A DNA stretch of 55,939 nucleotides from Tissierellia bacterium (lineage in GTDB: Bacteria; Bacillota; Clostridia; Peptostreptococcales; Acidaminobacteraceae), in NCBI GenBank assembly GCA_012727635.1, contig JAAYGQ010000014.1, forward strand, positions 1-55,939. The letters are read 5' to 3'. The stretch's first letter is position 1, and each line of letters starts with the position of its first letter. The notes beneath the pieces are model-generated. The model saw only the letters and a list, made by a program, of their open reading frames with translations, did no database searches and was not told the origin of the DNA. Shown piece by piece: positions 1 through 55,939 of this stretch. The position numbers and the translations under genes were made by a program.

Positions 1-179
1 CTTAGAAACTTACTAACCTCTTCACACTCTTTTAAACTTATTCCCTTTTCACTATCAATAAAAACACGTAAGTAATGGTGTGGGCCTTCTTTTACAAAGG
101 CAAGGTCATAAAGTTCCAAACCCTTGGGGCTTAAAAAGGGATCCAATATCTCTTTAACGGTATCACTGATACTTTTCAC
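1..179 (-). CDS. rimP: Ribosome maturation factor RimP, N-terminal part (cut by window edge)
   Basis: The first 59 codons read from a GTG start at 179; the rest lies beyond the window. The protein assists 30S subunit maturation in the cytoplasm. The segment KGLELYDLAFVKEG followed by HHYLRVFID and a CEEVSKF stretch is the typical N-terminal domain of RimP. An AGGAGGT ribosome binding site sits 5 bases before the GTG. It has its own strong promoter (253-281), placed just after the polC stop codon, and in Firmicutes it normally leads the nusA-infB operon. Identification is secure although partial. Confidence 0.9.
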   Translation of the reverse strand, partial: MKSISDTVKEILDPFLSPKGLELYDLAFVKEGPHHYLRVFIDSEKGISLKECEEVSKFL

Positions 180-208
180 CTTAACCTCCTTTTTTCTTTA
201 TTAAGAAC

Positions 209-233
209 GAAAGAGTGGGGGGCCCACTCTTTC
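209..233 (-). other. Hairpin in the rimP leader
   Basis: An 11-bp perfect stem (GAAAGAGTGGG pairing with CCCACTCTTTC) with a 3-base loop lies between the rimP promoter and its ribosome binding site. No run of T follows it on the minus strand (GTTCTTAATAAAG), so it is a poor terminator. It is downstream of the rimP promoter and so would be in the rimP leader RNA. It could stabilise the mRNA, or slow transcription leaving polC. Confidence 0.5.
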
Positions 234-252
234 AAAACGTTTCATCTTATGG

Positions 253-281
253 ATTATAGCATAAAAACCGCTAAATTTCAA
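253..281 (-). promoter_or_regulatory. Sigma-A-type promoter for rimP (nusA operon)
   Basis: On the minus strand, TTGAAA (276-281) and TATAAT (253-258) are separated by exactly 17 bases, with a TGC extended -10 element. The -35 box begins five bases after the polC stop codon, so the nusA-type operon has its own start point rather than relying only on readthrough from polC. Confidence 0.8.
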
Positions 282-286
282 GAAAT

Positions 287-3200
287 TTATAGAAACTCAA
301 ATAGGCTAATCTGGTTGCTCTCAGTGAGATCTTCTAGGCAGCCGTGGTTGCGAAGAGCTTCAACGGCTGTTCGATTGAGTTTTGCTCGGATTTGAAGATC
401 TTCAATACTGATAAAAGGCTCATTTCTTTCTCTAACAATTCCCTCGGCCGCCGTCAAACCAACACCACTAATGGCTCGGAGGGGGGGTAATATTTTCCCT
501 TTGGAAATAAGAAACTTCCACGCATGGGAGCGATAGAGATCCACGGCTTCGAATTCCAGGCCCCGGGCGTACATTTCATAGACCACTTCCATTAGGGCGA
601 AATAATCCTGTTCTTTTTTGGTCATATCGTTCCTGTCTTTTTCTGTATTGAGGAAAAACAGTACTCTTTCTATGCCCTTTGTCATATTCTCCGCATCAAA
701 ATCTTCAACCTTTGTACTAAAGTTCGAGGCATAAAAGGCCAAGGGATGATAGACCTTATAGTATGCAATACGAAAACTCATAAGAACATAGGCCACTGCG
801 TGGGCCTTTGGGAACATATAGGAGATACGATTGCAGGAGTTAAGGTACCACAGTGGGACCTTGGCTTTTTGCATAATGGCCAAATCCTCCTCACTGAGTC
901 CCTTGCCCTTTCTCACCCGCTCCATGATGTTAAAGGCCTGATCTCTTGGGATTCCCATTTGAATTCCATAGACCATAATCTGCTCTCTGGTGGCGATGAC
1001 ATCCTTTATGGTAATGGTGCCACTGCGCACAAGGTTTTGAGCATTGTTTATCCAAACGTTGGTACCGTGACTAAGTCCGGAAATTCGGATAAGATCTGCT
1101 AGATTTTGAGGTTTTGTATCTTCAAGCATACTACGAACAAAATTTGTACCGAATTCGGGAATTCCTAGGGTTCCTTTTTTTAAATCGTAGTCGTTGTTTT
1201 GGAGATTAAGGTTTTTTGTAGAGTTGAAGATACCAAGGATTTGCTTATCATCAAATCGTACCGTCGAGCTATTGACACCGGTCATTTCCTCCAAATCGTG
1301 AATTATGCTGGGAACATCATGACCCAATATATCCAGTTTTAAAAGTTTTCCCTGAAGGGCATCATAGTCAAAATGAGTGGTTATAACATCGCTATTGGGA
1401 TCGTTGGCCGGATACTGTATGGGGGTAAAATTATATATACTCTGATCTTGAGGAATAACAATAATACCACCGGGATGCTGACCGCTACTCCTACGAATAC
1501 CGGTTATGCGTGAGATAATACGTTCAACTTCGCGAGAAGATATTTTTTCTTCTCTTTCTTCATAATATTTCATAATATAGCCAAAAGCAGTGCGTTCAGC
1601 CACTTTACTCACGGTTCCAGCTTTAAAAACATGGCCTTTACCAAAGAGTTCTTCTGTATATTTATGAATCATTCCTTGAATATTTGGGGCAAAGTTTAGA
1701 TCTATATCAGGTTCTTTATTGCCTTCAAAACCCATAAAGGATTCAAAGGGAATATTAAAGCCATCTTTATTTAAAGCTCCACCACAGCGGGGACAATCTT
1801 TATCAAGCATATCAAAACCATTATCATAGAGGGCTTCATCGATAAATTCGCTATACTGACACTCACTGCAGTAGTAGTGAGGAGGAAGAGGATTTACCTC
1901 GGTAATGCCCGCCATAGTAGCAGCAAATGACGAACCCACGGAACCACGACTTCCTACAAGATAGCCCGCTTCCTTTGATTTGTTCACGAGTTTTTCTGCA
2001 ATAATATACAAAACAGCGAAACCATTATTTATAATAGCTCCCAGTTCATATTCCAGACGATTTTTAATCATTTCCGGTAAAGGTTTACCGTAACGATTCT
2101 GTGCACGTTCATAACATTTCTTTCTCAGTTCTTCTTCACTGCCCTCGATAAAGGGAGGGAAGGTTCCCTTGGGCATTGGCTGAATTTCTTCAATGCTATT
2201 CATGATTTTTAGAGAGTTGTCAATTACCACTTCTTCTGCCCTATCTCCAAGGTGAGAAAACTCATCAAGCATCTCTGCAGTGGTTCTAAAGTAGTGATTG
2301 CCTTCTTTCTCTAGAGAAAGGTTTTTGTTTTGTCCTGCACGAACAATATTTCTATATAAGAAGTCTTCTTTATCGAGATAGCGTACATCTCCCGTGGCAA
2401 CAACGCTAAGGGAAGCTCGGTCTCCTAGTTTCAGTATTTTATTGTGAATTTCTTTAACATCCTGAGTACCTTTAAGAATATGCCTATTTAAATATCGCTC
2501 ATATTGACCCAGGGGTTGGATTTCAAGATAATCATAAATCGTTAAAAATTCCAGAACTTCTTTTTCCGGCTTGCACATAATAAGATTATCTACAAGCCAA
2601 CCATCGCTGCCACTACTACCAATGTAAAAATACTCACGAAACTTTTTCAAGAGGCTGGCTGGAACCAGTGGTTTATTGTATTCAAGATAATTTAGATTGG
2701 AAATACTAGCCATTTCATAAAGTTTTTTGAGGGATTCTGTGTTTTTACAAAGTAGGCTCATAGCATATTTTCTTGAGGAAGATATATAGTATTGCTTATC
2801 GGCCAAAGTGTTAATCTGGGTGAAGCTTTCAACACCATCATTTTCAAGAAGACGCAAAAGAGATACGAAAATCTTCCCACATACAAGAGCATCGTCCAGA
2901 GCCCTATGATGTTCTTCCTGCCCAATTTTAAGGCGCTTGGCTACCTGATTAAGACGATGTCTTTTAATGTCTCGAAGTACAAGACGGCTCAGTGCCAAAG
3001 TGTCAATGCCTTGAGCTGAAAAGGAATATCCCAGGGAATCCGAAGCCTTTTGGATAAATCCCCGGTCAAAATCCAGATTGTGACCTACAATAGCATCTTC
3101 ACCTATAAAGGATAGAAAATCCTCAAAAACTTCCTCCAATCTAGGTGCACTACTGACCATTTCATTGGTTATCCCCGTCAGCTCCGTAATAAAAGGTGGA

Positions 3201-4498
3201 ATTTCCTGATGAGGTTTAATAAGGCAATGGAAACTATCCACAACATGATAATTTTGAATTCTAACGGCACCAATTTCGATAATTTCATCTCGGTCACTGC
3301 GAAGACCTGTAGTTTCCAGGTCCAGTGCAATAAATGTACCATGGAAAGAAAGGTCGTCGGACACATCGACAACTTTTTTCTCATCGTCATAAAACAATAT
3401 TTCCATCCCATAAAGGAGTTTTAAATCATATTTTTTTGAGCATTCAAAGGCCTTGGGAAAGGCATGGGCCGTAGAAAGATCAGTAATGGCCAGAGCTTTG
3501 TGCCCCCAAAGATGGGCTCTTTTCATATACTCTTCAATCTCTGCAACACCATCTATCTCGCTCATGGAGCTATGAAGATGAAGTTCCACCCTTTTTTTCG
3601 GAGCACGGTCCATTTTTGGGGCAGGCTTGTCCCCAGGATTGATCCGGTTTGGATATAGAATCATCTCGCGACTAAATTGATCAAAATTAAGATTGCCCTG
3701 TAGACGATAGTACTCTCCTTTTTGTAGTAAATCTTCAAGAATTTCTTCATCCTTATCACTGCAAAAAAGCTTACACCCCAGGGAAGCGCTACCATCGTAA
3801 ATGGTAAGATCTACCAGTTTTTTCCCACTTTTAAGTTCTCTTTTTTCGAAAAAAAGAAGTTCCCCTTCGATGGCTACTCTTTGTCCCTGTTCTTCTTCTA
3901 AAATATGGCTTATTTTAACAAAGGGTCCCTTTACCTCTTGAAGATATTTATGGGGGCGCTTTACTCTTTTTGTATTCTTAATTTGAGCACTTTGTTTAAC
4001 TAGAAGGCGCAGTTCTTCATCGATGGAATCATGGAAACAATCATCCTCTTCAAAATCATCCTCTTCAAAATTTGTTCTAAATTGATTTTCTTTGGAATTT
4101 TCCAAGGGTTCAATAAGCAGAGTAAGTTCTTTTTTCCATAGGGAAAAAAAATGGATGAAATGCTCTAAATGCTCTTCAAGCCACTGAGAGTCTTGGCAAG
4201 AGAGAAATAGCTCTTCTGCTTCTAAACGAAAGCAAAAGTCTTCGGGAAAAGCATCGCCTTTTTCGGCTAGCTCTTCTTCAAGATACAAAAACAGTCCACT
4301 TAAGCTGGTATCTTCCATGGCAATCACTCTAACCTGGATACCTAATTTTTCCGATAAATCAAGTTGGGCTTTTTCAATATTTCCTAATTTCTCGACACGG
4401 ATATACAGTGACAGCTCTTTGAGTTCTTCCAAAAAGAGGGCATGGTGTATCTCAATTTCTCCAAATTCTCTTTGGAAATATTCCTCAAAATTAAGCAT
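287..4498 (-). CDS. polC: DNA polymerase III PolC-type, alpha subunit with proofreading exonuclease
   Basis: Replicative DNA polymerase of low-GC Gram-positives, 1403 aa, the usual family length. Order of domains: variable N-terminal region with an acidic patch near 145-162, OB fold about 190-290, PHP domain beginning with HLHSSMSEIDG at 307, DEDDh exonuclease inserted in the PHP domain (LDLETTG at 392-398, later HNLDFD and HRALDDA), a zinc motif (CSEC ... CPRC), and the polymerase core with the catalytic PDIDLNF aspartates. After PDIDLNF this protein reads APN where many PolC read SGE. The start ATG overlaps the ispG stop by 8 bases and has AAAGGAG upstream. Last gene of the dxr-rseP-ispG-polC run. 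Confidence 0.97.
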   Translation of the reverse strand: MLNFEEYFQREFGEIEIHHALFLEELKELSLYIRVEKLGNIEKAQLDLSEKLGIQVRVIAMEDTSLSGLFLYLEEELAEKGDAFPEDFCFRLEAEELFLSCQDSQWLEEHLEHFIHFFSLWKKELTLLIEPLENSKENQFRTNFEEDDFEEDDCFHDSIDEELRLLVKQSAQIKNTKRVKRPHKYLQEVKGPFVKISHILEEEQGQRVAIEGELLFFEKRELKSGKKLVDLTIYDGSASLGCKLFCSDKDEEILEDLLQKGEYYRLQGNLNFDQFSREMILYPNRINPGDKPAPKMDRAPKKRVELHLHSSMSEIDGVAEIEEYMKRAHLWGHKALAITDLSTAHAFPKAFECSKKYDLKLLYGMEILFYDDEKKVVDVSDDLSFHGTFIALDLETTGLRSDRDEIIEIGAVRIQNYHVVDSFHCLIKPHQEIPPFITELTGITNEMVSSAPRLEEVFEDFLSFIGEDAIVGHNLDFDRGFIQKASDSLGYSFSAQGIDTLALSRLVLRDIKRHRLNQVAKRLKIGQEEHHRALDDALVCGKIFVSLLRLLENDGVESFTQINTLADKQYYISSSRKYAMSLLCKNTESLKKLYEMASISNLNYLEYNKPLVPASLLKKFREYFYIGSSGSDGWLVDNLIMCKPEKEVLEFLTIYDYLEIQPLGQYERYLNRHILKGTQDVKEIHNKILKLGDRASLSVVATGDVRYLDKEDFLYRNIVRAGQNKNLSLEKEGNHYFRTTAEMLDEFSHLGDRAEEVVIDNSLKIMNSIEEIQPMPKGTFPPFIEGSEEELRKKCYERAQNRYGKPLPEMIKNRLEYELGAIINNGFAVLYIIAEKLVNKSKEAGYLVGSRGSVGSSFAATMAGITEVNPLPPHYYCSECQYSEFIDEALYDNGFDMLDKDCPRCGGALNKDGFNIPFESFMGFEGNKEPDIDLNFAPNIQGMIHKYTEELFGKGHVFKAGTVSKVAERTAFGYIMKYYEEREEKISSREVERIISRITGIRRSSGQHPGGIIVIPQDQSIYNFTPIQYPANDPNSDVITTHFDYDALQGKLLKLDILGHDVPSIIHDLEEMTGVNSSTVRFDDKQILGIFNSTKNLNLQNNDYDLKKGTLGIPEFGTNFVRSMLEDTKPQNLADLIRISGLSHGTNVWINNAQNLVRSGTITIKDVIATREQIMVYGIQMGIPRDQAFNIMERVRKGKGLSEEDLAIMQKAKVPLWYLNSCNRISYMFPKAHAVAYVLMSFRIAYYKVYHPLAFYASNFSTKVEDFDAENMTKGIERVLFFLNTEKDRNDMTKKEQDYFALMEVVYEMYARGLEFEAVDLYRSHAWKFLISKGKILPPLRAISGVGLTAAEGIVRERNEPFISIEDLQIRAKLNRTAVEALRNHGCLEDLTESNQISLFEFL

Positions 4499-5540
4499 CG
4501 TTTGCTCCTTTTATCTCCTCCATTAAGCGAATGAAGAGATCTTCCTCCCCCACTTTTTCAACAATCTCGCCTTTTTTAAATAACAGGGCAGAACCTCTGC
4601 CACCAGCTATTCCTATATCGGCTGCTCGAGCTTCACCGGGTCCATTGACTGCACAGCCCATAATTGCAATGGTAAGGTCAGTATCCATGTCTTTAACAGC
4701 TTCACTTACTCTTGTTGCCAAACTGGCTAAATTCATTTCACAACGGCCGCAGGTAGGACAACTGATAACATTAACGCCGGTACGCAGTCCCAAAACCTTT
4801 AGAATCTCCTTAGCTACGGGAATTTCTTGTTTGGGGTCTCCTGTAATGGAAACTCTTATTGTATCACCATAGCCTTTTAAAAGCAGACTACCGATACCAA
4901 TGGCGGACTTAATAATAGCGGTTTCATATATGCCCGCTTCGGTAACACCCAAATGAAGAGGATAGGAAAATAGCTTTCCTAGCTCCTCGTTAATGGCCAC
5001 ATTTAGAGCTACGTCGCTGGCTTTGGCCGATAGAACAATCTTTTCAAAACCTTTGCTTTCAAAGTAGGCAACATATTTTCTCATGCTCTCCAGCATAGCC
5101 TGGACACTAATACCATATTTATCAAGAAATTCTTTTTCAAGACTACCCGAGTTGATACCAATACGAATGGCAGCGTCTTTCTTTTTAGCCAGAGTCAGTA
5201 TTTGGTCAAGTTCCTCTAAGGGCATATTTCCCGGATTAATTCTAATTTTATCAGCACCGGCTTCAAGGGCAAGCAGTGCCATTTTTGAATTAAAATGGAT
5301 GTCTGCAACAATAGGAATGTGGATTTGTGCTTTAATCTCCCCTATTGCCCGAGCCGCTTCTTCGGTATTGGCTGTAACACGTATTATTTCACAGCCAAGG
5401 CCTTCTAGCTCAAGAATCTGCCTTACCGTAGCTTCTACATCTTCGGTTTTCGTTGTGGTCATCGATTGAATCACAGGAGGGAAGCCTCCTCCTATAATGC
5501 GATTGCCAACTCTAACAGCTTTTGTCATTATCCTATCCAT
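4491..5540 (-). CDS. ispG: 4-hydroxy-3-methylbut-2-enyl diphosphate synthase (IspG/GcpE)
   Basis: Sixth step of the MEP isoprenoid pathway: reductive ring opening of MEcPP to HMBPP using a 4Fe-4S cluster. 349 aa, normal length for the bacterial two-domain form. The N-terminal TIM-barrel half carries VIQSMTTTKTEDV; the C-terminal half has the cluster ligands C261 and C264 (SCPTCGRC) and C296 (MGCAVNGPGEA), with E303 as the usual fourth ligand. The first ATG at 5540 overlaps the rseP stop; a second ATG at 5528 overlaps that stop directly (TAATG) and is an alternative start. Lies with dxr, another MEP gene. Confidence 0.96.
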   Translation of the reverse strand: MDRIMTKAVRVGNRIIGGGFPPVIQSMTTTKTEDVEATVRQILELEGLGCEIIRVTANTEEAARAIGEIKAQIHIPIVADIHFNSKMALLALEAGADKIRINPGNMPLEELDQILTLAKKKDAAIRIGINSGSLEKEFLDKYGISVQAMLESMRKYVAYFESKGFEKIVLSAKASDVALNVAINEELGKLFSYPLHLGVTEAGIYETAIIKSAIGIGSLLLKGYGDTIRVSITGDPKQEIPVAKEILKVLGLRTGVNVISCPTCGRCEMNLASLATRVSEAVKDMDTDLTIAIMGCAVNGPGEARAADIGIAGGRGSALLFKKGEIVEKVGEEDLFIRLMEEIKGANDA

Positions 5541-6526
5541 TTCTTTATATCCAAAAAGGTAACAAACAGCATTAGTAGCATAAGAAATACAAATCCAACC
5601 ATATGGACAAAGCCCTCTTTATCCGGATCCAGAGGCTTACCTCGGATCAACTCTATTAGGATAAAAAGTAGCCTTCCTCCATCTAAAGCAGGTATGGGCA
5701 GTAAATTCATAACCCCAAGATTCATGCTAAAAAAAGCAGTAAAAAATACTACGGTTACAAAGCCTGCCTTAGTCACATCGTCTACAAGTTTCACAAGACC
5801 TAGGGGGCCCGCTACGTCGGCACTACTGACACTTCCTTTAAAGAGTTGAGAGAAAAAAGTAAAAAAGCTTCCAAATATAAGCCCCATTTGTTTCAATGAA
5901 TATTTGATGGCCGCAGGAAAATTCTTTTCTCTTCCTTGAATAACGCCGATAATTCGATTGCCTTCTCGAATCTGTGGATTGATGACATAGCTTTGAATTT
6001 CATTGTTGCCTTTTTTTACTTTTACTGCAATTTCCCCGGTGCTTTCTCGAACCTTGATTACCATTTCTTCCCAGTTTAGAATTTCGACACCGTCGATCTC
6101 AACGATCCGGTCCCCCACCTCAATACCTGCAAGATTTGCAGGGCTTCCTTCTAAAACTTCAGAAATTTGGAGGCTAGGTATGCCGGTGAAACTATTGAGC
6201 CCAATAAAAAGCAGGAGGGCCAGAAGAAAGTTCATCATGGGTCCAGCAATAATGATGCTAAATCGTTGCCAGGCAGTTTTTTCACTAAAGCTTCCTTGGA
6301 TACCGCTGGACTCATCTTCCCCTTCCATTTTGCAAAATCCTCCCAGGGGTAGGGCCCTAAGGGAGTACTGGGTCATTCCCTTTGTCTTTGAAAATAAAAC
6401 TGGTCCCATACCAAGGGCAAATTCATGGACAGTGACCCCATGTTTTCTTGCCATAATAAAATGACCCATTTCATGAAAAAAGACGATTAGATTAAATATG
6501 ATTATAAAATTTACTAAGGTTTGCAT
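5528..6526 (-). CDS. rseP: Site-2 intramembrane zinc metalloprotease RseP
   Basis: Membrane protease that cuts transmembrane segments of anti-sigma factors, signal peptides and similar substrates. 332 aa. The first membrane segment carries the zinc motif H18-E19-M-G-H22; a PDZ domain follows at about 100-180 (GSPANLAGIEVGDRIVEIDG), and the second catalytic motif NLLPIPALDGGRL lies near residue 275 in another membrane segment. Hydrophobic segments also occur near residues 90-110 and at the C-terminus. It overlaps dxr upstream and ispG downstream by about 13 bases each, the common Firmicutes arrangement. Confidence 0.95.
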   Translation of the reverse strand: MQTLVNFIIIFNLIVFFHEMGHFIMARKHGVTVHEFALGMGPVLFSKTKGMTQYSLRALPLGGFCKMEGEDESSGIQGSFSEKTAWQRFSIIIAGPMMNFLLALLLFIGLNSFTGIPSLQISEVLEGSPANLAGIEVGDRIVEIDGVEILNWEEMVIKVRESTGEIAVKVKKGNNEIQSYVINPQIREGNRIIGVIQGREKNFPAAIKYSLKQMGLIFGSFFTFFSQLFKGSVSSADVAGPLGLVKLVDDVTKAGFVTVVFFTAFFSMNLGVMNLLPIPALDGGRLLFILIELIRGKPLDPDKEGFVHMVGFVFLMLLMLFVTFLDIKKWIG

Positions 6527-7650
6527 ATTTCCTCCGTTTTAAAGCGGATTCTTTTTTCTTCTTCAAGTAAATCTTGAAGATCCCTGGGCTCAAAGAATCT
6601 TTCATCAAAGGCCTGATTCAGACCTGAAAATAATTCTTTTAAACTCAGTTCATCCTTTAAAAAGTATTCCACTAAAACTTCATTTATTGTGTTTAATAGA
6701 AGGGGTCTGTTGCCCCCCTCTTCTAAGGCCTTATAGCAGTAGTCCAGTGTTGGATATTTATCTCTATCCACATCTTCGAAGTGCAAAAGCCCTGCTTGAG
6801 CTAGGTCAAGTCGGGGCAGGTCCAAGGGTAATCTGCTCTTTTCGTTTAGGGCGTAGTGGATGGGTTGACGCATATCGGATATACCCAATTGGGCTAAGAG
6901 ACTACCATCGTCATACTGCACCAAGGAGTGAACAATGCTTTGGCGGTGAATCAAAACATCAATTTGTTTTGGTGGGATTTTAAAGAGCCAGTGGGCTTCC
7001 ATAACCTCTAGACCCTTATTCATCATTGTAGCAGAGTCAATCGTAATTTTTTGACCCATACTCCAGTTAGGGTGCTTAAGGGCTTCTTTAGAACTTTTAG
7101 TAAGCATTTCTGTTTTTGTTAGATCTCTAAAAGCTCCACCCGAGGCAGTTAGGATAAGTTTTTCAATTCCCCGATTGTTTTTCCCTTCCAAACACTGCCA
7201 TATGGCACTGTGTTCTGAATCCACTGGTAGGATTACTCCTCGGTTTTCAGTTGCTAAATCTGTAAGGAGCTTTCCGGCACTTACTAAACTTTCTTTATTG
7301 GCCAGGGCTAGTTTTCCCCCTCCTTCAAGAATCCACCAACTGGAGGAAAGTCCGCTCATACCCATCATTGCGTTTAAAACAATGTCGGCCTCTTCGTACC
7401 TCAACAAACTTTCAAGGTCATTGGGGCCTATAATTTTAGTTGAACCATAAAACTTGCCAAGACTATGGTAAGCTTCCATAGATGTTATAAGGGCAATTTT
7501 TGGCGAGAATTCATCAATGATTCTCTTTGCTTTTTCTATGTTTTGATGCACAGAGAAAAAAGAAAGTTTAAAATCTTCTTCCCTGCGCAAAATATCAAGT
7601 GTTTGTGTACCAATGGAACCACTGGCACCTAATAATCCTATTTTTTTCAT
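6514..7650 (-). CDS. dxr: 1-deoxy-D-xylulose 5-phosphate reductoisomerase
   Basis: Converts DXP to MEP with NADPH, the committed step of the MEP isoprenoid pathway. 378 aa. NADPH-binding GASGSIGTQTLDI lies at 8-20; LANKESLVSAG and PVDSEHSAI are the active-site segments, and GGAFRDL with HPNWSMGQKITIDSATMMNKG the rest of the catalytic core. Start ATG at 7650 follows a GAGG site. It has its own promoter (7667-7695) and a terminator separates it from cdsA, so dxr starts a fresh transcript that continues into rseP, ispG and polC. Confidence 0.97.
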   Translation of the reverse strand: MKKIGLLGASGSIGTQTLDILRREEDFKLSFFSVHQNIEKAKRIIDEFSPKIALITSMEAYHSLGKFYGSTKIIGPNDLESLLRYEEADIVLNAMMGMSGLSSSWWILEGGGKLALANKESLVSAGKLLTDLATENRGVILPVDSEHSAIWQCLEGKNNRGIEKLILTASGGAFRDLTKTEMLTKSSKEALKHPNWSMGQKITIDSATMMNKGLEVMEAHWLFKIPPKQIDVLIHRQSIVHSLVQYDDGSLLAQLGISDMRQPIHYALNEKSRLPLDLPRLDLAQAGLLHFEDVDRDKYPTLDYCYKALEEGGNRPLLLNTINEVLVEYFLKDELSLKELFSGLNQAFDERFFEPRDLQDLLEEEKRIRFKTEEICKP

Positions 7651-7666
7651 AATAACCTCGCTAATA

Positions 7667-7695
7667 AGTATACACTAGAATCTCTATACTTTCCA
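7667..7695 (-). promoter_or_regulatory. Probable promoter for dxr-rseP-ispG-polC
   Basis: TATACT (7667-7672) is preceded at exactly 17 bases by TGGAAA (7690-7695), a 4/6 match to the -35 consensus. It lies between the terminator after cdsA and the dxr start. A small GGCAG-TTTTT-CTGCC hairpin (7722-7736) lies just upstream; its role is unclear. Confidence 0.55.
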
Positions 7696-7771
7696 TAGGA
7701 GGCAATGGTCGAAAAGTTCTTGGCAGTTTTTCTGCCGACATTAAATCTAGTGATGATTTTCCTAAAACATG

Positions 7772-7800
7772 AAAAAAAGGAGAATAGATCTCCTTTTTTT
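7772..7800 (-). terminator. Intrinsic terminator after cdsA (near-symmetric)
   Basis: The arms AAAAAAAGGAGA and TCTCCTTTTTTT form a stem with a five-base loop. On the minus strand, which carries cdsA, the hairpin is followed by a T run; because the A and T runs mirror each other it can work in both directions. It separates the rpsB-to-cdsA group from dxr. Confidence 0.75.
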
Positions 7801-7830
7801 ATACTATAAAATTACAATTTCTTTTATGGA

Positions 7831-8592
7831 TTAAAAAAAGTTATGCATAAGATAAAGCAGAACGGTTGCAAACATAACGGAAATAAAACGATCAAGCATC
7901 CCACCGTGGCCTGGCATCAGAACGCCAAAGTCCTTAACGCCGGCACTTCTTTTAATATAACTTCCAAAGAAATCTCCTGCTTGGGCGAAAATTCCGCCAA
8001 GAACACCGTAAATAATCAGTGTAATAAAGGAGATATCCTTTATAAAAATTGCCTTTGCCACAGCAATAATTATGAGTCCCCCTATTAACCCTCCCAGGGC
8101 CCCTTCCACTGTTTTCTTAGGGCTTATGGTGGTGTAATGGGTCTTTCCAAAATATGTCCCCACATAATAGGCAACGGTATCATTACCCCAAGCTAAAATA
8201 AGAGGCAGAATATAAAGGTATTTAATGGGAGAAAAGGCTATGAGCCTATAAAGAAGTAAAAATGGAAAGAAAACAAAGAAATAAGAAAAACTATTAATAT
8301 AGGTTCGTTGGAGATCCATGGGGCTCATCATAAGACTCAGGCCTAGTGAAATAACCAAATAAACAAAACCCAGAGCCATAGCAAGATCCCAGGGTAAAAA
8401 GTAACTTAAAACAACAAAAATCGCACTTAAGAAGTCATCAAAGCGAAAGGAAGAGCCTAGTGTTCCTTTTAGTTCCATCATGCAAAGAAGTGTCAGCATA
8501 ATAAAACCAATTCTTAAGGGCAAACCACCTATGTATAATAGTAAAAAAAGTAGGACAATACCGACAATAGCACTAACCACTCGCTTATTCAT
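7831..8592 (-). CDS. cdsA: Phosphatidate cytidylyltransferase
   Basis: Makes CDP-diacylglycerol from phosphatidic acid and CTP for phospholipid synthesis in the membrane. About 253 aa, mostly hydrophobic with seven or eight membrane segments. The family signature near the C-terminus is present (SPKKTVEGALGG, then KRSAGVKDFG and PGHGGMLDR). A TTG at 8607 opens the frame, but GGAGGAG overlaps that TTG and is well spaced only for the ATG pair at 8595/8592, so I place the start at 8592, overlapping the uppS stop. Terminator 7772-7800 follows. Confidence 0.93.
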   Translation of the reverse strand: MNKRVVSAIVGIVLLFLLLYIGGLPLRIGFIMLTLLCMMELKGTLGSSFRFDDFLSAIFVVLSYFLPWDLAMALGFVYLVISLGLSLMMSPMDLQRTYINSFSYFFVFFPFLLLYRLIAFSPIKYLYILPLILAWGNDTVAYYVGTYFGKTHYTTISPKKTVEGALGGLIGGLIIIAVAKAIFIKDISFITLIIYGVLGGIFAQAGDFFGSYIKRSAGVKDFGVLMPGHGGMLDRFISVMFATVLLYLMHNFF

Positions 8593-9271
8593 CATCAACT
8601 CCTCCAAAACGTCGTTTGCGACTCGAGAAATCCTCTAAAGCAATTAAATACTGATCTTTATCAAAATCTGGCCATAGAACCTGAGTAAAGTATAACTCAC
8701 TATAGGCCATTTGGAAAAGGAGAAAATTGCTTATTCTATGCTCTCCGCTGGTACGAATAATAAGGTCCGGATCCGGCATTCCTGCTGTATAGAGAAGATC
8801 TTTGAAATCTTTCTCATCAACATGCTTGGTTTCTTTTTCCAGAAGAAGATTCACCGCTCTTAGTATTTCAGCTCTCCCCCCATAGCCTAGGGCAAGACAA
8901 ACATGAATCTCGTTATTATTCTTTGTAGTTTCTAGGGCTTTTTCTAAAACAAAGCGAACCGGTGCGGAAAAGAGGGATACATCACCTAAAATATGAATTC
9001 GCGCTCCCTCTTTATTCAGCTCCGGAAGTTCTTTATTAAAAAATTCAATCAATAGGTTCATTAAGAAACGGACTTCTTGAAGGGGTCTTTTAAAATTTTC
9101 TGTGCTAAAGGCATAAAAACTCAAATATCGGATCTTTAAATCTTTGCTGGTTTGAATAATATTTCGGATATTTTCCGTACCGGCACGGTGGCCATCGCTC
9201 CGAGATAAACCTCGACCCTTAGCCCATCGACCATTTCCATCCATTATAAAACCAACATGCTCAGGAAACAT
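8585..9271 (-). CDS. uppS: Undecaprenyl diphosphate synthase (cis-prenyltransferase)
   Basis: Condenses isopentenyl diphosphate units onto farnesyl diphosphate to give the C55 lipid carrier for peptidoglycan. 228 aa, at the short end of the family. HVGFIMDGNGRWA at 5-17 holds catalytic D11; STENFKRP and the C-terminal DPDLIIRTSGEHRISNFLL motif are intact. The start overlaps the frr stop (TAATG). It uses the product of the MEP pathway genes encoded just downstream (dxr, ispG). Confidence 0.96.
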   Translation of the reverse strand: MFPEHVGFIMDGNGRWAKGRGLSRSDGHRAGTENIRNIIQTSKDLKIRYLSFYAFSTENFKRPLQEVRFLMNLLIEFFNKELPELNKEGARIHILGDVSLFSAPVRFVLEKALETTKNNNEIHVCLALGYGGRAEILRAVNLLLEKETKHVDEKDFKDLLYTAGMPDPDLIIRTSGEHRISNFLLFQMAYSELYFTQVLWPDFDKDQYLIALEDFSSRKRRFGGVDDE

Positions 9272-9825
9272 TATACCGCCATGATTTCTTTGGTTTTATC
9301 ATCAATAAGTCGATCGATTTCTACAATAGTTTTATCAATGATTTTTTGAACATCATCCTGGGCTCTTATTGCTTCGTCTTCACGAACCAATCCATCTTTC
9401 TCTTGCTTTTTAATTTGTTCAATGGTGCTACGACGCTCATTTCGAACGGTAATTTTCGTCTCTTCCCCAAGTTTTTTAACGTGCTTAGACAGATTCTTTC
9501 TGTTTTCCTCGGTAAGAAGAGGAAGATTCAGTCGAATAATCTTACCATCATTATTAGGATTGAGTGATAAATCCGAATTAAGAATAGCTTTCTCGATTCC
9601 GCTAATGGAAGTTTTGTCGTAAGGGGAAATCACGATAAGCCTTGCTTCCGGTGCACTGACTGTGGCAAGCTGGTTAAGGGGTGTATCAACCCCATAATAA
9701 TTAACAACAATGCGATCTAAAATTCCTGGGTGGGCTCTACCGGCCCTGACACTGGAGAGTTCTACTTTCAAAAACTCCAAGGCTTTATTCATTTGTACTT
9801 CTAAATTCCTGTTAAAGTCATCCAT
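9271..9825 (-). CDS. frr: Ribosome recycling factor
   Basis: Splits post-termination ribosomes together with EF-G. 184 aa, the usual length. The VRAGRAHPGILDRI segment and the C-terminal helices are typical. The ribosome binding site TAGGAGGTAG is formed by the last two sense codons (AGG AGG) and stop codon of pyrH, 5 bases upstream, so translation of the two genes is likely coupled. Confidence 0.97.
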   Translation of the reverse strand: MDDFNRNLEVQMNKALEFLKVELSSVRAGRAHPGILDRIVVNYYGVDTPLNQLATVSAPEARLIVISPYDKTSISGIEKAILNSDLSLNPNNDGKIIRLNLPLLTEENRKNLSKHVKKLGEETKITVRNERRSTIEQIKKQEKDGLVREDEAIRAQDDVQKIIDKTIVEIDRLIDDKTKEIMAV

Positions 9826-9830
9826 AGATT

Positions 9831-10532
9831 CTACCTCCTAATAATGGTTCCATGTTCTTGGCTTTCAAGAGCCCGGATTAAACTGTCTTTTTCATTCATA
9901 CTAAAAACAAAACAAGGTATTTCATTTTCTGCTAAAAGTGTGGCTGCGGTTTGATCCATAACTTTTAAATCTCCAATAAGTAGATCACGGTAACTCATCT
10001 CATGATAGCGTTTGGCATCGGGATAAAGCTTTGGATCTTTATCGTAGACTCCGTCTATAGTTTTGGCGAAAAGGACAATCTCAGCTTCAATTTCTGCCGC
10101 TCGAAGAGCAGCCGTTGTATCCGTAGAGAAAAAAGGGTTTCCTGTACCACCGGAAAATATAACAATACGATTTTTCTCCAAGTGATTAACAGCTTTTCTG
10201 CGCAAATAGGGCTCTGCTACCTTGGGCATTTCGATGGCACTCATAACCCTTGTTGGGATAGAAAACTTTTCGATGGCATCTTGAAGGGCAAGGCCATTGA
10301 TGACCGTCGCCAGCATACCCATATAGTCGGCTGTAGAGCGGTCCATTTCTTCACTACTTCTACCTCGCCAAAAATTGCCACCGCCGACGACAATGGAAAT
10401 TTCATATCCACTTTCATAGAGTTTTCTGATCTGATTGGCAATTCCTGCCAGAATATGATCATCAATCCCTGTTCCCGAGGAAGGGGCCAGTGCTTCACCG
10501 CTTAGCTTTAAGAGTATGCGTTTATATTTCAA
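9831..10532 (-). CDS. pyrH: Uridylate kinase
   Basis: Phosphorylates UMP to UDP in pyrimidine nucleotide synthesis; amino-acid-kinase fold, normally a hexamer. 233 aa. KRILLKLSGEAL at the N-terminus, VVGGGNFWRG, DRSTADYMGMLAT and the GGTGNPFFSTDTTAALRA nucleotide-binding region are all present. The start is TTG at 10532, chosen because GGAGG lies 5 bases before it and no ATG is nearby. It has its own promoter behind the tsf terminator and leads pyrH-frr-uppS-cdsA. Confidence 0.97.
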   Translation of the reverse strand: MKYKRILLKLSGEALAPSSGTGIDDHILAGIANQIRKLYESGYEISIVVGGGNFWRGRSSEEMDRSTADYMGMLATVINGLALQDAIEKFSIPTRVMSAIEMPKVAEPYLRRKAVNHLEKNRIVIFSGGTGNPFFSTDTTAALRAAEIEAEIVLFAKTIDGVYDKDPKLYPDAKRYHEMSYRDLLIGDLKVMDQTAATLLAENEIPCFVFSMNEKDSLIRALESQEHGTIIRR

Positions 10533-10566
10533 CTTAACCTCCGAAAATGTTTATAATCTATTAGTA

Positions 10567-10595
10567 ATTGTAACATCTTTAATCTAATTCATCAA
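10567..10595 (-). promoter_or_regulatory. Promoter for pyrH-frr-uppS-cdsA
   Basis: TTGATG (10590-10595) and TACAAT (10567-10572) are separated by exactly 17 bases, between the tsf terminator and the TTG start of pyrH. Confidence 0.7.
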
Positions 10596-10606
10596 GCATC
10601 CTGCCT

Positions 10607-10634
10607 ATAAAAAAGAAGCCTTCCGAAGAAGGCT
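10607..10634 (-). terminator. Intrinsic terminator after tsf
   Basis: A seven-bp stem AGCCTTC/GAAGGCT with a stable TTCG tetraloop is followed on the minus strand by TCTTTTTTATA. It ends the rpsB-tsf transcript six bases after the tsf stop codon. Confidence 0.88.
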
Positions 10635-10640
10635 CCATCT

Positions 10641-11579
10641 TTATGCCATTTGTTTTGCTACTTCTTCAGCGAAGTTTTCTTCTCTTTTTTCGAGGCCTTC
10701 ACCAACTTCATAACGAATCATGTTTTGGACGTCGATTTTTTCACCAAGATTTTTCTCAATGTTTTTAACAAGAGTAGCAACAGTGATATCTCCATCTTTT
10801 ATGAAAGCTTGTTCTAAGAGACAGACATCACGAAGCTCCTTATTGAGTCGACCTTCGACCATTTTTTCAATAATGTTCTCAGGTTTTGCTTTTTGTCCAG
10901 CAGCTTTGGCTTCGTTGTTTTCGTTTAATGCTTGATCCAATAAAATTCTCTTTTCGCTTTCAAGATAATCTGGATCGACATCTTCTCTAGAGATGTACTT
11001 AGGACTCATGGAAGCGATTTGCATAGCTAGATCTTTACCAAGTTCAGCAACATCGGCGGCAGCAGCATTGGTTTTAAGGGCCACTAGGGCTCCTATACGA
11101 CCATTTCCATGAACATATCCAAAAACACTACCGGGATCGACTTCAACATGATTAAAGCGTCGAATATTCATATTCTCACCAATACGGGCAATCAATTCCT
11201 TCAAGGATTCATCAACGGTCTTTCCTTCAAAAGGAAGATTGTTGAGGGCTTCCATATCCGAGGGCTTATGCTTGTGAACGAGTACGGCAATTTTTTCAAC
11301 AAAATCACTAAAGTCTTTATTTTTTGCAACAAAGTCAGTTTCAGCATTTACTTCAACCAGGACTCCTGCAGTATTGTCTTCACTGAGCACCATGGATACC
11401 AGACCTTCAGCTGCAATACGACTGGCTTTTTTTGCAGAAGAGGCAATACCTTTTTTACGTAGGTACTCAATGGCTGTTTCCAAATCACCGTTATTTTCTT
11501 CCAGTGCTTTTTTGCAGTCTAGCATTCCGGCTCCGGTGCGCTCACGTAATTCTTTTATTTCTTTTGTTCCAAAGGACAT
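10641..11579 (-). CDS. tsf: Elongation factor Ts
   Basis: Guanine nucleotide exchange factor for EF-Tu. 312 aa. The N-terminal UBA-like domain (IKELRERTGAGMLDCKKALEE) is followed by the conserved core motif ETDFVAKNKDF near residues 80-90 that contacts EF-Tu, and by the two-lobed dimerisation core. Cotranscribed with rpsB (23-base gap) and ended by the hairpin at 10607-10634. Ribosome binding site AGGAGG is well placed before the ATG. Confidence 0.97.
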   Translation of the reverse strand: MSFGTKEIKELRERTGAGMLDCKKALEENNGDLETAIEYLRKKGIASSAKKASRIAAEGLVSMVLSEDNTAGVLVEVNAETDFVAKNKDFSDFVEKIAVLVHKHKPSDMEALNNLPFEGKTVDESLKELIARIGENMNIRRFNHVEVDPGSVFGYVHGNGRIGALVALKTNAAAADVAELGKDLAMQIASMSPKYISREDVDPDYLESEKRILLDQALNENNEAKAAGQKAKPENIIEKMVEGRLNKELRDVCLLEQAFIKDGDITVATLVKNIEKNLGEKIDVQNMIRYEVGEGLEKREENFAEEVAKQMA

Positions 11580-11602
11580 ATATTTTCCTCCTACTTCAAC
11601 TC

Positions 11603-12373
11603 TTATTCTTTATCAGATTCAGCTTCAACTTCTTCTTCTAGATTTTCTTCTTGCTCTTGAACCATTTCCTCTTCCTCTACAGAAGCTTCCATAGCAGCCT
11701 TACCTTCAAGTATGGCAGTGCTTATGGTGGCCGAAAGGAGTTTTATGGCGCGGATGGCATCATCATTACCGGGAATCGGGAAATCGATTTCATCGGGATC
11801 GCAGTTTGTATCTAAGATTCCTATTACAGGAATACCCAGAAGCTTGGCTTCGTGGATAGCAATTTTTTCTTTATTTTGATCAATGATAAATATAGCGTCA
11901 GGTAGTTCTACCATATCGCGAATACCATTGAAGAAACGCTCGAGTTTTTCTTTTTCTCTACGAAGTAGTATAACTTCTTTCTTAGGTAGAGCATCGAAAG
12001 TTCCATCGGCTTCCATCTCTTCAAGTTCAAAGAGATACTCAATACGACGACGAATCGTTTCAAAGTTTGTTAGAAGGCCACCCTTCCAGCTTTGATTGAT
12101 ATAGAACATTCCGGCTCTTTTAGCTTCTTGCTCAATAGCGATTCGAGCTTGTTTTTTCGTTCCAACATAGAGAACTTTCCCACCTTGACTGGCGAGATCT
12201 CTAATAAAATCACAGGCGTCTTCCAACATTCTTACCGATTTTTGAAGGTCGATGATGTAGATTCCATTACGCTCAGTGTAGATATAGGGCTTCATTTTTG
12301 GATTCCAGCGTTTTGTTTGGTGACCGAAGTGAACCCCAGCTTCCAATAGACTTTTCATTGATACAACGGACAT
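11603..12373 (-). CDS. rpsB: 30S ribosomal protein S2
   Basis: Small-subunit protein, about 256 aa. The true start is the ATG at 12373 giving [19 protein letters not shown], with AAGGAGG nine bases upstream; the open frame extends further up but without homology. [26 protein letters not shown] and [13 protein letters not shown] are diagnostic. The C-terminus carries a long acidic tail of about 28 residues rich in glutamate. First gene of the rpsB-tsf operon, with its own promoter and an 80-base leader that may fold (12374-12460). Confidence 0.96.
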
Positions 12374-12460
12374 AATTGTTTCCTCCTTGTTTGTCCTCCC
12401 CACCCGATGACCATAACGGCACAAGCAGATTAGCAGGTAGGTGTGTATTTAACCTTATGT
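12374..12460 (-). other. Structured rpsB leader (candidate regulatory RNA)
   Basis: Between the rpsB promoter and the ribosome binding site, an eight-base segment CCTACCTG (12434-12441) can pair with CGGGTGGG (12399-12406), including two G-T wobbles. The 27-base interior holds short self-complementary pieces. Ribosomal protein genes often carry such autoregulatory leaders. This one is inferred only from pairing in one sequence. Confidence 0.3.
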
Positions 12461-12489
12461 ATCTTACCATAAGGCTTCTCTCAATTCAA
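12461..12489 (-). promoter_or_regulatory. Promoter for rpsB-tsf
   Basis: TTGAAT (12484-12489) and TAAGAT (12461-12466) are spaced by 17 bases, with a TGG extended -10 element. It lies between the thioredoxin gene and rpsB. Confidence 0.6.
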
Positions 12490-12586
12490 TAGGCTAAAGC
12501 TATTTAATAGAGTTTTAATAGAAATTTCAGTGTATTAAAATGAAATCTTGAAAATTCTAATGATCCTAGGCTTTTTAGTTCTACTT

Positions 12587-12823
12587 CTAGCTATTTTGTA
12601 AGAACTTCTTAATTTCCTTAACTGAAAGGGCTTTACCTACGGACTTGACTTCGTCATTAATGACGAAACCCGGCGTACTCATTACTCCATAGCTCACCAT
12701 TTCAATAAGATCATCAACTTTTTCAATGGTTGCTTGAATATCCATTTCTTTTAAGGCGATGTCAAGATTTTTTTCCAGCTTTTCACATTTAGAACAGCCT
12801 GTACCTAATATCTTTATCTCCAT
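12587..12823 (-). CDS. Small thioredoxin-like (redox-active disulfide) protein
   Basis: A 78-aa single-domain thioredoxin fold with the redox pair C10-SK-C13 (GTGCSKCEKLEKN) and a cis-proline loop (MSTPGFVIN near residue 52). This compact family is frequently encoded beside the permease family found just upstream, and its members are thought to reduce or bind the transported species. Gap to the permease gene is 13 bases, with GGGGGA as binding site. Last gene of the cobW-arsR-permease-thioredoxin operon; I see no clear terminator after it. The substrate is unknown. Confidence 0.85.
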   Translation of the reverse strand: MEIKILGTGCSKCEKLEKNLDIALKEMDIQATIEKVDDLIEMVSYGVMSTPGFVINDEVKSVGKALSVKEIKKFLQNS

Positions 12824-12836
12824 TTAAGTCCCCCTT

Positions 12837-13841
12837 CTAGAGTATGAATGATGAAATTCCATTGAGTCCGTAGCCTAGGATGATAATACCCAGGGTAACC
12901 ACTGCAACAAAGGTTGCTAGTAGCTTGGGCTTTACCACCTTGCTTAGCATAACAAGAGAAGGCAAGGACATTGTAGTTACCCCCATCATAAAGGCAATAA
13001 CAGTTCCGATTCCAACGCCTTTAGAAAGCAAAGCCTCTGCTATGGGAATTGTTCCAAAAATATCGGCATAAATCGGTATACCGATTATTATAGCTATTAA
13101 CACGGAGAAAGGATTGCCTTTTCCTAATATTTTCTCAACAACTGACTGAGGGACCCAGTTGTGAATTCCTGCTCCGATACCGACGCCTAGGAGTATATAG
13201 GGCCAAACTCTTTTAATGATGTCAAGAACTTGCTCCTTGGCAAAAATCATACGGTCGATCTTTGACATCTCATCATGTTTAACGTCTTTAGCTTTAATGC
13301 CCCATACATAGGATTCAACATATTTTTCCATATGCAGCTTTTGAATGATGATTCCACCCAGAATTGCCACTGTCACCCCAGCAACCACATAACTTATTCC
13401 AATTTTAATTCCAAAAATCGATAAAAGCAACATAAGAGCCGCTAAATCGATCATCGGAGAAGCAATTAAAAAGGAGAAGGTGGCCCCTAGGGGCAGTCCG
13501 GCCGATACGAAACCAATAAAGATAGGAATACTCGAACAAGAGCAAAAGGGTGTGAGTATACCAAGCAAAGCACCCAGCATATTGCCCTTGATGCCCTTTA
13601 TACCACCCAATAGTTTTTTTGTTCTCTCCGGGGGGAAGTAGCTTTGAATATAGGAGATGGCAAAGATCATCACTGAAAGCAGTATAAATATCTTAATTAC
13701 ATCATAGATAAAAAAGTGAACAGAACCACCAATCTTTGTATCCATGGATAATTTAAAAACTTTCACCACTAAAAGTTCGACAAAATCCCAAAGCCATTTC
13801 ATTTTGAGGAGTTGAGCGTTTAAAAAATTTAGTATTGTCAT
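12837..13841 (-). CDS. Permease of the DUF318/YraQ-SO_0444 family
   Basis: A 334-aa integral membrane protein with about eight hydrophobic segments and two related halves. It carries the family hallmark TPFCSCSS (C100, C102) in a membrane segment, followed by FSFLIASPMIDLAAL; the second half has GIPIYADIFGTIPIAEALL and TTMSLPSLVML. Related proteins have been linked to export of arsenicals and other soft metal species, and the paired cysteines suit a thiol-binding substrate. It follows arsR after 10 bases and precedes a thioredoxin, which supports that role. The actual substrate cannot be read from sequence. Confidence 0.85.
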   Translation of the reverse strand: MTILNFLNAQLLKMKWLWDFVELLVVKVFKLSMDTKIGGSVHFFIYDVIKIFILLSVMIFAISYIQSYFPPERTKKLLGGIKGIKGNMLGALLGILTPFCSCSSIPIFIGFVSAGLPLGATFSFLIASPMIDLAALMLLLSIFGIKIGISYVVAGVTVAILGGIIIQKLHMEKYVESYVWGIKAKDVKHDEMSKIDRMIFAKEQVLDIIKRVWPYILLGVGIGAGIHNWVPQSVVEKILGKGNPFSVLIAIIIGIPIYADIFGTIPIAEALLSKGVGIGTVIAFMMGVTTMSLPSLVMLSKVVKPKLLATFVAVVTLGIIILGYGLNGISSFIL

Positions 13842-13851
13842 AGAGTCACCT

Positions 13852-14199
13852 TTATTTATTGGCTTCCTTTAGTTCAATATAGATTGCCGCTGCTTTACTT
13901 TTTTCTAAATCCAATTTTAAGACAGGAAAGCTTTCGACATTATTGACAATAGCAGAGAGGATGTTCTCGAAAAGCTCATCTTCAAGATTTAATGAATAGA
14001 AGATATATTGTTCTTTTCTTTGGTCTTTAACAAGACCCATATCCCTTAGTCGTGCTAGATGCTTTGATACATTGGGCTGAGCAAGACCTGTGATGCCGGT
14101 TATTTGACAAACACAAAATTCATTGTGGTAAAGAAGTGCCATCATTCTGAGTCTTGTTTCATCGGACAGTAGTTTAAAGTAATTTGTGAGTTTTTCCAT
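13852..14199 (-). CDS. ArsR/SmtB-family metal-responsive repressor
   Basis: A 115-aa winged-helix regulator: KLLSDETRLRMMALL, then EFCVCQITGITGLAQPN, then the recognition helix SKHLARLRDMGLVK and the wing (KEQYIFYSLN). C29 and C31 (CVC) fall where ArsR proteins bind arsenite or antimonite in the ELCVC motif, so sensing of a thiophilic metalloid or metal is likely. Encoded second in the operon, behind a GTPase; the likely operator is the inverted repeat at 15157-15184. Confidence 0.9.
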   Translation of the reverse strand: MEKLTNYFKLLSDETRLRMMALLYHNEFCVCQITGITGLAQPNVSKHLARLRDMGLVKDQRKEQYIFYSLNLEDELFENILSAIVNNVESFPVLKLDLEKSKAAAIYIELKEANK

Positions 14200-14208
14200 A
14201 TTTATCCT

Positions 14209-15138
14209 CTATTTCAGTTTCATCTCTTCGCCGACGGTTTCTTGCCAAGCACTGAATATAGGCCTGATTATTTGGTTGCCGATTCTGGAGATGATAACAA
14301 TCTCAGAATTAGGTCTACTTAGTTTGGTTTTCTTATAGTCTATTTTCTTTCCAACCACATCAATTTGATTCCACCCATCTTCTAGTTCGAAAAATCCCTT
14401 GATACGATAACTATCCTTTTTAATTAAATCAAGAAAGCTTCCGAGTTTCACCTTCGTCGTAGGTCCCTTAAAGGTCAAGGTTAAAGTTTTTGGACGATTT
14501 TCAGTGGTGTTGGTGGTTTCTTCCCCCATCCAATCTCTGTGCATAAGATTTTGCTCCAAAAAGTTGTAATTCATAGTTCCGTTAATGGATTCAACAATAG
14601 GAACATCGCCGTTGATTTCTCGAATTTTTGCTTTAACATCAGCTAACTCTGATGCTTCAATAAGATCTGCCTTAGCAACGATAACTAGATGGGCAAACTT
14701 AAGTTGGCGCTGAACAGTTTCTATATCCTTTACTTGATCAAGAAAATTAACGCCATCAACTATGCAAAGAGTGCCGGAATAATCGTAGATATCCCCCTTG
14801 ACCACCATCACAGCATCGAGGAAGTCTCCAATATTGGATGGATCTGCTAGACCTGAACTTTCAACAAATAAATAGTCCATTTCCCGATCGGCAATCTCTA
14901 CCAGGGCTGAGACAAAGCTTAGTTGCAGGCAAGAACAAAAAATCGATCCGCTATTGAGTTCTAGAAGTTCCATGCCTTCTTTTTTAATTAGAGATCCATC
15001 GATACCGACCTTACCAAACTCGTTCATTATTACAGCCACTTTACTGCCTTCTAAGTCCTGTAGCACCTTTGAAAGAAATGTGGTTTTTCCGGCTCCTAAG
15101 AAACCTGTAAGCAGATATAATTTAGTCCTTTTAGACAT
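14209..15138 (-). CDS. CobW/G3E-family GTPase (putative metal chaperone)
   Basis: A 309-aa G3E GTPase: Walker A GFLGAGKTT at 12-20, the MNEFGKVGID switch region, VESSGLADP, and the AKADL guanine-specificity motif. The usual CxCC metal motif is reduced to C68-S-C70 (GSIFCSC). The C-terminal CobW domain (about 215-309) is present. G3E GTPases load or move metals; YeiR, YjiA and ZNG1 are relatives. Being first in an operon with ArsR, a cysteine permease and a thioredoxin suggests a role in handling the same metal. Start ATG has AAGGAGG upstream; a consensus promoter precedes it. Confidence 0.88.
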   Translation of the reverse strand: MSKRTKLYLLTGFLGAGKTTFLSKVLQDLEGSKVAVIMNEFGKVGIDGSLIKKEGMELLELNSGSIFCSCLQLSFVSALVEIADREMDYLFVESSGLADPSNIGDFLDAVMVVKGDIYDYSGTLCIVDGVNFLDQVKDIETVQRQLKFAHLVIVAKADLIEASELADVKAKIREINGDVPIVESINGTMNYNFLEQNLMHRDWMGEETTNTTENRPKTLTLTFKGPTTKVKLGSFLDLIKKDSYRIKGFFELEDGWNQIDVVGKKIDYKKTKLSRPNSEIVIISRIGNQIIRPIFSAWQETVGEEMKLK

Positions 15139-15156
15139 AATGATCCTCCTTATTTC

Positions 15157-15184
15157 ATATGCTCACATTCCCATATGGGCATAT
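15157..15184. promoter_or_regulatory. Probable ArsR operator
   Basis: The arms ATATGCTCA (15157-15165) and TGGGCATAT (15176-15184) are inverted repeats with one mismatch and a ten-base spacer; an inner ATATG-GG-CATAT repeat (15173-15184) overlaps. The site lies just after the likely transcription start of the cobW-arsR operon. AT-rich inverted repeats ending in ATAT are typical SmtB/ArsR sites. A repressor bound here would block transcription of its own operon. Confidence 0.65.
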
Positions 15185-15196
15185 AGATATAATCAA

Positions 15197-15225
15197 ATCA
15201 TAATCCCTTTGTTTTCCTTTGTCAA
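15197..15225 (-). promoter_or_regulatory. Strong promoter for the cobW-arsR-permease-thioredoxin operon
   Basis: A perfect -35 TTGACA (15220-15225) and a -10 TATGAT (15197-15202) are 17 bases apart. The inverted repeat at 15157-15184 starts about 13 bases downstream of the -10, where a repressor would block it. Confidence 0.85.
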
Positions 15226-15260
15226 TAGTTTGTTAAAGTTTTTAATGGCCTATTATTAAG

Positions 15261-15287
15261 AAAAAAATAGACCCTGGGGATCTATTT
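15261..15287 (-). terminator. Intrinsic terminator after topA
   Basis: The stem AAATAGA/TCTATTT, with inner CC/GG pairing, is followed on the minus strand by TTTTTTTC. It lies nine bases after the topA stop codon and separates the long ylxM-to-topA group from the metal operon. Confidence 0.82.
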
Positions 15288-15295
15288 CTAAATGC

Positions 15296-17347
15296 TTATT
15301 TTTTTTCTACATAATCGCATTCTTTATTGCTGCAATGGATGGTTCCGCTTTTTCGACCTTTTCCTTCGACAAGGATTGAATCGCATTTCGGGCATTTGCG
15401 ATCAATGGGTTTGTCCCAGGAGGCAAAGCGACATTCAGGAAACTGATCACAGCCGTAAAATATGCGAAGTTTTTTTGTTTTCCGTTCGACAATCTCACCC
15501 TCCTCACAAAGAGGACAATGGATTCCTATCTTTTTTAAGATGGGTTTGGTGTTTTTGCATTGGGGATAATTGCTACAGGCATAAAAACTTCCTTTGATAG
15601 TTTTTTTGATCAGCATTTTAGCGCCGCATTTTTCACAATCAATATCGGTAAGTTCATTTAAGTCATATTTTTGTATGCGCTCTTCAGCCTGCTCTAGCAT
15701 AGGATGCAAAATATTGTAGAACTCCCCAATAACCTCTTGCCAAGTGTTTTGTTTATCGCTTATTCGGTCCAGTTCCTCTTCCATCTTCGCGGTAAACTCC
15801 GGCTCTACAAGGCGAAGAAAATTTTCTTCCATAATTTCATTGGTAATTTCTCCAAGTTCTGTTGGATGTAGTGCCTTTTTCTCCTTAACAACATAGCCTC
15901 TTTTCATAACGGCAGAGAGGGTTGGTGCATAGGTACTTGGACGTCCAATTCCATTTTCTTCCAGCTCTTTGATAAGACTTGCTTCAGTGTAGCGGGCTGG
16001 AGGCTGAGTGAATTTTTGCTCTTCTTTAAGGTTTTTAAGTAGGGCCTTTTCTCCCTCTTTTAATGGAGGAAGATCCATATCTTTACTATCTCTGGCGTCG
16101 TATACCTTTAAAAAACCATCAAAAACAAGTCTTTCTCCCTTGGCTCGGAATTCAAAGTCCCCTCCGGCAATGGTGATCTGGAGGCCTTCGAATTGAGCCT
16201 GCTTCATCTGGCTTGCTACAAAACGCTGCCAAATCAAGGTATAGAGTCTTAGCTCATCCTTTTTAAGATAGGAAGCCATTTTTGCTGGAGAACGCAATAC
16301 CGATGTAGGCCGGATGGCCTCATGGGCATCCTGGGCAGCCTTACCGGCTGCTCCCCTATTAGGAGATGCATAATTTTTACCGTAATTCTCCGTGATATAG
16401 TCCATACAGGAAGCCACTGCTGATTCACTGATCCTAGAGGAATCAGTACGCATATAGGTGATAAGGCCTTCGACACCCTTATCAACCCGAACTCCCTCAT
16501 AAAGCTTTTGTGCAATCATCATGGTCTTTCCCGAAGAAAAATTAAGACGTACCGAGGCATCCTGTTGGAGGGTACTGGTGGTATAGGCAGAATAAGGAGA
16601 TCTCTTCCTTTTTTTCTCATCTACACTGCGGATAGAAAAATCTGCTTCTTCTATCTCTTTTTTTATTTTCATTGCTTCTTCTTGGGAAGACACAAGGAGT
16701 TTTTTGTTTTTATATTTTAATAAATCTGCGGAAAATGTTTTCTTTTCTTCCGAAAGAAATTTAGCTGAAAATGTCCAGTATTCTTCGGTCTTAAACTCTC
16801 TGATTTTACGCTCTCTTAAAATGATCAGTCTTGTGGTAACCGATTGTACTCGGCCGGCACTGAGCCCCTTCATTACTTTTCGCCAAAGTATAGGGCTTAT
16901 TTCATAGCCTACCAGGCGGTCCAGTATTCTTCTGCCTTGCTGGGCGTCGACGAGACCTCGGTCGATTACTGTAGGGGATTTAATGGCCTCTTTAATGGCT
17001 TCCTTAGTAATTTCTTGAAAGGAAACTCGAATTGGTTTTGAATCATCCAAATCAAGAGCAGTAGCTAGATGCCAAGCAATAGCCTCCCCTTCACGATCAG
17101 GGTCCGTTGCAATTAGAACATTTTCTGCTTTCTTTTTTTCCTTTTTTAGTTCTGCAATAACCGGGCCCTTTCCCCGTATGGTGATGTATTTAGGTTCGAA
17201 ATTATTATCTATATCAATTCCCATTTGGCTTTTGGGCAAATCTCGTACATGACCAACACTGGCCATAACTTTATAATTTTTACCTAAATAGCGTTCAATG
17301 GTTTTGGCTTTGGTGGGTGATTCAACAATTACCAAATTTTTTGCCAT
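15296..17347 (-). CDS. topA: DNA topoisomerase I (type IA)
   Basis: Relaxes negative supercoils. 683 aa from the ATG at 17347 (MAKNLVIVESPTKAKTIERY); the open frame begins at a TTG five codons earlier, but GGAGGAGG is spaced for the ATG. Toprim domain at 3-115 with E9 and DPDRE at 82-86, the SAGRVQSV core, and catalytic Y298 (GLITYMRTDSSRI). Three C-terminal zinc ribbons follow (CEKC...CSNYPQC, CPLC...CDQFPEC, CPKC...CSNKEC). Overlaps dprA by 19 bases, the usual dprA-topA order. Confidence 0.97.
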   Translation of the reverse strand: MAKNLVIVESPTKAKTIERYLGKNYKVMASVGHVRDLPKSQMGIDIDNNFEPKYITIRGKGPVIAELKKEKKKAENVLIATDPDREGEAIAWHLATALDLDDSKPIRVSFQEITKEAIKEAIKSPTVIDRGLVDAQQGRRILDRLVGYEISPILWRKVMKGLSAGRVQSVTTRLIILRERKIREFKTEEYWTFSAKFLSEEKKTFSADLLKYKNKKLLVSSQEEAMKIKKEIEEADFSIRSVDEKKRKRSPYSAYTTSTLQQDASVRLNFSSGKTMMIAQKLYEGVRVDKGVEGLITYMRTDSSRISESAVASCMDYITENYGKNYASPNRGAAGKAAQDAHEAIRPTSVLRSPAKMASYLKKDELRLYTLIWQRFVASQMKQAQFEGLQITIAGGDFEFRAKGERLVFDGFLKVYDARDSKDMDLPPLKEGEKALLKNLKEEQKFTQPPARYTEASLIKELEENGIGRPSTYAPTLSAVMKRGYVVKEKKALHPTELGEITNEIMEENFLRLVEPEFTAKMEEELDRISDKQNTWQEVIGEFYNILHPMLEQAEERIQKYDLNELTDIDCEKCGAKMLIKKTIKGSFYACSNYPQCKNTKPILKKIGIHCPLCEEGEIVERKTKKLRIFYGCDQFPECRFASWDKPIDRKCPKCDSILVEGKGRKSGTIHCSNKECDYVEKK

Positions 17348-17979
17348 AGTTCCTCCTCCCAATGGTCGATAAGTTCATAGTGATACAGGGGGTTTGCCCC
17401 TTGGAATATTAAATAATTTGGGCCAATACTCAGTGGATCTTCCGGGGAACCCGGTACCACCCAAAGATCTTTGCCTTGCCGGATGGCTTCTTTGGCCGTA
17501 ATCATAGTGCCACTTTTTATTTCGGCTTCAACAATAATAGTAATGGGACTTAGAGCCGCTAGAAGACGATTTCTTCTTGGAAAATGATGGGGCTTTGGCC
17601 CTACATTTTTAGGATATTCAGTAAGAAGAAGTCCTTCCTTTTCCATTTTCCAGCGCAGCAAATCTCTTCCACGGGGGTAGAGACTATCCAACCCGGTCCC
17701 CAGAACGGCAATACTGGTTCCCCCAAAGTCAAAGGCTGCTCTATGGGCCTGTTCATCTATGCCCTTTGCAAATCCGCTGACCACTACTATATCACGGCGG
17801 ACTAATTTTTCAACTATTTTCTGAGTCTGCAAAAGCCCACGGTCTGTAGGCTTTCTGCTTCCCACTATAGTAACAGAGTTTTTATAAAGCAGTCCAGTGT
17901 CGCCCAGGGCATATAAAAGCTCTGGGACTTTATCTATGTACAAAAGACCACGGGGATAATTATCTGGTTTTATGATCAT
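17329..17979 (-). CDS. dprA: Short DprA/Smf-family DNA-processing protein
   Basis: Only 216 aa, against about 280-370 for usual DprA. The Rossmann-fold core is complete: IVGSRKPTDRGL, VVSGFAKGIDEQAHRAAF, SIAVLGTGLDSLYPRG, FPRRNRLLAALS, EAEIKSGTMITAKEA and VPGSPEDPLSIGPNYLI. The N-terminal SAM-like domain and the C-terminal winged-helix domain are absent, and the short gap to rnhB leaves no room for a hidden 5' part. Core DprA binds single-stranded DNA and loads RecA. Start taken at the ATG at 17979 with GGAGGT upstream. comM and yraN, often neighbours, are absent here. Confidence 0.88.
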   Translation of the reverse strand: MIIKPDNYPRGLLYIDKVPELLYALGDTGLLYKNSVTIVGSRKPTDRGLLQTQKIVEKLVRRDIVVVSGFAKGIDEQAHRAAFDFGGTSIAVLGTGLDSLYPRGRDLLRWKMEKEGLLLTEYPKNVGPKPHHFPRRNRLLAALSPITIIVEAEIKSGTMITAKEAIRQGKDLWVVPGSPEDPLSIGPNYLIFQGANPLYHYELIDHWEEELWQKIW

Positions 17980-18034
17980 GGCTACCTCCACCTATAAGTA
18001 TAGATACTTTAGGGAAGGATTTTAACTACTGCTC

Positions 18035-18790
18035 TTATTTGTCATTAAGGAAAGATAAAAAACTTTTTCTGTGAAGGTGGCAGGGTCCAAAGTCTTTTAG
18101 AGCTTGAATGTGTTTGGCTGTACCATAGCCCTTATGCTGGGCAAAGCCATAGATAGGAAAATGTTCATCCATCTCTATCATCCAGTGATCTCTTGTTACC
18201 TTGGCAAGAATCGATGCGGCGGCGATTTCATTGCTCAAATCATCTCCACCTATAAGAGCCCATTCCTGAGGATGAAGATTCATTGGGGTCCCATCAAGTA
18301 AAAGGGCGTCAAGATTAAAGCCCAACTTATCAATGGCTCTTTTCATGGCCAGCTTTGTCGCCCTTAGAATATTGAGTTTATCAATTTCCTTTTGGTCAGC
18401 CCAGCCGACACCATAACCAAGAGCTTCACTTTTTATAATATGAAAAAACTCTTCTCTTCTTTTTTCACTTAACTTTTTAGAGTCCCTTAATCCTAGAATA
18501 GGTGAAGCAAGTACCACAACGCTGGCTACTACAGGCCCCGCTAGGGGCCCTCTGCCCGCTTCATCTACTCCCCCAATTAAAATGGCACCCTTAGATAAAA
18601 GCTTTTTTTTAGGTTCATTTCGTTTATGCCAGGCTTCCAGTAAAAGAGCCTGCTTCTCTAAGGAGCCCTGAGCCTTTTTTCTAAGCTGTTGGACGCCTTT
18701 TTTTCTTTGGTTTTTACTTATTTCTAAGAAATCTTCGGCAGATAGATCATCATAAAGTGCTCTCCACTGCTCCATTGTCAGGTCGTTCAA
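18035..18790 (-). CDS. rnhB: Ribonuclease HII
   Basis: Removes RNA from RNA-DNA hybrids and misinserted ribonucleotides. 251 aa with an N-terminal extension of about 70 residues, as in other Firmicutes RnhB. LIGGVDEAGRGPLAGP carries the DEAGRG catalytic motif; KVTRDHWM and the C-terminal YGFAQHKGYGTAKH motif are present. The start is probably the TTG at 18790, which has AAGGAT seven bases upstream; the ATG at 18775 lacks a binding site. It overlaps rbgA by 41 bases. Confidence 0.95.
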   Translation of the reverse strand: MNDLTMEQWRALYDDLSAEDFLEISKNQRKKGVQQLRKKAQGSLEKQALLLEAWHKRNEPKKKLLSKGAILIGGVDEAGRGPLAGPVVASVVVLASPILGLRDSKKLSEKRREEFFHIIKSEALGYGVGWADQKEIDKLNILRATKLAMKRAIDKLGFNLDALLLDGTPMNLHPQEWALIGGDDLSNEIAAASILAKVTRDHWMIEMDEHFPIYGFAQHKGYGTAKHIQALKDFGPCHLHRKSFLSFLNDK

Positions 18791-19613
18791 GGCTTATCCT
18801 TCCTAGAATTCCTCCTCGGAATTCATCGATTAATATCCGTGCAATCCTCTCATAATCAATTTGTTTTCCAGGAAGAATCGCTCCTCTAGCCAGAGCGATG
18901 TTCTCCATAATAACTAGGGCCTCACCCTCTTCTTCACAACCATAGCGCTGCCTAAGAACACCAGGATAATCTTTAATCAGACGCCGCACAAGTTCCAAAG
19001 CTAGGGATTGTCTATCTAGAATTTCATCGCGAATCGATCCTATAAGGGCGAGATGGATACCCTCCTGATTATCTTCGAATTTGGGCCAAAGGATGCCTGG
19101 GGTGTCAAAAAGTTCCAAATCCTTTCCTAGGCGGACCCATTGCTTGCCCCGGGTAACACCGGGCTTATCTCCCGTTCGAGCACTGGCTCGGCCAGCTAGA
19201 CGATTTATAAGAGAACTCTTGCCCACATTGGGAACGCCAAGAATCATCATTCGCATGGGACGGATTTTCCTTCCTCTTTGAATCATCCTCTCATGTATAG
19301 GGGCATTCATTTGACGAATTTTATCGAGAATAACCTTAGTTGAACCACTGCGTGAGTTCATCAAAAGAATATCTTTGTTTTGCTTTTGATAAAAATCGAG
19401 CCACAGGTTATTTACCGAGGGATCTGCTAAATCGGATTTGTTTAGTAAAAATAGACGCTTCTTATCACCGAGAACGTCGTCAAAAATAGGATTAAGCGAA
19501 GATCTCGGCGCCCGGGCATCCAAAAGTTCGACAATCAAATCCACGAGTTTATGATTTTGGGAAATTAAGTCCCGGGTCTTCTTCATGTGACCGGGATACC
19601 ACTGGATGTCCAT
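18750..19613 (-). CDS. rbgA: Ribosome biogenesis GTPase RbgA (YlqF)
   Basis: Assembly factor for the 50S subunit (uL6 and uL16 incorporation). 287 aa from the ATG at 19613 (MDIQWYPGHMKKTRD). The G motifs are circularly permuted as in the family: G4 LNKSDLAD comes first, then G1 GVPNVGKSSLINRL and G3 DTPGILWP. A C-terminal ANTAR-like helical domain follows. AGGAGG is placed correctly for this ATG, after the hairpin closing rplS. Confidence 0.96.
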   Translation of the reverse strand: MDIQWYPGHMKKTRDLISQNHKLVDLIVELLDARAPRSSLNPIFDDVLGDKKRLFLLNKSDLADPSVNNLWLDFYQKQNKDILLMNSRSGSTKVILDKIRQMNAPIHERMIQRGRKIRPMRMMILGVPNVGKSSLINRLAGRASARTGDKPGVTRGKQWVRLGKDLELFDTPGILWPKFEDNQEGIHLALIGSIRDEILDRQSLALELVRRLIKDYPGVLRQRYGCEEEGEALVIMENIALARGAILPGKQIDYERIARILIDEFRGGILGRISLERPDNGAVESTL

Positions 19614-19628
19614 AGTACTTCCTCCTAT

Positions 19629-19654
19629 GAAAAAGAACTGCAAGAGCAGTTCTT
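19629..19654 (-). terminator. Hairpin terminator or attenuator between rplS and rbgA
   Basis: A nine-bp perfect stem AAGAACTGC/GCAGTTCTT with a four-base loop is followed by TTTTTC on the minus strand. The upstream arm overlaps the TAA stop codon of rplS (19653-19655), so a ribosome finishing L19 would cover the arm. rbgA and the genes beyond must be reached by readthrough or another promoter. Confidence 0.7.
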
Positions 19655-20003
19655 AACGAATTTTTTCTCTGACCTTGGCGGATTTACCTACGCGGTCACG
19701 GATATAGAAGAGACGTGCGCGACGAACTTTACCGCGGCGTACAACTTCAATAAGTTCGATTTTTGGTGAATGAATAGGAAAAGTTTTTTCTACTCCAACA
19801 TTACCGGAAAGTTTACGTACTGTAAAACGCTCGGAAATCCCTCCGCCTTGTCGTTTAATAACAAGACCTTCAAAGACCTGAAGTCGCTCACGTTTTCCTT
19901 CGGAGATACGTATAGAAACTCTAACGGTATCACCAACATTAAAGGAAGGTAGATCCTTCTTAATGGCCTCTCTTTCGAGATCACGGATTATATTATAATT
20001 CAT
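19653..20003 (-). CDS. rplS: 50S ribosomal protein L19
   Basis: Large-subunit protein at the 30S-50S interface. 116 aa from the ATG at 20003 ([19 protein letters not shown]); an upstream extension of the frame has no family homology, and AAAGGAGG is correctly spaced for this [25 protein letters not shown] and the [21 protein letters not shown] segment are diagnostic. Overlaps the end of trmD by 11 bases, as usual. Confidence 0.96.
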
Positions 20004-20730
20004 TCCTTTCCTCCTTTCGAAATTTTTCAATTAATTTTATTATTTCTTGACTGTAAATTCCTGTTTTCATACCCCGATTGATCATGTCAGGGCGCTGCTT
20101 TAGTGTTAGCCGAACCGCTTCTTCCAATCGATAGAGCCTGATTTTTTCATGATGACCACTAAAAAGTACTTCGGGTACTTCAAGGCCACGAAAATTTCTT
20201 GGTCTTGTATACTGGTTGTATTCAAGTAGCCCGTCTTCATGGGATTCCTCGTGGACCGATGCTCCGGAAATAACTCCGGGAATCAAGCGAATGACTGCAT
20301 CCATTAGAATCATTGCGGCCATTTCACCTCCGGAGAGAATATAATCTCCGATGGAAATTTCTTCATCTATAGCATAGTCTAAGACCCTTTGATCGATGCC
20401 TTCATAGTGGCTGCATAGAAGTGTGATCTCCTCGTGTTCTAGAAGACTTTTTACTACTTCTTGATTTAGAGGTTTGCCCCTAGGGCTCAGATGAATTCTA
20501 GGATGGGCACAATTTTCAAGGGCGTCAAAGGCGGGCTGAGCCATTAAAACCATGCCTGGACCTTCACCAAAGGGATAATCGTCGGCTTTTTTGTGCTTAT
20601 CTAAGCTAAAATCCCGTAAATTAACGATGTTTACTTCTAAATACCCTTCATCCTGGGCTCTTTTTAAAATACCCATTGAAAAATAGGAATCAAAGAATTC
20701 TGGGAATAGAGTAACGATAGTAAATTTCAT
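19993..20730 (-). CDS. trmD: tRNA (guanine-37-N1)-methyltransferase TrmD
   Basis: SAM-dependent m1G37 methylation that prevents frameshifting at proline and other codons. 245 aa with the SPOUT trefoil knot: [13 protein letters not shown] and [13 protein letters not shown] are the SAM-binding segments, and [17 protein letters not shown] the catalytic linker. Starts at the ATG overlapping the rimM stop (ATGA) and lies in the rpsP-khpA-rimM-trmD-rplS order. Confidence 0.97.
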
Positions 20731-21197
20731 TTTAAACCTTCAATAAGCGACACGATCATTTGTCTTTTTTCCATATCAATGGAAAGGATAAATTCCTTTA
20801 CCCCGGGAAGTAGAAACTCCGTTTCTCCACGGATGACATAGATGTTTTGGCTAGAGGGTTGAAGAATATCAACAATCTCCCCTAGGGCCTTACCCTGTTC
20901 ATCAAAAACTTTAACGCCCAAAAGGTCTGAGTAAAAGAATTCATCTTCTTCCAACTCAACGTCCTCTTTTTTACGAGTAAGTTCTTTTTGCAGATGTTTC
21001 TGTGCTTCTTCGATGGTATCAATGCCGGAAAATTTAATAATAGCAGCGTTTTTGACAAAACGTAATTTTTCAATGCTATGAGACTTATTACCAAGGCAAT
21101 AGACTCCGCCAATTTCAAGTAAATCCGGTTCTAGGATAAAGAGTTTTATTTCACCCTTTAGTCCAACAGTTTTCGTGGTTTTTCCAACAAGAATCAT
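20727..21197 (-). CDS. rimM: 16S rRNA processing protein RimM
   Basis: Assists 30S head assembly by binding S19. 156 aa, slightly short. N-terminal beta-barrel domain (ILVGKTTKTVGLKGEIKLFILE) and C-terminal PRC barrel (EDEFFYSDLLGVKVFDEQGKALGEI, then LLPGVKEFILSIDMEKRQM). Its ATG overlaps the khpA stop by one base (TAATG). Confidence 0.93.
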   Translation of the reverse strand: MILVGKTTKTVGLKGEIKLFILEPDLLEIGGVYCLGNKSHSIEKLRFVKNAAIIKFSGIDTIEEAQKHLQKELTRKKEDVELEEDEFFYSDLLGVKVFDEQGKALGEIVDILQPSSQNIYVIRGETEFLLPGVKEFILSIDMEKRQMIVSLIEGLK

Positions 21198-21424
21198 TAG
21201 ACAACTTCAACAAAAACTTTGTTGTCATCTCGAGATGCACCGGCCTTAGCAATGGTGCGGATGGCATTGATCACTCTGCCTCCCTTGCCAATTACACGGC
21301 CCATATCATCGGGAGCAACGCGGATTTCCACCGTGATGACACCGTCTTTTTCCACTTCGGTTACTTGGACCATTTCCGGATACGTAACAATGCGTAGTAC
21401 TACCGATCGAACTAGTTCAGACAT
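21197..21424 (-). CDS. khpA: KH-domain RNA-binding protein KhpA
   Basis: 75-aa single KH domain with the GxxG loop in VIGKGGRVINAIRTI. In Firmicutes it pairs with KhpB/EloR to bind RNA and influence cell elongation. It sits between rpsP and rimM, the conserved place for this gene, with AGGAGG in front of the ATG. Confidence 0.94.
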   Translation of the reverse strand: MSELVRSVVLRIVTYPEMVQVTEVEKDGVITVEIRVAPDDMGRVIGKGGRVINAIRTIAKAGASRDDNKVFVEVV

Positions 21425-21433
21425 TGTCTCCTC

Positions 21434-21685
21434 CTATAGTTCATCATAAACGCCGCTTTTTTTAAGCAAAAGCTTTGCGCGGTCCGTTGGCTGGGCGCCG
21501 TCTTTTAACCATTTGATTGCTTTTTCATGATTGATTTCCAGTTTGACTGGATCACTAAGTGGGTCAAAATAACCGATTTCATCGATGTTGCGGCCGTCTC
21601 TAGGACTTCTGGAATCAGCAACAACTACACGATAAGAGGGTCGTTTTTTATTTCCCATTCTTTTTAATCTGATTTTAACTGCCAT
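21434..21685 (-). CDS. rpsP: 30S ribosomal protein S16
   Basis: 83 aa, usual length. [21 protein letters not shown] and the [16 protein letters not shown] segment identify it. GGAGG precedes the ATG. Follows ffh after an 83-base gap holding a GC-rich hairpin. Confidence 0.97.
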
Positions 21686-21747
21686 GTATACCTCCTTTAT
21701 CTATGTGGCCTGCCAAAGGGCTTTTCCGACTTATATTTTAAGCCATC

Positions 21748-21764
21748 TTCCCGGGCCCCGGGAA
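21748..21764 (-). other. GC-rich hairpin between ffh and rpsP
   Basis: Arms TTCCCGG and CCGGGAA with a three-base loop lie five bases after the ffh stop codon. No T run follows, so a processing or mRNA-stability element fits better than a terminator. Confidence 0.4.
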
Positions 21765-21768
21765 TTTA

Positions 21769-23118
21769 TTAAAAAGGTAAGCGCATTCCCCCGAAAGGGT
21801 TCTTTCCCTTTTTACTCATACTAGTAAACTGTTTCATCATTTTTCTCGTCTGAGAAAACTGTTTCACCAGTTTGTTCACATCCTGAACACTGGCGCCACT
21901 GCCCAAGGCTATACGTTGTTTTCTTCTGGCATTTAGAAGGTCAGGATTTTTTCTTTCTTTTTTTGTCATGGACTGGATAATTGCTTCCACTTTTTTTATT
22001 TCTTTATCGTCCATATCAAGATTTTGCATTGCCTTCATATTGCCGCCAAGGCCGGGAAGCATACCCAGTAGTTCTCCAATGCCACCCATTTCACGCATTT
22101 GTTGCATCTGTTCTAAGAAATCATCAAAGTCCAAGCCCTCTTGGCGCATTTTTTGTTCCAAAGCCTGGGCTTTTTGGGCATCGTAGTTTTTTTCTGCCCG
22201 CTCTATGAGACTTAAAACGTCTCCCATACCAAGAATTCGGGATGCCATCCTATCGGGGTGAAATTCTTCCAGGGTATTTCCCGTTATCTTCTCACCGGTA
22301 CCAACGAATTTAATCGGTGCCCCGGTCACTTCTTTCATACTAAGAGCCGAGCCGCCCCGGGTATCTCCATCGAGCTTTGTCATAATAATGCCATCGATGC
22401 CCAGCTGTTCATGAAAGCTTCCTGCCACGGTTACAGCGTCCTGGCCAACCATAGCGTCGACAACCAAAAGAATTTCTGTTGGTTTCATAGCTTTTTTGAT
22501 GTCTTTTAATTCTTGCATAAGCCCTTCATCAAGATGCAGCCTACCGGCTGTATCGAGGATCAATACATCCCTACTTGTGCTATAGGCTTCATCCAAGGCT
22601 GCCTTAGCGATGTCAACGGGGGATTTTTGATCTCCCATGGAGAATACCGGTATATCCAGTTGTTTTCCCAGGACATGTAGTTGGTCAATGGCTGCTGGGC
22701 GATAGATATCAAGAGCAACCAGAAGAGGTCTTTTTCCTTTTTCTCTAAGCTTAGCCGCCAGTTTTGCGCCATTGGTTGTTTTTCCCGAGCCCTGAAGCCC
22801 AACAATCATATAGATGCTAGGACCATTGCTGTTAAAGGTAAGCTTACTACTGGTGCTCCCCATCAGCCTAGTCAGTTCATCCCGGACAATTTTAATAACC
22901 TGGCTACCGGGCGTTAGGCTTTCCATAACTTCAGCGCCTAAAGCACGCTCTTGTATTTGAGCGACAAACTGTTTAACAACACGGTAATTGACGTCGGCTT
23001 CTAAAAGAGAAAGTCGAACTTCACGCATAACATCTTTGATGTCTTTTTCGTTGACTTTTCCTTTGCCGCTTAATTTATTTAGCGCATTTTGAAGTTTTTC
23101 ACTTAATCCACCAAACAT
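21769..23118 (-). CDS. ffh: Signal recognition particle protein Ffh (SRP54)
   Basis: GTPase that, with SRP RNA, targets nascent membrane proteins to FtsY and SecYEG. 449 aa. N domain 1-90, G domain with G1 GLQGSGKTTNGAKLA near 105-119, VALDIYRPAAIDQL, DTAGRLHLD, TKLDGDTRGG and the closing motif; the methionine-rich M domain from about 330 includes LEQMQQMREMGG and SMTKKERKNPDLL. Preceded by ylxM after 12 bases, the conserved pair. Confidence 0.97.
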   Translation of the reverse strand: MFGGLSEKLQNALNKLSGKGKVNEKDIKDVMREVRLSLLEADVNYRVVKQFVAQIQERALGAEVMESLTPGSQVIKIVRDELTRLMGSTSSKLTFNSNGPSIYMIVGLQGSGKTTNGAKLAAKLREKGKRPLLVALDIYRPAAIDQLHVLGKQLDIPVFSMGDQKSPVDIAKAALDEAYSTSRDVLILDTAGRLHLDEGLMQELKDIKKAMKPTEILLVVDAMVGQDAVTVAGSFHEQLGIDGIIMTKLDGDTRGGSALSMKEVTGAPIKFVGTGEKITGNTLEEFHPDRMASRILGMGDVLSLIERAEKNYDAQKAQALEQKMRQEGLDFDDFLEQMQQMREMGGIGELLGMLPGLGGNMKAMQNLDMDDKEIKKVEAIIQSMTKKERKNPDLLNARRKQRIALGSGASVQDVNKLVKQFSQTRKMMKQFTSMSKKGKNPFGGMRLPF

Positions 23119-23130
23119 CGGTAACTCCTT

Positions 23131-23457
23131 TTATGCATCAAGCAGCTCTGAAAGAAGATCAAATACCTCGGATGACAGATGCTCTCTATCCCCTTCAAGG
23201 ATCTCCTTTATTCGCGATATTTTTTGCTGCTTCATTAAATGTTTCTTGTATAGACTTAGATGATCTTCGTACCACTGAAGTTTGTTCAGTCCCCGTTGTA
23301 CTGCGTCATGGACGCCTTGGCGGGTTATATCCAGCTCCTGTGCGATTTCTCCAAGAGAATAGTCTTCCATGACAACCATGCGAAGAAGCTCCTGCTGATG
23401 TTTCGTTAGGAGACTCCCGTATAAATCCATATAATAAATTTGCCGCATTTGTTCCAT
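23131..23457 (-). CDS. ylxM: YlxM/p13-like helix-turn-helix protein
   Basis: 108 aa. MDLYGSLLTKHQQELLRMVVMEDYSLGEIAQELDITRQGVHDAVQRG reads as a sigma-70 region-4-like helix-turn-helix (split here: the HTH is LGEIAQELDITRQGVHDAVQ). In streptococci YlxM modulates SRP; it is nearly always next to ffh. It leads this operon and has a strong promoter followed at once by a large palindrome (23464-23493). The start at 23457 uses AGGGG as binding site; a second ATG three codons on is less likely. Confidence 0.92.
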   Translation of the reverse strand: MEQMRQIYYMDLYGSLLTKHQQELLRMVVMEDYSLGEIAQELDITRQGVHDAVQRGLNKLQWYEDHLSLYKKHLMKQQKISRIKEILEGDREHLSSEVFDLLSELLDA

Positions 23458-23463
23458 AAAACA

Positions 23464-23493
23464 CCCCTGTAAAGGTTTTTCCCTTTACAGGGG
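23464..23493. repeat. 12-6-12 perfect palindrome upstream of ylxM
   Basis: CCCCTGTAAAGG and CCTTTACAGGGG flank a six-base spacer. On the minus strand the palindrome starts one base after the -10 box and ends six bases before the ylxM ATG, and its downstream arm contains the AGGGG ribosome binding site. It could be an operator across the transcription start, or a 5' UTR hairpin controlling ribosome access. A terminator is less likely, since only TGTTTT follows. Confidence 0.75.
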
Positions 23494-23494
23494 T

Positions 23495-23523
23495 ATATTA
23501 CATGAGATAGATGATTTTGTCAA
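23495..23523 (-). promoter_or_regulatory. Promoter for ylxM-ffh-rpsP operon
   Basis: Perfect TTGACA (23518-23523) and TAATAT (23495-23500) spaced by 17 bases, immediately before the palindrome at 23464-23493. Expected transcription start near 23488, inside the palindrome. Confidence 0.75.
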
Positions 23524-23545
23524 GAAATAAAAATAGAAAGGAATT

Positions 23546-24307
23546 TTATTTTATTCTAGGTACCTCTAAGGAACAAGGAAGACCCACGGCGCATTTACCA
23601 CAGACACTGGCTCTAAGGCTTCCTTCATTTCTATTTAATTGTGCTAGACATTGAAACCGGTCGAAGCCTTCATGGCTTAAAGCACCGAATTTGCACCGAT
23701 CTATGCAAAGGCTGCAGGATTTATCTATTTTGTAAAGACAATGTTCAGGGCTTCTTTTTTCTTCCCTAGCTACCTCCATGTCGGTAATAAGTGAAAAATA
23801 GCGCCCCAGAGAACCTTTCTCACTTATCAATAGATTGTTAATGCCAAAACTGCCCATACCGGCAAAATAAGCCAGATGACGTTGTGACCAGCGACTTTTC
23901 GGATTGTCCGCTGTAAATACCGTAGCTTCATAGGGATAGGCCGCCCTAACGCCCTTGTCTTTTAAGTATTCCACTAGAAATTCTCCTAGAATTTCAGCCA
24001 ATGTATTGGTAGTCAAATAGGCCTGGGCCCATTGCTGCGAGGCAAAGTCCCCAGGGCGATTGCTATGACCTACCCAGGACTTAAAGGGAATAAAAAAGCA
24101 GAGAATGCTTCTGGCCCCAGGCAAGAAATCTTCCGGAAGAAAATGATCGGGGCGAACAAGTTCTCTTAGTAGCCCAATACCCGGATCATCCCAAGAAAGA
24201 AATGATGCTAAGCTTCCTCGCCAATAATCAGGAAGATGCCTTTCCTTTTTCATGTTTTCTAGCCAATTGTCAATTTGGGATTCAATCTCTATAGCCTTAG
24301 CTACCAT
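23546..24307 (-). CDS. QueG-related iron-sulfur protein (two 4Fe-4S clusters)
   Basis: 253 aa. The C-terminal third has a ferredoxin-like ligand set, C...CSLCIDRCKFGAL and CGKCAVGLPCSLEVP, as in epoxyqueuosine reductase QueG. The middle keeps GARSILCFFIPF, FTADNPKSRWSQRHLAYFAGMG and FGINNLLISEKGSLGRYFS, corresponding to the cobalamin-binding region of QueG. It is shorter than true QueG (about 310-380 aa), lacking the HEAT-like C-terminus, so it is probably a paralogue of unknown substrate. Overlaps the hydrolase gene by 7 bases, so probably coexpressed with it and with the LexA-box gene upstream. Confidence 0.72.
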   Translation of the reverse strand: MVAKAIEIESQIDNWLENMKKERHLPDYWRGSLASFLSWDDPGIGLLRELVRPDHFLPEDFLPGARSILCFFIPFKSWVGHSNRPGDFASQQWAQAYLTTNTLAEILGEFLVEYLKDKGVRAAYPYEATVFTADNPKSRWSQRHLAYFAGMGSFGINNLLISEKGSLGRYFSLITDMEVAREEKRSPEHCLYKIDKSCSLCIDRCKFGALSHEGFDRFQCLAQLNRNEGSLRASVCGKCAVGLPCSLEVPRIK

Positions 24308-24960
24308 TGGAGTTTCTCTCCAGGCCTTAGATAAATCCCCTGAATGCCTTCAACAATAAGATTTTCTGGCTCAACATCAATGACGGGAAATGTTTTATAA
24401 TGCATAGGAATAAAAGCTCCCGGTTGTATAAAGTCCAGTGCAATTTTTGCATCTTCTATATCCATTGTATAGTTGCCGCCCACAGGAATCATTGCAAGGT
24501 CAACCAGCCCTTCTAAAAGCTTCATTTCTTGACTAAGGCCCGTATCGCCGCTATGATAGATCCTTTTGCCTTCAATATCCAAAAGAAATCCTCCGGCCAG
24601 TCCCCCATAGAGCATTCCCTGAGGAGTCTCAATCCCGCTACCATGGAGGGCTGGAGTCATCTTCACCCATCCATGGCGTCCACCGATATGCATGCCATGA
24701 ATATTATCGACCCCTTGATCCTTTAAATAGGCTGCGATTTCGTGATTGCAGTATACAAGAGCTCCTGTTCCTTTAGCAAGTTCTACCCCATCGCCTAAGT
24801 GATCTGCATGGCCATGGGTGATGAAAATATGAGTAATTTCCGAATAATCTTCCAAGGTGGTTTCCGTCCAAGGGTTTCCTAGGATAAAGGGATCGATAAT
24901 TATCTTTTTGTCCTGGGTGTCGATGACAAAAGTACTGTGTCCAATATACTCAATAAGCAT
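24301..24960 (-). CDS. UPF0173 metal-dependent hydrolase (metallo-beta-lactamase fold)
   Basis: 219 aa. The zinc-binding motif THGHADHLGDG near 49-59, YHSGDTGLSQEM (third metal ligand) and the C-terminal IPMHYKTFPVID are conserved in UPF0173, relatives of UlaG and YtkL. Substrate is not known for this group. It is 20 bases downstream of the 85-aa gene and overlaps the iron-sulfur protein gene by 7 bases. AAAGGAG precedes its ATG. Confidence 0.88.
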   Translation of the reverse strand: MLIEYIGHSTFVIDTQDKKIIIDPFILGNPWTETTLEDYSEITHIFITHGHADHLGDGVELAKGTGALVYCNHEIAAYLKDQGVDNIHGMHIGGRHGWVKMTPALHGSGIETPQGMLYGGLAGGFLLDIEGKRIYHSGDTGLSQEMKLLEGLVDLAMIPVGGNYTMDIEDAKIALDFIQPGAFIPMHYKTFPVIDVEPENLIVEGIQGIYLRPGEKLQW

Positions 24961-24980
24961 ACTTGGCTCCTTTCTGGGAT

Positions 24981-25238
24981 TTAAATTTTAAAAAGAATCC
25001 ACCGGTTTTGCTCAATTTCATATTTTAGCTGATAGGTTTTACGCTGTCCTTCAATGGTGCTAATGCAATCAAAAGTCAATACCGGTATCCCAGCTTTTTT
25101 TTCTAGATTACGCGAGAAAACTTGATCGACTTTAATCACAATTCGTTCGTCCTCTTCTAAGCGAAAACGAAGAGGATGAATGAGACCGGCTACATCAAAG
25201 AGTGCCAGCATATCGATAGGTTTTGCTACCACTTTCAT
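24981..25238 (-). CDS. Unrecognised 85-aa protein, first gene behind a LexA box
   Basis: I do not recognise this family. It starts MKVVAKPIDMLALFD at the ATG 25238, with GAGGTGATGAT upstream; the frame extends further up but across the promoter, so the longer version is not credible. Composition suggests a small beta-rich fold (alternating RIVIKVDQVFSR, VLTFDCISTIEG, YQLKYEIEQNRWILFKI). No membrane segment, signal peptide or cysteine pair. The promoter just upstream contains a perfect LexA-box match, so it is expected to be DNA-damage inducible. Confidence 0.6.
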   Translation of the reverse strand: MKVVAKPIDMLALFDVAGLIHPLRFRLEEDERIVIKVDQVFSRNLEKKAGIPVLTFDCISTIEGQRKTYQLKYEIEQNRWILFKI

Positions 25239-25257
25239 ATCATCACCTCGTGAGGCT

Positions 25258-25286
25258 AGGTTAACACGAACATATGTTCCTGTCAA
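25258..25286 (-). promoter_or_regulatory. Promoter of the putative SOS unit
   Basis: Perfect -35 TTGACA (25281-25286) directly after the stop codon of the CDF transporter, 17-base spacer, and TAACCT (25258-25263) with a TGT extended -10. The -10 is weak, but the LexA box fills the spacer, as in known SOS promoters. Confidence 0.75.
25267..25280. promoter_or_regulatory. LexA (SOS) box
   Basis: CGAACATATGTTCC matches the Gram-positive LexA/DinR consensus CGAACRNRYGTTYC at all 14 positions. It lies between the -35 and -10 boxes, where bound LexA would exclude RNA polymerase. Confidence 0.8.
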
Positions 25287-26150
25287 CTAGCAGGGATTGA
25301 CATGAATCATGCAATGCTTGATTTCGGGTATTCTATATTCTATCTCATCATGTACCTTTTCGGCTATGGCGTGGGCATCAAAAAGGCTCATATCCCCTTC
25401 GATAGCAATCTCCATATCTACATAGTAGCGTTTTCCATGGCGGCGACTTTTTAGAACGTCAATATTTTTAATCTGGATAAAGGCCTGGGTAATATTTCTG
25501 ATTTCATCGAGTATCTCAGCCGGTGCTGCTACATCGGAAAGATCTGCTACGGACTCCACGTATAGCTCAAAGGCAATCTTAAAGAGCATTAAAGAAATTA
25601 CTACAGTAAAAATCGGTTGGAAAATAGGGTATCCTTGTCTAGCTAAAAATATCCCTAGAAGAGATCCTGCCGAGGCGTAGGAATCGTTCAGATAATTTTT
25701 TCCATCGGCCATATAAATACTTGAATTCATGATTTTTGCATAGTGTATCGTATAGCGCGAAAGAACTATCTTGGCAATAATTGATATAATAGCGGTTATT
25801 AGAGGAAAAAGTGTTGGAATATTACTCTGAGGGTCTAAAAATTCCCTGCGGGCTTGGTAAAGAATCCCCAGAGCAACAAGAAATAGAAATAAGGCCAGCA
25901 CTTTACCTAGTATGGCTTCATAGCGCTCATGGCCATAGGGATGCCCTTCATCGGCCGTTTTGCTCGCCATACGAACACCTAGATAGGCTAAAAGAGTAGT
26001 AAAGGTATCGCTAAGGGAATCCACACCATCGGCTATAATCAGCGATGAATTGCCTACAAGACCTGCTGAGATTTTAGTTATAGCTAAAATTAAATTTGTT
26101 CCAACGCTTACCGAAGTTAAACGTTGGGCATACCTAAGTCGATTTTCCAA
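25287..26150 (-). CDS. Cation diffusion facilitator (CDF) family metal transporter
   Basis: Proton-coupled efflux of divalent metals (Zn, Fe, Mn or Co). 287 aa with six membrane segments. The family metal-site motif is in ADGVDSLSDTF (membrane segment 2), with HPYGHERYE after it; a second site region MADGKNYLNDSY lies in segment 5. The C-terminal cytosolic domain (about 205-287) has the usual ferredoxin-like fold with HAIAEKVHDEIE. Start is TTG at 26150 with AGGAG upstream. Gap to the upstream ATPase gene is 10 bases. Metal not predictable. Confidence 0.92.
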   Translation of the reverse strand: MENRLRYAQRLTSVSVGTNLILAITKISAGLVGNSSLIIADGVDSLSDTFTTLLAYLGVRMASKTADEGHPYGHERYEAILGKVLALFLFLVALGILYQARREFLDPQSNIPTLFPLITAIISIIAKIVLSRYTIHYAKIMNSSIYMADGKNYLNDSYASAGSLLGIFLARQGYPIFQPIFTVVISLMLFKIAFELYVESVADLSDVAAPAEILDEIRNITQAFIQIKNIDVLKSRRHGKRYYVDMEIAIEGDMSLFDAHAIAEKVHDEIEYRIPEIKHCMIHVNPC

Positions 26151-26160
26151 GTATATTCTC

Positions 26161-27981
26161 CTATAATTCCATAGCTTTTATACGTAACAGCTTTTCGAAT
26201 AAAACAGCGTCACGCTTTTTACAAGTAAAAATAAATTGTTGTCGGGGCAGTTCCTGTAAAAGTTCCAGAGTAGGCCCAAGGCGCTTTTCATCCCAATTGC
26301 TAAAGGCTTCATCAAAAAACAGCGGGATATCTTGGCCTAGGATTTCAGTTACAGCTAGGCGTAGAGCCAGATAAAACTGGCTGCGCAAGCCCTTACTCAT
26401 CGATGAACTCAGAAGAAGATTGTCCTTTTCCCTTTGAAGATAGAGTTCTCCCTGGGGTGAATTGAGCACCCCTTGATACTCTTCTGCGGTAAAAACTCTA
26501 AAATAATAGGATGCAAGTTTTAAAATTTTTGGAAGTAGCTCCTGGCGATAGTTTTCATAACTGGCCTTGATAAGACCTTCAAGTATAATATATCGATTGT
26601 ATTCTTCCAATAAATCATCTTTTTTGTTTTTTAATTCTTCATAATCCTCCAGGGGCATATCAATAATATCTTTAAGCCTTAGGAGCTCCAATTGAAGCCT
26701 ATTGTAGTCTTCCTCCAGCAGCTTATCCCGAGGACTTTGTTTTTCGATTATATCTAGATCTTGTTTTAAGCCCTCAAGGCCCAGGGGCCCATAGGACTCA
26801 AGTTTCTTCAAAAGATCTTGCTGCTCCTTTTCAAGAAAATTTATTTCTTCTTGAATCCTGCTTTTCTTATCTAGGAGTTCATCTAAAGAAAAGGAAAGCT
26901 CTTTTTGGAGTTTATAGCTTTCTAAAAAGTCTTCTTTGCTAAAAAAACCTGCCTTTATGAGCTCCTTTTTCTCAGTGTTCATATGCTTTCGCCAGCCCAG
27001 TGCAAAAAGAAAAGAAGATAAAAGAGCTCCCACTGCCGCCAGTAAATGAGGACTATAGTGATCTATAAGATACACTGAAATAAAAGTCGAGAACATAATA
27101 ATCGAAAGGATCAGGGGCATTACAAAGCGGTTGTTTACAGTTTGCAAAGATCTTTTAAGTTCTTCTAAACGATGTAACTCCGAAAGTTCACTGCTTTGTG
27201 CGGCAATTTCACTATGGAGAATCTTCAGTTCGCTATTTTTTTCTTTAAGAGTTTTTTCTAACTTTTTCCCTTCTTCATAGCTCTTATAACCCTGGCTTGT
27301 GGCCAGCTTGGCATTAAGAGGTTCCTTTATTGTTCTCTCCATATTAATGCGAACTTTCATCTGTTGAAGAACTTTGCTTTTTTCTTCATAGCCATTTATG
27401 GCCTCTCTTTTACGTAGATCTTTGCTCCTAATGAGGCCTAGTTCTTCTTCTATCTCATATAAAAGATAATTTCTTCCACGTTTTTTATAGATTTCTCTTT
27501 GTTTTTCCCCAAGGAGCTTTAGAATACTCTGATAGGATGGGCCATCACCGGCATAGAGTTTTTCCATATTCTCCTCAATAATCTCATCGATTCTCGACTG
27601 TTCAAGTTCATATAAGTCTTCGGCTTGAAGTAGATGAAAATTCTCTACATAGCTACGGGATAGTTCATCCAGCGGCCGATTGGCCAGAGCAATGACTTCT
27701 TCTCCTTCTTCTAGAAAACCACTGACTGATGAGGTTATGCGCCGACGAATGATACGCCCATCAAAAAGCTCAGCTTCTAAATAAAGCTCCTGTCCATCCC
27801 AGGGAAAATAGGGATAGCGCTGGCCCGCGGGAATAAAACCTAAAAGAGCTGCCTGTAAAGCCATAAAGAGGGTGGTTTTTCCCTTTTCATTTTCAGCATA
27901 GATTAAATTTACGCCGGAAGTGAAATAAAATTTTCGATGGGAAAAATGTCCAAAGGGCTTAAGTAGAATAGATTTAATCAT
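26161..27981 (-). CDS. SbcC/YhaN-like ATPase with long coiled coil
   Basis: About 606 aa from the ATG at 27981 (MIKSILLKPFGHFSHR), which overlaps the phosphoesterase stop; GAGGAAT precedes it. N-terminal P-loop YAENEKGKTTLFMALQ and C-terminal signature SSSMSKGLRSQFYLALRLA with Walker B PLFFDEAFSNWDEKRL form one ABC head, joined by a helical coiled coil (about 190-510) interrupted by two hydrophobic stretches (residues about 295-330), as in Bacillus YhaN. With the partner MRE11-like nuclease it probably processes DNA ends. Half the size of SbcC. Confidence 0.85.
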   Translation of the reverse strand: MIKSILLKPFGHFSHRKFYFTSGVNLIYAENEKGKTTLFMALQAALLGFIPAGQRYPYFPWDGQELYLEAELFDGRIIRRRITSSVSGFLEEGEEVIALANRPLDELSRSYVENFHLLQAEDLYELEQSRIDEIIEENMEKLYAGDGPSYQSILKLLGEKQREIYKKRGRNYLLYEIEEELGLIRSKDLRKREAINGYEEKSKVLQQMKVRINMERTIKEPLNAKLATSQGYKSYEEGKKLEKTLKEKNSELKILHSEIAAQSSELSELHRLEELKRSLQTVNNRFVMPLILSIIMFSTFISVYLIDHYSPHLLAAVGALLSSFLFALGWRKHMNTEKKELIKAGFFSKEDFLESYKLQKELSFSLDELLDKKSRIQEEINFLEKEQQDLLKKLESYGPLGLEGLKQDLDIIEKQSPRDKLLEEDYNRLQLELLRLKDIIDMPLEDYEELKNKKDDLLEEYNRYIILEGLIKASYENYRQELLPKILKLASYYFRVFTAEEYQGVLNSPQGELYLQREKDNLLLSSSMSKGLRSQFYLALRLAVTEILGQDIPLFFDEAFSNWDEKRLGPTLELLQELPRQQFIFTCKKRDAVLFEKLLRIKAMEL

Positions 27982-29032
27982 AGATTCCTCGAAATAGATC
28001 CTTGAGTTCAATCAAAAGGTCCTCTTCATGGTGACGGATGTAATCTAGAGCCTCACTGTGAGTCCAACCCAGTAGTTCTGTATTAGAAAAAAGTAGTTCG
28101 GGGTTATTCTTGAGAATTTTTTCACTGCCCTGGTAAAGAGGAGTTTTTAAAAATACTTTCTTAGTCACAGTATTGTCTTTTACGTGAAACTCTGTATTGT
28201 TTTTTTTCCAATGATCTAGATAAAGCTGATCTTTTTCATCGAGTTCTCCTTTAAGGGTAAGCTCTATTAAGTCCTCTTTAAATGAACTGACTTTCTCTAA
28301 ATCCCGACGAATATCCTTAAGCTCCAGAATATGATTTTTAATAGGAAAAGATGGTGATGGAATCCACACAGGACCATCCTCAGCAAGATTGACATACAAA
28401 AATCCCGCCCTATCGCTACCAAGTTGTGAAAGAGCTCCGCTATAAAAGACTTTGCGTGGGTTTGCCACATTGGAAAAATTATGGACGTGACCCAGGGCGA
28501 GATAATCGTAGGCAAGCTTTTCAATATCTCCTGCGGCTAGGGGCATGTAAACTTCTTCACCCAAAGCACTGTGAACAAGCCCCACATAGAGTCCCGAGGT
28601 CTTACAAGGTAAAACATCCACGACCCGTCGTAGATCCCATTCCTGCTTATAACTAATGCCGGCAAGGGTCCAGCCATCGAAGTTCAATATTTCAGCTTTC
28701 AGTGGTGATAAAATTTTTAATGGGCTATCTTCAAATAACTCACCTACTAGTCCCGCATCATGATTACCCAGGGCCAAAACAAAGGGAATTCCCATAGCTT
28801 CCAAAGGTTCAAGGGCTCTTAATACAAAATCTATAAGTCCCTTAGATGGTTTCGGGTTATCAAAAAAATCTCCAGCAAAGAGAATAGCATCAACATTTTT
28901 TTCAATGGCTTGATCAATTAAAAAGAGTAAGCACTGCCTTTGATACCTCTGCAAAGCCTCTTGAAAATCTTTGCGATAGTTCGTAAAAGGAGCACCTAGG
29001 TGTAAATCTGCGGCATGAAGAAAAGATGGCAT
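27974..29032 (-). CDS. SbcD/YhaO-like metallophosphoesterase (nuclease)
   Basis: 352 aa. The Mre11-type metal motifs are in order: FLHAADLHLGAPF, LFAGDFFDNP, ALGNHDAG, HSALGE and LALGHVHNF. A C-terminal domain of about 130 residues follows. Overlaps the ATPase gene by 8 bases, as subunits of one complex often do. Likely role: DNA end or break processing. AAAGGAT precedes the ATG at 29032. No promoter was convincing in the 237-base gap upstream. Confidence 0.87.
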   Translation of the reverse strand: MPSFLHAADLHLGAPFTNYRKDFQEALQRYQRQCLLFLIDQAIEKNVDAILFAGDFFDNPKPSKGLIDFVLRALEPLEAMGIPFVLALGNHDAGLVGELFEDSPLKILSPLKAEILNFDGWTLAGISYKQEWDLRRVVDVLPCKTSGLYVGLVHSALGEEVYMPLAAGDIEKLAYDYLALGHVHNFSNVANPRKVFYSGALSQLGSDRAGFLYVNLAEDGPVWIPSPSFPIKNHILELKDIRRDLEKVSSFKEDLIELTLKGELDEKDQLYLDHWKKNNTEFHVKDNTVTKKVFLKTPLYQGSEKILKNNPELLFSNTELLGWTHSEALDYIRHHEEDLLIELKDLFRGIYD

Positions 29033-29269
29033 TTATAATCCTTTCTGCTTATGTCAAGGCAGGCCTTCACAATAGGAATTGCCTGGGTTATAATAAAACC
29101 ACATCAAAATATATAAATTAGAAAGTCATTAGAATTTGGCTCTATCTATTCTATCATATACCAATAAAATTTAAACGGCTGTTCTGTCCCTGTAGGTCTT
29201 GTTCCTTCTTTGAACCGGCCTTAGCAATTTCAAGAAAGACTATACCCTGCAAGGATAAGGAGTATTCCT

Positions 29270-30682
29270 ATGGCAAGAATAAAAATGAATTTAAGCGGCA
29301 GTAGACAGCGTATTTCAATGTTAAACCGCAACTATATAAAAAACGAGATCTTCTTCAGCTCAACGCTGACATCGGAGCTCCTTCGTAAAACCCGCATGCA
29401 TCTTCCCAACCTTTCGGATTTTGAACTCCTTGGTGACAGGGCTATCTTTATCAGTCCTGTACTTAGCGGCGAACCCATGCTTGCTAGCAGTGGTTTAAGT
29501 GCCACAGAAAAAGTACAGATTATAGGCAGCTATCTTAAGATTATCAAGGATTTCGAAGATTTACCCCTTTATTTTCAAATTAATTTGATTCGACCCGAAA
29601 ATTTTTATATTGTATCGGGAGAATTAAAGCACCGAGGCGTTCTGATTGTCGAAGATTCGGAATTTGATAGACCCCTTCGTATGCATCATCTACGCCAAGG
29701 GATAAGCAATGTTATGCTGGACTTTATTGGAAATGATCTTTCACTGTATAGCTTTAAAAGTTATTTCCGGGACTTACCAGATAATTCAGAAATCCAAAAC
29801 TACTCAGCCATTGAAGAAGATATAAAAAAGATTTACATTAAGGACTTGTTCGTGGAAGAAAACGACTACACAGAAGAAGTGCAAGGAGCTCAAAAGGCTT
29901 TTTTTGATAAAATAAAGCATATAAATATCCGCTTTGTTCTTATCATCAGCTTTCTAATGGTTTTGATTCTCGCTGGCGCGCTCTCCCTCTTTGGAGGGCT
30001 TAATATTGGAAAAGATACCGATATCGTACCTCTTTTTAGCATTATTGACCGAAATGAAAATATTCTTATCGTTGACCAAAGCTATGTTCCTCCCGCTATG
30101 CATATAAATGAAAAAAAATGGAGCATTTATAAAAATGGCGCCTTGATTAAGGAGCAAAATACCGATTTAGTAAATCTGCTATTGCCCGAGGAAGGAAATT
30201 ACCTTATTCGTCTTGAACTCAAAGATTCCAAAGGCAACTGGTCAAGTGCCTATGAAGAAAGCTATACAAAAAAATACAAAGCTGAAAATCAAGATGATTT
30301 AGACTTTTTTAGATGGACAAATGCAAACTTCGATCTAGAGACCTATTACAATGGAACAAAATCTCTGGTTCTTAATAAAGATTCATCCAAGGCTCGTATC
30401 ACCGGACTTTACCTAAACGGATCCATCTTGATTGAATTTATGCTTAAAAATACAAGTCAGGAAGAAATAAACTTTACCCTGGAAGGCTATTCCAAGGGCA
30501 TACTTATTTCTGAAAAAACTATGCAGATTTCGCTAAAACCCAATGCTTGGCTAGATTTCTCCATGGAAATGAACAGCGAAGAGATTCAAGAAATCGTTAT
30601 TTCTTTTAAGGATATAGAAGAAACACTCTGGATCGATGATCTTCGACTAAGTTCGACAATAATTCCGGGATTCGAAATGTAA
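29270..30682 (+). CDS. Bitopic membrane protein with pseudokinase-like N-terminus and beta-rich ectodomain
   Basis: 470 aa, not a family I can name. Residues 1-215 are cytosolic; FQINLIRPENFYI (102-114) then ELKHRGVLIVEDSEF resembles a protein-kinase catalytic loop (LKPEN followed by a DFG-like strand) with the catalytic aspartate missing, and AIFISPVLSGEPM (58-70) resembles the hinge. A single membrane helix spans about 219-242. Outside, about 250-335 looks Ig or fibronectin-like (YLIRLELKDSKGNWS), and about 345-462 looks like a jelly-roll binding domain ending in WIDDLRL. One of only three plus-strand genes; good site AAGGAG; bidirectional terminator after it. Confidence 0.7.
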   Translation: MARIKMNLSGSRQRISMLNRNYIKNEIFFSSTLTSELLRKTRMHLPNLSDFELLGDRAIFISPVLSGEPMLASSGLSATEKVQIIGSYLKIIKDFEDLPLYFQINLIRPENFYIVSGELKHRGVLIVEDSEFDRPLRMHHLRQGISNVMLDFIGNDLSLYSFKSYFRDLPDNSEIQNYSAIEEDIKKIYIKDLFVEENDYTEEVQGAQKAFFDKIKHINIRFVLIISFLMVLILAGALSLFGGLNIGKDTDIVPLFSIIDRNENILIVDQSYVPPAMHINEKKWSIYKNGALIKEQNTDLVNLLLPEEGNYLIRLELKDSKGNWSSAYEESYTKKYKAENQDDLDFFRWTNANFDLETYYNGTKSLVLNKDSSKARITGLYLNGSILIEFMLKNTSQEEINFTLEGYSKGILISEKTMQISLKPNAWLDFSMEMNSEEIQEIVISFKDIEETLWIDDLRLSSTIIPGFEM

Positions 30683-30725
30683 AAAAAAGGAGCACTTGAT
30701 GTCAAAATCAAATGCTCCTTTTTTT
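30681..30725. terminator. Bidirectional terminator between convergent genes
   Basis: GGAGCA pairs with TGCTCC and, inside, TTGAT with ATCAA; A and T runs of seven or eight flank the stem, so it works for both the plus-strand membrane protein and the minus-strand coiled-coil gene, whose stop codon overlaps it. Confidence 0.9.
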
Positions 30726-31209
30726 ATTTTTGAAGAAAATCTTGAAGACTATGTAGGTCTCTTAGTACGCCCTCAAGCTTCGTTTCAAGTCCACCCTTCA
30801 GATCCAGCAGCATATCCTCAGAATATTGATAGCTGTTCATTCTGACATCTCTGGCTTCGCCTCTAGCTTGGCCAAGTAGATCTTTGGCTCTTTCTTCGGC
30901 CTCTTTTAGAATTTCAGTTTCATTAACCATGGCTTCAAATTGTTTTTTTGCTTCGGCGATAATTTCTCGTTCATCTTTTTTTGCTCTTTGAAGGATTTCC
31001 TCGGATTCAATATGAGCCTCTTCGAGGATTTTTTCTCTTTCTTCTTTTATCCATTTGGCATGCTTCATTTCATCGGGGAGAAATGTCTGTATATTGGAGA
31101 GCAAGGATTCAACCTCATCCCTCTCTAACAGAATTTTCTTACTCATAGGAAAATTTGCTGTTGCATCAACTTTGGTTTGGAAATCTTCTAATAGTTCTAG
31201 TACTTTCAT
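30724..31209 (-). CDS. Coiled-coil protein (DivIVA or ATPase stator-like), unknown function
   Basis: 161 aa. Residues about 55-125 form a highly charged helix (KWIKEEREKILEEAHIES then EEILQRAKKDEREIIAEA), with similarity in style to subunit H/E stators and DivIVA proteins; low-complexity helices make homology uncertain. Conserved next to coaD in several clostridia. Its ATG overlaps the coaD stop (ATGA), so it is last in the recG-rsmD-coaD transcript, which ends at the terminator 30681-30725. Confidence 0.7.
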   Translation of the reverse strand: MKVLELLEDFQTKVDATANFPMSKKILLERDEVESLLSNIQTFLPDEMKHAKWIKEEREKILEEAHIESEEILQRAKKDEREIIAEAKKQFEAMVNETEILKEAEERAKDLLGQARGEARDVRMNSYQYSEDMLLDLKGGLETKLEGVLRDLHSLQDFLQK

Positions 31210-31682
31210 CTCTTCTCCTTTTCTTTCATCGCCTTGTATACTTCAGGGGGTACGAATTTATTGATTTTAGCTCCATGACTGGATAATTCTTTTACGACAC
31301 TGCTGCTAAGATAGGAATATTCGAGCCGTGTCATCATAAAAAGGGTTTCTACTTCTTTGTTCATCTCACGGTTTATTTGAGCCATTTGAAATTCTATATC
31401 AAAATCCGAGACGGCTCGGAGACCTCGTACTACTGCTTGTAAATCATAATGATCAAAAAGCTCCACAAGAAGTCCTTCAAAACATATAATCTCCAAATTC
31501 GAGATATGGCTCGTCGAAGATTTTATGAGATCCATTCTCTCTTTTAAAGAAAACATTGGATTTTTATTATTATTCAGTAGCACAGCAACATAGAGTTTAT
31601 CGGCAAGCTTGCTAGATCTTTCAATAATATCTATGTGACCGTAGGTCACAGGATCAAAACTTCCGGGGTAAACGAGATTCAT
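31206..31682 (-). CDS. coaD: Phosphopantetheine adenylyltransferase
   Basis: Fourth step of coenzyme A synthesis. 158 aa from the ATG at 31682 (MNLVYPGSFDPVTYGHIDII), overlapping the rsmD stop; the longer frame is without homology. The nucleotidyltransferase T/HxGH motif is TYGH, with VVRGLRAVSDFDIEFQMAQ and the C-terminal SYLSSSVVKEL motif. The rsmD-coaD order is standard. Confidence 0.95.
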   Translation of the reverse strand: MNLVYPGSFDPVTYGHIDIIERSSKLADKLYVAVLLNNNKNPMFSLKERMDLIKSSTSHISNLEIICFEGLLVELFDHYDLQAVVRGLRAVSDFDIEFQMAQINREMNKEVETLFMMTRLEYSYLSSSVVKELSSHGAKINKFVPPEVYKAMKEKEKR

Positions 31683-32236
31683 TCCCTCTCCTTTATATAA
31701 AAGCTTAGAGCGGTATTTCCATATTTTTTCCTTCGCCATAGACTGAAGGATCCGATAACTTCTTCGAAATTTTGCTTGGCATGATGCTCGATTATAATTA
31801 TACCATCCTTCGCTAAAATGTCTAAATCTTTTATTCGTATCATGGCATCTTTTGCATAATCCGATGCATGGGGCGGATCAAGAAAAAGAAGATCAAAGGA
31901 TATTCCTTTTTCTTTAAAATCTTCTATGGCTTCAATATAGGATCCTTGAAAGAGCTCTGCTCTTTCTTCTAGTTTTGTCTTTTTCAAATTCCTTTTGATG
32001 CAATCCATAGCCTTGGGATTTCTTTCAACGAAATAGGCTTTTTCCGCGCCGCGGCTCAGAGCTTCAATGCATAGGGAGCCAGAACCGCTAAAAAAGTCAC
32101 AAACTACAGAATCTACTATATGGGGCATAAGAATATTAAAGAGGTTCTCCTTGACCCTGTCTACCGTAGGTCGGGTTGTTTGTTCCTCGATGGTTTCCAG
32201 AGGTATGCCTCTGGCACTGCCTGCAATCACCCTCAT
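31679..32236 (-). CDS. rsmD: 16S rRNA (guanine-966-N2)-methyltransferase RsmD
   Basis: 185 aa SAM-dependent methyltransferase. MRVIAGSARGIPLE, TRPTVDRVKENLFNIL, the SAM-binding CDFFSGSGSLCIEALSRGA and the catalytic LLFLDPPHA (variant of DPPY) are in order. Overlaps recG upstream and coaD downstream by four bases each (ATGA). Confidence 0.94.
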   Translation of the reverse strand: MRVIAGSARGIPLETIEEQTTRPTVDRVKENLFNILMPHIVDSVVCDFFSGSGSLCIEALSRGAEKAYFVERNPKAMDCIKRNLKKTKLEERAELFQGSYIEAIEDFKEKGISFDLLFLDPPHASDYAKDAMIRIKDLDILAKDGIIIIEHHAKQNFEEVIGSFSLWRRKKYGNTALSFYIKERE

Positions 32237-34152
32237 AGATTATATGCCTCCATTTTTGCTCGGTATTTTTTACTTAATTCATCGTTCATAATTGATGAGA
32301 CTCTCTCTAGGATTTTTCGGTGGCGGATAAGATCTGCCAGAGCAAAATCAAGTTCTCCACTCTGCCTCACTCCCCTAAGTTCTCCAGGGCCTCTTAATCG
32401 CAGATCTTCCTCGGCAATTTTGAAACCATCATCATACTTCTCAAGGATAATAAGTCTTTCAGGAACGGACTTTTCGGCACAAAGATAACAATTACTTTGA
32501 AAATCGTTCCTTCCTATCCTGCCTCTTATCTGATGGATTTGAGAAAGACCAAAACGTTCTGCTCCTCTTAAAAGGAGCACACTGGCTTCAGGGATATCCA
32601 TCCCTACTTCAATTACGGTGGTAGAGGCCAAAACACTGGTTTTTCCTTGACGAAAGTCTTCCAAGGTTTCTTCTTTTTCCTGGCTACTCATCCTGCCATG
32701 AACAATACCTAGCTTATCTTTAAATATTCCCTTTAACTCTTCTAGTCCCTCTTCCAAAGAAATAGTATCTAACTTTTCGCTTTCTTCTATTAATGGAAAG
32801 ACAATGAAGGCCTTACGCCCACTATGTATTTCCTCTAAAATATGTTCATAGACTTTACCCAGTTCCCTGGGGCGAATAATTCGGGTAACAATAGCCTTCC
32901 TTCCGGGAGGTTTCTCCATTAAATAACTGCTATCTAAATTTTGATGGAGAATCATTGAAAGGGTTCTGGGTATGGGTGTTGCACTGAGCATTAGTATATG
33001 GGGGGCGCCCCCTTTGTCATAGAGAGCTCTTCTTTGACCCACACCAAAACGTTGCTGCTCATCGGCAATAACGAGCTCCAAGGCCTTAAAGTTGACCCCT
33101 TCTTCAAAAAGTGCATGGGTGCCTACCACTATCCTAGCCTCTCCCGATTGAATATTCTTATAAATCTCCTCTTTATTTTTACTAGAACCAATCAAAAGTA
33201 GCACTTTGCCAGGAAAAAGACGATCCATGACCTGGGCTTGCTGTTTTGCCAAAAGCTCTGTAGGAGCAAGATAGGCTAGTTGATCTGTGGTCTGAAGAAT
33301 TTTCCAGATAGCGTAGTAGGCCGGTACACTTTTTCCGCTGCCCACATCCCCCTGAATGAGACGCTGCATTTGGCGACCCGAAGCTAGGTCTTTATCAAGA
33401 TCTTCAAGGACTTGAAGCTGGCCCTTTGTAAGTTCAAATTCAAAAAGCTCTAGAAACTCCTCTTGATTTGACCTTTTTAAGGAAGGCTTTCTCGGTCTTT
33501 CTTCAGCTAAATTATCCATAAGAAATAGGAAGAAATCATCAAAAATAAGCCTATACTTAGCCTGAGCATAGCTCTCACGACTGCTTGGAAAATGCATCTG
33601 AGTAATGGCCTCTTTTAGCTCCATAAGCTTCCATAAATGTCGGTCTTCCTCAAAAAGATAGTCTTCAACCTCACAAATCTCTAGGGCCAATTTTATAAAA
33701 CTTGCCATATCCTTTTGAGCTAGACCCTTTCGGTAGGGATAGATGGGAGTAAGAGTTAAAAAATCCTCCCAGTCCTCCTGGGCAAAAACAGGATGAACCA
33801 TAGAAAAATGTATTCCGCTCTGCTGAAGCTCGCCATAAAAATAATAATCTTTTCCTAAAGAAAATTTCTTGTCAAGATAGGAGGCATTAAAAAAAAGAAT
33901 CTGGATTACATAGCCCTGCCAGGCAAAATGCAGTTTCAGACTCTGCCGCCCTCCCCTTGAACGCCAATGTTCTTTGCTAATTAGTCGTCCACAAAAGCTA
34001 CCGGTGCTTCCAACTCTTGGCTCCAGGGCTTTTCTTCGATCTTCAAATTTTTTGGGGAACATATAAATAAGATCCATGGGAGTCATTATCCCCATGGAAT
34101 TTAAAATTTCTTCTTTACGCTTTCCTATGCCTTTTATATTTTGAAGCGTCAA
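32233..34152 (-). CDS. recG: ATP-dependent DNA helicase RecG
   Basis: Remodels stalled forks and branched DNA. 639 aa, slightly shorter than usual. N-terminal wedge/OB domain (1-200), Walker A GDVGSGKS at 268-275, APTELLAKQQ, VGTHALFEE, Walker B DEQQ at 364-367 (DEQH in most relatives), MSATPIPRTL, and motif VI QIRGRIGR. All helicase motifs are usable, in contrast to PriA in this window. Start is TTG at 34152 with AGGAGG seven bases upstream; a hairpin with a T run separates it from fakA. Confidence 0.95.
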   Translation of the reverse strand: MTLQNIKGIGKRKEEILNSMGIMTPMDLIYMFPKKFEDRRKALEPRVGSTGSFCGRLISKEHWRSRGGRQSLKLHFAWQGYVIQILFFNASYLDKKFSLGKDYYFYGELQQSGIHFSMVHPVFAQEDWEDFLTLTPIYPYRKGLAQKDMASFIKLALEICEVEDYLFEEDRHLWKLMELKEAITQMHFPSSRESYAQAKYRLIFDDFFLFLMDNLAEERPRKPSLKRSNQEEFLELFEFELTKGQLQVLEDLDKDLASGRQMQRLIQGDVGSGKSVPAYYAIWKILQTTDQLAYLAPTELLAKQQAQVMDRLFPGKVLLLIGSSKNKEEIYKNIQSGEARIVVGTHALFEEGVNFKALELVIADEQQRFGVGQRRALYDKGGAPHILMLSATPIPRTLSMILHQNLDSSYLMEKPPGRKAIVTRIIRPRELGKVYEHILEEIHSGRKAFIVFPLIEESEKLDTISLEEGLEELKGIFKDKLGIVHGRMSSQEKEETLEDFRQGKTSVLASTTVIEVGMDIPEASVLLLRGAERFGLSQIHQIRGRIGRNDFQSNCYLCAEKSVPERLIILEKYDDGFKIAEEDLRLRGPGELRGVRQSGELDFALADLIRHRKILERVSSIMNDELSKKYRAKMEAYNL

Positions 34153-34164
34153 TAGTAGCCTCCT

Positions 34165-34194
34165 AAAAGAATAGAGCCCCTAGGGCCCCTATTC
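34165..34194 (-). terminator. Weak terminator or attenuator between fakA and recG
   Basis: The minus strand reads GAATAGGG...CTCTATTC, an eight-pair stem with inner CC/GG, followed by TTTTAG. Its first arm includes the TAG stop codon of fakA. recG's ribosome binding site comes right after. Confidence 0.55.
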
Positions 34195-35817
34195 CAATGA
34201 CATAATATAATAATAAACGGGCTGATCACCACGGTATAGCTCAATCTCCACATCGGGATTTTTTTTATGGTTTTCATCAATTATCTTTTGCGATTTTCCT
34301 AGGTCCGTATCTTCTCCTACATAGACTGTAATTAGATCATAGGTTGAGCCGTAAAGATCCAGCATTTTGCGAAGGGCTTTTTCCGGAGTCTTTTCAACAG
34401 CGACAATCTCTCCATCTTTTATACAGAGTATGTCCTTTTCCTTGATAACAAAGCCTTGAATTTTTGTGTTGCGCACAGAATAGGTAATTTGAATTGTTGA
34501 AACATCCAAACCCTCTTTCATTGACTCAATATTGTCTTCGATATTCCCAAAGGGATCATAGCCCATCATAGCGGAAATACCTTGAGGTACAGTTTTTGTC
34601 TCTACAACATAAATATCCTTGTCACTCATCGCCTTGGCCTGCTCTGCAGCAAGGATGATATTTGAATTATTTGGCAAGATCACGATGTGATTGGCCTTTA
34701 TTTTTTCCACTTCTTCGAGGATATCTTCGGTGGAAGGATTCATGGTTTGTCCGCCCTGAATTACAGCACTGACACCAAGATCAGTAAAAATATTTTTGAA
34801 ACCTTCACCGGCAGCCACTGCGATGACAGCAACATTTTTTATCTCAATTTCTTCTTCTATGATAAGTTTGTCCCTGTTGTCGTGATGAACACCCATTATG
34901 GTCTCATGTTGAACCTTCATATTGTCAATTTTAATATTTAGAAGGTTACCATACTTTAGGGCAGTCTCAAGGGCTACACCAGGGTTATTGGTGTGCAAAT
35001 GCACCTTAACGATATCCTCATCCTGTACGAATACTACGCTATCACCCATCTCAAGGATTTTTTCCTTGAGTTCTTCATTGCTATTTTTATCGGCCCGCAG
35101 AATAAATTCTGTGCAATAGGTAAAATGTATATCTGTGGGTTCCTGGAGGAAATGTACATGTTCTGAGCCCTCTTCCTCTTTCAATATAATTTCTTCGCCT
35201 TTAAGGGCACTAAGAAAACCTTCAAAGATTGAACATAGCCCCTGACCACCGGCATCAACCACACCGCTTTGTTTTAAAATAGGCAATAGCTCCGGTGTAC
35301 CCTTTAAAGAAAGGTGAGCCTTTTCAAGAAGTAGTGAGAAAAAGGCCTCAAAGTCCAATAGCTCTACTCCCTCCACTTCCTTTACCCACTGGGTACTCTG
35401 GCGGATAACCGTTAAAATCGTACCTTCAACGGGCTTCATGACAGCTTTATAGGCCACTTCTACTGACTTCTCAAGGGCCTTGATAAATTCTCCAACACTA
35501 AGAGAGTTGCTATTTTCGGCTCCACGGGCAAGCCCACCAAAAATTTGCGACAAAATAACACCACTATTGCCTCGGGCACCCATTAAAGATCCCTTGGAAA
35601 AGCTGCGTAGGATCTCTCCCGTTTTGGAACTTTCATCCTTTTCAACCATTTCAATGGCTGTCTTTAAGGTCAAAGACATATTTGTGCCAGTATCCCCGTC
35701 GGGAACAGGAAAAACATTTAGACTATTAATCATTTCTTTATCGGCACTGAGCTTATAATACCCCGACCTCAATGCTGAACGTAAAGTTTTATCATCCAAG
35801 TGCATCATTTTCATCAT
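34189..35817 (-). CDS. fakA: Fatty acid kinase subunit FakA (DAK2/DegV-like, YloV)
   Basis: 542 aa. The N-terminal DhaL-type ATP-binding domain has NVFPVPDGDTGTNMSLTL, ARGNSGVILSQIFGGLARG and DAGGQGL; the middle and C-terminal domains follow the FakA pattern (HLHTNNPGVALETAL, ILPNNSNIILAAEQA, and VYVGEDTD near the end). FakA phosphorylates fatty acids held by FakB for entry into phospholipids. Overlaps the asp23 gene by four bases. Several ATGs cluster at the N-terminus, so the start could be 12 or 15 bases later. Confidence 0.92.
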   Translation of the reverse strand: MMKMMHLDDKTLRSALRSGYYKLSADKEMINSLNVFPVPDGDTGTNMSLTLKTAIEMVEKDESSKTGEILRSFSKGSLMGARGNSGVILSQIFGGLARGAENSNSLSVGEFIKALEKSVEVAYKAVMKPVEGTILTVIRQSTQWVKEVEGVELLDFEAFFSLLLEKAHLSLKGTPELLPILKQSGVVDAGGQGLCSIFEGFLSALKGEEIILKEEEGSEHVHFLQEPTDIHFTYCTEFILRADKNSNEELKEKILEMGDSVVFVQDEDIVKVHLHTNNPGVALETALKYGNLLNIKIDNMKVQHETIMGVHHDNRDKLIIEEEIEIKNVAVIAVAAGEGFKNIFTDLGVSAVIQGGQTMNPSTEDILEEVEKIKANHIVILPNNSNIILAAEQAKAMSDKDIYVVETKTVPQGISAMMGYDPFGNIEDNIESMKEGLDVSTIQITYSVRNTKIQGFVIKEKDILCIKDGEIVAVEKTPEKALRKMLDLYGSTYDLITVYVGEDTDLGKSQKIIDENHKKNPDVEIELYRGDQPVYYYIMSLE

Positions 35818-36170
35818 TCACCCACATTAATACTCTGAATAAAAACATTTACTTCTTCTACAGGAAGTTCCAGAGTACTTTCAATTTGGTATTTTACTGT
35901 TTCCATAATATTTTGAGCCACCGCTGCCGTACGTACACCATACTGCAAACTAACATAAACATCAAGGATAAGACCTGCATCCCCGGCTCTAGCCTGAACA
36001 CCACCGGAAACCGGTTCCTTCTTTAATTTTTGAATCATTGTATCTTTGGCTCCGGCATCGACAATGGCTAACACGCCATAACATTGGCTGGCTGCTTTTC
36101 TTGCCAAATCTTCGATAACTCTTTGTTCAATTTCAATACTACCGTATTTTGTAATTTGTTTTTGTTTCAT
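35814..36170 (-). CDS. Asp23/Gls24 family envelope-stress protein
   Basis: 118 aa. YGSIEIEQRVIEDLARKAASQCYGVLAIVD and LDVYVSLQYGVRT with the C-terminal VEEVNVFIQSI are typical of the family (YloU type). These membrane-associated proteins are of unclear function, but this one is commonly encoded right before fakA. Its own promoter is at 36192-36220, divergent from rpmB. Confidence 0.93.
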   Translation of the reverse strand: MKQKQITKYGSIEIEQRVIEDLARKAASQCYGVLAIVDAGAKDTMIQKLKKEPVSGGVQARAGDAGLILDVYVSLQYGVRTAAVAQNIMETVKYQIESTLELPVEEVNVFIQSINVGE

Positions 36171-36191
36171 AGAAGTCCTCCTACTATTGCT

Positions 36192-36220
36192 ATTGTAAAG
36201 AATAGTTCTTGTTCTTACAA
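36192..36220 (-). promoter_or_regulatory. Promoter for asp23-fakA-recG
   Basis: TTGTAA (36215-36220) and TACAAT (36192-36197) with a 17-base spacer, facing away from the rpmB promoter. Confidence 0.65.
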
Positions 36221-36231
36221 GAAGAAAATCC

Positions 36232-36260
36232 TTGCTTGTTAATTCTAGTTTTGTTATAAT
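36232..36260 (+). promoter_or_regulatory. Promoter for rpmB
   Basis: A perfect TATAAT (36255-36260) with a TGT extended -10 and a weak -35 TTGCTT (36232-36237) 17 bases upstream. The two divergent promoters lie only 12 bases apart. Confidence 0.72.
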
Positions 36261-36301
36261 AGTCCTGCTACTACTTTGAATCTAAAAAGGAGGTGGAAAA
36301 T

Positions 36302-36496
36302 ATGGCACGTAAGTGTTTTGTCTGTGGCAAGGGCAACATTAGTGGACATAAGGTCTCTCACGCCCTTAATCATACAAAAAGAGTTTGGAAGCCCAACCTA
36401 CGACGAGTACGCATCTTAGATGAGAACAATGCTGTACGCCGTGAAATGGTTTGTTCTCGTTGCTTGCGATCAAATAAGGTCCGCCGCGCTGTTTAA
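36302..36496 (+). CDS. rpmB: 50S ribosomal protein L28
   Basis: 64 aa from the ATG at 36302 (MARKCFVCGKGNISGHKVSH), preceded by AAGGAGGTGG. RVWKPNLRRVRI and two C-x-x-C pairs (CFVC and CSRC), the zinc-binding form of L28, are seen. It is a single-gene plus-strand unit, divergent from asp23, which is the common Firmicutes arrangement. Confidence 0.96.
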   Translation: MARKCFVCGKGNISGHKVSHALNHTKRVWKPNLRRVRILDENNAVRREMVCSRCLRSNKVRRAV

Positions 36497-36497
36497 G

Positions 36498-36520
36498 GAA
36501 ATCCCCCAGGGGATTTTTTT
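36498..36520 (+). terminator. Intrinsic terminator after rpmB
   Basis: AAATCCCC and GGGGATTT form the stem, followed by TTTTT. The last bases overlap the stop codon of the convergent thiN. Confidence 0.85.
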
Positions 36521-37097
36521 ATTTGTCCCGAGACAGTACCACCAGCACCCATCCACTCTCTACTCTTATATTTACATCACCAGCCCATTGATTGCTTAAA
36601 AGAAGACCATTATCTGAAGAAACCGGTGCCCCATTGAGATTGTATTTGGCTCCCTCTATAGAAATTAAAGTGGGTTGCTGGGGAAAGAGGGAAAAATACC
36701 CCTCTTCTTTTTTTAGCGTAAATTCTCCTTGGCGATAGAAAATCCTATTTTGACCATCGATAAGTTGAATATTTTCTCTTTTTCTTATAAGAGATAGCAC
36801 CGATAAAAAGTGATCCAATCTGCCTCCCGTGGCACCCAGGATTACCGCTTCCTCTTTTTCTATCAAAGCAAGGGCCGCTTCCATATCAGAGAAGTTTTTC
36901 TCCTTAGGAAAAATCTTAGCATCTAGGGGGAGCTTTCCATGGTAGGAATCAAAATCCCCAAGAATTATATCGGCCTTGGATCCCACTGTTTCTAAATGGT
37001 TTAGCCCTCCATCGACGGCAATGACCCGAGTGGCTTCTTTTAAATAATAAATAAGCAAGGACTGATCTAGGGCTGCACTGCCGACAAGAAGTGTCAT
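36519..37097 (-). CDS. thiN: Thiamine pyrophosphokinase
   Basis: Transfers pyrophosphate from ATP to thiamine. 192 aa, slightly short. VIAVDGGLNHLE, IILGDFDSY, FSDMEAALALIEKE and ILGATGGRLDHFL are family motifs. Overlaps rpe by four bases and is the last gene of the gmk-to-thiN cluster. Confidence 0.92.
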   Translation of the reverse strand: MTLLVGSAALDQSLLIYYLKEATRVIAVDGGLNHLETVGSKADIILGDFDSYHGKLPLDAKIFPKEKNFSDMEAALALIEKEEAVILGATGGRLDHFLSVLSLIRKRENIQLIDGQNRIFYRQGEFTLKKEEGYFSLFPQQPTLISIEGAKYNLNGAPVSSDNGLLLSNQWAGDVNIRVESGWVLVVLSRDK

Positions 37098-37732
37098 CTT
37101 AGTGCCTCAATGGTTTTTTGGTAGTCGCTGCTTCCAAGAATAGCACTTCCCGCCACGAGAACATCGGCTCCGGCTGCAATGAGTTCTTTAGAATTCTTTA
37201 GTCCCACTCCACCGTCTACTTCAATAAGAAAGGACAGTGCTTTTTCTTCACGAAGTTTTTTGAGCTGCTCAATCTTCTCCATGCTGGAAGGAATAAATTT
37301 TTGGCCTCCAAAGCCCGGATGGACACTCATTACCAGCACAAGATCAACCCTGTCTAAATAGCTTTCTAGCTCTGAAACCGGTGTATCAGGACTTATACTT
37401 AGACCTACCTTCACTCCGAGTTCTTGGCATTTATTTAAATAACGGTTGGGGTCTGAAACCGCCTCTATATGAATTGTTATAAGATCGGCACCCTTTTTGA
37501 CAAAATCTTCGATGTAGTCGTAGGGCTCTTTGACCATTAGATGGACATCAAAGGGCAGCGGGGTAAGAGATTTAATATCCTCGAGTATTTTTGAACCAAA
37601 GGAGATATTGGGAACAAACTGGCCATCCATAACATCAAAATGAATCCAATCGGCACCGGCTTTTTCCAGAGCCTGTATTTCTTCTCCTAGACGGGAAAAA
37701 TCCGCCGAAAGAATCGAAGGAGCAATAATCAT
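37094..37732 (-). CDS. rpe: Ribulose-phosphate 3-epimerase
   Basis: Pentose phosphate pathway epimerase with a TIM barrel. 212 aa. IAPSILSADFSRLGEEI, DWIHFDVMDGQFVPN, FDVHLMV, VLVMSVHPGFGGQKF and IEVDGGV give the metal ligands and both catalytic aspartates. Starts on a TGATG overlap with rsgA. Confidence 0.97.
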   Translation of the reverse strand: MIIAPSILSADFSRLGEEIQALEKAGADWIHFDVMDGQFVPNISFGSKILEDIKSLTPLPFDVHLMVKEPYDYIEDFVKKGADLITIHIEAVSDPNRYLNKCQELGVKVGLSISPDTPVSELESYLDRVDLVLVMSVHPGFGGQKFIPSSMEKIEQLKKLREEKALSFLIEVDGGVGLKNSKELIAAGADVLVAGSAILGSSDYQKTIEALR

Positions 37733-38577
37733 CAGTATTCCTTTCTACTACGTAACTTATCCAGTAGGGCCAGATAATTCTTGTAGCGACTTTCCTCAAG
37801 AAGTCCTTCACTAAGGGCTTTTTTTACACCGCAGGCCGGCTCTTTGTCGTGAAGACAATCGTCATAGCGGCAAGGGTCAAGGTCTAAAAACTCAGGGTAA
37901 TACTGGCGTAACTCCTTGGTCTCCATAGAGGTAAGATCCAGAGTTTGAAACCCCGGCGTATCAGCCAAATAAACATCTTTACCTAGATAAATAAGTTCAT
38001 TGTGGCGAGTAGTATGTTTCCCTCTTTTAATCTTGACACTGAGTGCGCCAACAACAAAGAGTTCTTTTCCACTAAGTGCGTTGATCATAGAACTCTTGCC
38101 GGCCCCAGAAGGACCTGCAAGTACATAAACACCCGGTGAAAGTTCTTCGATAAAGCCCTTTAGAGATTCTTTATCCAGTGTTGATATAAAAAATCGAGAA
38201 AAACAGGAGTATAAAAGATTGATCTTCTCTATATCCTCAGAATTGACCAAATCAGATTTATTAAATACCAACACGGGTTCGATGCCCTCATAGAGAACAT
38301 TTACTATCAGTGCATCCAGTGTTAGAAAATCTGGTTTAGGATCATTTAAACTAAATACAAGAAGAGCCTTATCGACATTTGCTACATTGGGACGAAGCAG
38401 CAAATTTTTTCTCGGCAATATATTTGTTATCGTTGCATCTTTGACTTCGACCATGTCCCCAACGGTAGGCTTTTTTCCCTCGTGCCTAAAAAGTCCTCTA
38501 GGACGACAGACAATAGGATCCTCTTTGGTCTCTACCCAATAGTCCCCGGCAATGGATTTAAGAATTCGCCCTGTCAT
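37732..38577 (-). CDS. rsgA: Ribosome small subunit GTPase RsgA (YloQ)
   Basis: Late 30S assembly checkpoint. 281 aa. N-terminal OB fold, circularly permuted GTPase with G4 NKSDLVN first, then G1 GPSGAGKSSMINAL, KRGKHTTRH and G3 DTPGFQTLDL; the C-terminal zinc site is CRYDDCLHDKEPACGVKKAL. Overlaps prkC by four bases. Confidence 0.96.
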   Translation of the reverse strand: MTGRILKSIAGDYWVETKEDPIVCRPRGLFRHEGKKPTVGDMVEVKDATITNILPRKNLLLRPNVANVDKALLVFSLNDPKPDFLTLDALIVNVLYEGIEPVLVFNKSDLVNSEDIEKINLLYSCFSRFFISTLDKESLKGFIEELSPGVYVLAGPSGAGKSSMINALSGKELFVVGALSVKIKRGKHTTRHNELIYLGKDVYLADTPGFQTLDLTSMETKELRQYYPEFLDLDPCRYDDCLHDKEPACGVKKALSEGLLEESRYKNYLALLDKLRSRKEY

Positions 38578-40487
38578 TGAATGGTACCGGCGCCTATTTG
38601 AAAGGTTCTACCTAATGCGTCCATATAAAGTTTATAGTCAGACCCTAAAGGTACCGGATAAGTCGTCGTCACTAGGCCTTCAGTTACTTCATGGTATTCG
38701 CTAAATAGGTCGCGCTCTTCCCCCTCTACCGTAATAACAGCCCTTAAATAATATATTTCGATGGCCACACCATCTACAGCGGAGAAAGTAGTGGGATCCA
38801 CAACAAAGGTATAATCTACTTCCCTTGGCACTTCTACTGGTTCTTCTTCGGGTTCTTCTACGGGGCCCTTAGAAATGGTAATGGTAACGACAAAATCCTT
38901 CTTAACCTTTGTGCCCTCAGACACTGACTGGGCAACAACGTTGCCAATAGAAGCTTCATTGTGGATTTCTTCGACACTATTATTTATTTTGATGCCGGCT
39001 AGTTGGGCCCTTTCCACAGCAACAGACAGTGGGAAGCCAATCATATAAGGCACTGTGACTTCTTCTTCCTTGGGCCCATTGCTAAGAGTTATATTAATTT
39101 CTGTAGCTGGAGCTACTTCAGTATCAGCAGGAATTTCTTGGGCCATTATAAGACCTTTCTCTATGGTTTTATCATTGTCACGTTTTACTGTACCAATCAT
39201 AAGGTCCCTTTCATCGAGAAGGGCTTTCGCCTCTTCAAAACTCAGACCCAGTAGAGAAGGGACAATAACAATCTCTTCGCCTTTACTTACAGTGAAATAA
39301 ATTGTTGTACCAATATCTACAATATCACCGGCCAGGGGATCTTGCTTAATAATGGTTCCTTTGGGAGCTGGAGAAAAAGCCGCTTCATTGACTATACCAA
39401 TCAATTTATTTTTATCCAGTAGGATCTGAGCATCTTTAAGCAGAATATTTTCAAAGCTTGGTACCTCGACGTCCTTTTGTGCAGCTTCCCCTTTGAGTAG
39501 AGGCACACCAAGAAGGACCACGGTCACCAGGGCCAGGAGAAGACCAATAAGGATTAGGAAAGTGCCAGAGCTTCCTTGGGGATCTTTCTCATTTTTATAA
39601 ACTTCATGTATAATTTTATTTGGTTTACTGCTTTTTTTTGCTGCTATTGCGGACTTTTTATAGTAGGTCTTTGGTGAATCTAGGGCCTGGGAAAGGGCAT
39701 AATAAAATTCGCTCATATTCCTAAAGCGTTCCTTAGGATCTAGAGCCGTGGCTTTGGCAACAATGGCTTCGGCCTGAAGGCTAACTTCAGGATTTATAGT
39801 GGAAACCTTGGGAATCGTTTGTTTTAATTTTTTAAAGGCAGCTGTCACCGGAGAATCATCGGGAAAGGGCATGGTTCCAGTAAGCATTTCAAAGAGAACA
39901 ACCCCTAAAGAGAAGATGTCGGCTCGCTCGTCAATGATAGAGCCCCGGAGCTGTTCTGGGGAAGAATAGCGTAGAGAACCCAATATCTCGTCGGTATGGA
40001 CTATGGTTGTGTCATTAGACACCCTAGCAATGCCAAAATCAGTGATTTTAGGCTCGCCATCCTGGTCTATGAGGATATTGTCAGGCTTTATATCTCGGTG
40101 AATAACGCCATTTAGATGGGCCTGATGGAGGGCTGAAGAAAGTTTCATCGCCAGTTGAAGGGCCCGTTGTTCAGTAAAGGGGGTTCCTTCTTGATTGCTA
40201 ATCAGTTGGCGTAGGCTTTTTCCTCTAACATATTCCATAACGATATAGGTTTTATTGCCTTCTTCAAAAATATCATAAATCTGAACAATATTTCCGTGGG
40301 ATAAACGGGCGGCGGCCTTGGCCTCCTGAAGTAGGGTTTCTTCCTTGCCCTGATTATCTTGAAGAAGGACTTTAATTGCTACTCGGCGTTTTAAATAGCT
40401 ACAATAAGCCAGGTAGACAATACCCATGCCACCTGTGCCAAGTTCTTCTATAATTTCATAACGTCCCTTTAATATATTTCCAATCAT
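38574..40487 (-). CDS. prkC: Membrane serine/threonine protein kinase with PASTA domains (PrkC/Stk1)
   Basis: 637 aa. The kinase domain (about 10-270) is intact: glycine loop GTGGMGIVY at 17-25, K39, catalytic HRDIKPDN with D132, and DFG at 150-152. One membrane helix at about 309-332 is followed by three PASTA repeats (about 340-406, 407-475, 476-546) that bind muropeptides, then an acidic proline-rich linker and a C-terminal region of about 80 residues I do not recognise. Paired with PrpC two bases upstream. Expected to signal cell-wall state. Confidence 0.95.
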   Translation of the reverse strand: MIGNILKGRYEIIEELGTGGMGIVYLAYCSYLKRRVAIKVLLQDNQGKEETLLQEAKAAARLSHGNIVQIYDIFEEGNKTYIVMEYVRGKSLRQLISNQEGTPFTEQRALQLAMKLSSALHQAHLNGVIHRDIKPDNILIDQDGEPKITDFGIARVSNDTTIVHTDEILGSLRYSSPEQLRGSIIDERADIFSLGVVLFEMLTGTMPFPDDSPVTAAFKKLKQTIPKVSTINPEVSLQAEAIVAKATALDPKERFRNMSEFYYALSQALDSPKTYYKKSAIAAKKSSKPNKIIHEVYKNEKDPQGSSGTFLILIGLLLALVTVVLLGVPLLKGEAAQKDVEVPSFENILLKDAQILLDKNKLIGIVNEAAFSPAPKGTIIKQDPLAGDIVDIGTTIYFTVSKGEEIVIVPSLLGLSFEEAKALLDERDLMIGTVKRDNDKTIEKGLIMAQEIPADTEVAPATEINITLSNGPKEEEVTVPYMIGFPLSVAVERAQLAGIKINNSVEEIHNEASIGNVVAQSVSEGTKVKKDFVVTITISKGPVEEPEEEPVEVPREVDYTFVVDPTTFSAVDGVAIEIYYLRAVITVEGEERDLFSEYHEVTEGLVTTTYPVPLGSDYKLYMDALGRTFQIGAGTIQ

Positions 40488-40489
40488 AA

Positions 40490-41197
40490 TTACGCCTTTA
40501 CTACCACAACGGCAATATTATCTCTGCCGCCGGATTCCAGTGCCAGTCGAACCAGTTCTTTTCCAATTTTCTCTGGCTCGTTGTGCATTTTAAATACATT
40601 AAGTATTTCAGTATTTGTAAGTTGGTCAGTAAGACCATCGGAGCACAGCAAAAGGTACTCCTCTTTATCTAAGTTAAAATTAAAAACATCGGCTTCGTTA
40701 TCACCATAAAGAGAAATGGCTTTCATAAGCACACTGCGTTTGGGGTGATTTGGCAATTCTTCTTTTTCAAGAACCCCACTTTTGTAGAGGATATTAACAA
40801 GAGTATGATCTTCTGTCAGTTGTTGGATTCGTTTTCCTAGGATGTGATAAGCCCTAGAATCTCCAATGTGAAGACAACTAAAATCCCGACCATGGCTTAG
40901 GGCACAAATAAGTGTTGTGCCCATATCGCGAAGGCTGGGATTTTTCTTTACTTCATCCTCTAAATATATGCGGATTTTTTCAACAAGGGTCGACGCTATC
41001 TCAGGAGTAATTTCATCGGTATCTTTGAGCTCTTCTACCGCCGTGGCAACGGCAATTTTACTGGCCAGTTCTCCGCCTTTGTATCCACCCATGCCATCGG
41101 CTACAATATAAAGCCCCTTTTTACCATCGGAGCAATAAAATGAATCGTCATTTTTTAAACGTACTTTCCCTATGTTAGTTATTCCGTAAGACTTCAT
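40490..41197 (-). CDS. prpC: PP2C-type protein phosphatase PrpC/Stp
   Basis: Dephosphorylates targets of PrkC. 235 aa from the ATG at 41197, which overlaps the rsmB stop (ATGA); the frame opens eight codons earlier without homology. TNIGKVRLKNDDSF, ADGMGGYKGGELAS, MGTTLICAL, HIGDSRAYHI, LCSDGLTDQLTN and GGRDNIAVVVV provide the metal ligands. rlmN, usual between rsmB and prpC, is missing here. Confidence 0.95.
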   Translation of the reverse strand: MKSYGITNIGKVRLKNDDSFYCSDGKKGLYIVADGMGGYKGGELASKIAVATAVEELKDTDEITPEIASTLVEKIRIYLEDEVKKNPSLRDMGTTLICALSHGRDFSCLHIGDSRAYHILGKRIQQLTEDHTLVNILYKSGVLEKEELPNHPKRSVLMKAISLYGDNEADVFNFNLDKEEYLLLCSDGLTDQLTNTEILNVFKMHNEPEKIGKELVRLALESGGRDNIAVVVVKA

Positions 41198-42306
41198 ACT
41201 TTCTTTTTCTCCATTAAGCATGCAAAGAAGCCATCTTCCCCTTTACCGGGAAAAGTTTTATAAAAGCTTTCCTCCAGAGAAGGTCCTAGATCTACAAGTT
41301 TAAATTCTTCGTGAGCCTTTAGAAAATAATCAACCTGATTTTCATTTTCACTTTTTAGTATACTACAAGTACTGTAAATCAGAAAGCCTCCCTCTTCTAC
41401 ATATTTTGCTGCTTGGTCGAGCATCTGTCTTTGTTGATGGATTAGTTCAATAATATCACTAAGGTCTTTCACCTTGCTTTCACCCCTTTGGCGGTGGAGA
41501 ACTCCGGTGCCGCTACAGGGAGCATCCAGAAGAACCGATGAAAAACTTTCGAACCACTGGGGGTTTTCTATTAGAGCGTCCCATTTTTGGACATCCAGGC
41601 TTAAATTTAGACGATGAATATTTTCATTTATGCGATCGATTTTATCCTCGCTAACATCACAAATAGTAATCTCCCTTTGTGGATCTTTGGCAAGGAGGGC
41701 AAAACTCTTGCCTCCTGGAGAGCCACAAAGATCTAAAAGATTTTTTCCCTGGGGTATAAGGAAAGCTACTTTTTGAGAAGCAAAGGATTGGAAATAAACC
41801 TGTCCCTGTTTGTAGGCTTCTATCTGGTCCAGAGACTTTGCTGTTTTTATCATTTGATAGGCCCGCTCTAGGGGCAGTGGCACAAATTCATGGCCTTCTT
41901 TTTCGAGCATATCCAAAGCTTTAGCTTCATCGCCTAAAATCAAAAAATCGAGGCGAGGAGCTTCCTTAGAAGAAGCAAGGAGCTCGTCGGTTTTCTCCGG
42001 ACCCAGTTCTTGTAAAAAGAGTTTAATGGTCTCTACGGGATAACCATATTTCTTTTCTAGCGCGGGAAGAAGATCCATTTTTCCATAGATACGCTCTTCT
42101 AAATCTTCTTCTCTTAATATATTTCGCAAAATCCCATTGGTCATGGCCACAAGCTTTGGATTTTGAGTTTTCATTTGTTCAACGGCCTCATTTACCACAG
42201 CATGGCGAGGTTTATCTAAGAATAGTATGCTGTAAATAGCAATAAGAAATAAATATAAATCTTCTTCTCTAAATTTCTTAACTTTTAAACTAGAAAAGGA
42301 AGTCAA
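41194..42306 (-). CDS. rsmB: 16S rRNA m5C967 methyltransferase RsmB, main open frame (5' end interrupted)
   Basis: 370 codons. The Rossmann methyltransferase part is intact: LLDLCGSPGGKSFALLA (SAM), DAPCSGTGVLHRQ with the PC cysteine, and STCSILKSENENQV with the second catalytic cysteine. The protein would begin in the middle of the NusB-like RNA-binding domain. The same frame continues upstream to 42474 with clear RsmB-like sequence, broken only by one TAA (42427-42429); no ribosome binding site or ATG exists for the shorter form, whose first candidate start is a TTG at 42306. Either a pseudogene or a nonsense variant. Confidence 0.85.
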   Translation of the reverse strand: MTSFSSLKVKKFREEDLYLFLIAIYSILFLDKPRHAVVNEAVEQMKTQNPKLVAMTNGILRNILREEDLEERIYGKMDLLPALEKKYGYPVETIKLFLQELGPEKTDELLASSKEAPRLDFLILGDEAKALDMLEKEGHEFVPLPLERAYQMIKTAKSLDQIEAYKQGQVYFQSFASQKVAFLIPQGKNLLDLCGSPGGKSFALLAKDPQREITICDVSEDKIDRINENIHRLNLSLDVQKWDALIENPQWFESFSSVLLDAPCSGTGVLHRQRGESKVKDLSDIIELIHQQRQMLDQAAKYVEEGGFLIYSTCSILKSENENQVDYFLKAHEEFKLVDLGPSLEESFYKTFPGKGEDGFFACLMEKKKV

Positions 42307-42474
42307 AACTGCGAGTAAATGGGACTGCCAATCTAAAACACCAAAAAAAAGAATTTGAAAAAGTCCCCATTGATTTGGGGAAACTTTCTTTCTAAATTCT
42401 TTTAGTATTTCATCAATGCCTTTGGTTTAATACGCCAGTAGCGCCTCTATAACAAGAGTATATATTTGTCTCAA
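42307..42474 (-). pseudogene. rsmB: 5' part of rsmB containing an in-frame TAA
   Basis: A TTG at 42474-42472 overlaps the upstream stop codon and has AGAGGTAG before it. It reads MRQIYTLVIEALLAY, then TAA, then TKGIDEILKEF and QWGLFQILFFGVLDWQSHLL, in frame with the main rsmB part. This matches the NusB-like start of RsmB; with it the protein would be about 426 codons, the normal length. Confidence 0.75.
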
Positions 42475-43145
42475 TTTCTTCTACCTCTCAGGGACAATAG
42501 TCGCATAAGGTTTGCAACTCCCATTAGAGCAGCCATAACATAGGTAAGGGCCGCAGATTTTAGTACCGCTCTAGCTCCGGGCATTTGTGAAGTACCCAGT
42601 AAACCCTGATCTGTCATTTGAGCCAGAGCTCTTCTGGAGGCATCAAATTCGACGGGCAGGGTAATGATTTGAAATAATAAACCCATTGAAAAAAGTACGA
42701 TGGCGATGTTAATAAAGAAATTTGTACGACCAATAAATAAGCCCATGAAAAAGAATAAAGTCCAAGCCTGGGATGCAAAGGAAGCCACAGGAAAAAGCGT
42801 TGTTCTAAAGGCAAGAGGTTTGTATCCAAAGGCATGCTGAATTGCGTGGCCCACTTCGTGGCTTGCAACGCTTAAGGATGCAACACTGCGTCCATCATAA
42901 ACCTCCGGTGAGAGGCGTACAGTGTTTGTTCTGGGGTCATAATGATCGCTTAACATTCCACCAGGAGAACGATCAATGTTGACATTCAAATTGTTTCTTT
43001 GCACTAAAATTCGTGCGGCTTCTGCCCCGGTTAAACCCCGATCATTGGGAACTTTTGAATATTTCACAAAGGACCTTTGTACCTGGCTACTGGCCCAGAC
43101 TGAGAGCATAGAAAGTACTATAATAAGTAAAAAATATCCGTCCAT
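42471..43145 (-). CDS. YugP-family membrane zinc metallopeptidase
   Basis: About 224 aa from the ATG at 43145. An N-terminal membrane segment, then SHEVGHAIQHAFGY with the HEXXH zinc site near residue 95, and two or three hydrophobic segments (about 115-165 and 200-215). DASRRALAQM carries the likely third ligand region. Known as YugP or peptidase DUF; substrates unknown. The GGAGGT binding site is formed by the last codons of fmt. Commonly encoded between fmt and rsmB in Firmicutes. Confidence 0.9.
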   Translation of the reverse strand: MDGYFLLIIVLSMLSVWASSQVQRSFVKYSKVPNDRGLTGAEAARILVQRNNLNVNIDRSPGGMLSDHYDPRTNTVRLSPEVYDGRSVASLSVASHEVGHAIQHAFGYKPLAFRTTLFPVASFASQAWTLFFFMGLFIGRTNFFINIAIVLFSMGLLFQIITLPVEFDASRRALAQMTDQGLLGTSQMPGARAVLKSAALTYVMAALMGVANLMRLLSLRGRRN

Positions 43146-44059
43146 CAATTACCTCCAAAAATATCGTTTTCTGTAACAGGATTACCACGTAGGAATTCTT
43201 CTGCCAATAGGGCTCTTTTGCCCGGGCGTTGGAGCTCTTCAATGAGCACTTGCCCTTGGCCCGCTGCTACGTATATACCCTCTTTAGTGACTCTTTCAAC
43301 AGTTCCCGGTGATTTGGAAGCATCTATGTCCATTGCTCTAACTCTATGCAGAAGAAGGCGCTGGCCTTTTCTAAGGGTATAAGCTATGGGATTGGGCCAA
43401 AGAGCTCGCACAAGGCCTTCAATCTTCTGGGCCGATTCATTCCAATTTACTAATGAATCGGATTTGAATATTTTGCTGCAATAGCTGGCAAGGCTGTCTT
43501 GTTGAGGTTGGCTATGGGCCTTGTTACTCTCAAGTTGATCTAAAGTTTTTCGAAGCAAGGGAAGGGATTTTTTCATTAGCTCTTCTTCCAGCTCTCCATA
43601 GCGTAGATTCTCTACAGGAACCTCTACCTGAGCATAAATATCACCTTCATCCATTCCTTGGGACATTTGCATAATGCTCACTCCCGTTATTTTTTCTCCC
43701 TGGATAAGAGCCGTTTGTATGGGACTGGCTCCTCTATATTTCGGAAGCAGACTGGTATGGACATTGATGGCCCCATAGGGATAGAGTTCCAATAGATCCT
43801 TTGGAAGAATCTTTCCAAAGGCGGCGACCACCAAGGCATCGGCGGGGTATTTGCTAAGTTCTTCGGCTGTAGGCAAATACTGATACAGATCAATGCCCTG
43901 CTCTAAAGCAAATACCTTTACAGGCGGCGGCAGAAGTTTTTTCCCTCGACCTCTTGCCTGATCTGTGCGGGTCACAACGGCTAATATAGTATGATTTTTA
44001 GCTAAATCTTCTAAAATCCCCAGAGAAAAAAATGAAGTCCCCATAAAAACTAAATTCAT
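43145..44059 (-). CDS. fmt: Methionyl-tRNA formyltransferase
   Basis: Formylates initiator Met-tRNA using 10-formyl-THF. 304 aa. FMGTSFFSLGILEDL, ALVVAAFGKILPKDLL, the catalytic NVHTSLLPKYRGASPIQTA and QMSQGMDEGDIY are in order, with a C-terminal OB domain from about 205. Overlaps def by four bases; together with def it forms the formyl cycle, and fhs (55410 onward) supplies 10-formyl-THF. Confidence 0.97.
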   Translation of the reverse strand: MNLVFMGTSFFSLGILEDLAKNHTILAVVTRTDQARGRGKKLLPPPVKVFALEQGIDLYQYLPTAEELSKYPADALVVAAFGKILPKDLLELYPYGAINVHTSLLPKYRGASPIQTALIQGEKITGVSIMQMSQGMDEGDIYAQVEVPVENLRYGELEEELMKKSLPLLRKTLDQLESNKAHSQPQQDSLASYCSKIFKSDSLVNWNESAQKIEGLVRALWPNPIAYTLRKGQRLLLHRVRAMDIDASKSPGTVERVTKEGIYVAAGQGQVLIEELQRPGKRALLAEEFLRGNPVTENDIFGGN

Positions 44060-44535
44060 TCCTGCACTTCCTCTTCTTTCATAAGACTCTCATCCACAGC
44101 CTTATCTGTAAACAAAATACCCTTAAGATGATCTACTTCATGGCATAAAATTCTTGCAAAAAGTTCCTGGGCTTCTAGTTCAAGATGATTTCCATCGAGA
44201 TCTTGAGCTTTTAGCTTAAGTGAAATAGGCCTTGGCACCGGTGCTTGGGTGTCTGTAACACTAAGGCAGGCTTCGTAGGCTAATTTCTCTCCACTTTCCT
44301 CATAAATTTCAGGATTAACAAAGACTTTAGGGCCTTGATCATCATAAAGATCAACGACGATGAGTTGTTTTAAGCGGCCTACCTGAACGGCGGCCAGACC
44401 AACACCATCGGCTTCATGCATGGTTTCGATCATATCTTCCGCCAGCTGTTTTAATTTTTCATCAAAAATCTTTACGGGTTTAGATATTTTTCGGAGGATT
44501 GGGTCCTCGTCTTTTCGTATTTCCAAAATTGCCAT
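44056..44535 (-). CDS. def: Peptide deformylase with variant motifs
   Basis: Removes the N-formyl group from new proteins. 159 aa. Motif 1 is GVGLAAVQ (44-51, usually GVGLAAPQ); motif 2 is EACLS with ligand C90 (usually EGCLS); motif 3 is HEVDH with H132 and H136. Metal ligands and the catalytic glutamate are kept, so activity is expected, but the two substitutions flank the substrate pocket. Sits between priA and fmt as usual, 9 bases after priA. Confidence 0.94.
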   Translation of the reverse strand: MAILEIRKDEDPILRKISKPVKIFDEKLKQLAEDMIETMHEADGVGLAAVQVGRLKQLIVVDLYDDQGPKVFVNPEIYEESGEKLAYEACLSVTDTQAPVPRPISLKLKAQDLDGNHLELEAQELFARILCHEVDHLKGILFTDKAVDESLMKEEEVQE

Positions 44536-44544
44536 TTTATTCTC

Positions 44545-46779
44545 CTATACTGATTCAATGGGGTCTACTTCAACACTAAACTGCCAAGGACGACTTGCGT
44601 GAAGACTAAGGAGATGTTCTTTAATCTCACTGGGGTCATCGGCCGTAATAAGAATTTTTCTTTCTCCGGGAATCCACTGGCCAAAGCTTTCTGAAATATT
44701 GGCCCCATGACCCTGAAGTTCAAGAATCATTTCTTTGGAAATCTTATCAATTGTTTTTACATCCCCCTTTAAATGAATGAGGATATAAGAGCTAAAGGGT
44801 GGAAGTTTTCGAGCCTGGCGTAGAGCCATTTCTTTTTTTAAAAAGTTTTCTACATCACCTTGTAGAACGCCTTGCAAAACATAATTTTTTGGTTCATAGG
44901 TTTGAATTAGAGCTGTGCATTGCCGGTTTCCTCGTTCTAAGAACAGCTTTAGCAATTGAAAGCCCTTCTCGGCAGCCCGATAGCTTGGAATATGCAAGTA
45001 AAAATCTGCATTGATTACACCCAGAAAACTCACATCATAATCAAAGCCCTTGGCAATGAGTGAAGTACCTAAAAGAAGGTCCATCTTTTTCTCTTTTAAA
45101 AGCCTATGAAGTTTTATATACCCATCTTTTTCCTCCATAGTCTTAGCATCAACATTGACTATACGTGCCTGGGGGAAGAGACGCTGGAGTTCTTCTCTGA
45201 CCATTTGGATGCCTCCGCCATAGAAACGAAAGGCATTGCTACCACACTGGGGGCACTGATCCATAGCGGGACTCTTATAGCCACAGCCTGGACAAAAGAG
45301 GGTCTTCGTTTTTTGATCATAGTGCAAGCTTCCCCGGCACTGGGGGCAATAAAGTGCATGACCACACTTTCTGCAAAAAACATAACTGGCATAATTTTTA
45401 CGATTCATTAAAAGAAAACCTAGGCCTTTGTTTTCTAGTACCTGAGTGATTTCTTCAATCATTCTCTCACTTAAAGGACTGCGGTTTCCCTGGGACAATT
45501 CTCTACGCATATCCACAAGTTCAATTTTAGGGCGCTGTAAAGATTCTTCTACAAGATTAACTTTATAGATATCTTCTCTAAGATAAAGTTCCAGAGGAGG
45601 AACTGCCGACGCAAAGATCGTCTTGATACCTTGCTGCTGGCCATAAAAAGAAGCCAGTTCATTGCCGTGAAAATAGGGATGCTTCGATACATATCCATCA
45701 TCTTGGCACTCGTCGACAATAATGGTATCTACTTCTTCTAAGGGAAGAAAAAGACCCATTCTACTGGTGATCATAATGGGAAAACGCCCTTCTATAAAAG
45801 AAAGGAGTTCGCTTTTTTGCTCTTTAGGAGACATTTTTCCATGGTAGACTCCCACCAAATCTCCAAAATGTTCTTTAAAAAGTTCCACGGCAGCAGGCAA
45901 AAGAGAGGCATCGGGAAAAAGAAGAATAAAACGTTTTTCTTTTTCAAGGCTATTTTCCGCTAAATGAAGATAAATATTCCAAGCCGAAGATTTTTCTCTA
46001 TGGAGTAGAAAAAGACCACCCTCCTCTTTACTCATCTGCTCCAGTGCTTTTTTCTCTGCGGATTCCAACAAAGGAAGGCTTTGGAAAAATCCTTTTATTT
46101 GTCTATAACTGCTTGATATTCGTCTGGAAATATAAACCCTTAAGACAATTCCCTTATCCTCTAGGGTTTTTATACTGGAAAGGCTCTGTTCACCCCTTGG
46201 TATCATTTGGGGATAGTTATGGATCAGTTCTTCTATAATTTCTCTTTGTCTTTTGTAGCTCTTTGGCAGTTTGTTTAAATACTCTTCCAGTTCTAAAAGA
46301 GAATACTGACTAAGAAGCATTTCATTTTGAGGCAATTTAACTCTTTGATTGTACTGATACTGTATATTACAAAGACCCGATTGTCTTAATTTTTCCTCAT
46401 TGTCTTTGATACTAAGATACTCCCGGATTTGTTCATTACTTAGATTTTCACGCATGACAAAATGAGCTCTGGCCTCCACTCTTAGAGCTTTGGGTAAAAA
46501 AAGCCGACTGTAGGCCGCTGGGGGTATAGCGTAGTAGTGAGATAAGAAGTTCAAGGCTTCAAGGCTGGAAGCACTTAGAATTACTCCCGTCTCCTTCAAA
46601 ATACTTTTAGCTCCAGAGAAAGCTTCTTCTTCACCTAAAACAAGCCCTTCTCGCGGTACATTGCCGCGACCAAAGGGAACCAGTACAAGCTGGCCCTTTT
46701 GAAGGGTTTTGTTGCTTTTATAAATATAGGGACGGTCATAATCGCTCACCGCATCAAGAAGAATTATTCGATAATACAC
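44545..46779 (-). CDS. priA: Primosomal protein PriA lacking helicase motifs
   Basis: 744 aa. The fold of PriA is recognisable from end to end, and all eight zinc-binding cysteines are present (C469, C472, C478, C481, C496, C499, C509, C512). The ATPase motifs are not: where Walker A (GVTGSGKTE) belongs the protein reads REKSSAWN (261-268), Walker B DEEH is DECQ (356-359), SATPS is SAVPP (391-395) and motif VI QVAGRAGR is LFLERGNR (612-619). It probably still binds forks and loads DnaB partners but cannot unwind DNA. Start overlaps the gmk stop by one base; rpoZ and coaBC, usual between them, are absent. Confidence 0.9.
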   Translation of the reverse strand: MYYRIILLDAVSDYDRPYIYKSNKTLQKGQLVLVPFGRGNVPREGLVLGEEEAFSGAKSILKETGVILSASSLEALNFLSHYYAIPPAAYSRLFLPKALRVEARAHFVMRENLSNEQIREYLSIKDNEEKLRQSGLCNIQYQYNQRVKLPQNEMLLSQYSLLELEEYLNKLPKSYKRQREIIEELIHNYPQMIPRGEQSLSSIKTLEDKGIVLRVYISRRISSSYRQIKGFFQSLPLLESAEKKALEQMSKEEGGLFLLHREKSSAWNIYLHLAENSLEKEKRFILLFPDASLLPAAVELFKEHFGDLVGVYHGKMSPKEQKSELLSFIEGRFPIMITSRMGLFLPLEEVDTIIVDECQDDGYVSKHPYFHGNELASFYGQQQGIKTIFASAVPPLELYLREDIYKVNLVEESLQRPKIELVDMRRELSQGNRSPLSERMIEEITQVLENKGLGFLLMNRKNYASYVFCRKCGHALYCPQCRGSLHYDQKTKTLFCPGCGYKSPAMDQCPQCGSNAFRFYGGGIQMVREELQRLFPQARIVNVDAKTMEEKDGYIKLHRLLKEKKMDLLLGTSLIAKGFDYDVSFLGVINADFYLHIPSYRAAEKGFQLLKLFLERGNRQCTALIQTYEPKNYVLQGVLQGDVENFLKKEMALRQARKLPPFSSYILIHLKGDVKTIDKISKEMILELQGHGANISESFGQWIPGERKILITADDPSEIKEHLLSLHASRPWQFSVEVDPIESV

Positions 46780-47399
46780 TAAAGTGAAAATCCCCTTCCT
46801 GCTTTATCCAAATAAGTTAAAAAAGCATCGGAGACACTGTGGCTTTCAGCTTCCATAATGGCTAAGAGTTGGCGAGTTGTATTCTCGATATCATTATTGA
46901 CAAGATAATAATCATAGTCCTTAAGATATTTGAGCTCATCCATTGCACAGCTTAGTCTTTGTGCGATAGCCTCTTCACTTTCAGTGCCTCGGCTACTTAG
47001 TCGTTCTTCAAGCATATTTAAATTGGGGGGAAGAACAAAAATTAAAACCGCGTCTTCTCCCATTTTCCTTATTTGCCCTGCTCCGAGCATCTCGATTTCT
47101 AGAATTACATCTTCACCCCGGGCAAGGTGTTTTTCAAGTTCCCTTTGGGGTGTGCCATAATAATTACCATAAACTTCGGCCCATTCAGCAAAAGCTCCTT
47201 CATCAATCATTTTCTTAAAATTGTCTTTACTGATAAAGTGATAGCTCTTTGCCTCTTCTTCATTAAAACGAGGCTCTCTTGATGTATAAGAAATACTAAG
47301 ATGCAAACTTCTTTGTTTTAACACATCTCTTACTAAAGTACCTTTTCCTACACCAGAGGGACCACTAATAACAAAGACACGTCCTCTTCTTTTAAACAT
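46779..47399 (-). CDS. gmk: Guanylate kinase
   Basis: Phosphorylates GMP to GDP. 206 aa. P-loop VFVISGPSGVGKGTLVRDVL at 8-27, SYTSREPR, GAFAEWAEVYGNYYGTP and VILEIEMLGAGQI are conserved. GGAG is placed before the ATG; follows yicC after two bases. Confidence 0.96.
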   Translation of the reverse strand: MFKRRGRVFVISGPSGVGKGTLVRDVLKQRSLHLSISYTSREPRFNEEEAKSYHFISKDNFKKMIDEGAFAEWAEVYGNYYGTPQRELEKHLARGEDVILEIEMLGAGQIRKMGEDAVLIFVLPPNLNMLEERLSSRGTESEEAIAQRLSCAMDELKYLKDYDYYLVNNDIENTTRQLLAIMEAESHSVSDAFLTYLDKAGRGFSL

Positions 47400-47401
47400 A
47401 A

Positions 47402-48295
47402 TTACTCCAAATTTTGTAGTTGTTCTCGAATCTGTTCAAGTACAGATTTAGCCTCTATAACTTCTCTTGTTAGTTCATAGGCTGCCGATTTTGAACCCAT
47501 AGTATTGATCTCACGACCTAATTCTTGTACAAGAAAATCCAGTTTCCTACCATGGGGACTGGGTCCCGCTAAATCCTTCTTAAAAGCTTCGACATGGGTA
47601 AGTGATCTTTGCAGCTCTTCTTCAATGTCTTTTTTTTCTGCAAAGAGGGCCAATTCAAACTCAAGACGCTCCTCTTGAATCAGGTTTTTATCTTCAAGAA
47701 GTTCTTCAAGCCGACTGCGAAAGTTGTCAGCATAGGCTTTTTTCCAAAAAGGTGCCTTTTTCTGTATAAGCAGTAATTGTTTTTCCAAATCATTTAAAAG
47801 GCTGTTAATATGATTCTCTAGGGCCTGGCCTTCCCTTTGACGGGAAAGAATTAAATTTTCAAGGGCTCCCGCAAAGCACTCTTCGATAAGGCCCCCCATC
47901 TTGTTATCTTCTTTTTCTTTAAAAACCAAAGCGCCTTCTAAGGACAGAAGATCGCCAAGGCTAAACTTATCCTCAAGGGGAATTTCTTCCGAGGATATTA
48001 GTGTTTTTAACTGTTCTATTAACCCGTAATCAATCTCCAGTACTTTTCTTTCCGAGGGAGGGCGATCTATATCGATGGTGACATCAACCTTTCCCCGTTG
48101 GAGCTTTTTCTGGAGAAGTTTTTTTAAATCCATCTCAAGGGCTAAAAAACTTCTAGGCATACGGAGATTAATTTCCAAAAAGCGTGAGTTTACTGATCTC
48201 ATCTCTACTTTGATTTCAGTGTTTTCACTTTTTAGCTTACAAAGTCCATAGCCCGTCATGCTATTTAGGCCATTTTTTTCATTTTCCTTTTGCAA
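47402..48295 (-). CDS. YicC family endoribonuclease-like protein
   Basis: 297 aa. SMTGYGLCKLKSENTEIKVEMRSVNSRFLEI at the N-terminus (shown here as signature positions 12-41) and the C-terminal PSPHGRKLDFLVQELGRE with AYELTREVIEAKSVLEQIREQ are the family ends. YicC proteins act in RNA decay or stress survival. The start is TTG at 48295 with GGAGGA upstream; it overlaps the ROK gene by 17 bases. remA, usual between yicC and gmk, is missing. Confidence 0.9.
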   Translation of the reverse strand: MQKENEKNGLNSMTGYGLCKLKSENTEIKVEMRSVNSRFLEINLRMPRSFLALEMDLKKLLQKKLQRGKVDVTIDIDRPPSERKVLEIDYGLIEQLKTLISSEEIPLEDKFSLGDLLSLEGALVFKEKEDNKMGGLIEECFAGALENLILSRQREGQALENHINSLLNDLEKQLLLIQKKAPFWKKAYADNFRSRLEELLEDKNLIQEERLEFELALFAEKKDIEEELQRSLTHVEAFKKDLAGPSPHGRKLDFLVQELGREINTMGSKSAAYELTREVIEAKSVLEQIREQLQNLE

Positions 48296-49196
48296 AATAG
48301 TATCCTCCGTATATCCCGGCTTTTCCCTTTAACATACTAGTTTCAATCTTTAATGTATTGGCCATAGAAGGCATAACCAAAATCTGTGCCCATTTGTTGA
48401 CTTCATCAAAGTATTCCTCGCCATAATCATCGACAACCCCACCACCTAGGATGAATAAATCCGGCTCCAAAACGGCATGGAGGGAGGCAATGGCACTGCC
48501 CAGGGCCCTGGCGGATTCTTCAAATAATTCAACAGCCAAAGAATCTCCGAGTTTATAGCCCTTGGCTAAAACTCGGCTATCGAGCATCTCGCCACTTTTT
48601 CTACCCTCAAGAAGGATAGAGTTTCCGCCTTCTTGAGCAAATTCCTCTAGGCGCTGAAGCATACCACTTTTTGCCACATAGCTTTCATAGCAGCCCCAGC
48701 CGCCACAACCACAGGATCTTCCTTCGGGTATGTAGTTCATGTGGCCAATTTCTCCGGCGGCTCCCTGGCCGCTGTAGAGCTCGCCACCAAGTATCAGCCC
48801 ACCACCTAGACCACTACCGGCAAAAAGGCCTACTACATTATTAAAATGCCCTCCTCTTTTTTTCCATTCTCCATATAAAGCAAAGGAAACATCATTACCC
48901 ACAAAAGCACTTAGACCCGTTTCTTTTTCAATAAAAGCCTTTAAATCAAAATCATTTAGGGGAAGATTTGAACATTTTCGGACATAGGAATTTTGATAAA
49001 TAACACCGGGGATTAGAAGGCCAATGCTGGAAGCATCTTCTTTCATCGATAGAATTAGCTCTACCATTCGCTTTAGTAGTGCCTCTCTTCCTTCATGGGC
49101 TAAAGTTGGGATTTGCCTTTCTTCTACAATTTCGCCTTGAGAAAAGCGTGCTAAAAGAAGTTTACTCCCCCCTACATCTAAGCTTAGAATACTCAT
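48279..49196 (-). CDS. ROK-family sugar kinase or regulator (glucokinase-like)
   Basis: 305 aa. N-terminal phosphate loop LSLDVGGSKLLLARF, second loop GLFAGSGLGGGLILGGELY, the zinc-binding CGCGGWGCYESY near residue 160 and EIGHMNYIPEG give the ROK signature. No DNA-binding extension, so a kinase of glucose or N-acetylated sugars is likely. Overlaps the HAD gene by four bases; the combination suggests sugar-phosphate metabolism, but substrate is open. Confidence 0.87.
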   Translation of the reverse strand: MSILSLDVGGSKLLLARFSQGEIVEERQIPTLAHEGREALLKRMVELILSMKEDASSIGLLIPGVIYQNSYVRKCSNLPLNDFDLKAFIEKETGLSAFVGNDVSFALYGEWKKRGGHFNNVVGLFAGSGLGGGLILGGELYSGQGAAGEIGHMNYIPEGRSCGCGGWGCYESYVAKSGMLQRLEEFAQEGGNSILLEGRKSGEMLDSRVLAKGYKLGDSLAVELFEESARALGSAIASLHAVLEPDLFILGGGVVDDYGEEYFDEVNKWAQILVMPSMANTLKIETSMLKGKAGIYGGYYFAKGK

Positions 49197-49852
49197 AATA
49201 TCATCCCTTCTATGTCTTCGTAATGCTCAGCAGTATAATCTGCAATTTCTAAAATATCCTCCCAACGTTCTTTATTATGGAAGTCAAAGATGGCAAGGGT
49301 TTTCATTCCGGCCCTTTTGGCTCCTAAAACACCATTATAGGTATCTTCAAAAACCAGGCAATTTGCAGGACTGAGTTCCATTCGTTTGGCTGTTTCTAAA
49401 AAAACATCGGGGCAGGGTTTTCCTCGGCCCACATCATCGGAGGTAACTATGATGGGAAATACATTCTCAAAATTTTGTTCTTCTAATACCATAGAAACCA
49501 AGCGCCGTGAATTTGATGTGGCTAGGGCAAGTTTATAACCTTTTTCTTCCAAGCGACGCACAAAATTCTGGGCACCCTCTTTAAAAGGAAGAAAGGGATA
49601 GACTGTTTCTATATGCTCATGCCAATCATCGACGATTTTCTCAACGCTTTCCTTAAGGGAAAAACGCTTCTTAAAATAGCTGGCCGTTTCATTAAAGCTT
49701 AAACCTTCAATGGCTCTTCGCAGATCTTCTGGCGCAGGAAATCCTTTTTCCATAAGATAAATGGAATCTAGGTCTTTCCATATTCCTAGAGAATCCACAA
49801 GGGTTCCATCAAAGTCAAATATAATTCCTTTAATACCGGTCATTTCAATCAT
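49193..49852 (-). CDS. HAD-family phosphatase / beta-phosphoglucomutase-like protein
   Basis: 219 aa. GIIFDFDGTLVDSLGIW gives the nucleophile motif DFDGT, LATSNSRRLV the second motif and GRGKPCPDVFLETA with VFEDTYNGVLGAKRAGM the third and fourth. The helical cap of about 70 residues between motifs 1 and 2 is of the beta-phosphoglucomutase type. Substrate unknown. Start ATG at 49852 overlaps the phosphoesterase stop. Confidence 0.88.
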   Translation of the reverse strand: MIEMTGIKGIIFDFDGTLVDSLGIWKDLDSIYLMEKGFPAPEDLRRAIEGLSFNETASYFKKRFSLKESVEKIVDDWHEHIETVYPFLPFKEGAQNFVRRLEEKGYKLALATSNSRRLVSMVLEEQNFENVFPIIVTSDDVGRGKPCPDVFLETAKRMELSPANCLVFEDTYNGVLGAKRAGMKTLAIFDFHNKERWEDILEIADYTAEHYEDIEGMIL

Positions 49853-50543
49853 AAAGTTTTAATTCCTCTAAAGAAAAGTTTTTATAATCGGCAGAAACCA
49901 AATGATATTGGGGGCCCTTATACACTCCCTGCACCGCTCTATCCCAGGATTCTTTATCATGAAGATGGCCATAAACCACATGTTTGATCATAGGATCGGT
50001 TAAGAGTTCGGTAAAATAGGTTTCTTTCATATAGCTAAGAAGGGGCGGATAATGCATGACTACGATAATTGAGTCAATCTCGGGATCCTTTTTTGCTAGT
50101 AGAAGGGATCTTTCCAGCCGAAGTTTTTCTCGGTGATAAATCTTTTCATCATCAAGGCCAAATTCTTCGGATCCCGGTAGCTCCCAGCCACGAGTTCCAC
50201 ATATGGCAAGGCGTCCTGCTTTAAAGTAATTATTATGAAGAAAGAAAATACTTTCGTAACTTTGCATTTTTGTCAGGGATTGCCACCAATAATCATGGTT
50301 TCCCTTAATAATAATTTTTGTTCCCGGTAGAGCATCGATCCATTCAAGATCAACCTTTGCATCATCATAATACATTGCCCAGGAGGTATCGCCGGCAAGA
50401 ATAATCAGATCTTCTTCTGACACTCGGTCATACCAATCATCTTTTATTTTTATATGATGATTTTCCCAAACCGGATCAAATAGATCCATGGGTTTGTTCA
50501 CAGCAAATCCTAAATGAAGATCGGCCAAGGCAAAAATTTTCAT
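49845..50543 (-). CDS. Calcineurin-like metallophosphoesterase
   Basis: 232 aa. IFALADLHLGF, IILAGDTSWAM, IIIKGNHDYWW, VVMHYPPL and VVYGHLHDKES supply the two-metal site. Small cytosolic phosphoesterase of the YkuE/Ser-Thr phosphatase-like clan; substrate unknown. Overlaps the alarmone synthetase gene by four bases, so it may act in the same pathway, but that is only inference from position. Confidence 0.87.
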   Translation of the reverse strand: MKIFALADLHLGFAVNKPMDLFDPVWENHHIKIKDDWYDRVSEEDLIILAGDTSWAMYYDDAKVDLEWIDALPGTKIIIKGNHDYWWQSLTKMQSYESIFFLHNNYFKAGRLAICGTRGWELPGSEEFGLDDEKIYHREKLRLERSLLLAKKDPEIDSIIVVMHYPPLLSYMKETYFTELLTDPMIKHVVYGHLHDKESWDRAVQGVYKGPQYHLVSADYKNFSLEELKLYD

Positions 50544-51337
50544 GAAATATCCTCCAAATGCTGGTTCATTTCTGATAGAAGCTCTTCCAAAGCATCGCTG
50601 GAAGTCAGGTCTAAAATATCATCTAGCTTCTTCTGGTAATGTGCCGCCAGATCGGTTTGTCCCCAGGCATTCATCAGTTGAATCTGAGTCGTAATGGACT
50701 GAACTGCATCGCTATTGACTTCAAAAAGTACTTGGGCTGAAGTGATCTCATCTTTGATGGCCATCATTTCTGCATCTAGATTCCAAACGGACTGTGCAGC
50801 CCTAGCTAAGCGCTCATTCACTTTTCCCGGTATATTTTTTTGATATTTATAATTTAGAGAATGTTCAATAATTGCCCAGAAGTTCATGGCCAAAGTACGT
50901 ATTTGTATTTCTGCCAGAATTTCTGTAAATCCAAAGGCAGTATAAACCGGATATTTAATCACCAAGTGATAGGAACGGTAGCCACTGTCCTTGGGATGTT
51001 TAATATAATCTTTGGCATAGAGGACGGTAAAATCCTTTCCATCCCGATCATTGATAAAATCCACCACATCATAGATATCATCAAGCAGCTGGCACATAAT
51101 CCGTATCCCGGCTATATCTTCCATCTTCTCTTGAATATCATCATAGGCTATATTTAGGGTCTTACTCTTCTCCAAGATACTAGAGACTTTTTTTACTCTT
51201 CCCGTAACAAATTCAATGGGAGAATACTCGCCCATTTCTCTGTAACCATTGCGTAGAGACTTAAATTTAATTTTTAATTCCTCAACGGCTTGTTCATAGG
51301 GAATCAGAAATCGATTCCATTCTCTCACATTATACAT
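50540..51337 (-). CDS. Small alarmone synthetase (RelP/RelQ-like (p)ppGpp synthetase)
   Basis: 265 aa from the ATG at 51337 (MYNVREWNRFLIPYEQA). The synthetase motifs are present: VTGRVKKVSSILEKS, EDIAGIRIMC, HPKDSGYRSYHLV and the C-terminal EIQIRTLAMNFWAIIEHSLNYKY (here positions about 180-202). There is no hydrolase, TGS or ACT domain, so it is a stand-alone synthetase. The AGG AGG codons near the end of the upstream radical SAM gene serve as its binding site. It would raise (p)ppGpp in stress. Confidence 0.92.
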   Translation of the reverse strand: MYNVREWNRFLIPYEQAVEELKIKFKSLRNGYREMGEYSPIEFVTGRVKKVSSILEKSKTLNIAYDDIQEKMEDIAGIRIMCQLLDDIYDVVDFINDRDGKDFTVLYAKDYIKHPKDSGYRSYHLVIKYPVYTAFGFTEILAEIQIRTLAMNFWAIIEHSLNYKYQKNIPGKVNERLARAAQSVWNLDAEMMAIKDEITSAQVLFEVNSDAVQSITTQIQLMNAWGQTDLAAHYQKKLDDILDLTSSDALEELLSEMNQHLEDIS

Positions 51338-52247
51338 GGTTCCTCCTGCACTGGCCTTGCTCAAAATCGCGGTTATCCATGAGTATTTCCAGTTCTTCCA
51401 TTAAATAGCGCCAACTTCTTGACCAATTACAAAACAAAGTAGTCTCCTGGGGGGCCCGGGCAAAAAATCTCTCCAAAGCAATGTCTTTGTTCAAATACCC
51501 TAAGAAAAGGAGAACTCTTTCTAAATATTCTTCATAACCACAAAGTTCAAATTTTTCTTTTAAGTAATCATCCCCCAGCCGAGTTCCTTTTTCAATGTAG
51601 AGGGAGTGGAGTTTGACTCTGTTGGCTCCTATTTCAGAACAAGCCTTAGCTAAGTCTATTACGTCGCCACGCTCCATTGCGGGATAATTGAGAATACAGT
51701 GGACACCGAGGTTTAGACCTGCACCTTTTATTCGCTTCATTGCATCCAGCGATGTGCGGGCATCGTGGCCCCTACCCATGTTTTTTAGAACTTCATCATT
51801 AAGGCACTGTACTCCTAGTTCAAGGGTTACCTCCACTGCATATCTATCGGAGAATTTCTTGAGTTCTCGAAGCATAGGCGTTGGTATACAATCGGGCCTT
51901 GTAGATAGGCTAATCTCTACTATACCATCGATTAGGCATTGTTTCATCATCCATAGAAGTTCTTCTATGGGCCGATAGGTGGCACTATAGTTTTGAAAAT
52001 ACGCAATAAACGCCTTGGCGCCATAGCGCTTTCCGATATAAGCCATATTCTTTTCGAGTTGAACAGCAATGGGCAGTTTTGCATCGAGAAGCTCAAAATC
52101 CATGGCCCCCTCTGCACAAAAACTACAACCCCCCTTAGCGATGGTTCCATCCCTATTGGGGCATGTCCCTTCTAGGTGTAGAGGCAGCTTATAAGTCTTT
52201 ACACCATATTTATCTATTAAACTCTTTGACATTTGATAATAACGCAT
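51330..52247 (-). CDS. TIGR01212 (YhcC/YtqA-like) radical SAM protein
   Basis: About 305 aa from the ATG at 52247 (a TTG at 52262 opens the frame). The cluster is bound by C29, C41 and C44 (TCPNRDGT then GGCSFC), the CX11CX2C form of this family. ELGVQCLNDEVLKNMGRGHDA and LNLGVHCILNYP are typical. The function of the family is not settled; a role in RNA or cofactor modification is suggested. It leads the group running down to gmk and has a promoter overlapping that of the divergent methylase. Confidence 0.9.
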   Translation of the reverse strand: MRYYQMSKSLIDKYGVKTYKLPLHLEGTCPNRDGTIAKGGCSFCAEGAMDFELLDAKLPIAVQLEKNMAYIGKRYGAKAFIAYFQNYSATYRPIEELLWMMKQCLIDGIVEISLSTRPDCIPTPMLRELKKFSDRYAVEVTLELGVQCLNDEVLKNMGRGHDARTSLDAMKRIKGAGLNLGVHCILNYPAMERGDVIDLAKACSEIGANRVKLHSLYIEKGTRLGDDYLKEKFELCGYEEYLERVLLFLGYLNKDIALERFFARAPQETTLFCNWSRSWRYLMEELEILMDNRDFEQGQCRRNHV

Positions 52248-52248
52248 C

Positions 52249-52277
52249 TTGTACTTCCTCAAAGTTCATTATACAAT
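52249..52277 (+). promoter_or_regulatory. Promoter for the TrmH-family methylase, overlapping a minus-strand promoter
   Basis: Plus strand: TTGTAC (52249-52254) and TACAAT (52272-52277) with a 17-base spacer. On the minus strand a perfect TATAAT lies at 52268-52273 for the radical SAM gene, with only a weak -35. The -10 boxes overlap, so the two directions may exclude each other. Confidence 0.6.
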
Positions 52278-52305
52278 AATATTAGCAATTTGTACGGAGG
52301 AGAGC

Positions 52306-52998
52306 ATGAACTACCAAAAAAAGATGAAATATTCCTTTACTCTGGGAGCTTATCCTACCATTGAGCTCTGCTTAAAAAAACCCCAATGGGTTCGGGTAAT
52401 CTATTTGCATCCGAAAATCAGCCCGGCTTTAAAAGAGACTATCATTGCCATTGCCCAGAAAAGCTCCTTGGAGTATATTGAAACTTCAGATTTTTTTCGC
52501 CCCCTTGAAAAGGAAAATATATTTTTAGCAGCAAAATTTACCAAATACACTTCAACACTGGAAAAAAGAAACCATCTTATTTTACATCAGCCCGAGGTTA
52601 TTGGAAATCTCGGTACAATTTTTAGAAGTGCCCTGGCCTTTGGGATTAAAGATATAGCTCTTATTGATCCCAGCTGTGATGAATTTCATCCCCAGTGCAT
52701 TAGAGCTTCTATGGGCGGTATATTTTCTCTTCGCCTTGAGCATTTTGACTCAATGCAGGACTATGAACAGAAGTTCTCCCGGCCAATTTATGCCTTTATG
52801 ACAGGGCAACACCCCTATCTACAGCAACAGTCTTTTGAAGAGCCCTGTGGTCTTCTTTTTGGTTCAGAATCATCGGGGTTACCTCTTTTTTTTGAGGAGT
52901 GCTATCATGCTACTAAAATTAAAATGAGTCCCCATGTGGACTCGCTAAATCTCCCCCTGGCTGTGGGGATTGCCCTTCATCATTTATATGAAGGCTGA
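52306..52998 (+). CDS. TrmH/SpoU-family RNA ribose methyltransferase
   Basis: 230 aa from the ATG at 52306, with GGAGGAG upstream. The SPOUT knot motifs are QPEVIGNLGTIFRSALAFG, LLFGSESSGLP and MSPHVDSLNLPLAVGIAL, so the catalytic N-R and SAM sites are present. The N-terminal 95 residues replace the usual substrate-binding domain. rRNA or tRNA target not predictable. One of three plus-strand genes; ends at a long palindrome. Confidence 0.9.
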   Translation: MNYQKKMKYSFTLGAYPTIELCLKKPQWVRVIYLHPKISPALKETIIAIAQKSSLEYIETSDFFRPLEKENIFLAAKFTKYTSTLEKRNHLILHQPEVIGNLGTIFRSALAFGIKDIALIDPSCDEFHPQCIRASMGGIFSLRLEHFDSMQDYEQKFSRPIYAFMTGQHPYLQQQSFEEPCGLLFGSESSGLPLFFEECYHATKIKMSPHVDSLNLPLAVGIALHHLYEG

Positions 52999-53013
52999 TA
53001 TTTAAACTTCGAT

Positions 53014-53049
53014 TTCTAAAGGCCTCCCAAATTTGGGAGGCCTTTAGAA
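53014..53049. terminator. 36-bp perfect palindrome between convergent genes
   Basis: The arms TTCTAAAGGCCTCCCAAA and TTTGGGAGGCCTTTAGAA are fully complementary with no central gap. It lies between the plus-strand methylase (stop 52998) and the stop codon of the minus-strand P-loop gene, so a bidirectional terminator is the natural reading, although only TTTAGAA follows the stem. Confidence 0.75.
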
Positions 53050-53460
53050 TTAAATCAATCTTTCTTTGTTTGCTGGGGTCAGTTGTTCTTCATCGGTAGT
53101 AAAGCAAAGAAAGAACTCAACACTGTTATCCTTAGAAAGCTTCTCAAGCTTTTGAATAAACTCTTCCAAGGCCTGGCTGTCTAGATTACCAACATAATCA
53201 ATGCCATCAATGTATACTTTTTCTGTGTCATAATCCCCTGCTAAGATTCCACATAGAAACCCATAGAGAAGATCCGGCGTATTTATCTTAAATTCATCGG
53301 TATTAATAAAACGAATATTACGGTTTAGTTCAAAGATATTTCGATTGCCGCCATCGATAAAAAACAAACTGCCATGGGGGTCTACTGCCACCTCATTGGC
53401 CATACGTATCATTCGTTTTGTCTTTCCTGAACCTTTTCCACCTGCTATAATTTTTACCAT
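53050..53460 (-). CDS. Small P-loop protein of unknown function
   Basis: 136 aa from the ATG at 53460 (MVKIIAGGKGSGKTKRMI), with AAGGAGT upstream; the frame extends further up without homology. Walker A GGKGSGKT at 7-14 and a possible Walker B KVYIDGIDY. Related short ATP-binding proteins are widespread and uncharacterised in Firmicutes. It follows rlmN after one base and ends at the palindrome 53014-53049. No membrane segment. Function not inferred. Confidence 0.7.
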   Translation of the reverse strand: MVKIIAGGKGSGKTKRMIRMANEVAVDPHGSLFFIDGGNRNIFELNRNIRFINTDEFKINTPDLLYGFLCGILAGDYDTEKVYIDGIDYVGNLDSQALEEFIQKLEKLSKDNSVEFFLCFTTDEEQLTPANKERLI

Positions 53461-53461
53461 T

Positions 53462-54487
53462 TTAACTCCTTTTTTCGAGCTCCACATAACGGTTTCGAAG
53501 CTGACCGCAAGAGCCACTGATATCCCTACCTAATTCTCTTCTAATTGTAACATTAATTTGTCTTGCTTCAAGTTCTTTTTTAAATTGCTCCACATTTTTT
53601 CTTAAGGGTGTTTGGTGGCTTGCTTCCTCCAAGGGGTTTACTGAAATTAAGTTTACATGAAATCCTCGGTCCTTTAATCTATAACTTAGCTCCACGGCAT
53701 GGGCTAATCCATCATTGAATCCCTTTATAAGAGTATATTCTATCGTTACCCGCCTACCGGTGGCTTTTTGATAGTTCTGCGCAGCATTTAATAAATCCTC
53801 CAGAGCGACTTTATCTGCTATGGGCATTATTTTTCTGCGCAGCTCATCATTGGGAGCATGAAGACTTATGGTAAGAGTTATGGGTAAATTCTCAGTTGCT
53901 AGGCGCTCTATCTCCTTAACAAAACCGCAGGTTGACAAAGTAATATGCCGGGCGGAAAGATTACGACCTCTTTCATCGGTCAATAGTCTTAAATAGGCAA
54001 CAACCTCGTTGTAATTATGTAAAGGTTCACCACTTCCCATTAATACAATACGACTGATTTCTCCGATATAGGTACTGCTTTTATAAAAAATGCTTAAAAG
54101 CTCGGCTCTGTCGAGATTTCTAACTAAACCCTGTAAAGTTGAAGCACAAAAGCTGCATCCCATGGCACAACCTACCTGGGTAGGAGTACATAGCGTCCAA
54201 CCATATCGATAATGCATTAAGACAGCTTCAATAATGTTTCCATCTTCCAGCGAAAATATAAGCTTTCGGGTATTGTCCGCTTTACTGACAAAAGCCTCTT
54301 TAAGCGTTACAACTGGCAGAGGATATTCCTCTGCCAGTTGTTCTCGCAGGGCCTGGGGAAGATTACTCATCTGTTCATAGTCTTGCCCCTTCTTATGAAG
54401 GCCTTCAAAAAGCTGCCTATTTCTATACTTAGGTTGGCCTAGATCAAGTTCCATTAACTTATCATAGGAAAGCCCTAATAAATTCAT
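53462..54487 (-). CDS. rlmN: Dual-specificity 23S rRNA/tRNA adenine-C2 methyltransferase RlmN
   Basis: Methylates A2503 of 23S rRNA and A37 of some tRNAs. About 341 aa from the ATG at 54487, which overlaps the upstream TGA. Radical SAM cysteines C107, C111 and C114 (GCAMGCSFCAS), GEPLHNYNEV for SAM, and the C-terminal catalytic cysteine in SGSCGQLRN. In most Firmicutes the gene lies between rsmB and prpC; here it sits 12 kb away next to fhs and a dehydrogenase gene. Confidence 0.96.
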   Translation of the reverse strand: MNLLGLSYDKLMELDLGQPKYRNRQLFEGLHKKGQDYEQMSNLPQALREQLAEEYPLPVVTLKEAFVSKADNTRKLIFSLEDGNIIEAVLMHYRYGWTLCTPTQVGCAMGCSFCASTLQGLVRNLDRAELLSIFYKSSTYIGEISRIVLMGSGEPLHNYNEVVAYLRLLTDERGRNLSARHITLSTCGFVKEIERLATENLPITLTISLHAPNDELRRKIMPIADKVALEDLLNAAQNYQKATGRRVTIEYTLIKGFNDGLAHAVELSYRLKDRGFHVNLISVNPLEEASHQTPLRKNVEQFKKELEARQINVTIRRELGRDISGSCGQLRNRYVELEKRS

Positions 54488-55410
54488 CAATAACCTCGCC
54501 TGACATCAACAATATTAAGCAAGCTTTCACCTTGAATAAAACGTCTCAGATTTTCATAGATTAAGTCATCTCGTCTTTTGTCAACAAATTGGCTTACCCA
54601 GGAAGTATGGCCAGATATATAAACATTTTCCTTTTCCCATAGTGGGCTATTGGAAGGTAGTGGTTCATCCTTGGTTACATCCAGGTGTACGGCTAAGAAT
54701 TTGTCAACATTTTCGATAAGGGCTTTCTCATCAACAATTTGGCCCCGAGAAATATTAATGAAAACGGATCCGGGCTTTAGTGCCTCTATCATACGAGCAC
54801 TTATAAGATCTTCGGTTTGCTTTGTCCAGGGAAGAACCGGCACTAAGACATCGATTTCCGGTAGAATTTCATCGAGTTTATCTAAACTAAGGATATTCTC
54901 AATAAAAGGAGCCGCTTTTCCTGAGCGATTGGCGCCATAGATTTCAACTCCAAAGCCTTGAAGACGTTTGGCAGCTTCACTGGCAATAGTTCCGGTTCCG
55001 ACAAAAAGAATTTTTTTACCCGTTAGTTCCTCCATGCCAAAATCTTTTTTCCATAGACGCTCTTCTTGTAGCCTGTAGATATTACGAGTGTGTTTATAAC
55101 TTTCCAGTATTTTAGCTACTATCCACTCACCAATTGGTATGGCATAGCCACCTTGATTGTTTGCAACGGTTACTCCATCAAGGCTTTTCTTTGGTAAATG
55201 ATCAAAACCTTGGCTTTGAAGCTGGATAAATTGGAGATTTCCTTTAGTAACATCTATCATTGCAAAGGGATTCATTCCTACAAGAACATCTACCCCTTGA
55301 AGATCTTCCTGAAGAAGATCTTTTTCTTTTTTAACAAGGACATTGTAACCAAGCTCAGTTACACGCTTTTCACCTTCGGGTGTAATTGGAGTACAATAAA
55401 GTACCTTCAT
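54487..55410 (-). CDS. D-isomer-specific 2-hydroxyacid dehydrogenase
   Basis: 307 aa NAD-dependent oxidoreductase. The nucleotide-binding loop is VGTGTIASEAAKRL near residue 138, followed by NISRGQIVDEKALI with catalytic arginine, DVTKDEPLP with glutamate and the histidine in SGHTSW. The substrate domain is split around it in the usual way. D-lactate, glycerate and phosphoglycerate remain possible; no ACT domain is seen, so SerA long form is excluded. TAATG overlap with fhs. Confidence 0.88.
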   Translation of the reverse strand: MKVLYCTPITPEGEKRVTELGYNVLVKKEKDLLQEDLQGVDVLVGMNPFAMIDVTKGNLQFIQLQSQGFDHLPKKSLDGVTVANNQGGYAIPIGEWIVAKILESYKHTRNIYRLQEERLWKKDFGMEELTGKKILFVGTGTIASEAAKRLQGFGVEIYGANRSGKAAPFIENILSLDKLDEILPEIDVLVPVLPWTKQTEDLISARMIEALKPGSVFINISRGQIVDEKALIENVDKFLAVHLDVTKDEPLPSNSPLWEKENVYISGHTSWVSQFVDKRRDDLIYENLRRFIQGESLLNIVDVRRGY

Positions 55411-55939
55411 TAAAATAACCCTACCACTTCCCCATCTTCTAAAACATCCATATTAAGTGCTGCAGGACGTTTAGGAAGGCCAGGCATGGTCATAACCGCT
55501 CCCGTGATTGCAACGATAAAGCCCGCTCCAGCACTAATGCGAAGTTCGCGTATCGTTAATTCAAAGCCTTCAGGTCTACCAAGAAGGGATGCGTCATCAC
55601 TAAAAGAGTACTGGGTCTTAGCCATACATACGGGCAAATGATCGAGGTCCAATTTTTGTATATCCTTAAGTTGTTTTTGAGCTCCTTTTTCGAAATGAAC
55701 TGAGGTAGCGCCATAAATCTTTGTAGCGATGGTCTCAATTTTATCTTTAATAGGCATATCATTATCATAAAGTGGTGTAAAGTGACTCTCTTCCTTTTCC
55801 AAAAGTTCTAGGAGAGTTTTTGCCATTTCAATTCCACCTTCTCCGCCCCGAGCAAAGACTTCACTTCTAGCTATAGGAACCCCTAGATGGTTTACATAAT
55901 CAAATAGCCAGGAAAGTTCAGCTTCTGTATCTGTTGGGA
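55410..55939 (-). CDS. fhs: Formate-tetrahydrofolate ligase, C-terminal part (cut by window edge)
   Basis: About 176 codons of the C-terminus. VFARGGEGGIEMA, IYGATSVHFEKGAQKQL, LPVCMAKTQYSFSDDASLLGRPEG and the ending AGAGFIVAITGAVMTMPGLPKRPAALNMD are typical of Fhs. It makes 10-formyl-THF from formate, ATP and THF, feeding purine synthesis and fmt. The rest of the gene lies outside the window. Confidence 0.95.
   Translation of the reverse strand, partial: PTDTEAELSWLFDYVNHLGVPIARSEVFARGGEGGIEMAKTLLELLEKEESHFTPLYDNDMPIKDKIETIATKIYGATSVHFEKGAQKQLKDIQKLDLDHLPVCMAKTQYSFSDDASLLGRPEGFELTIRELRISAGAGFIVAITGAVMTMPGLPKRPAALNMDVLEDGEVVGLF

Follow-up and report, generated by a model that had tools for sequence, protein, structure and literature searches.

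A clade-wide clostridial PriA with a degraded ATP site under purifying selection, and repeated loss of PriA helicase motifs in Clostridia

We found that the PriA encoded in the window, the 55,939-nucleotide stretch of Tissierellia bacterium DNA analysed here, is a real, clade-wide form of this protein under selection, in which P-loop ATP binding and hydrolysis have, to judge from the sequence, almost certainly been lost. Very probably it is an orthologous chromosomal PriA that turned into a pseudohelicase and is kept as a structure-specific switch, which binds forks and D-loops and recruits the replisome. A PriA of this kind is already known, and the added value of our case lies in repeated modular loss: loss of the motor recurs in Clostridia and is fixed in culturable acetogens, which is new here.

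The gene lies in the usual clostridial operon order (yicC, gmk, priA, def, fmt, yugP, rsmB, prpC, prkC, rsgA), starts with GTG, overlaps the end of gmk by a single base and contains no internal stops. Its product matches the TIGR00595 (PriA) profile over its full length with 332 bits (curated cut-off 230.35), and its 3'-binding domain matches PF17764 with 28.5 bits (cut-off 22.7). On re-reading, the reading frame, strand, length and all peptides quoted in an earlier note on this DNA were correct. That note had asked for a second, intact priA; none was detected in the window's genome, which is 92% complete, the other four TIGR00595 matches being weak helicase matches of 26-47 bits. A search for related loci with the PriA protein alone as query gave no matches. 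The features are as follows.

44545..46779, minus strand: putative priA pseudohelicase gene, 744 aa (open reading frame and TIGR00595 match)
46465..46779, minus strand: 3'-binding domain, residues 1-105 (PF17764; 9/9 conserved columns kept)
46105..46464, minus strand: winged-helix region, residues 106-225 (conserved-column count and AlphaFold2 model)
45976..45999, minus strand: former Walker A or motif I, REKSSAWN, residues 261-268 (alignment; no GK[ST], one residue deleted)
45703..45714, minus strand: motif II, DECQ, residues 356-359 (alignment; D and E kept, EEAQ in the sister species)
45595..45609, minus strand: motif III, SAVPP, residues 391-395 (alignment; consensus SATPS)
45244..45375, minus strand: cysteine-rich (zinc) region with eight cysteines, residues 469-512 (cysteine reading)
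45046..45069, minus strand: motif V, GTSLIAKG, residues 571-578, kept (alignment)
44923..44946, minus strand: motif VI, LFLERGNR, residues 612-619 (alignment; consensus QVAGRAGR, glutamine and glycines lost, both arginines kept)
44548..44859, minus strand: C-terminal domain, residues 641-744 (conserved-column count and AlphaFold2 model)
46779..47399, minus strand: gmk, operon neighbour upstream of priA (open reading frame and neighbour comparison)
44056..44535, minus strand: def, neighbour downstream of priA (open reading frame and neighbour comparison)
43145..44059, minus strand: fmt, neighbour downstream of priA (open reading frame and neighbour comparison)
32233..34152, minus strand: recG with intact motifs GSGKS, DEQQ, SATPIPRT and QIRGRIGR (motif reading)

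We aligned the window PriA with PriAs of its own family and order, drawn from 19 further genera of the family and from several families elsewhere in the order. GK[ST] and GRxGR are kept in every other readable PriA of this alignment except that of a sister species (G001, the published MAG DTU036; 52% PriA identity to the window), which is the one further member of the genus whose PriA could be read. Walker A reads REKSSA-WN in the window and RENTQA-LD in the sister, against GVTGSGKT in relatives: in both species of the genus the glycines and GK[ST] are gone and one residue is deleted, so that the loss is shared by the clade, and this P-loop is, as far as can be read from sequence, the decisive damage. 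A frameshift hiding the P-loop was ruled out, as GK[ST] is found in no other frame of either species. Motif III has become SAVPP in the window and SSVPG in the sister, and motif VI reads LFLERGNR and RFLERGRP, with R616 and R619 both kept in the window and one arginine surviving in the sister. The signatures of an active helicase, GxxGSGK[ST] in Walker A and QxxGRxGR in motif VI, are thus absent from both proteins. Among 39 intact PriAs, 116 columns show at least 90% conservation; of these, the window protein retains 7/20 in motifs I, II, III and VI versus 67/96 elsewhere (Fisher p=0.005), and the sister 3/20 versus 63/96 (p=4e-5), a concentration of losses beyond chance.

The earlier note had described all helicase motifs as eroded, which holds for Walker A, III and VI but is too strong for the remainder, since motif V, the conserved positions of Ia/Ib and the two motif VI arginines are kept in the window protein. 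DECQ, which it had read as an eroded DEEH, should not be counted as damage: it retains the acidic pair, the nearest relatives (g6) carry DECQ or DEAQ alongside an intact GVxASGKS P-loop, and a PriA of another family (L140) combines DEEQ with an intact P-loop. DExQ is also the motif II of Mfd. The peptide SAVPP was rightly reported and motif III is degraded, but its point of departure was not SATPS; it grew out of the already shifted SSTPP of the g6 relatives. The acidic residues, motif V and the arginines that remain could suggest that a degenerate ATP site still functions by way of an atypical nucleotide-binding loop. We regard this as scarcely credible, because the loop has no glycine and no lysine at the GK position besides its deletion, in the sister the aspartate of motif II and an arginine of motif VI are missing as well, and in E. 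coli PriA the exchange K230R alone abolishes ATPase activity (as cited in PMC4504706).

The DNA-binding and zinc modules have remained. All nine conserved columns of the 3'-binding domain and all ten of the zinc region are kept in the window protein, the latter including the eight cysteines (469/472/478/481/496/499/509/512), in agreement with the zinc sites first reported as intact. K58 aligns with E. coli K61, a residue of the 3'-OH pocket. The AlphaFold2 model is confident over the full chain (pLDDT 88.6, pTM 0.86), PriA structures head its Foldseek matches (4nl4, E 1e-40), and VIA-align places 647 residues on 4nl4 with Z 28.6; the model confidently predicts that the PriA fold is retained.

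A pairwise codon model of the two genus members (window versus G001) rejected omega=1 not only for the gene as a whole (2dlnL 296) but also for each part taken separately: lobe 1 (96), lobe 2 (93), the zinc region (30), the 3'-binding domain (42), the winged helix (56) and, most weakly, the C-terminal domain (11); dS is saturated and some fits lie at the distance bound, so that omega itself is not quotable. Neutral evolution is thus rejected, even within the dead helicase lobes. In this genus (g1), priA is the fastest gene of its operon (52% identity versus 58-80% for the neighbours), and this excess of about 1.5-fold amino-acid divergence is equalled in g6 and g20, where the P-loop is intact. 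Taken together, selection and this shared excess indicate that constraint was lifted from the ATP site but not from the protein. The gene therefore unites what is expected of a pseudohelicase in sequence, namely a lost Walker A, retained DNA-binding and zinc parts, and purifying selection. These features support the proposal of the earlier note that an ATPase-dead PriA may serve as a structural scaffold. They also bear out its view that this is no random pseudogene: the reading frames of 744 and 750 aa have no stops, selection is purifying and the loss is common to the clade. Of the two signs that it had named for a pseudogene, intact relatives were found, but stop codons in the window copy were not.

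A tree of six concatenated neighbour genes groups g1 with g6 and g20 (support 100/100), three genera in which gmk and priA are directly adjacent, with about 1.5 kb between the two genes in relatives. The PriA tree places g1 beside g6 (SH-aLRT 98). From these groupings, the loss most likely occurred after the g6 split and before the split of the two g1 species, and since intact relatives surround the genus, it appears to be recent and lineage-wide. In a third species of the genus (G002), the apparent absence of priA is probably due to an assembly gap, since gmk is missing too and fmt sits at the edge of a contig.

In a survey of about 780 clostridial genomes, 394 from the order and 392 (at least 95% complete) from the class, PriAs were ranked by score, and motifs were read in the low scorers. 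Three more cases have lost Walker A, III and VI and kept the eight cysteines: G271 (L074), G058 (L075) and the family f56, the Eubacteriaceae. In the latter, 12/12 PriAs read are dead (L143-L146, L148-L150, L152-L156), from six genera and including several closed genomes, among them Acetobacterium woodii (L143) and Eubacterium limosum (L148). HydA1 from the L143 genome matches PDB 7q4v/8a5e over all 583 residues, the HydA1 of which we take to be that of A. woodii. The PriA of A. woodii is likewise predicted to fold as PriA (pLDDT 85). A single origin of all dead PriAs was rejected: neighbour genes do not allow g1 to be joined with f56, f10 or f12 (AU p 4e-66, 6e-40 and 8e-8), which sets g1 apart from G271 and G058 as well; the PriA tree alone rejected g1 with G271 (p=0.03), but not g1 with f56 (p=0.17) or G271 with f56 (p=0.25). 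G271 counts as a separate loss because its congeners L071, L135 and L137 have intact PriAs, and f12 (G058) and f56 may go back to one shared loss (p=0.18 on neighbour genes). Clostridia have thus lost the motor independently at least three times while retaining the zinc domain. This is a lower bound, because a single K-to-R change of the Deinococcus type would not depress the score far enough for the motifs to be read.

The outcome in f12 speaks against our explanation. In G047, a genome given as 100% complete, PriA could not be detected, and its priA operon was not found in the 1.14 Mb covered; its congener is G058, with the strongly eroded PriA, so that erosion can also precede loss. PriA might accordingly be drifting towards loss under relaxed selection while restart has moved to another route, and the pace of priA relative to its operon in g1 and the small genomes in several lineages with altered PriA would fit this. 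We nevertheless consider such a drift unlikely as an account of the window protein: the codon model rejects omega=1 for the helicase lobes themselves, the conserved zinc and 3'-binding columns are complete, the excess in g1 is no larger than in genera that keep the P-loop, and the dead form persists across six Eubacteriaceae genera with genomes of 2-4.4 Mb. Elsewhere, G736 (f15, 98% complete) gave no TIGR00595 match at E 1e-20, and in L142, L160 and L159 (G716, G533) priA is split over two frames with in-frame stops, which may reflect decay of the gene, sequencing error or recoding.

The mirror image of motor loss was found in three species of one genus (L078, L079 and L080, from G086, G244 and G195), whose PriAs keep 19-20/20 helicase-motif columns and have the whole eight-cysteine region deleted in frame; their congener L134 has both. 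PriA may thus consist of two modules that can be discarded separately, the motor having been lost at least three times in Clostridia and the zinc module deleted in one other genus, with unwinding as an accessory that restart can dispense with once the loader system or the fork substrates have changed. We put this forward tentatively, as a possibility somewhat short of the probable. Another PriA from the genus of the zinc-less proteins (L076, G276) mostly keeps its helicase motifs (with DEEQ), has partly lost the cysteines and is evolving fast.

The pseudohelicase reading is in line with what is known of PriA in other bacteria. E. coli PriA is switched by the fork itself: a pivoting movement of the cysteine-rich region creates a pore that accommodates the lagging-strand ssDNA and uncovers a partner site; the K230A protein loads DnaB in vitro, and PriA-PriB restart in vivo does not require ATPase activity (PMC10175261). 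A motorless PriA with fork-binding and cysteine modules would be a form that such a fork-driven switch allows. In the window's lineage, docking on the fork would fall to the 3'-binding domain and winged helix, and holding of the lagging-strand ssDNA to the dead helicase lobes and cysteine-rich domain, and exposed surfaces would recruit the DnaD/AAA+ loader system so that the replicative helicase is loaded. Fork binding and recruitment are presumed here by analogy, and without a motor, the lagging template would already have to be single-stranded at the fork or be made so by other enzymes.

The PriA of Deinococcus radiodurans, which binds forks and DnaB without ATP hydrolysis (PMC4504706), is a better-documented precedent than the actinobacterial one offered in the earlier note. 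Like the window protein, it is a PriA ortholog that has no working Walker A, keeps its DNA-binding parts and has no PriB partner. It differs in that Deinococcus-Thermus PriAs carry a K to R change in Walker A and a poor motif II, and their lack of ATPase was measured; in the window protein, from a separate phylum and known from sequence alone, the whole P-loop, III and VI are degraded. The E. coli K230R and K230A proteins (priA300) are likewise ATPase-dead and support restart (PMC10175261, PMC4752480), but they are laboratory point mutants with other motifs intact that use PriB/DnaT, not DnaD. With canonical clostridial or Bacillus-type PriA (TIGR00595), the window protein shares domain order, locus, zinc cysteines and fold, but not the Walker A, motif III and motif VI retained there. 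The Eubacteriaceae proteins have lost the same three motifs and kept the eight cysteines, although by a separate loss in another order and with other residues in the motifs.

The almost universal conservation of the PriA motor is puzzling, given that E. coli is able to restart replication in its absence. The natural losses, one of them fixed in cultured and industrially used acetogens, provide ready comparisons from which one could learn for which substrates restart requires unwinding and what takes its place. They also call for caution in annotation: the window copy and 14 other dead copies exceed the TIGR00595 cut-off, and a protein named 'replication restart helicase PriA' by this profile can, by its motifs, be ATPase-dead.

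As to partners, DnaD is present in all three genomes of the genus, and in the two besides the window's genome an AAA+ loader gene adjoins it. The apparent lack of DnaD in the window genome is explained by the gene being cut at a contig end. The DnaD domain (PF07261) scores 20-35 bits in g1, g6 and g20, with no match in G021, and 35-83 bits in the other genomes searched; these low scores, in the clade with fast-evolving PriA, hint at joint divergence of PriA and DnaD. Such divergence, together with the loss of the motor from a protein that keeps its recruitment surfaces, might mean that the dead PriA has changed its job, for example to an accessory for helicase loading at oriC only. This is very unlikely in our view, as the fork-specific 3'-binding domain is fully conserved and positive evidence for a new role was not found, and we favour a fork-binding, replisome-recruiting PriA.

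RecG, which the earlier note had suggested as the supplier of fork remodelling, is intact in the window but near-universal, and the helicase-dead priA300 suppresses recG defects in E. coli (PMC4752480). Evidence for such a supply was not found, and compensation by RecG is not supported; the suppression points to less, not more, dependence on it. Motif II of the window RecG reads DEQQ, not the usual DEQH, in parallel to DECQ in PriA.
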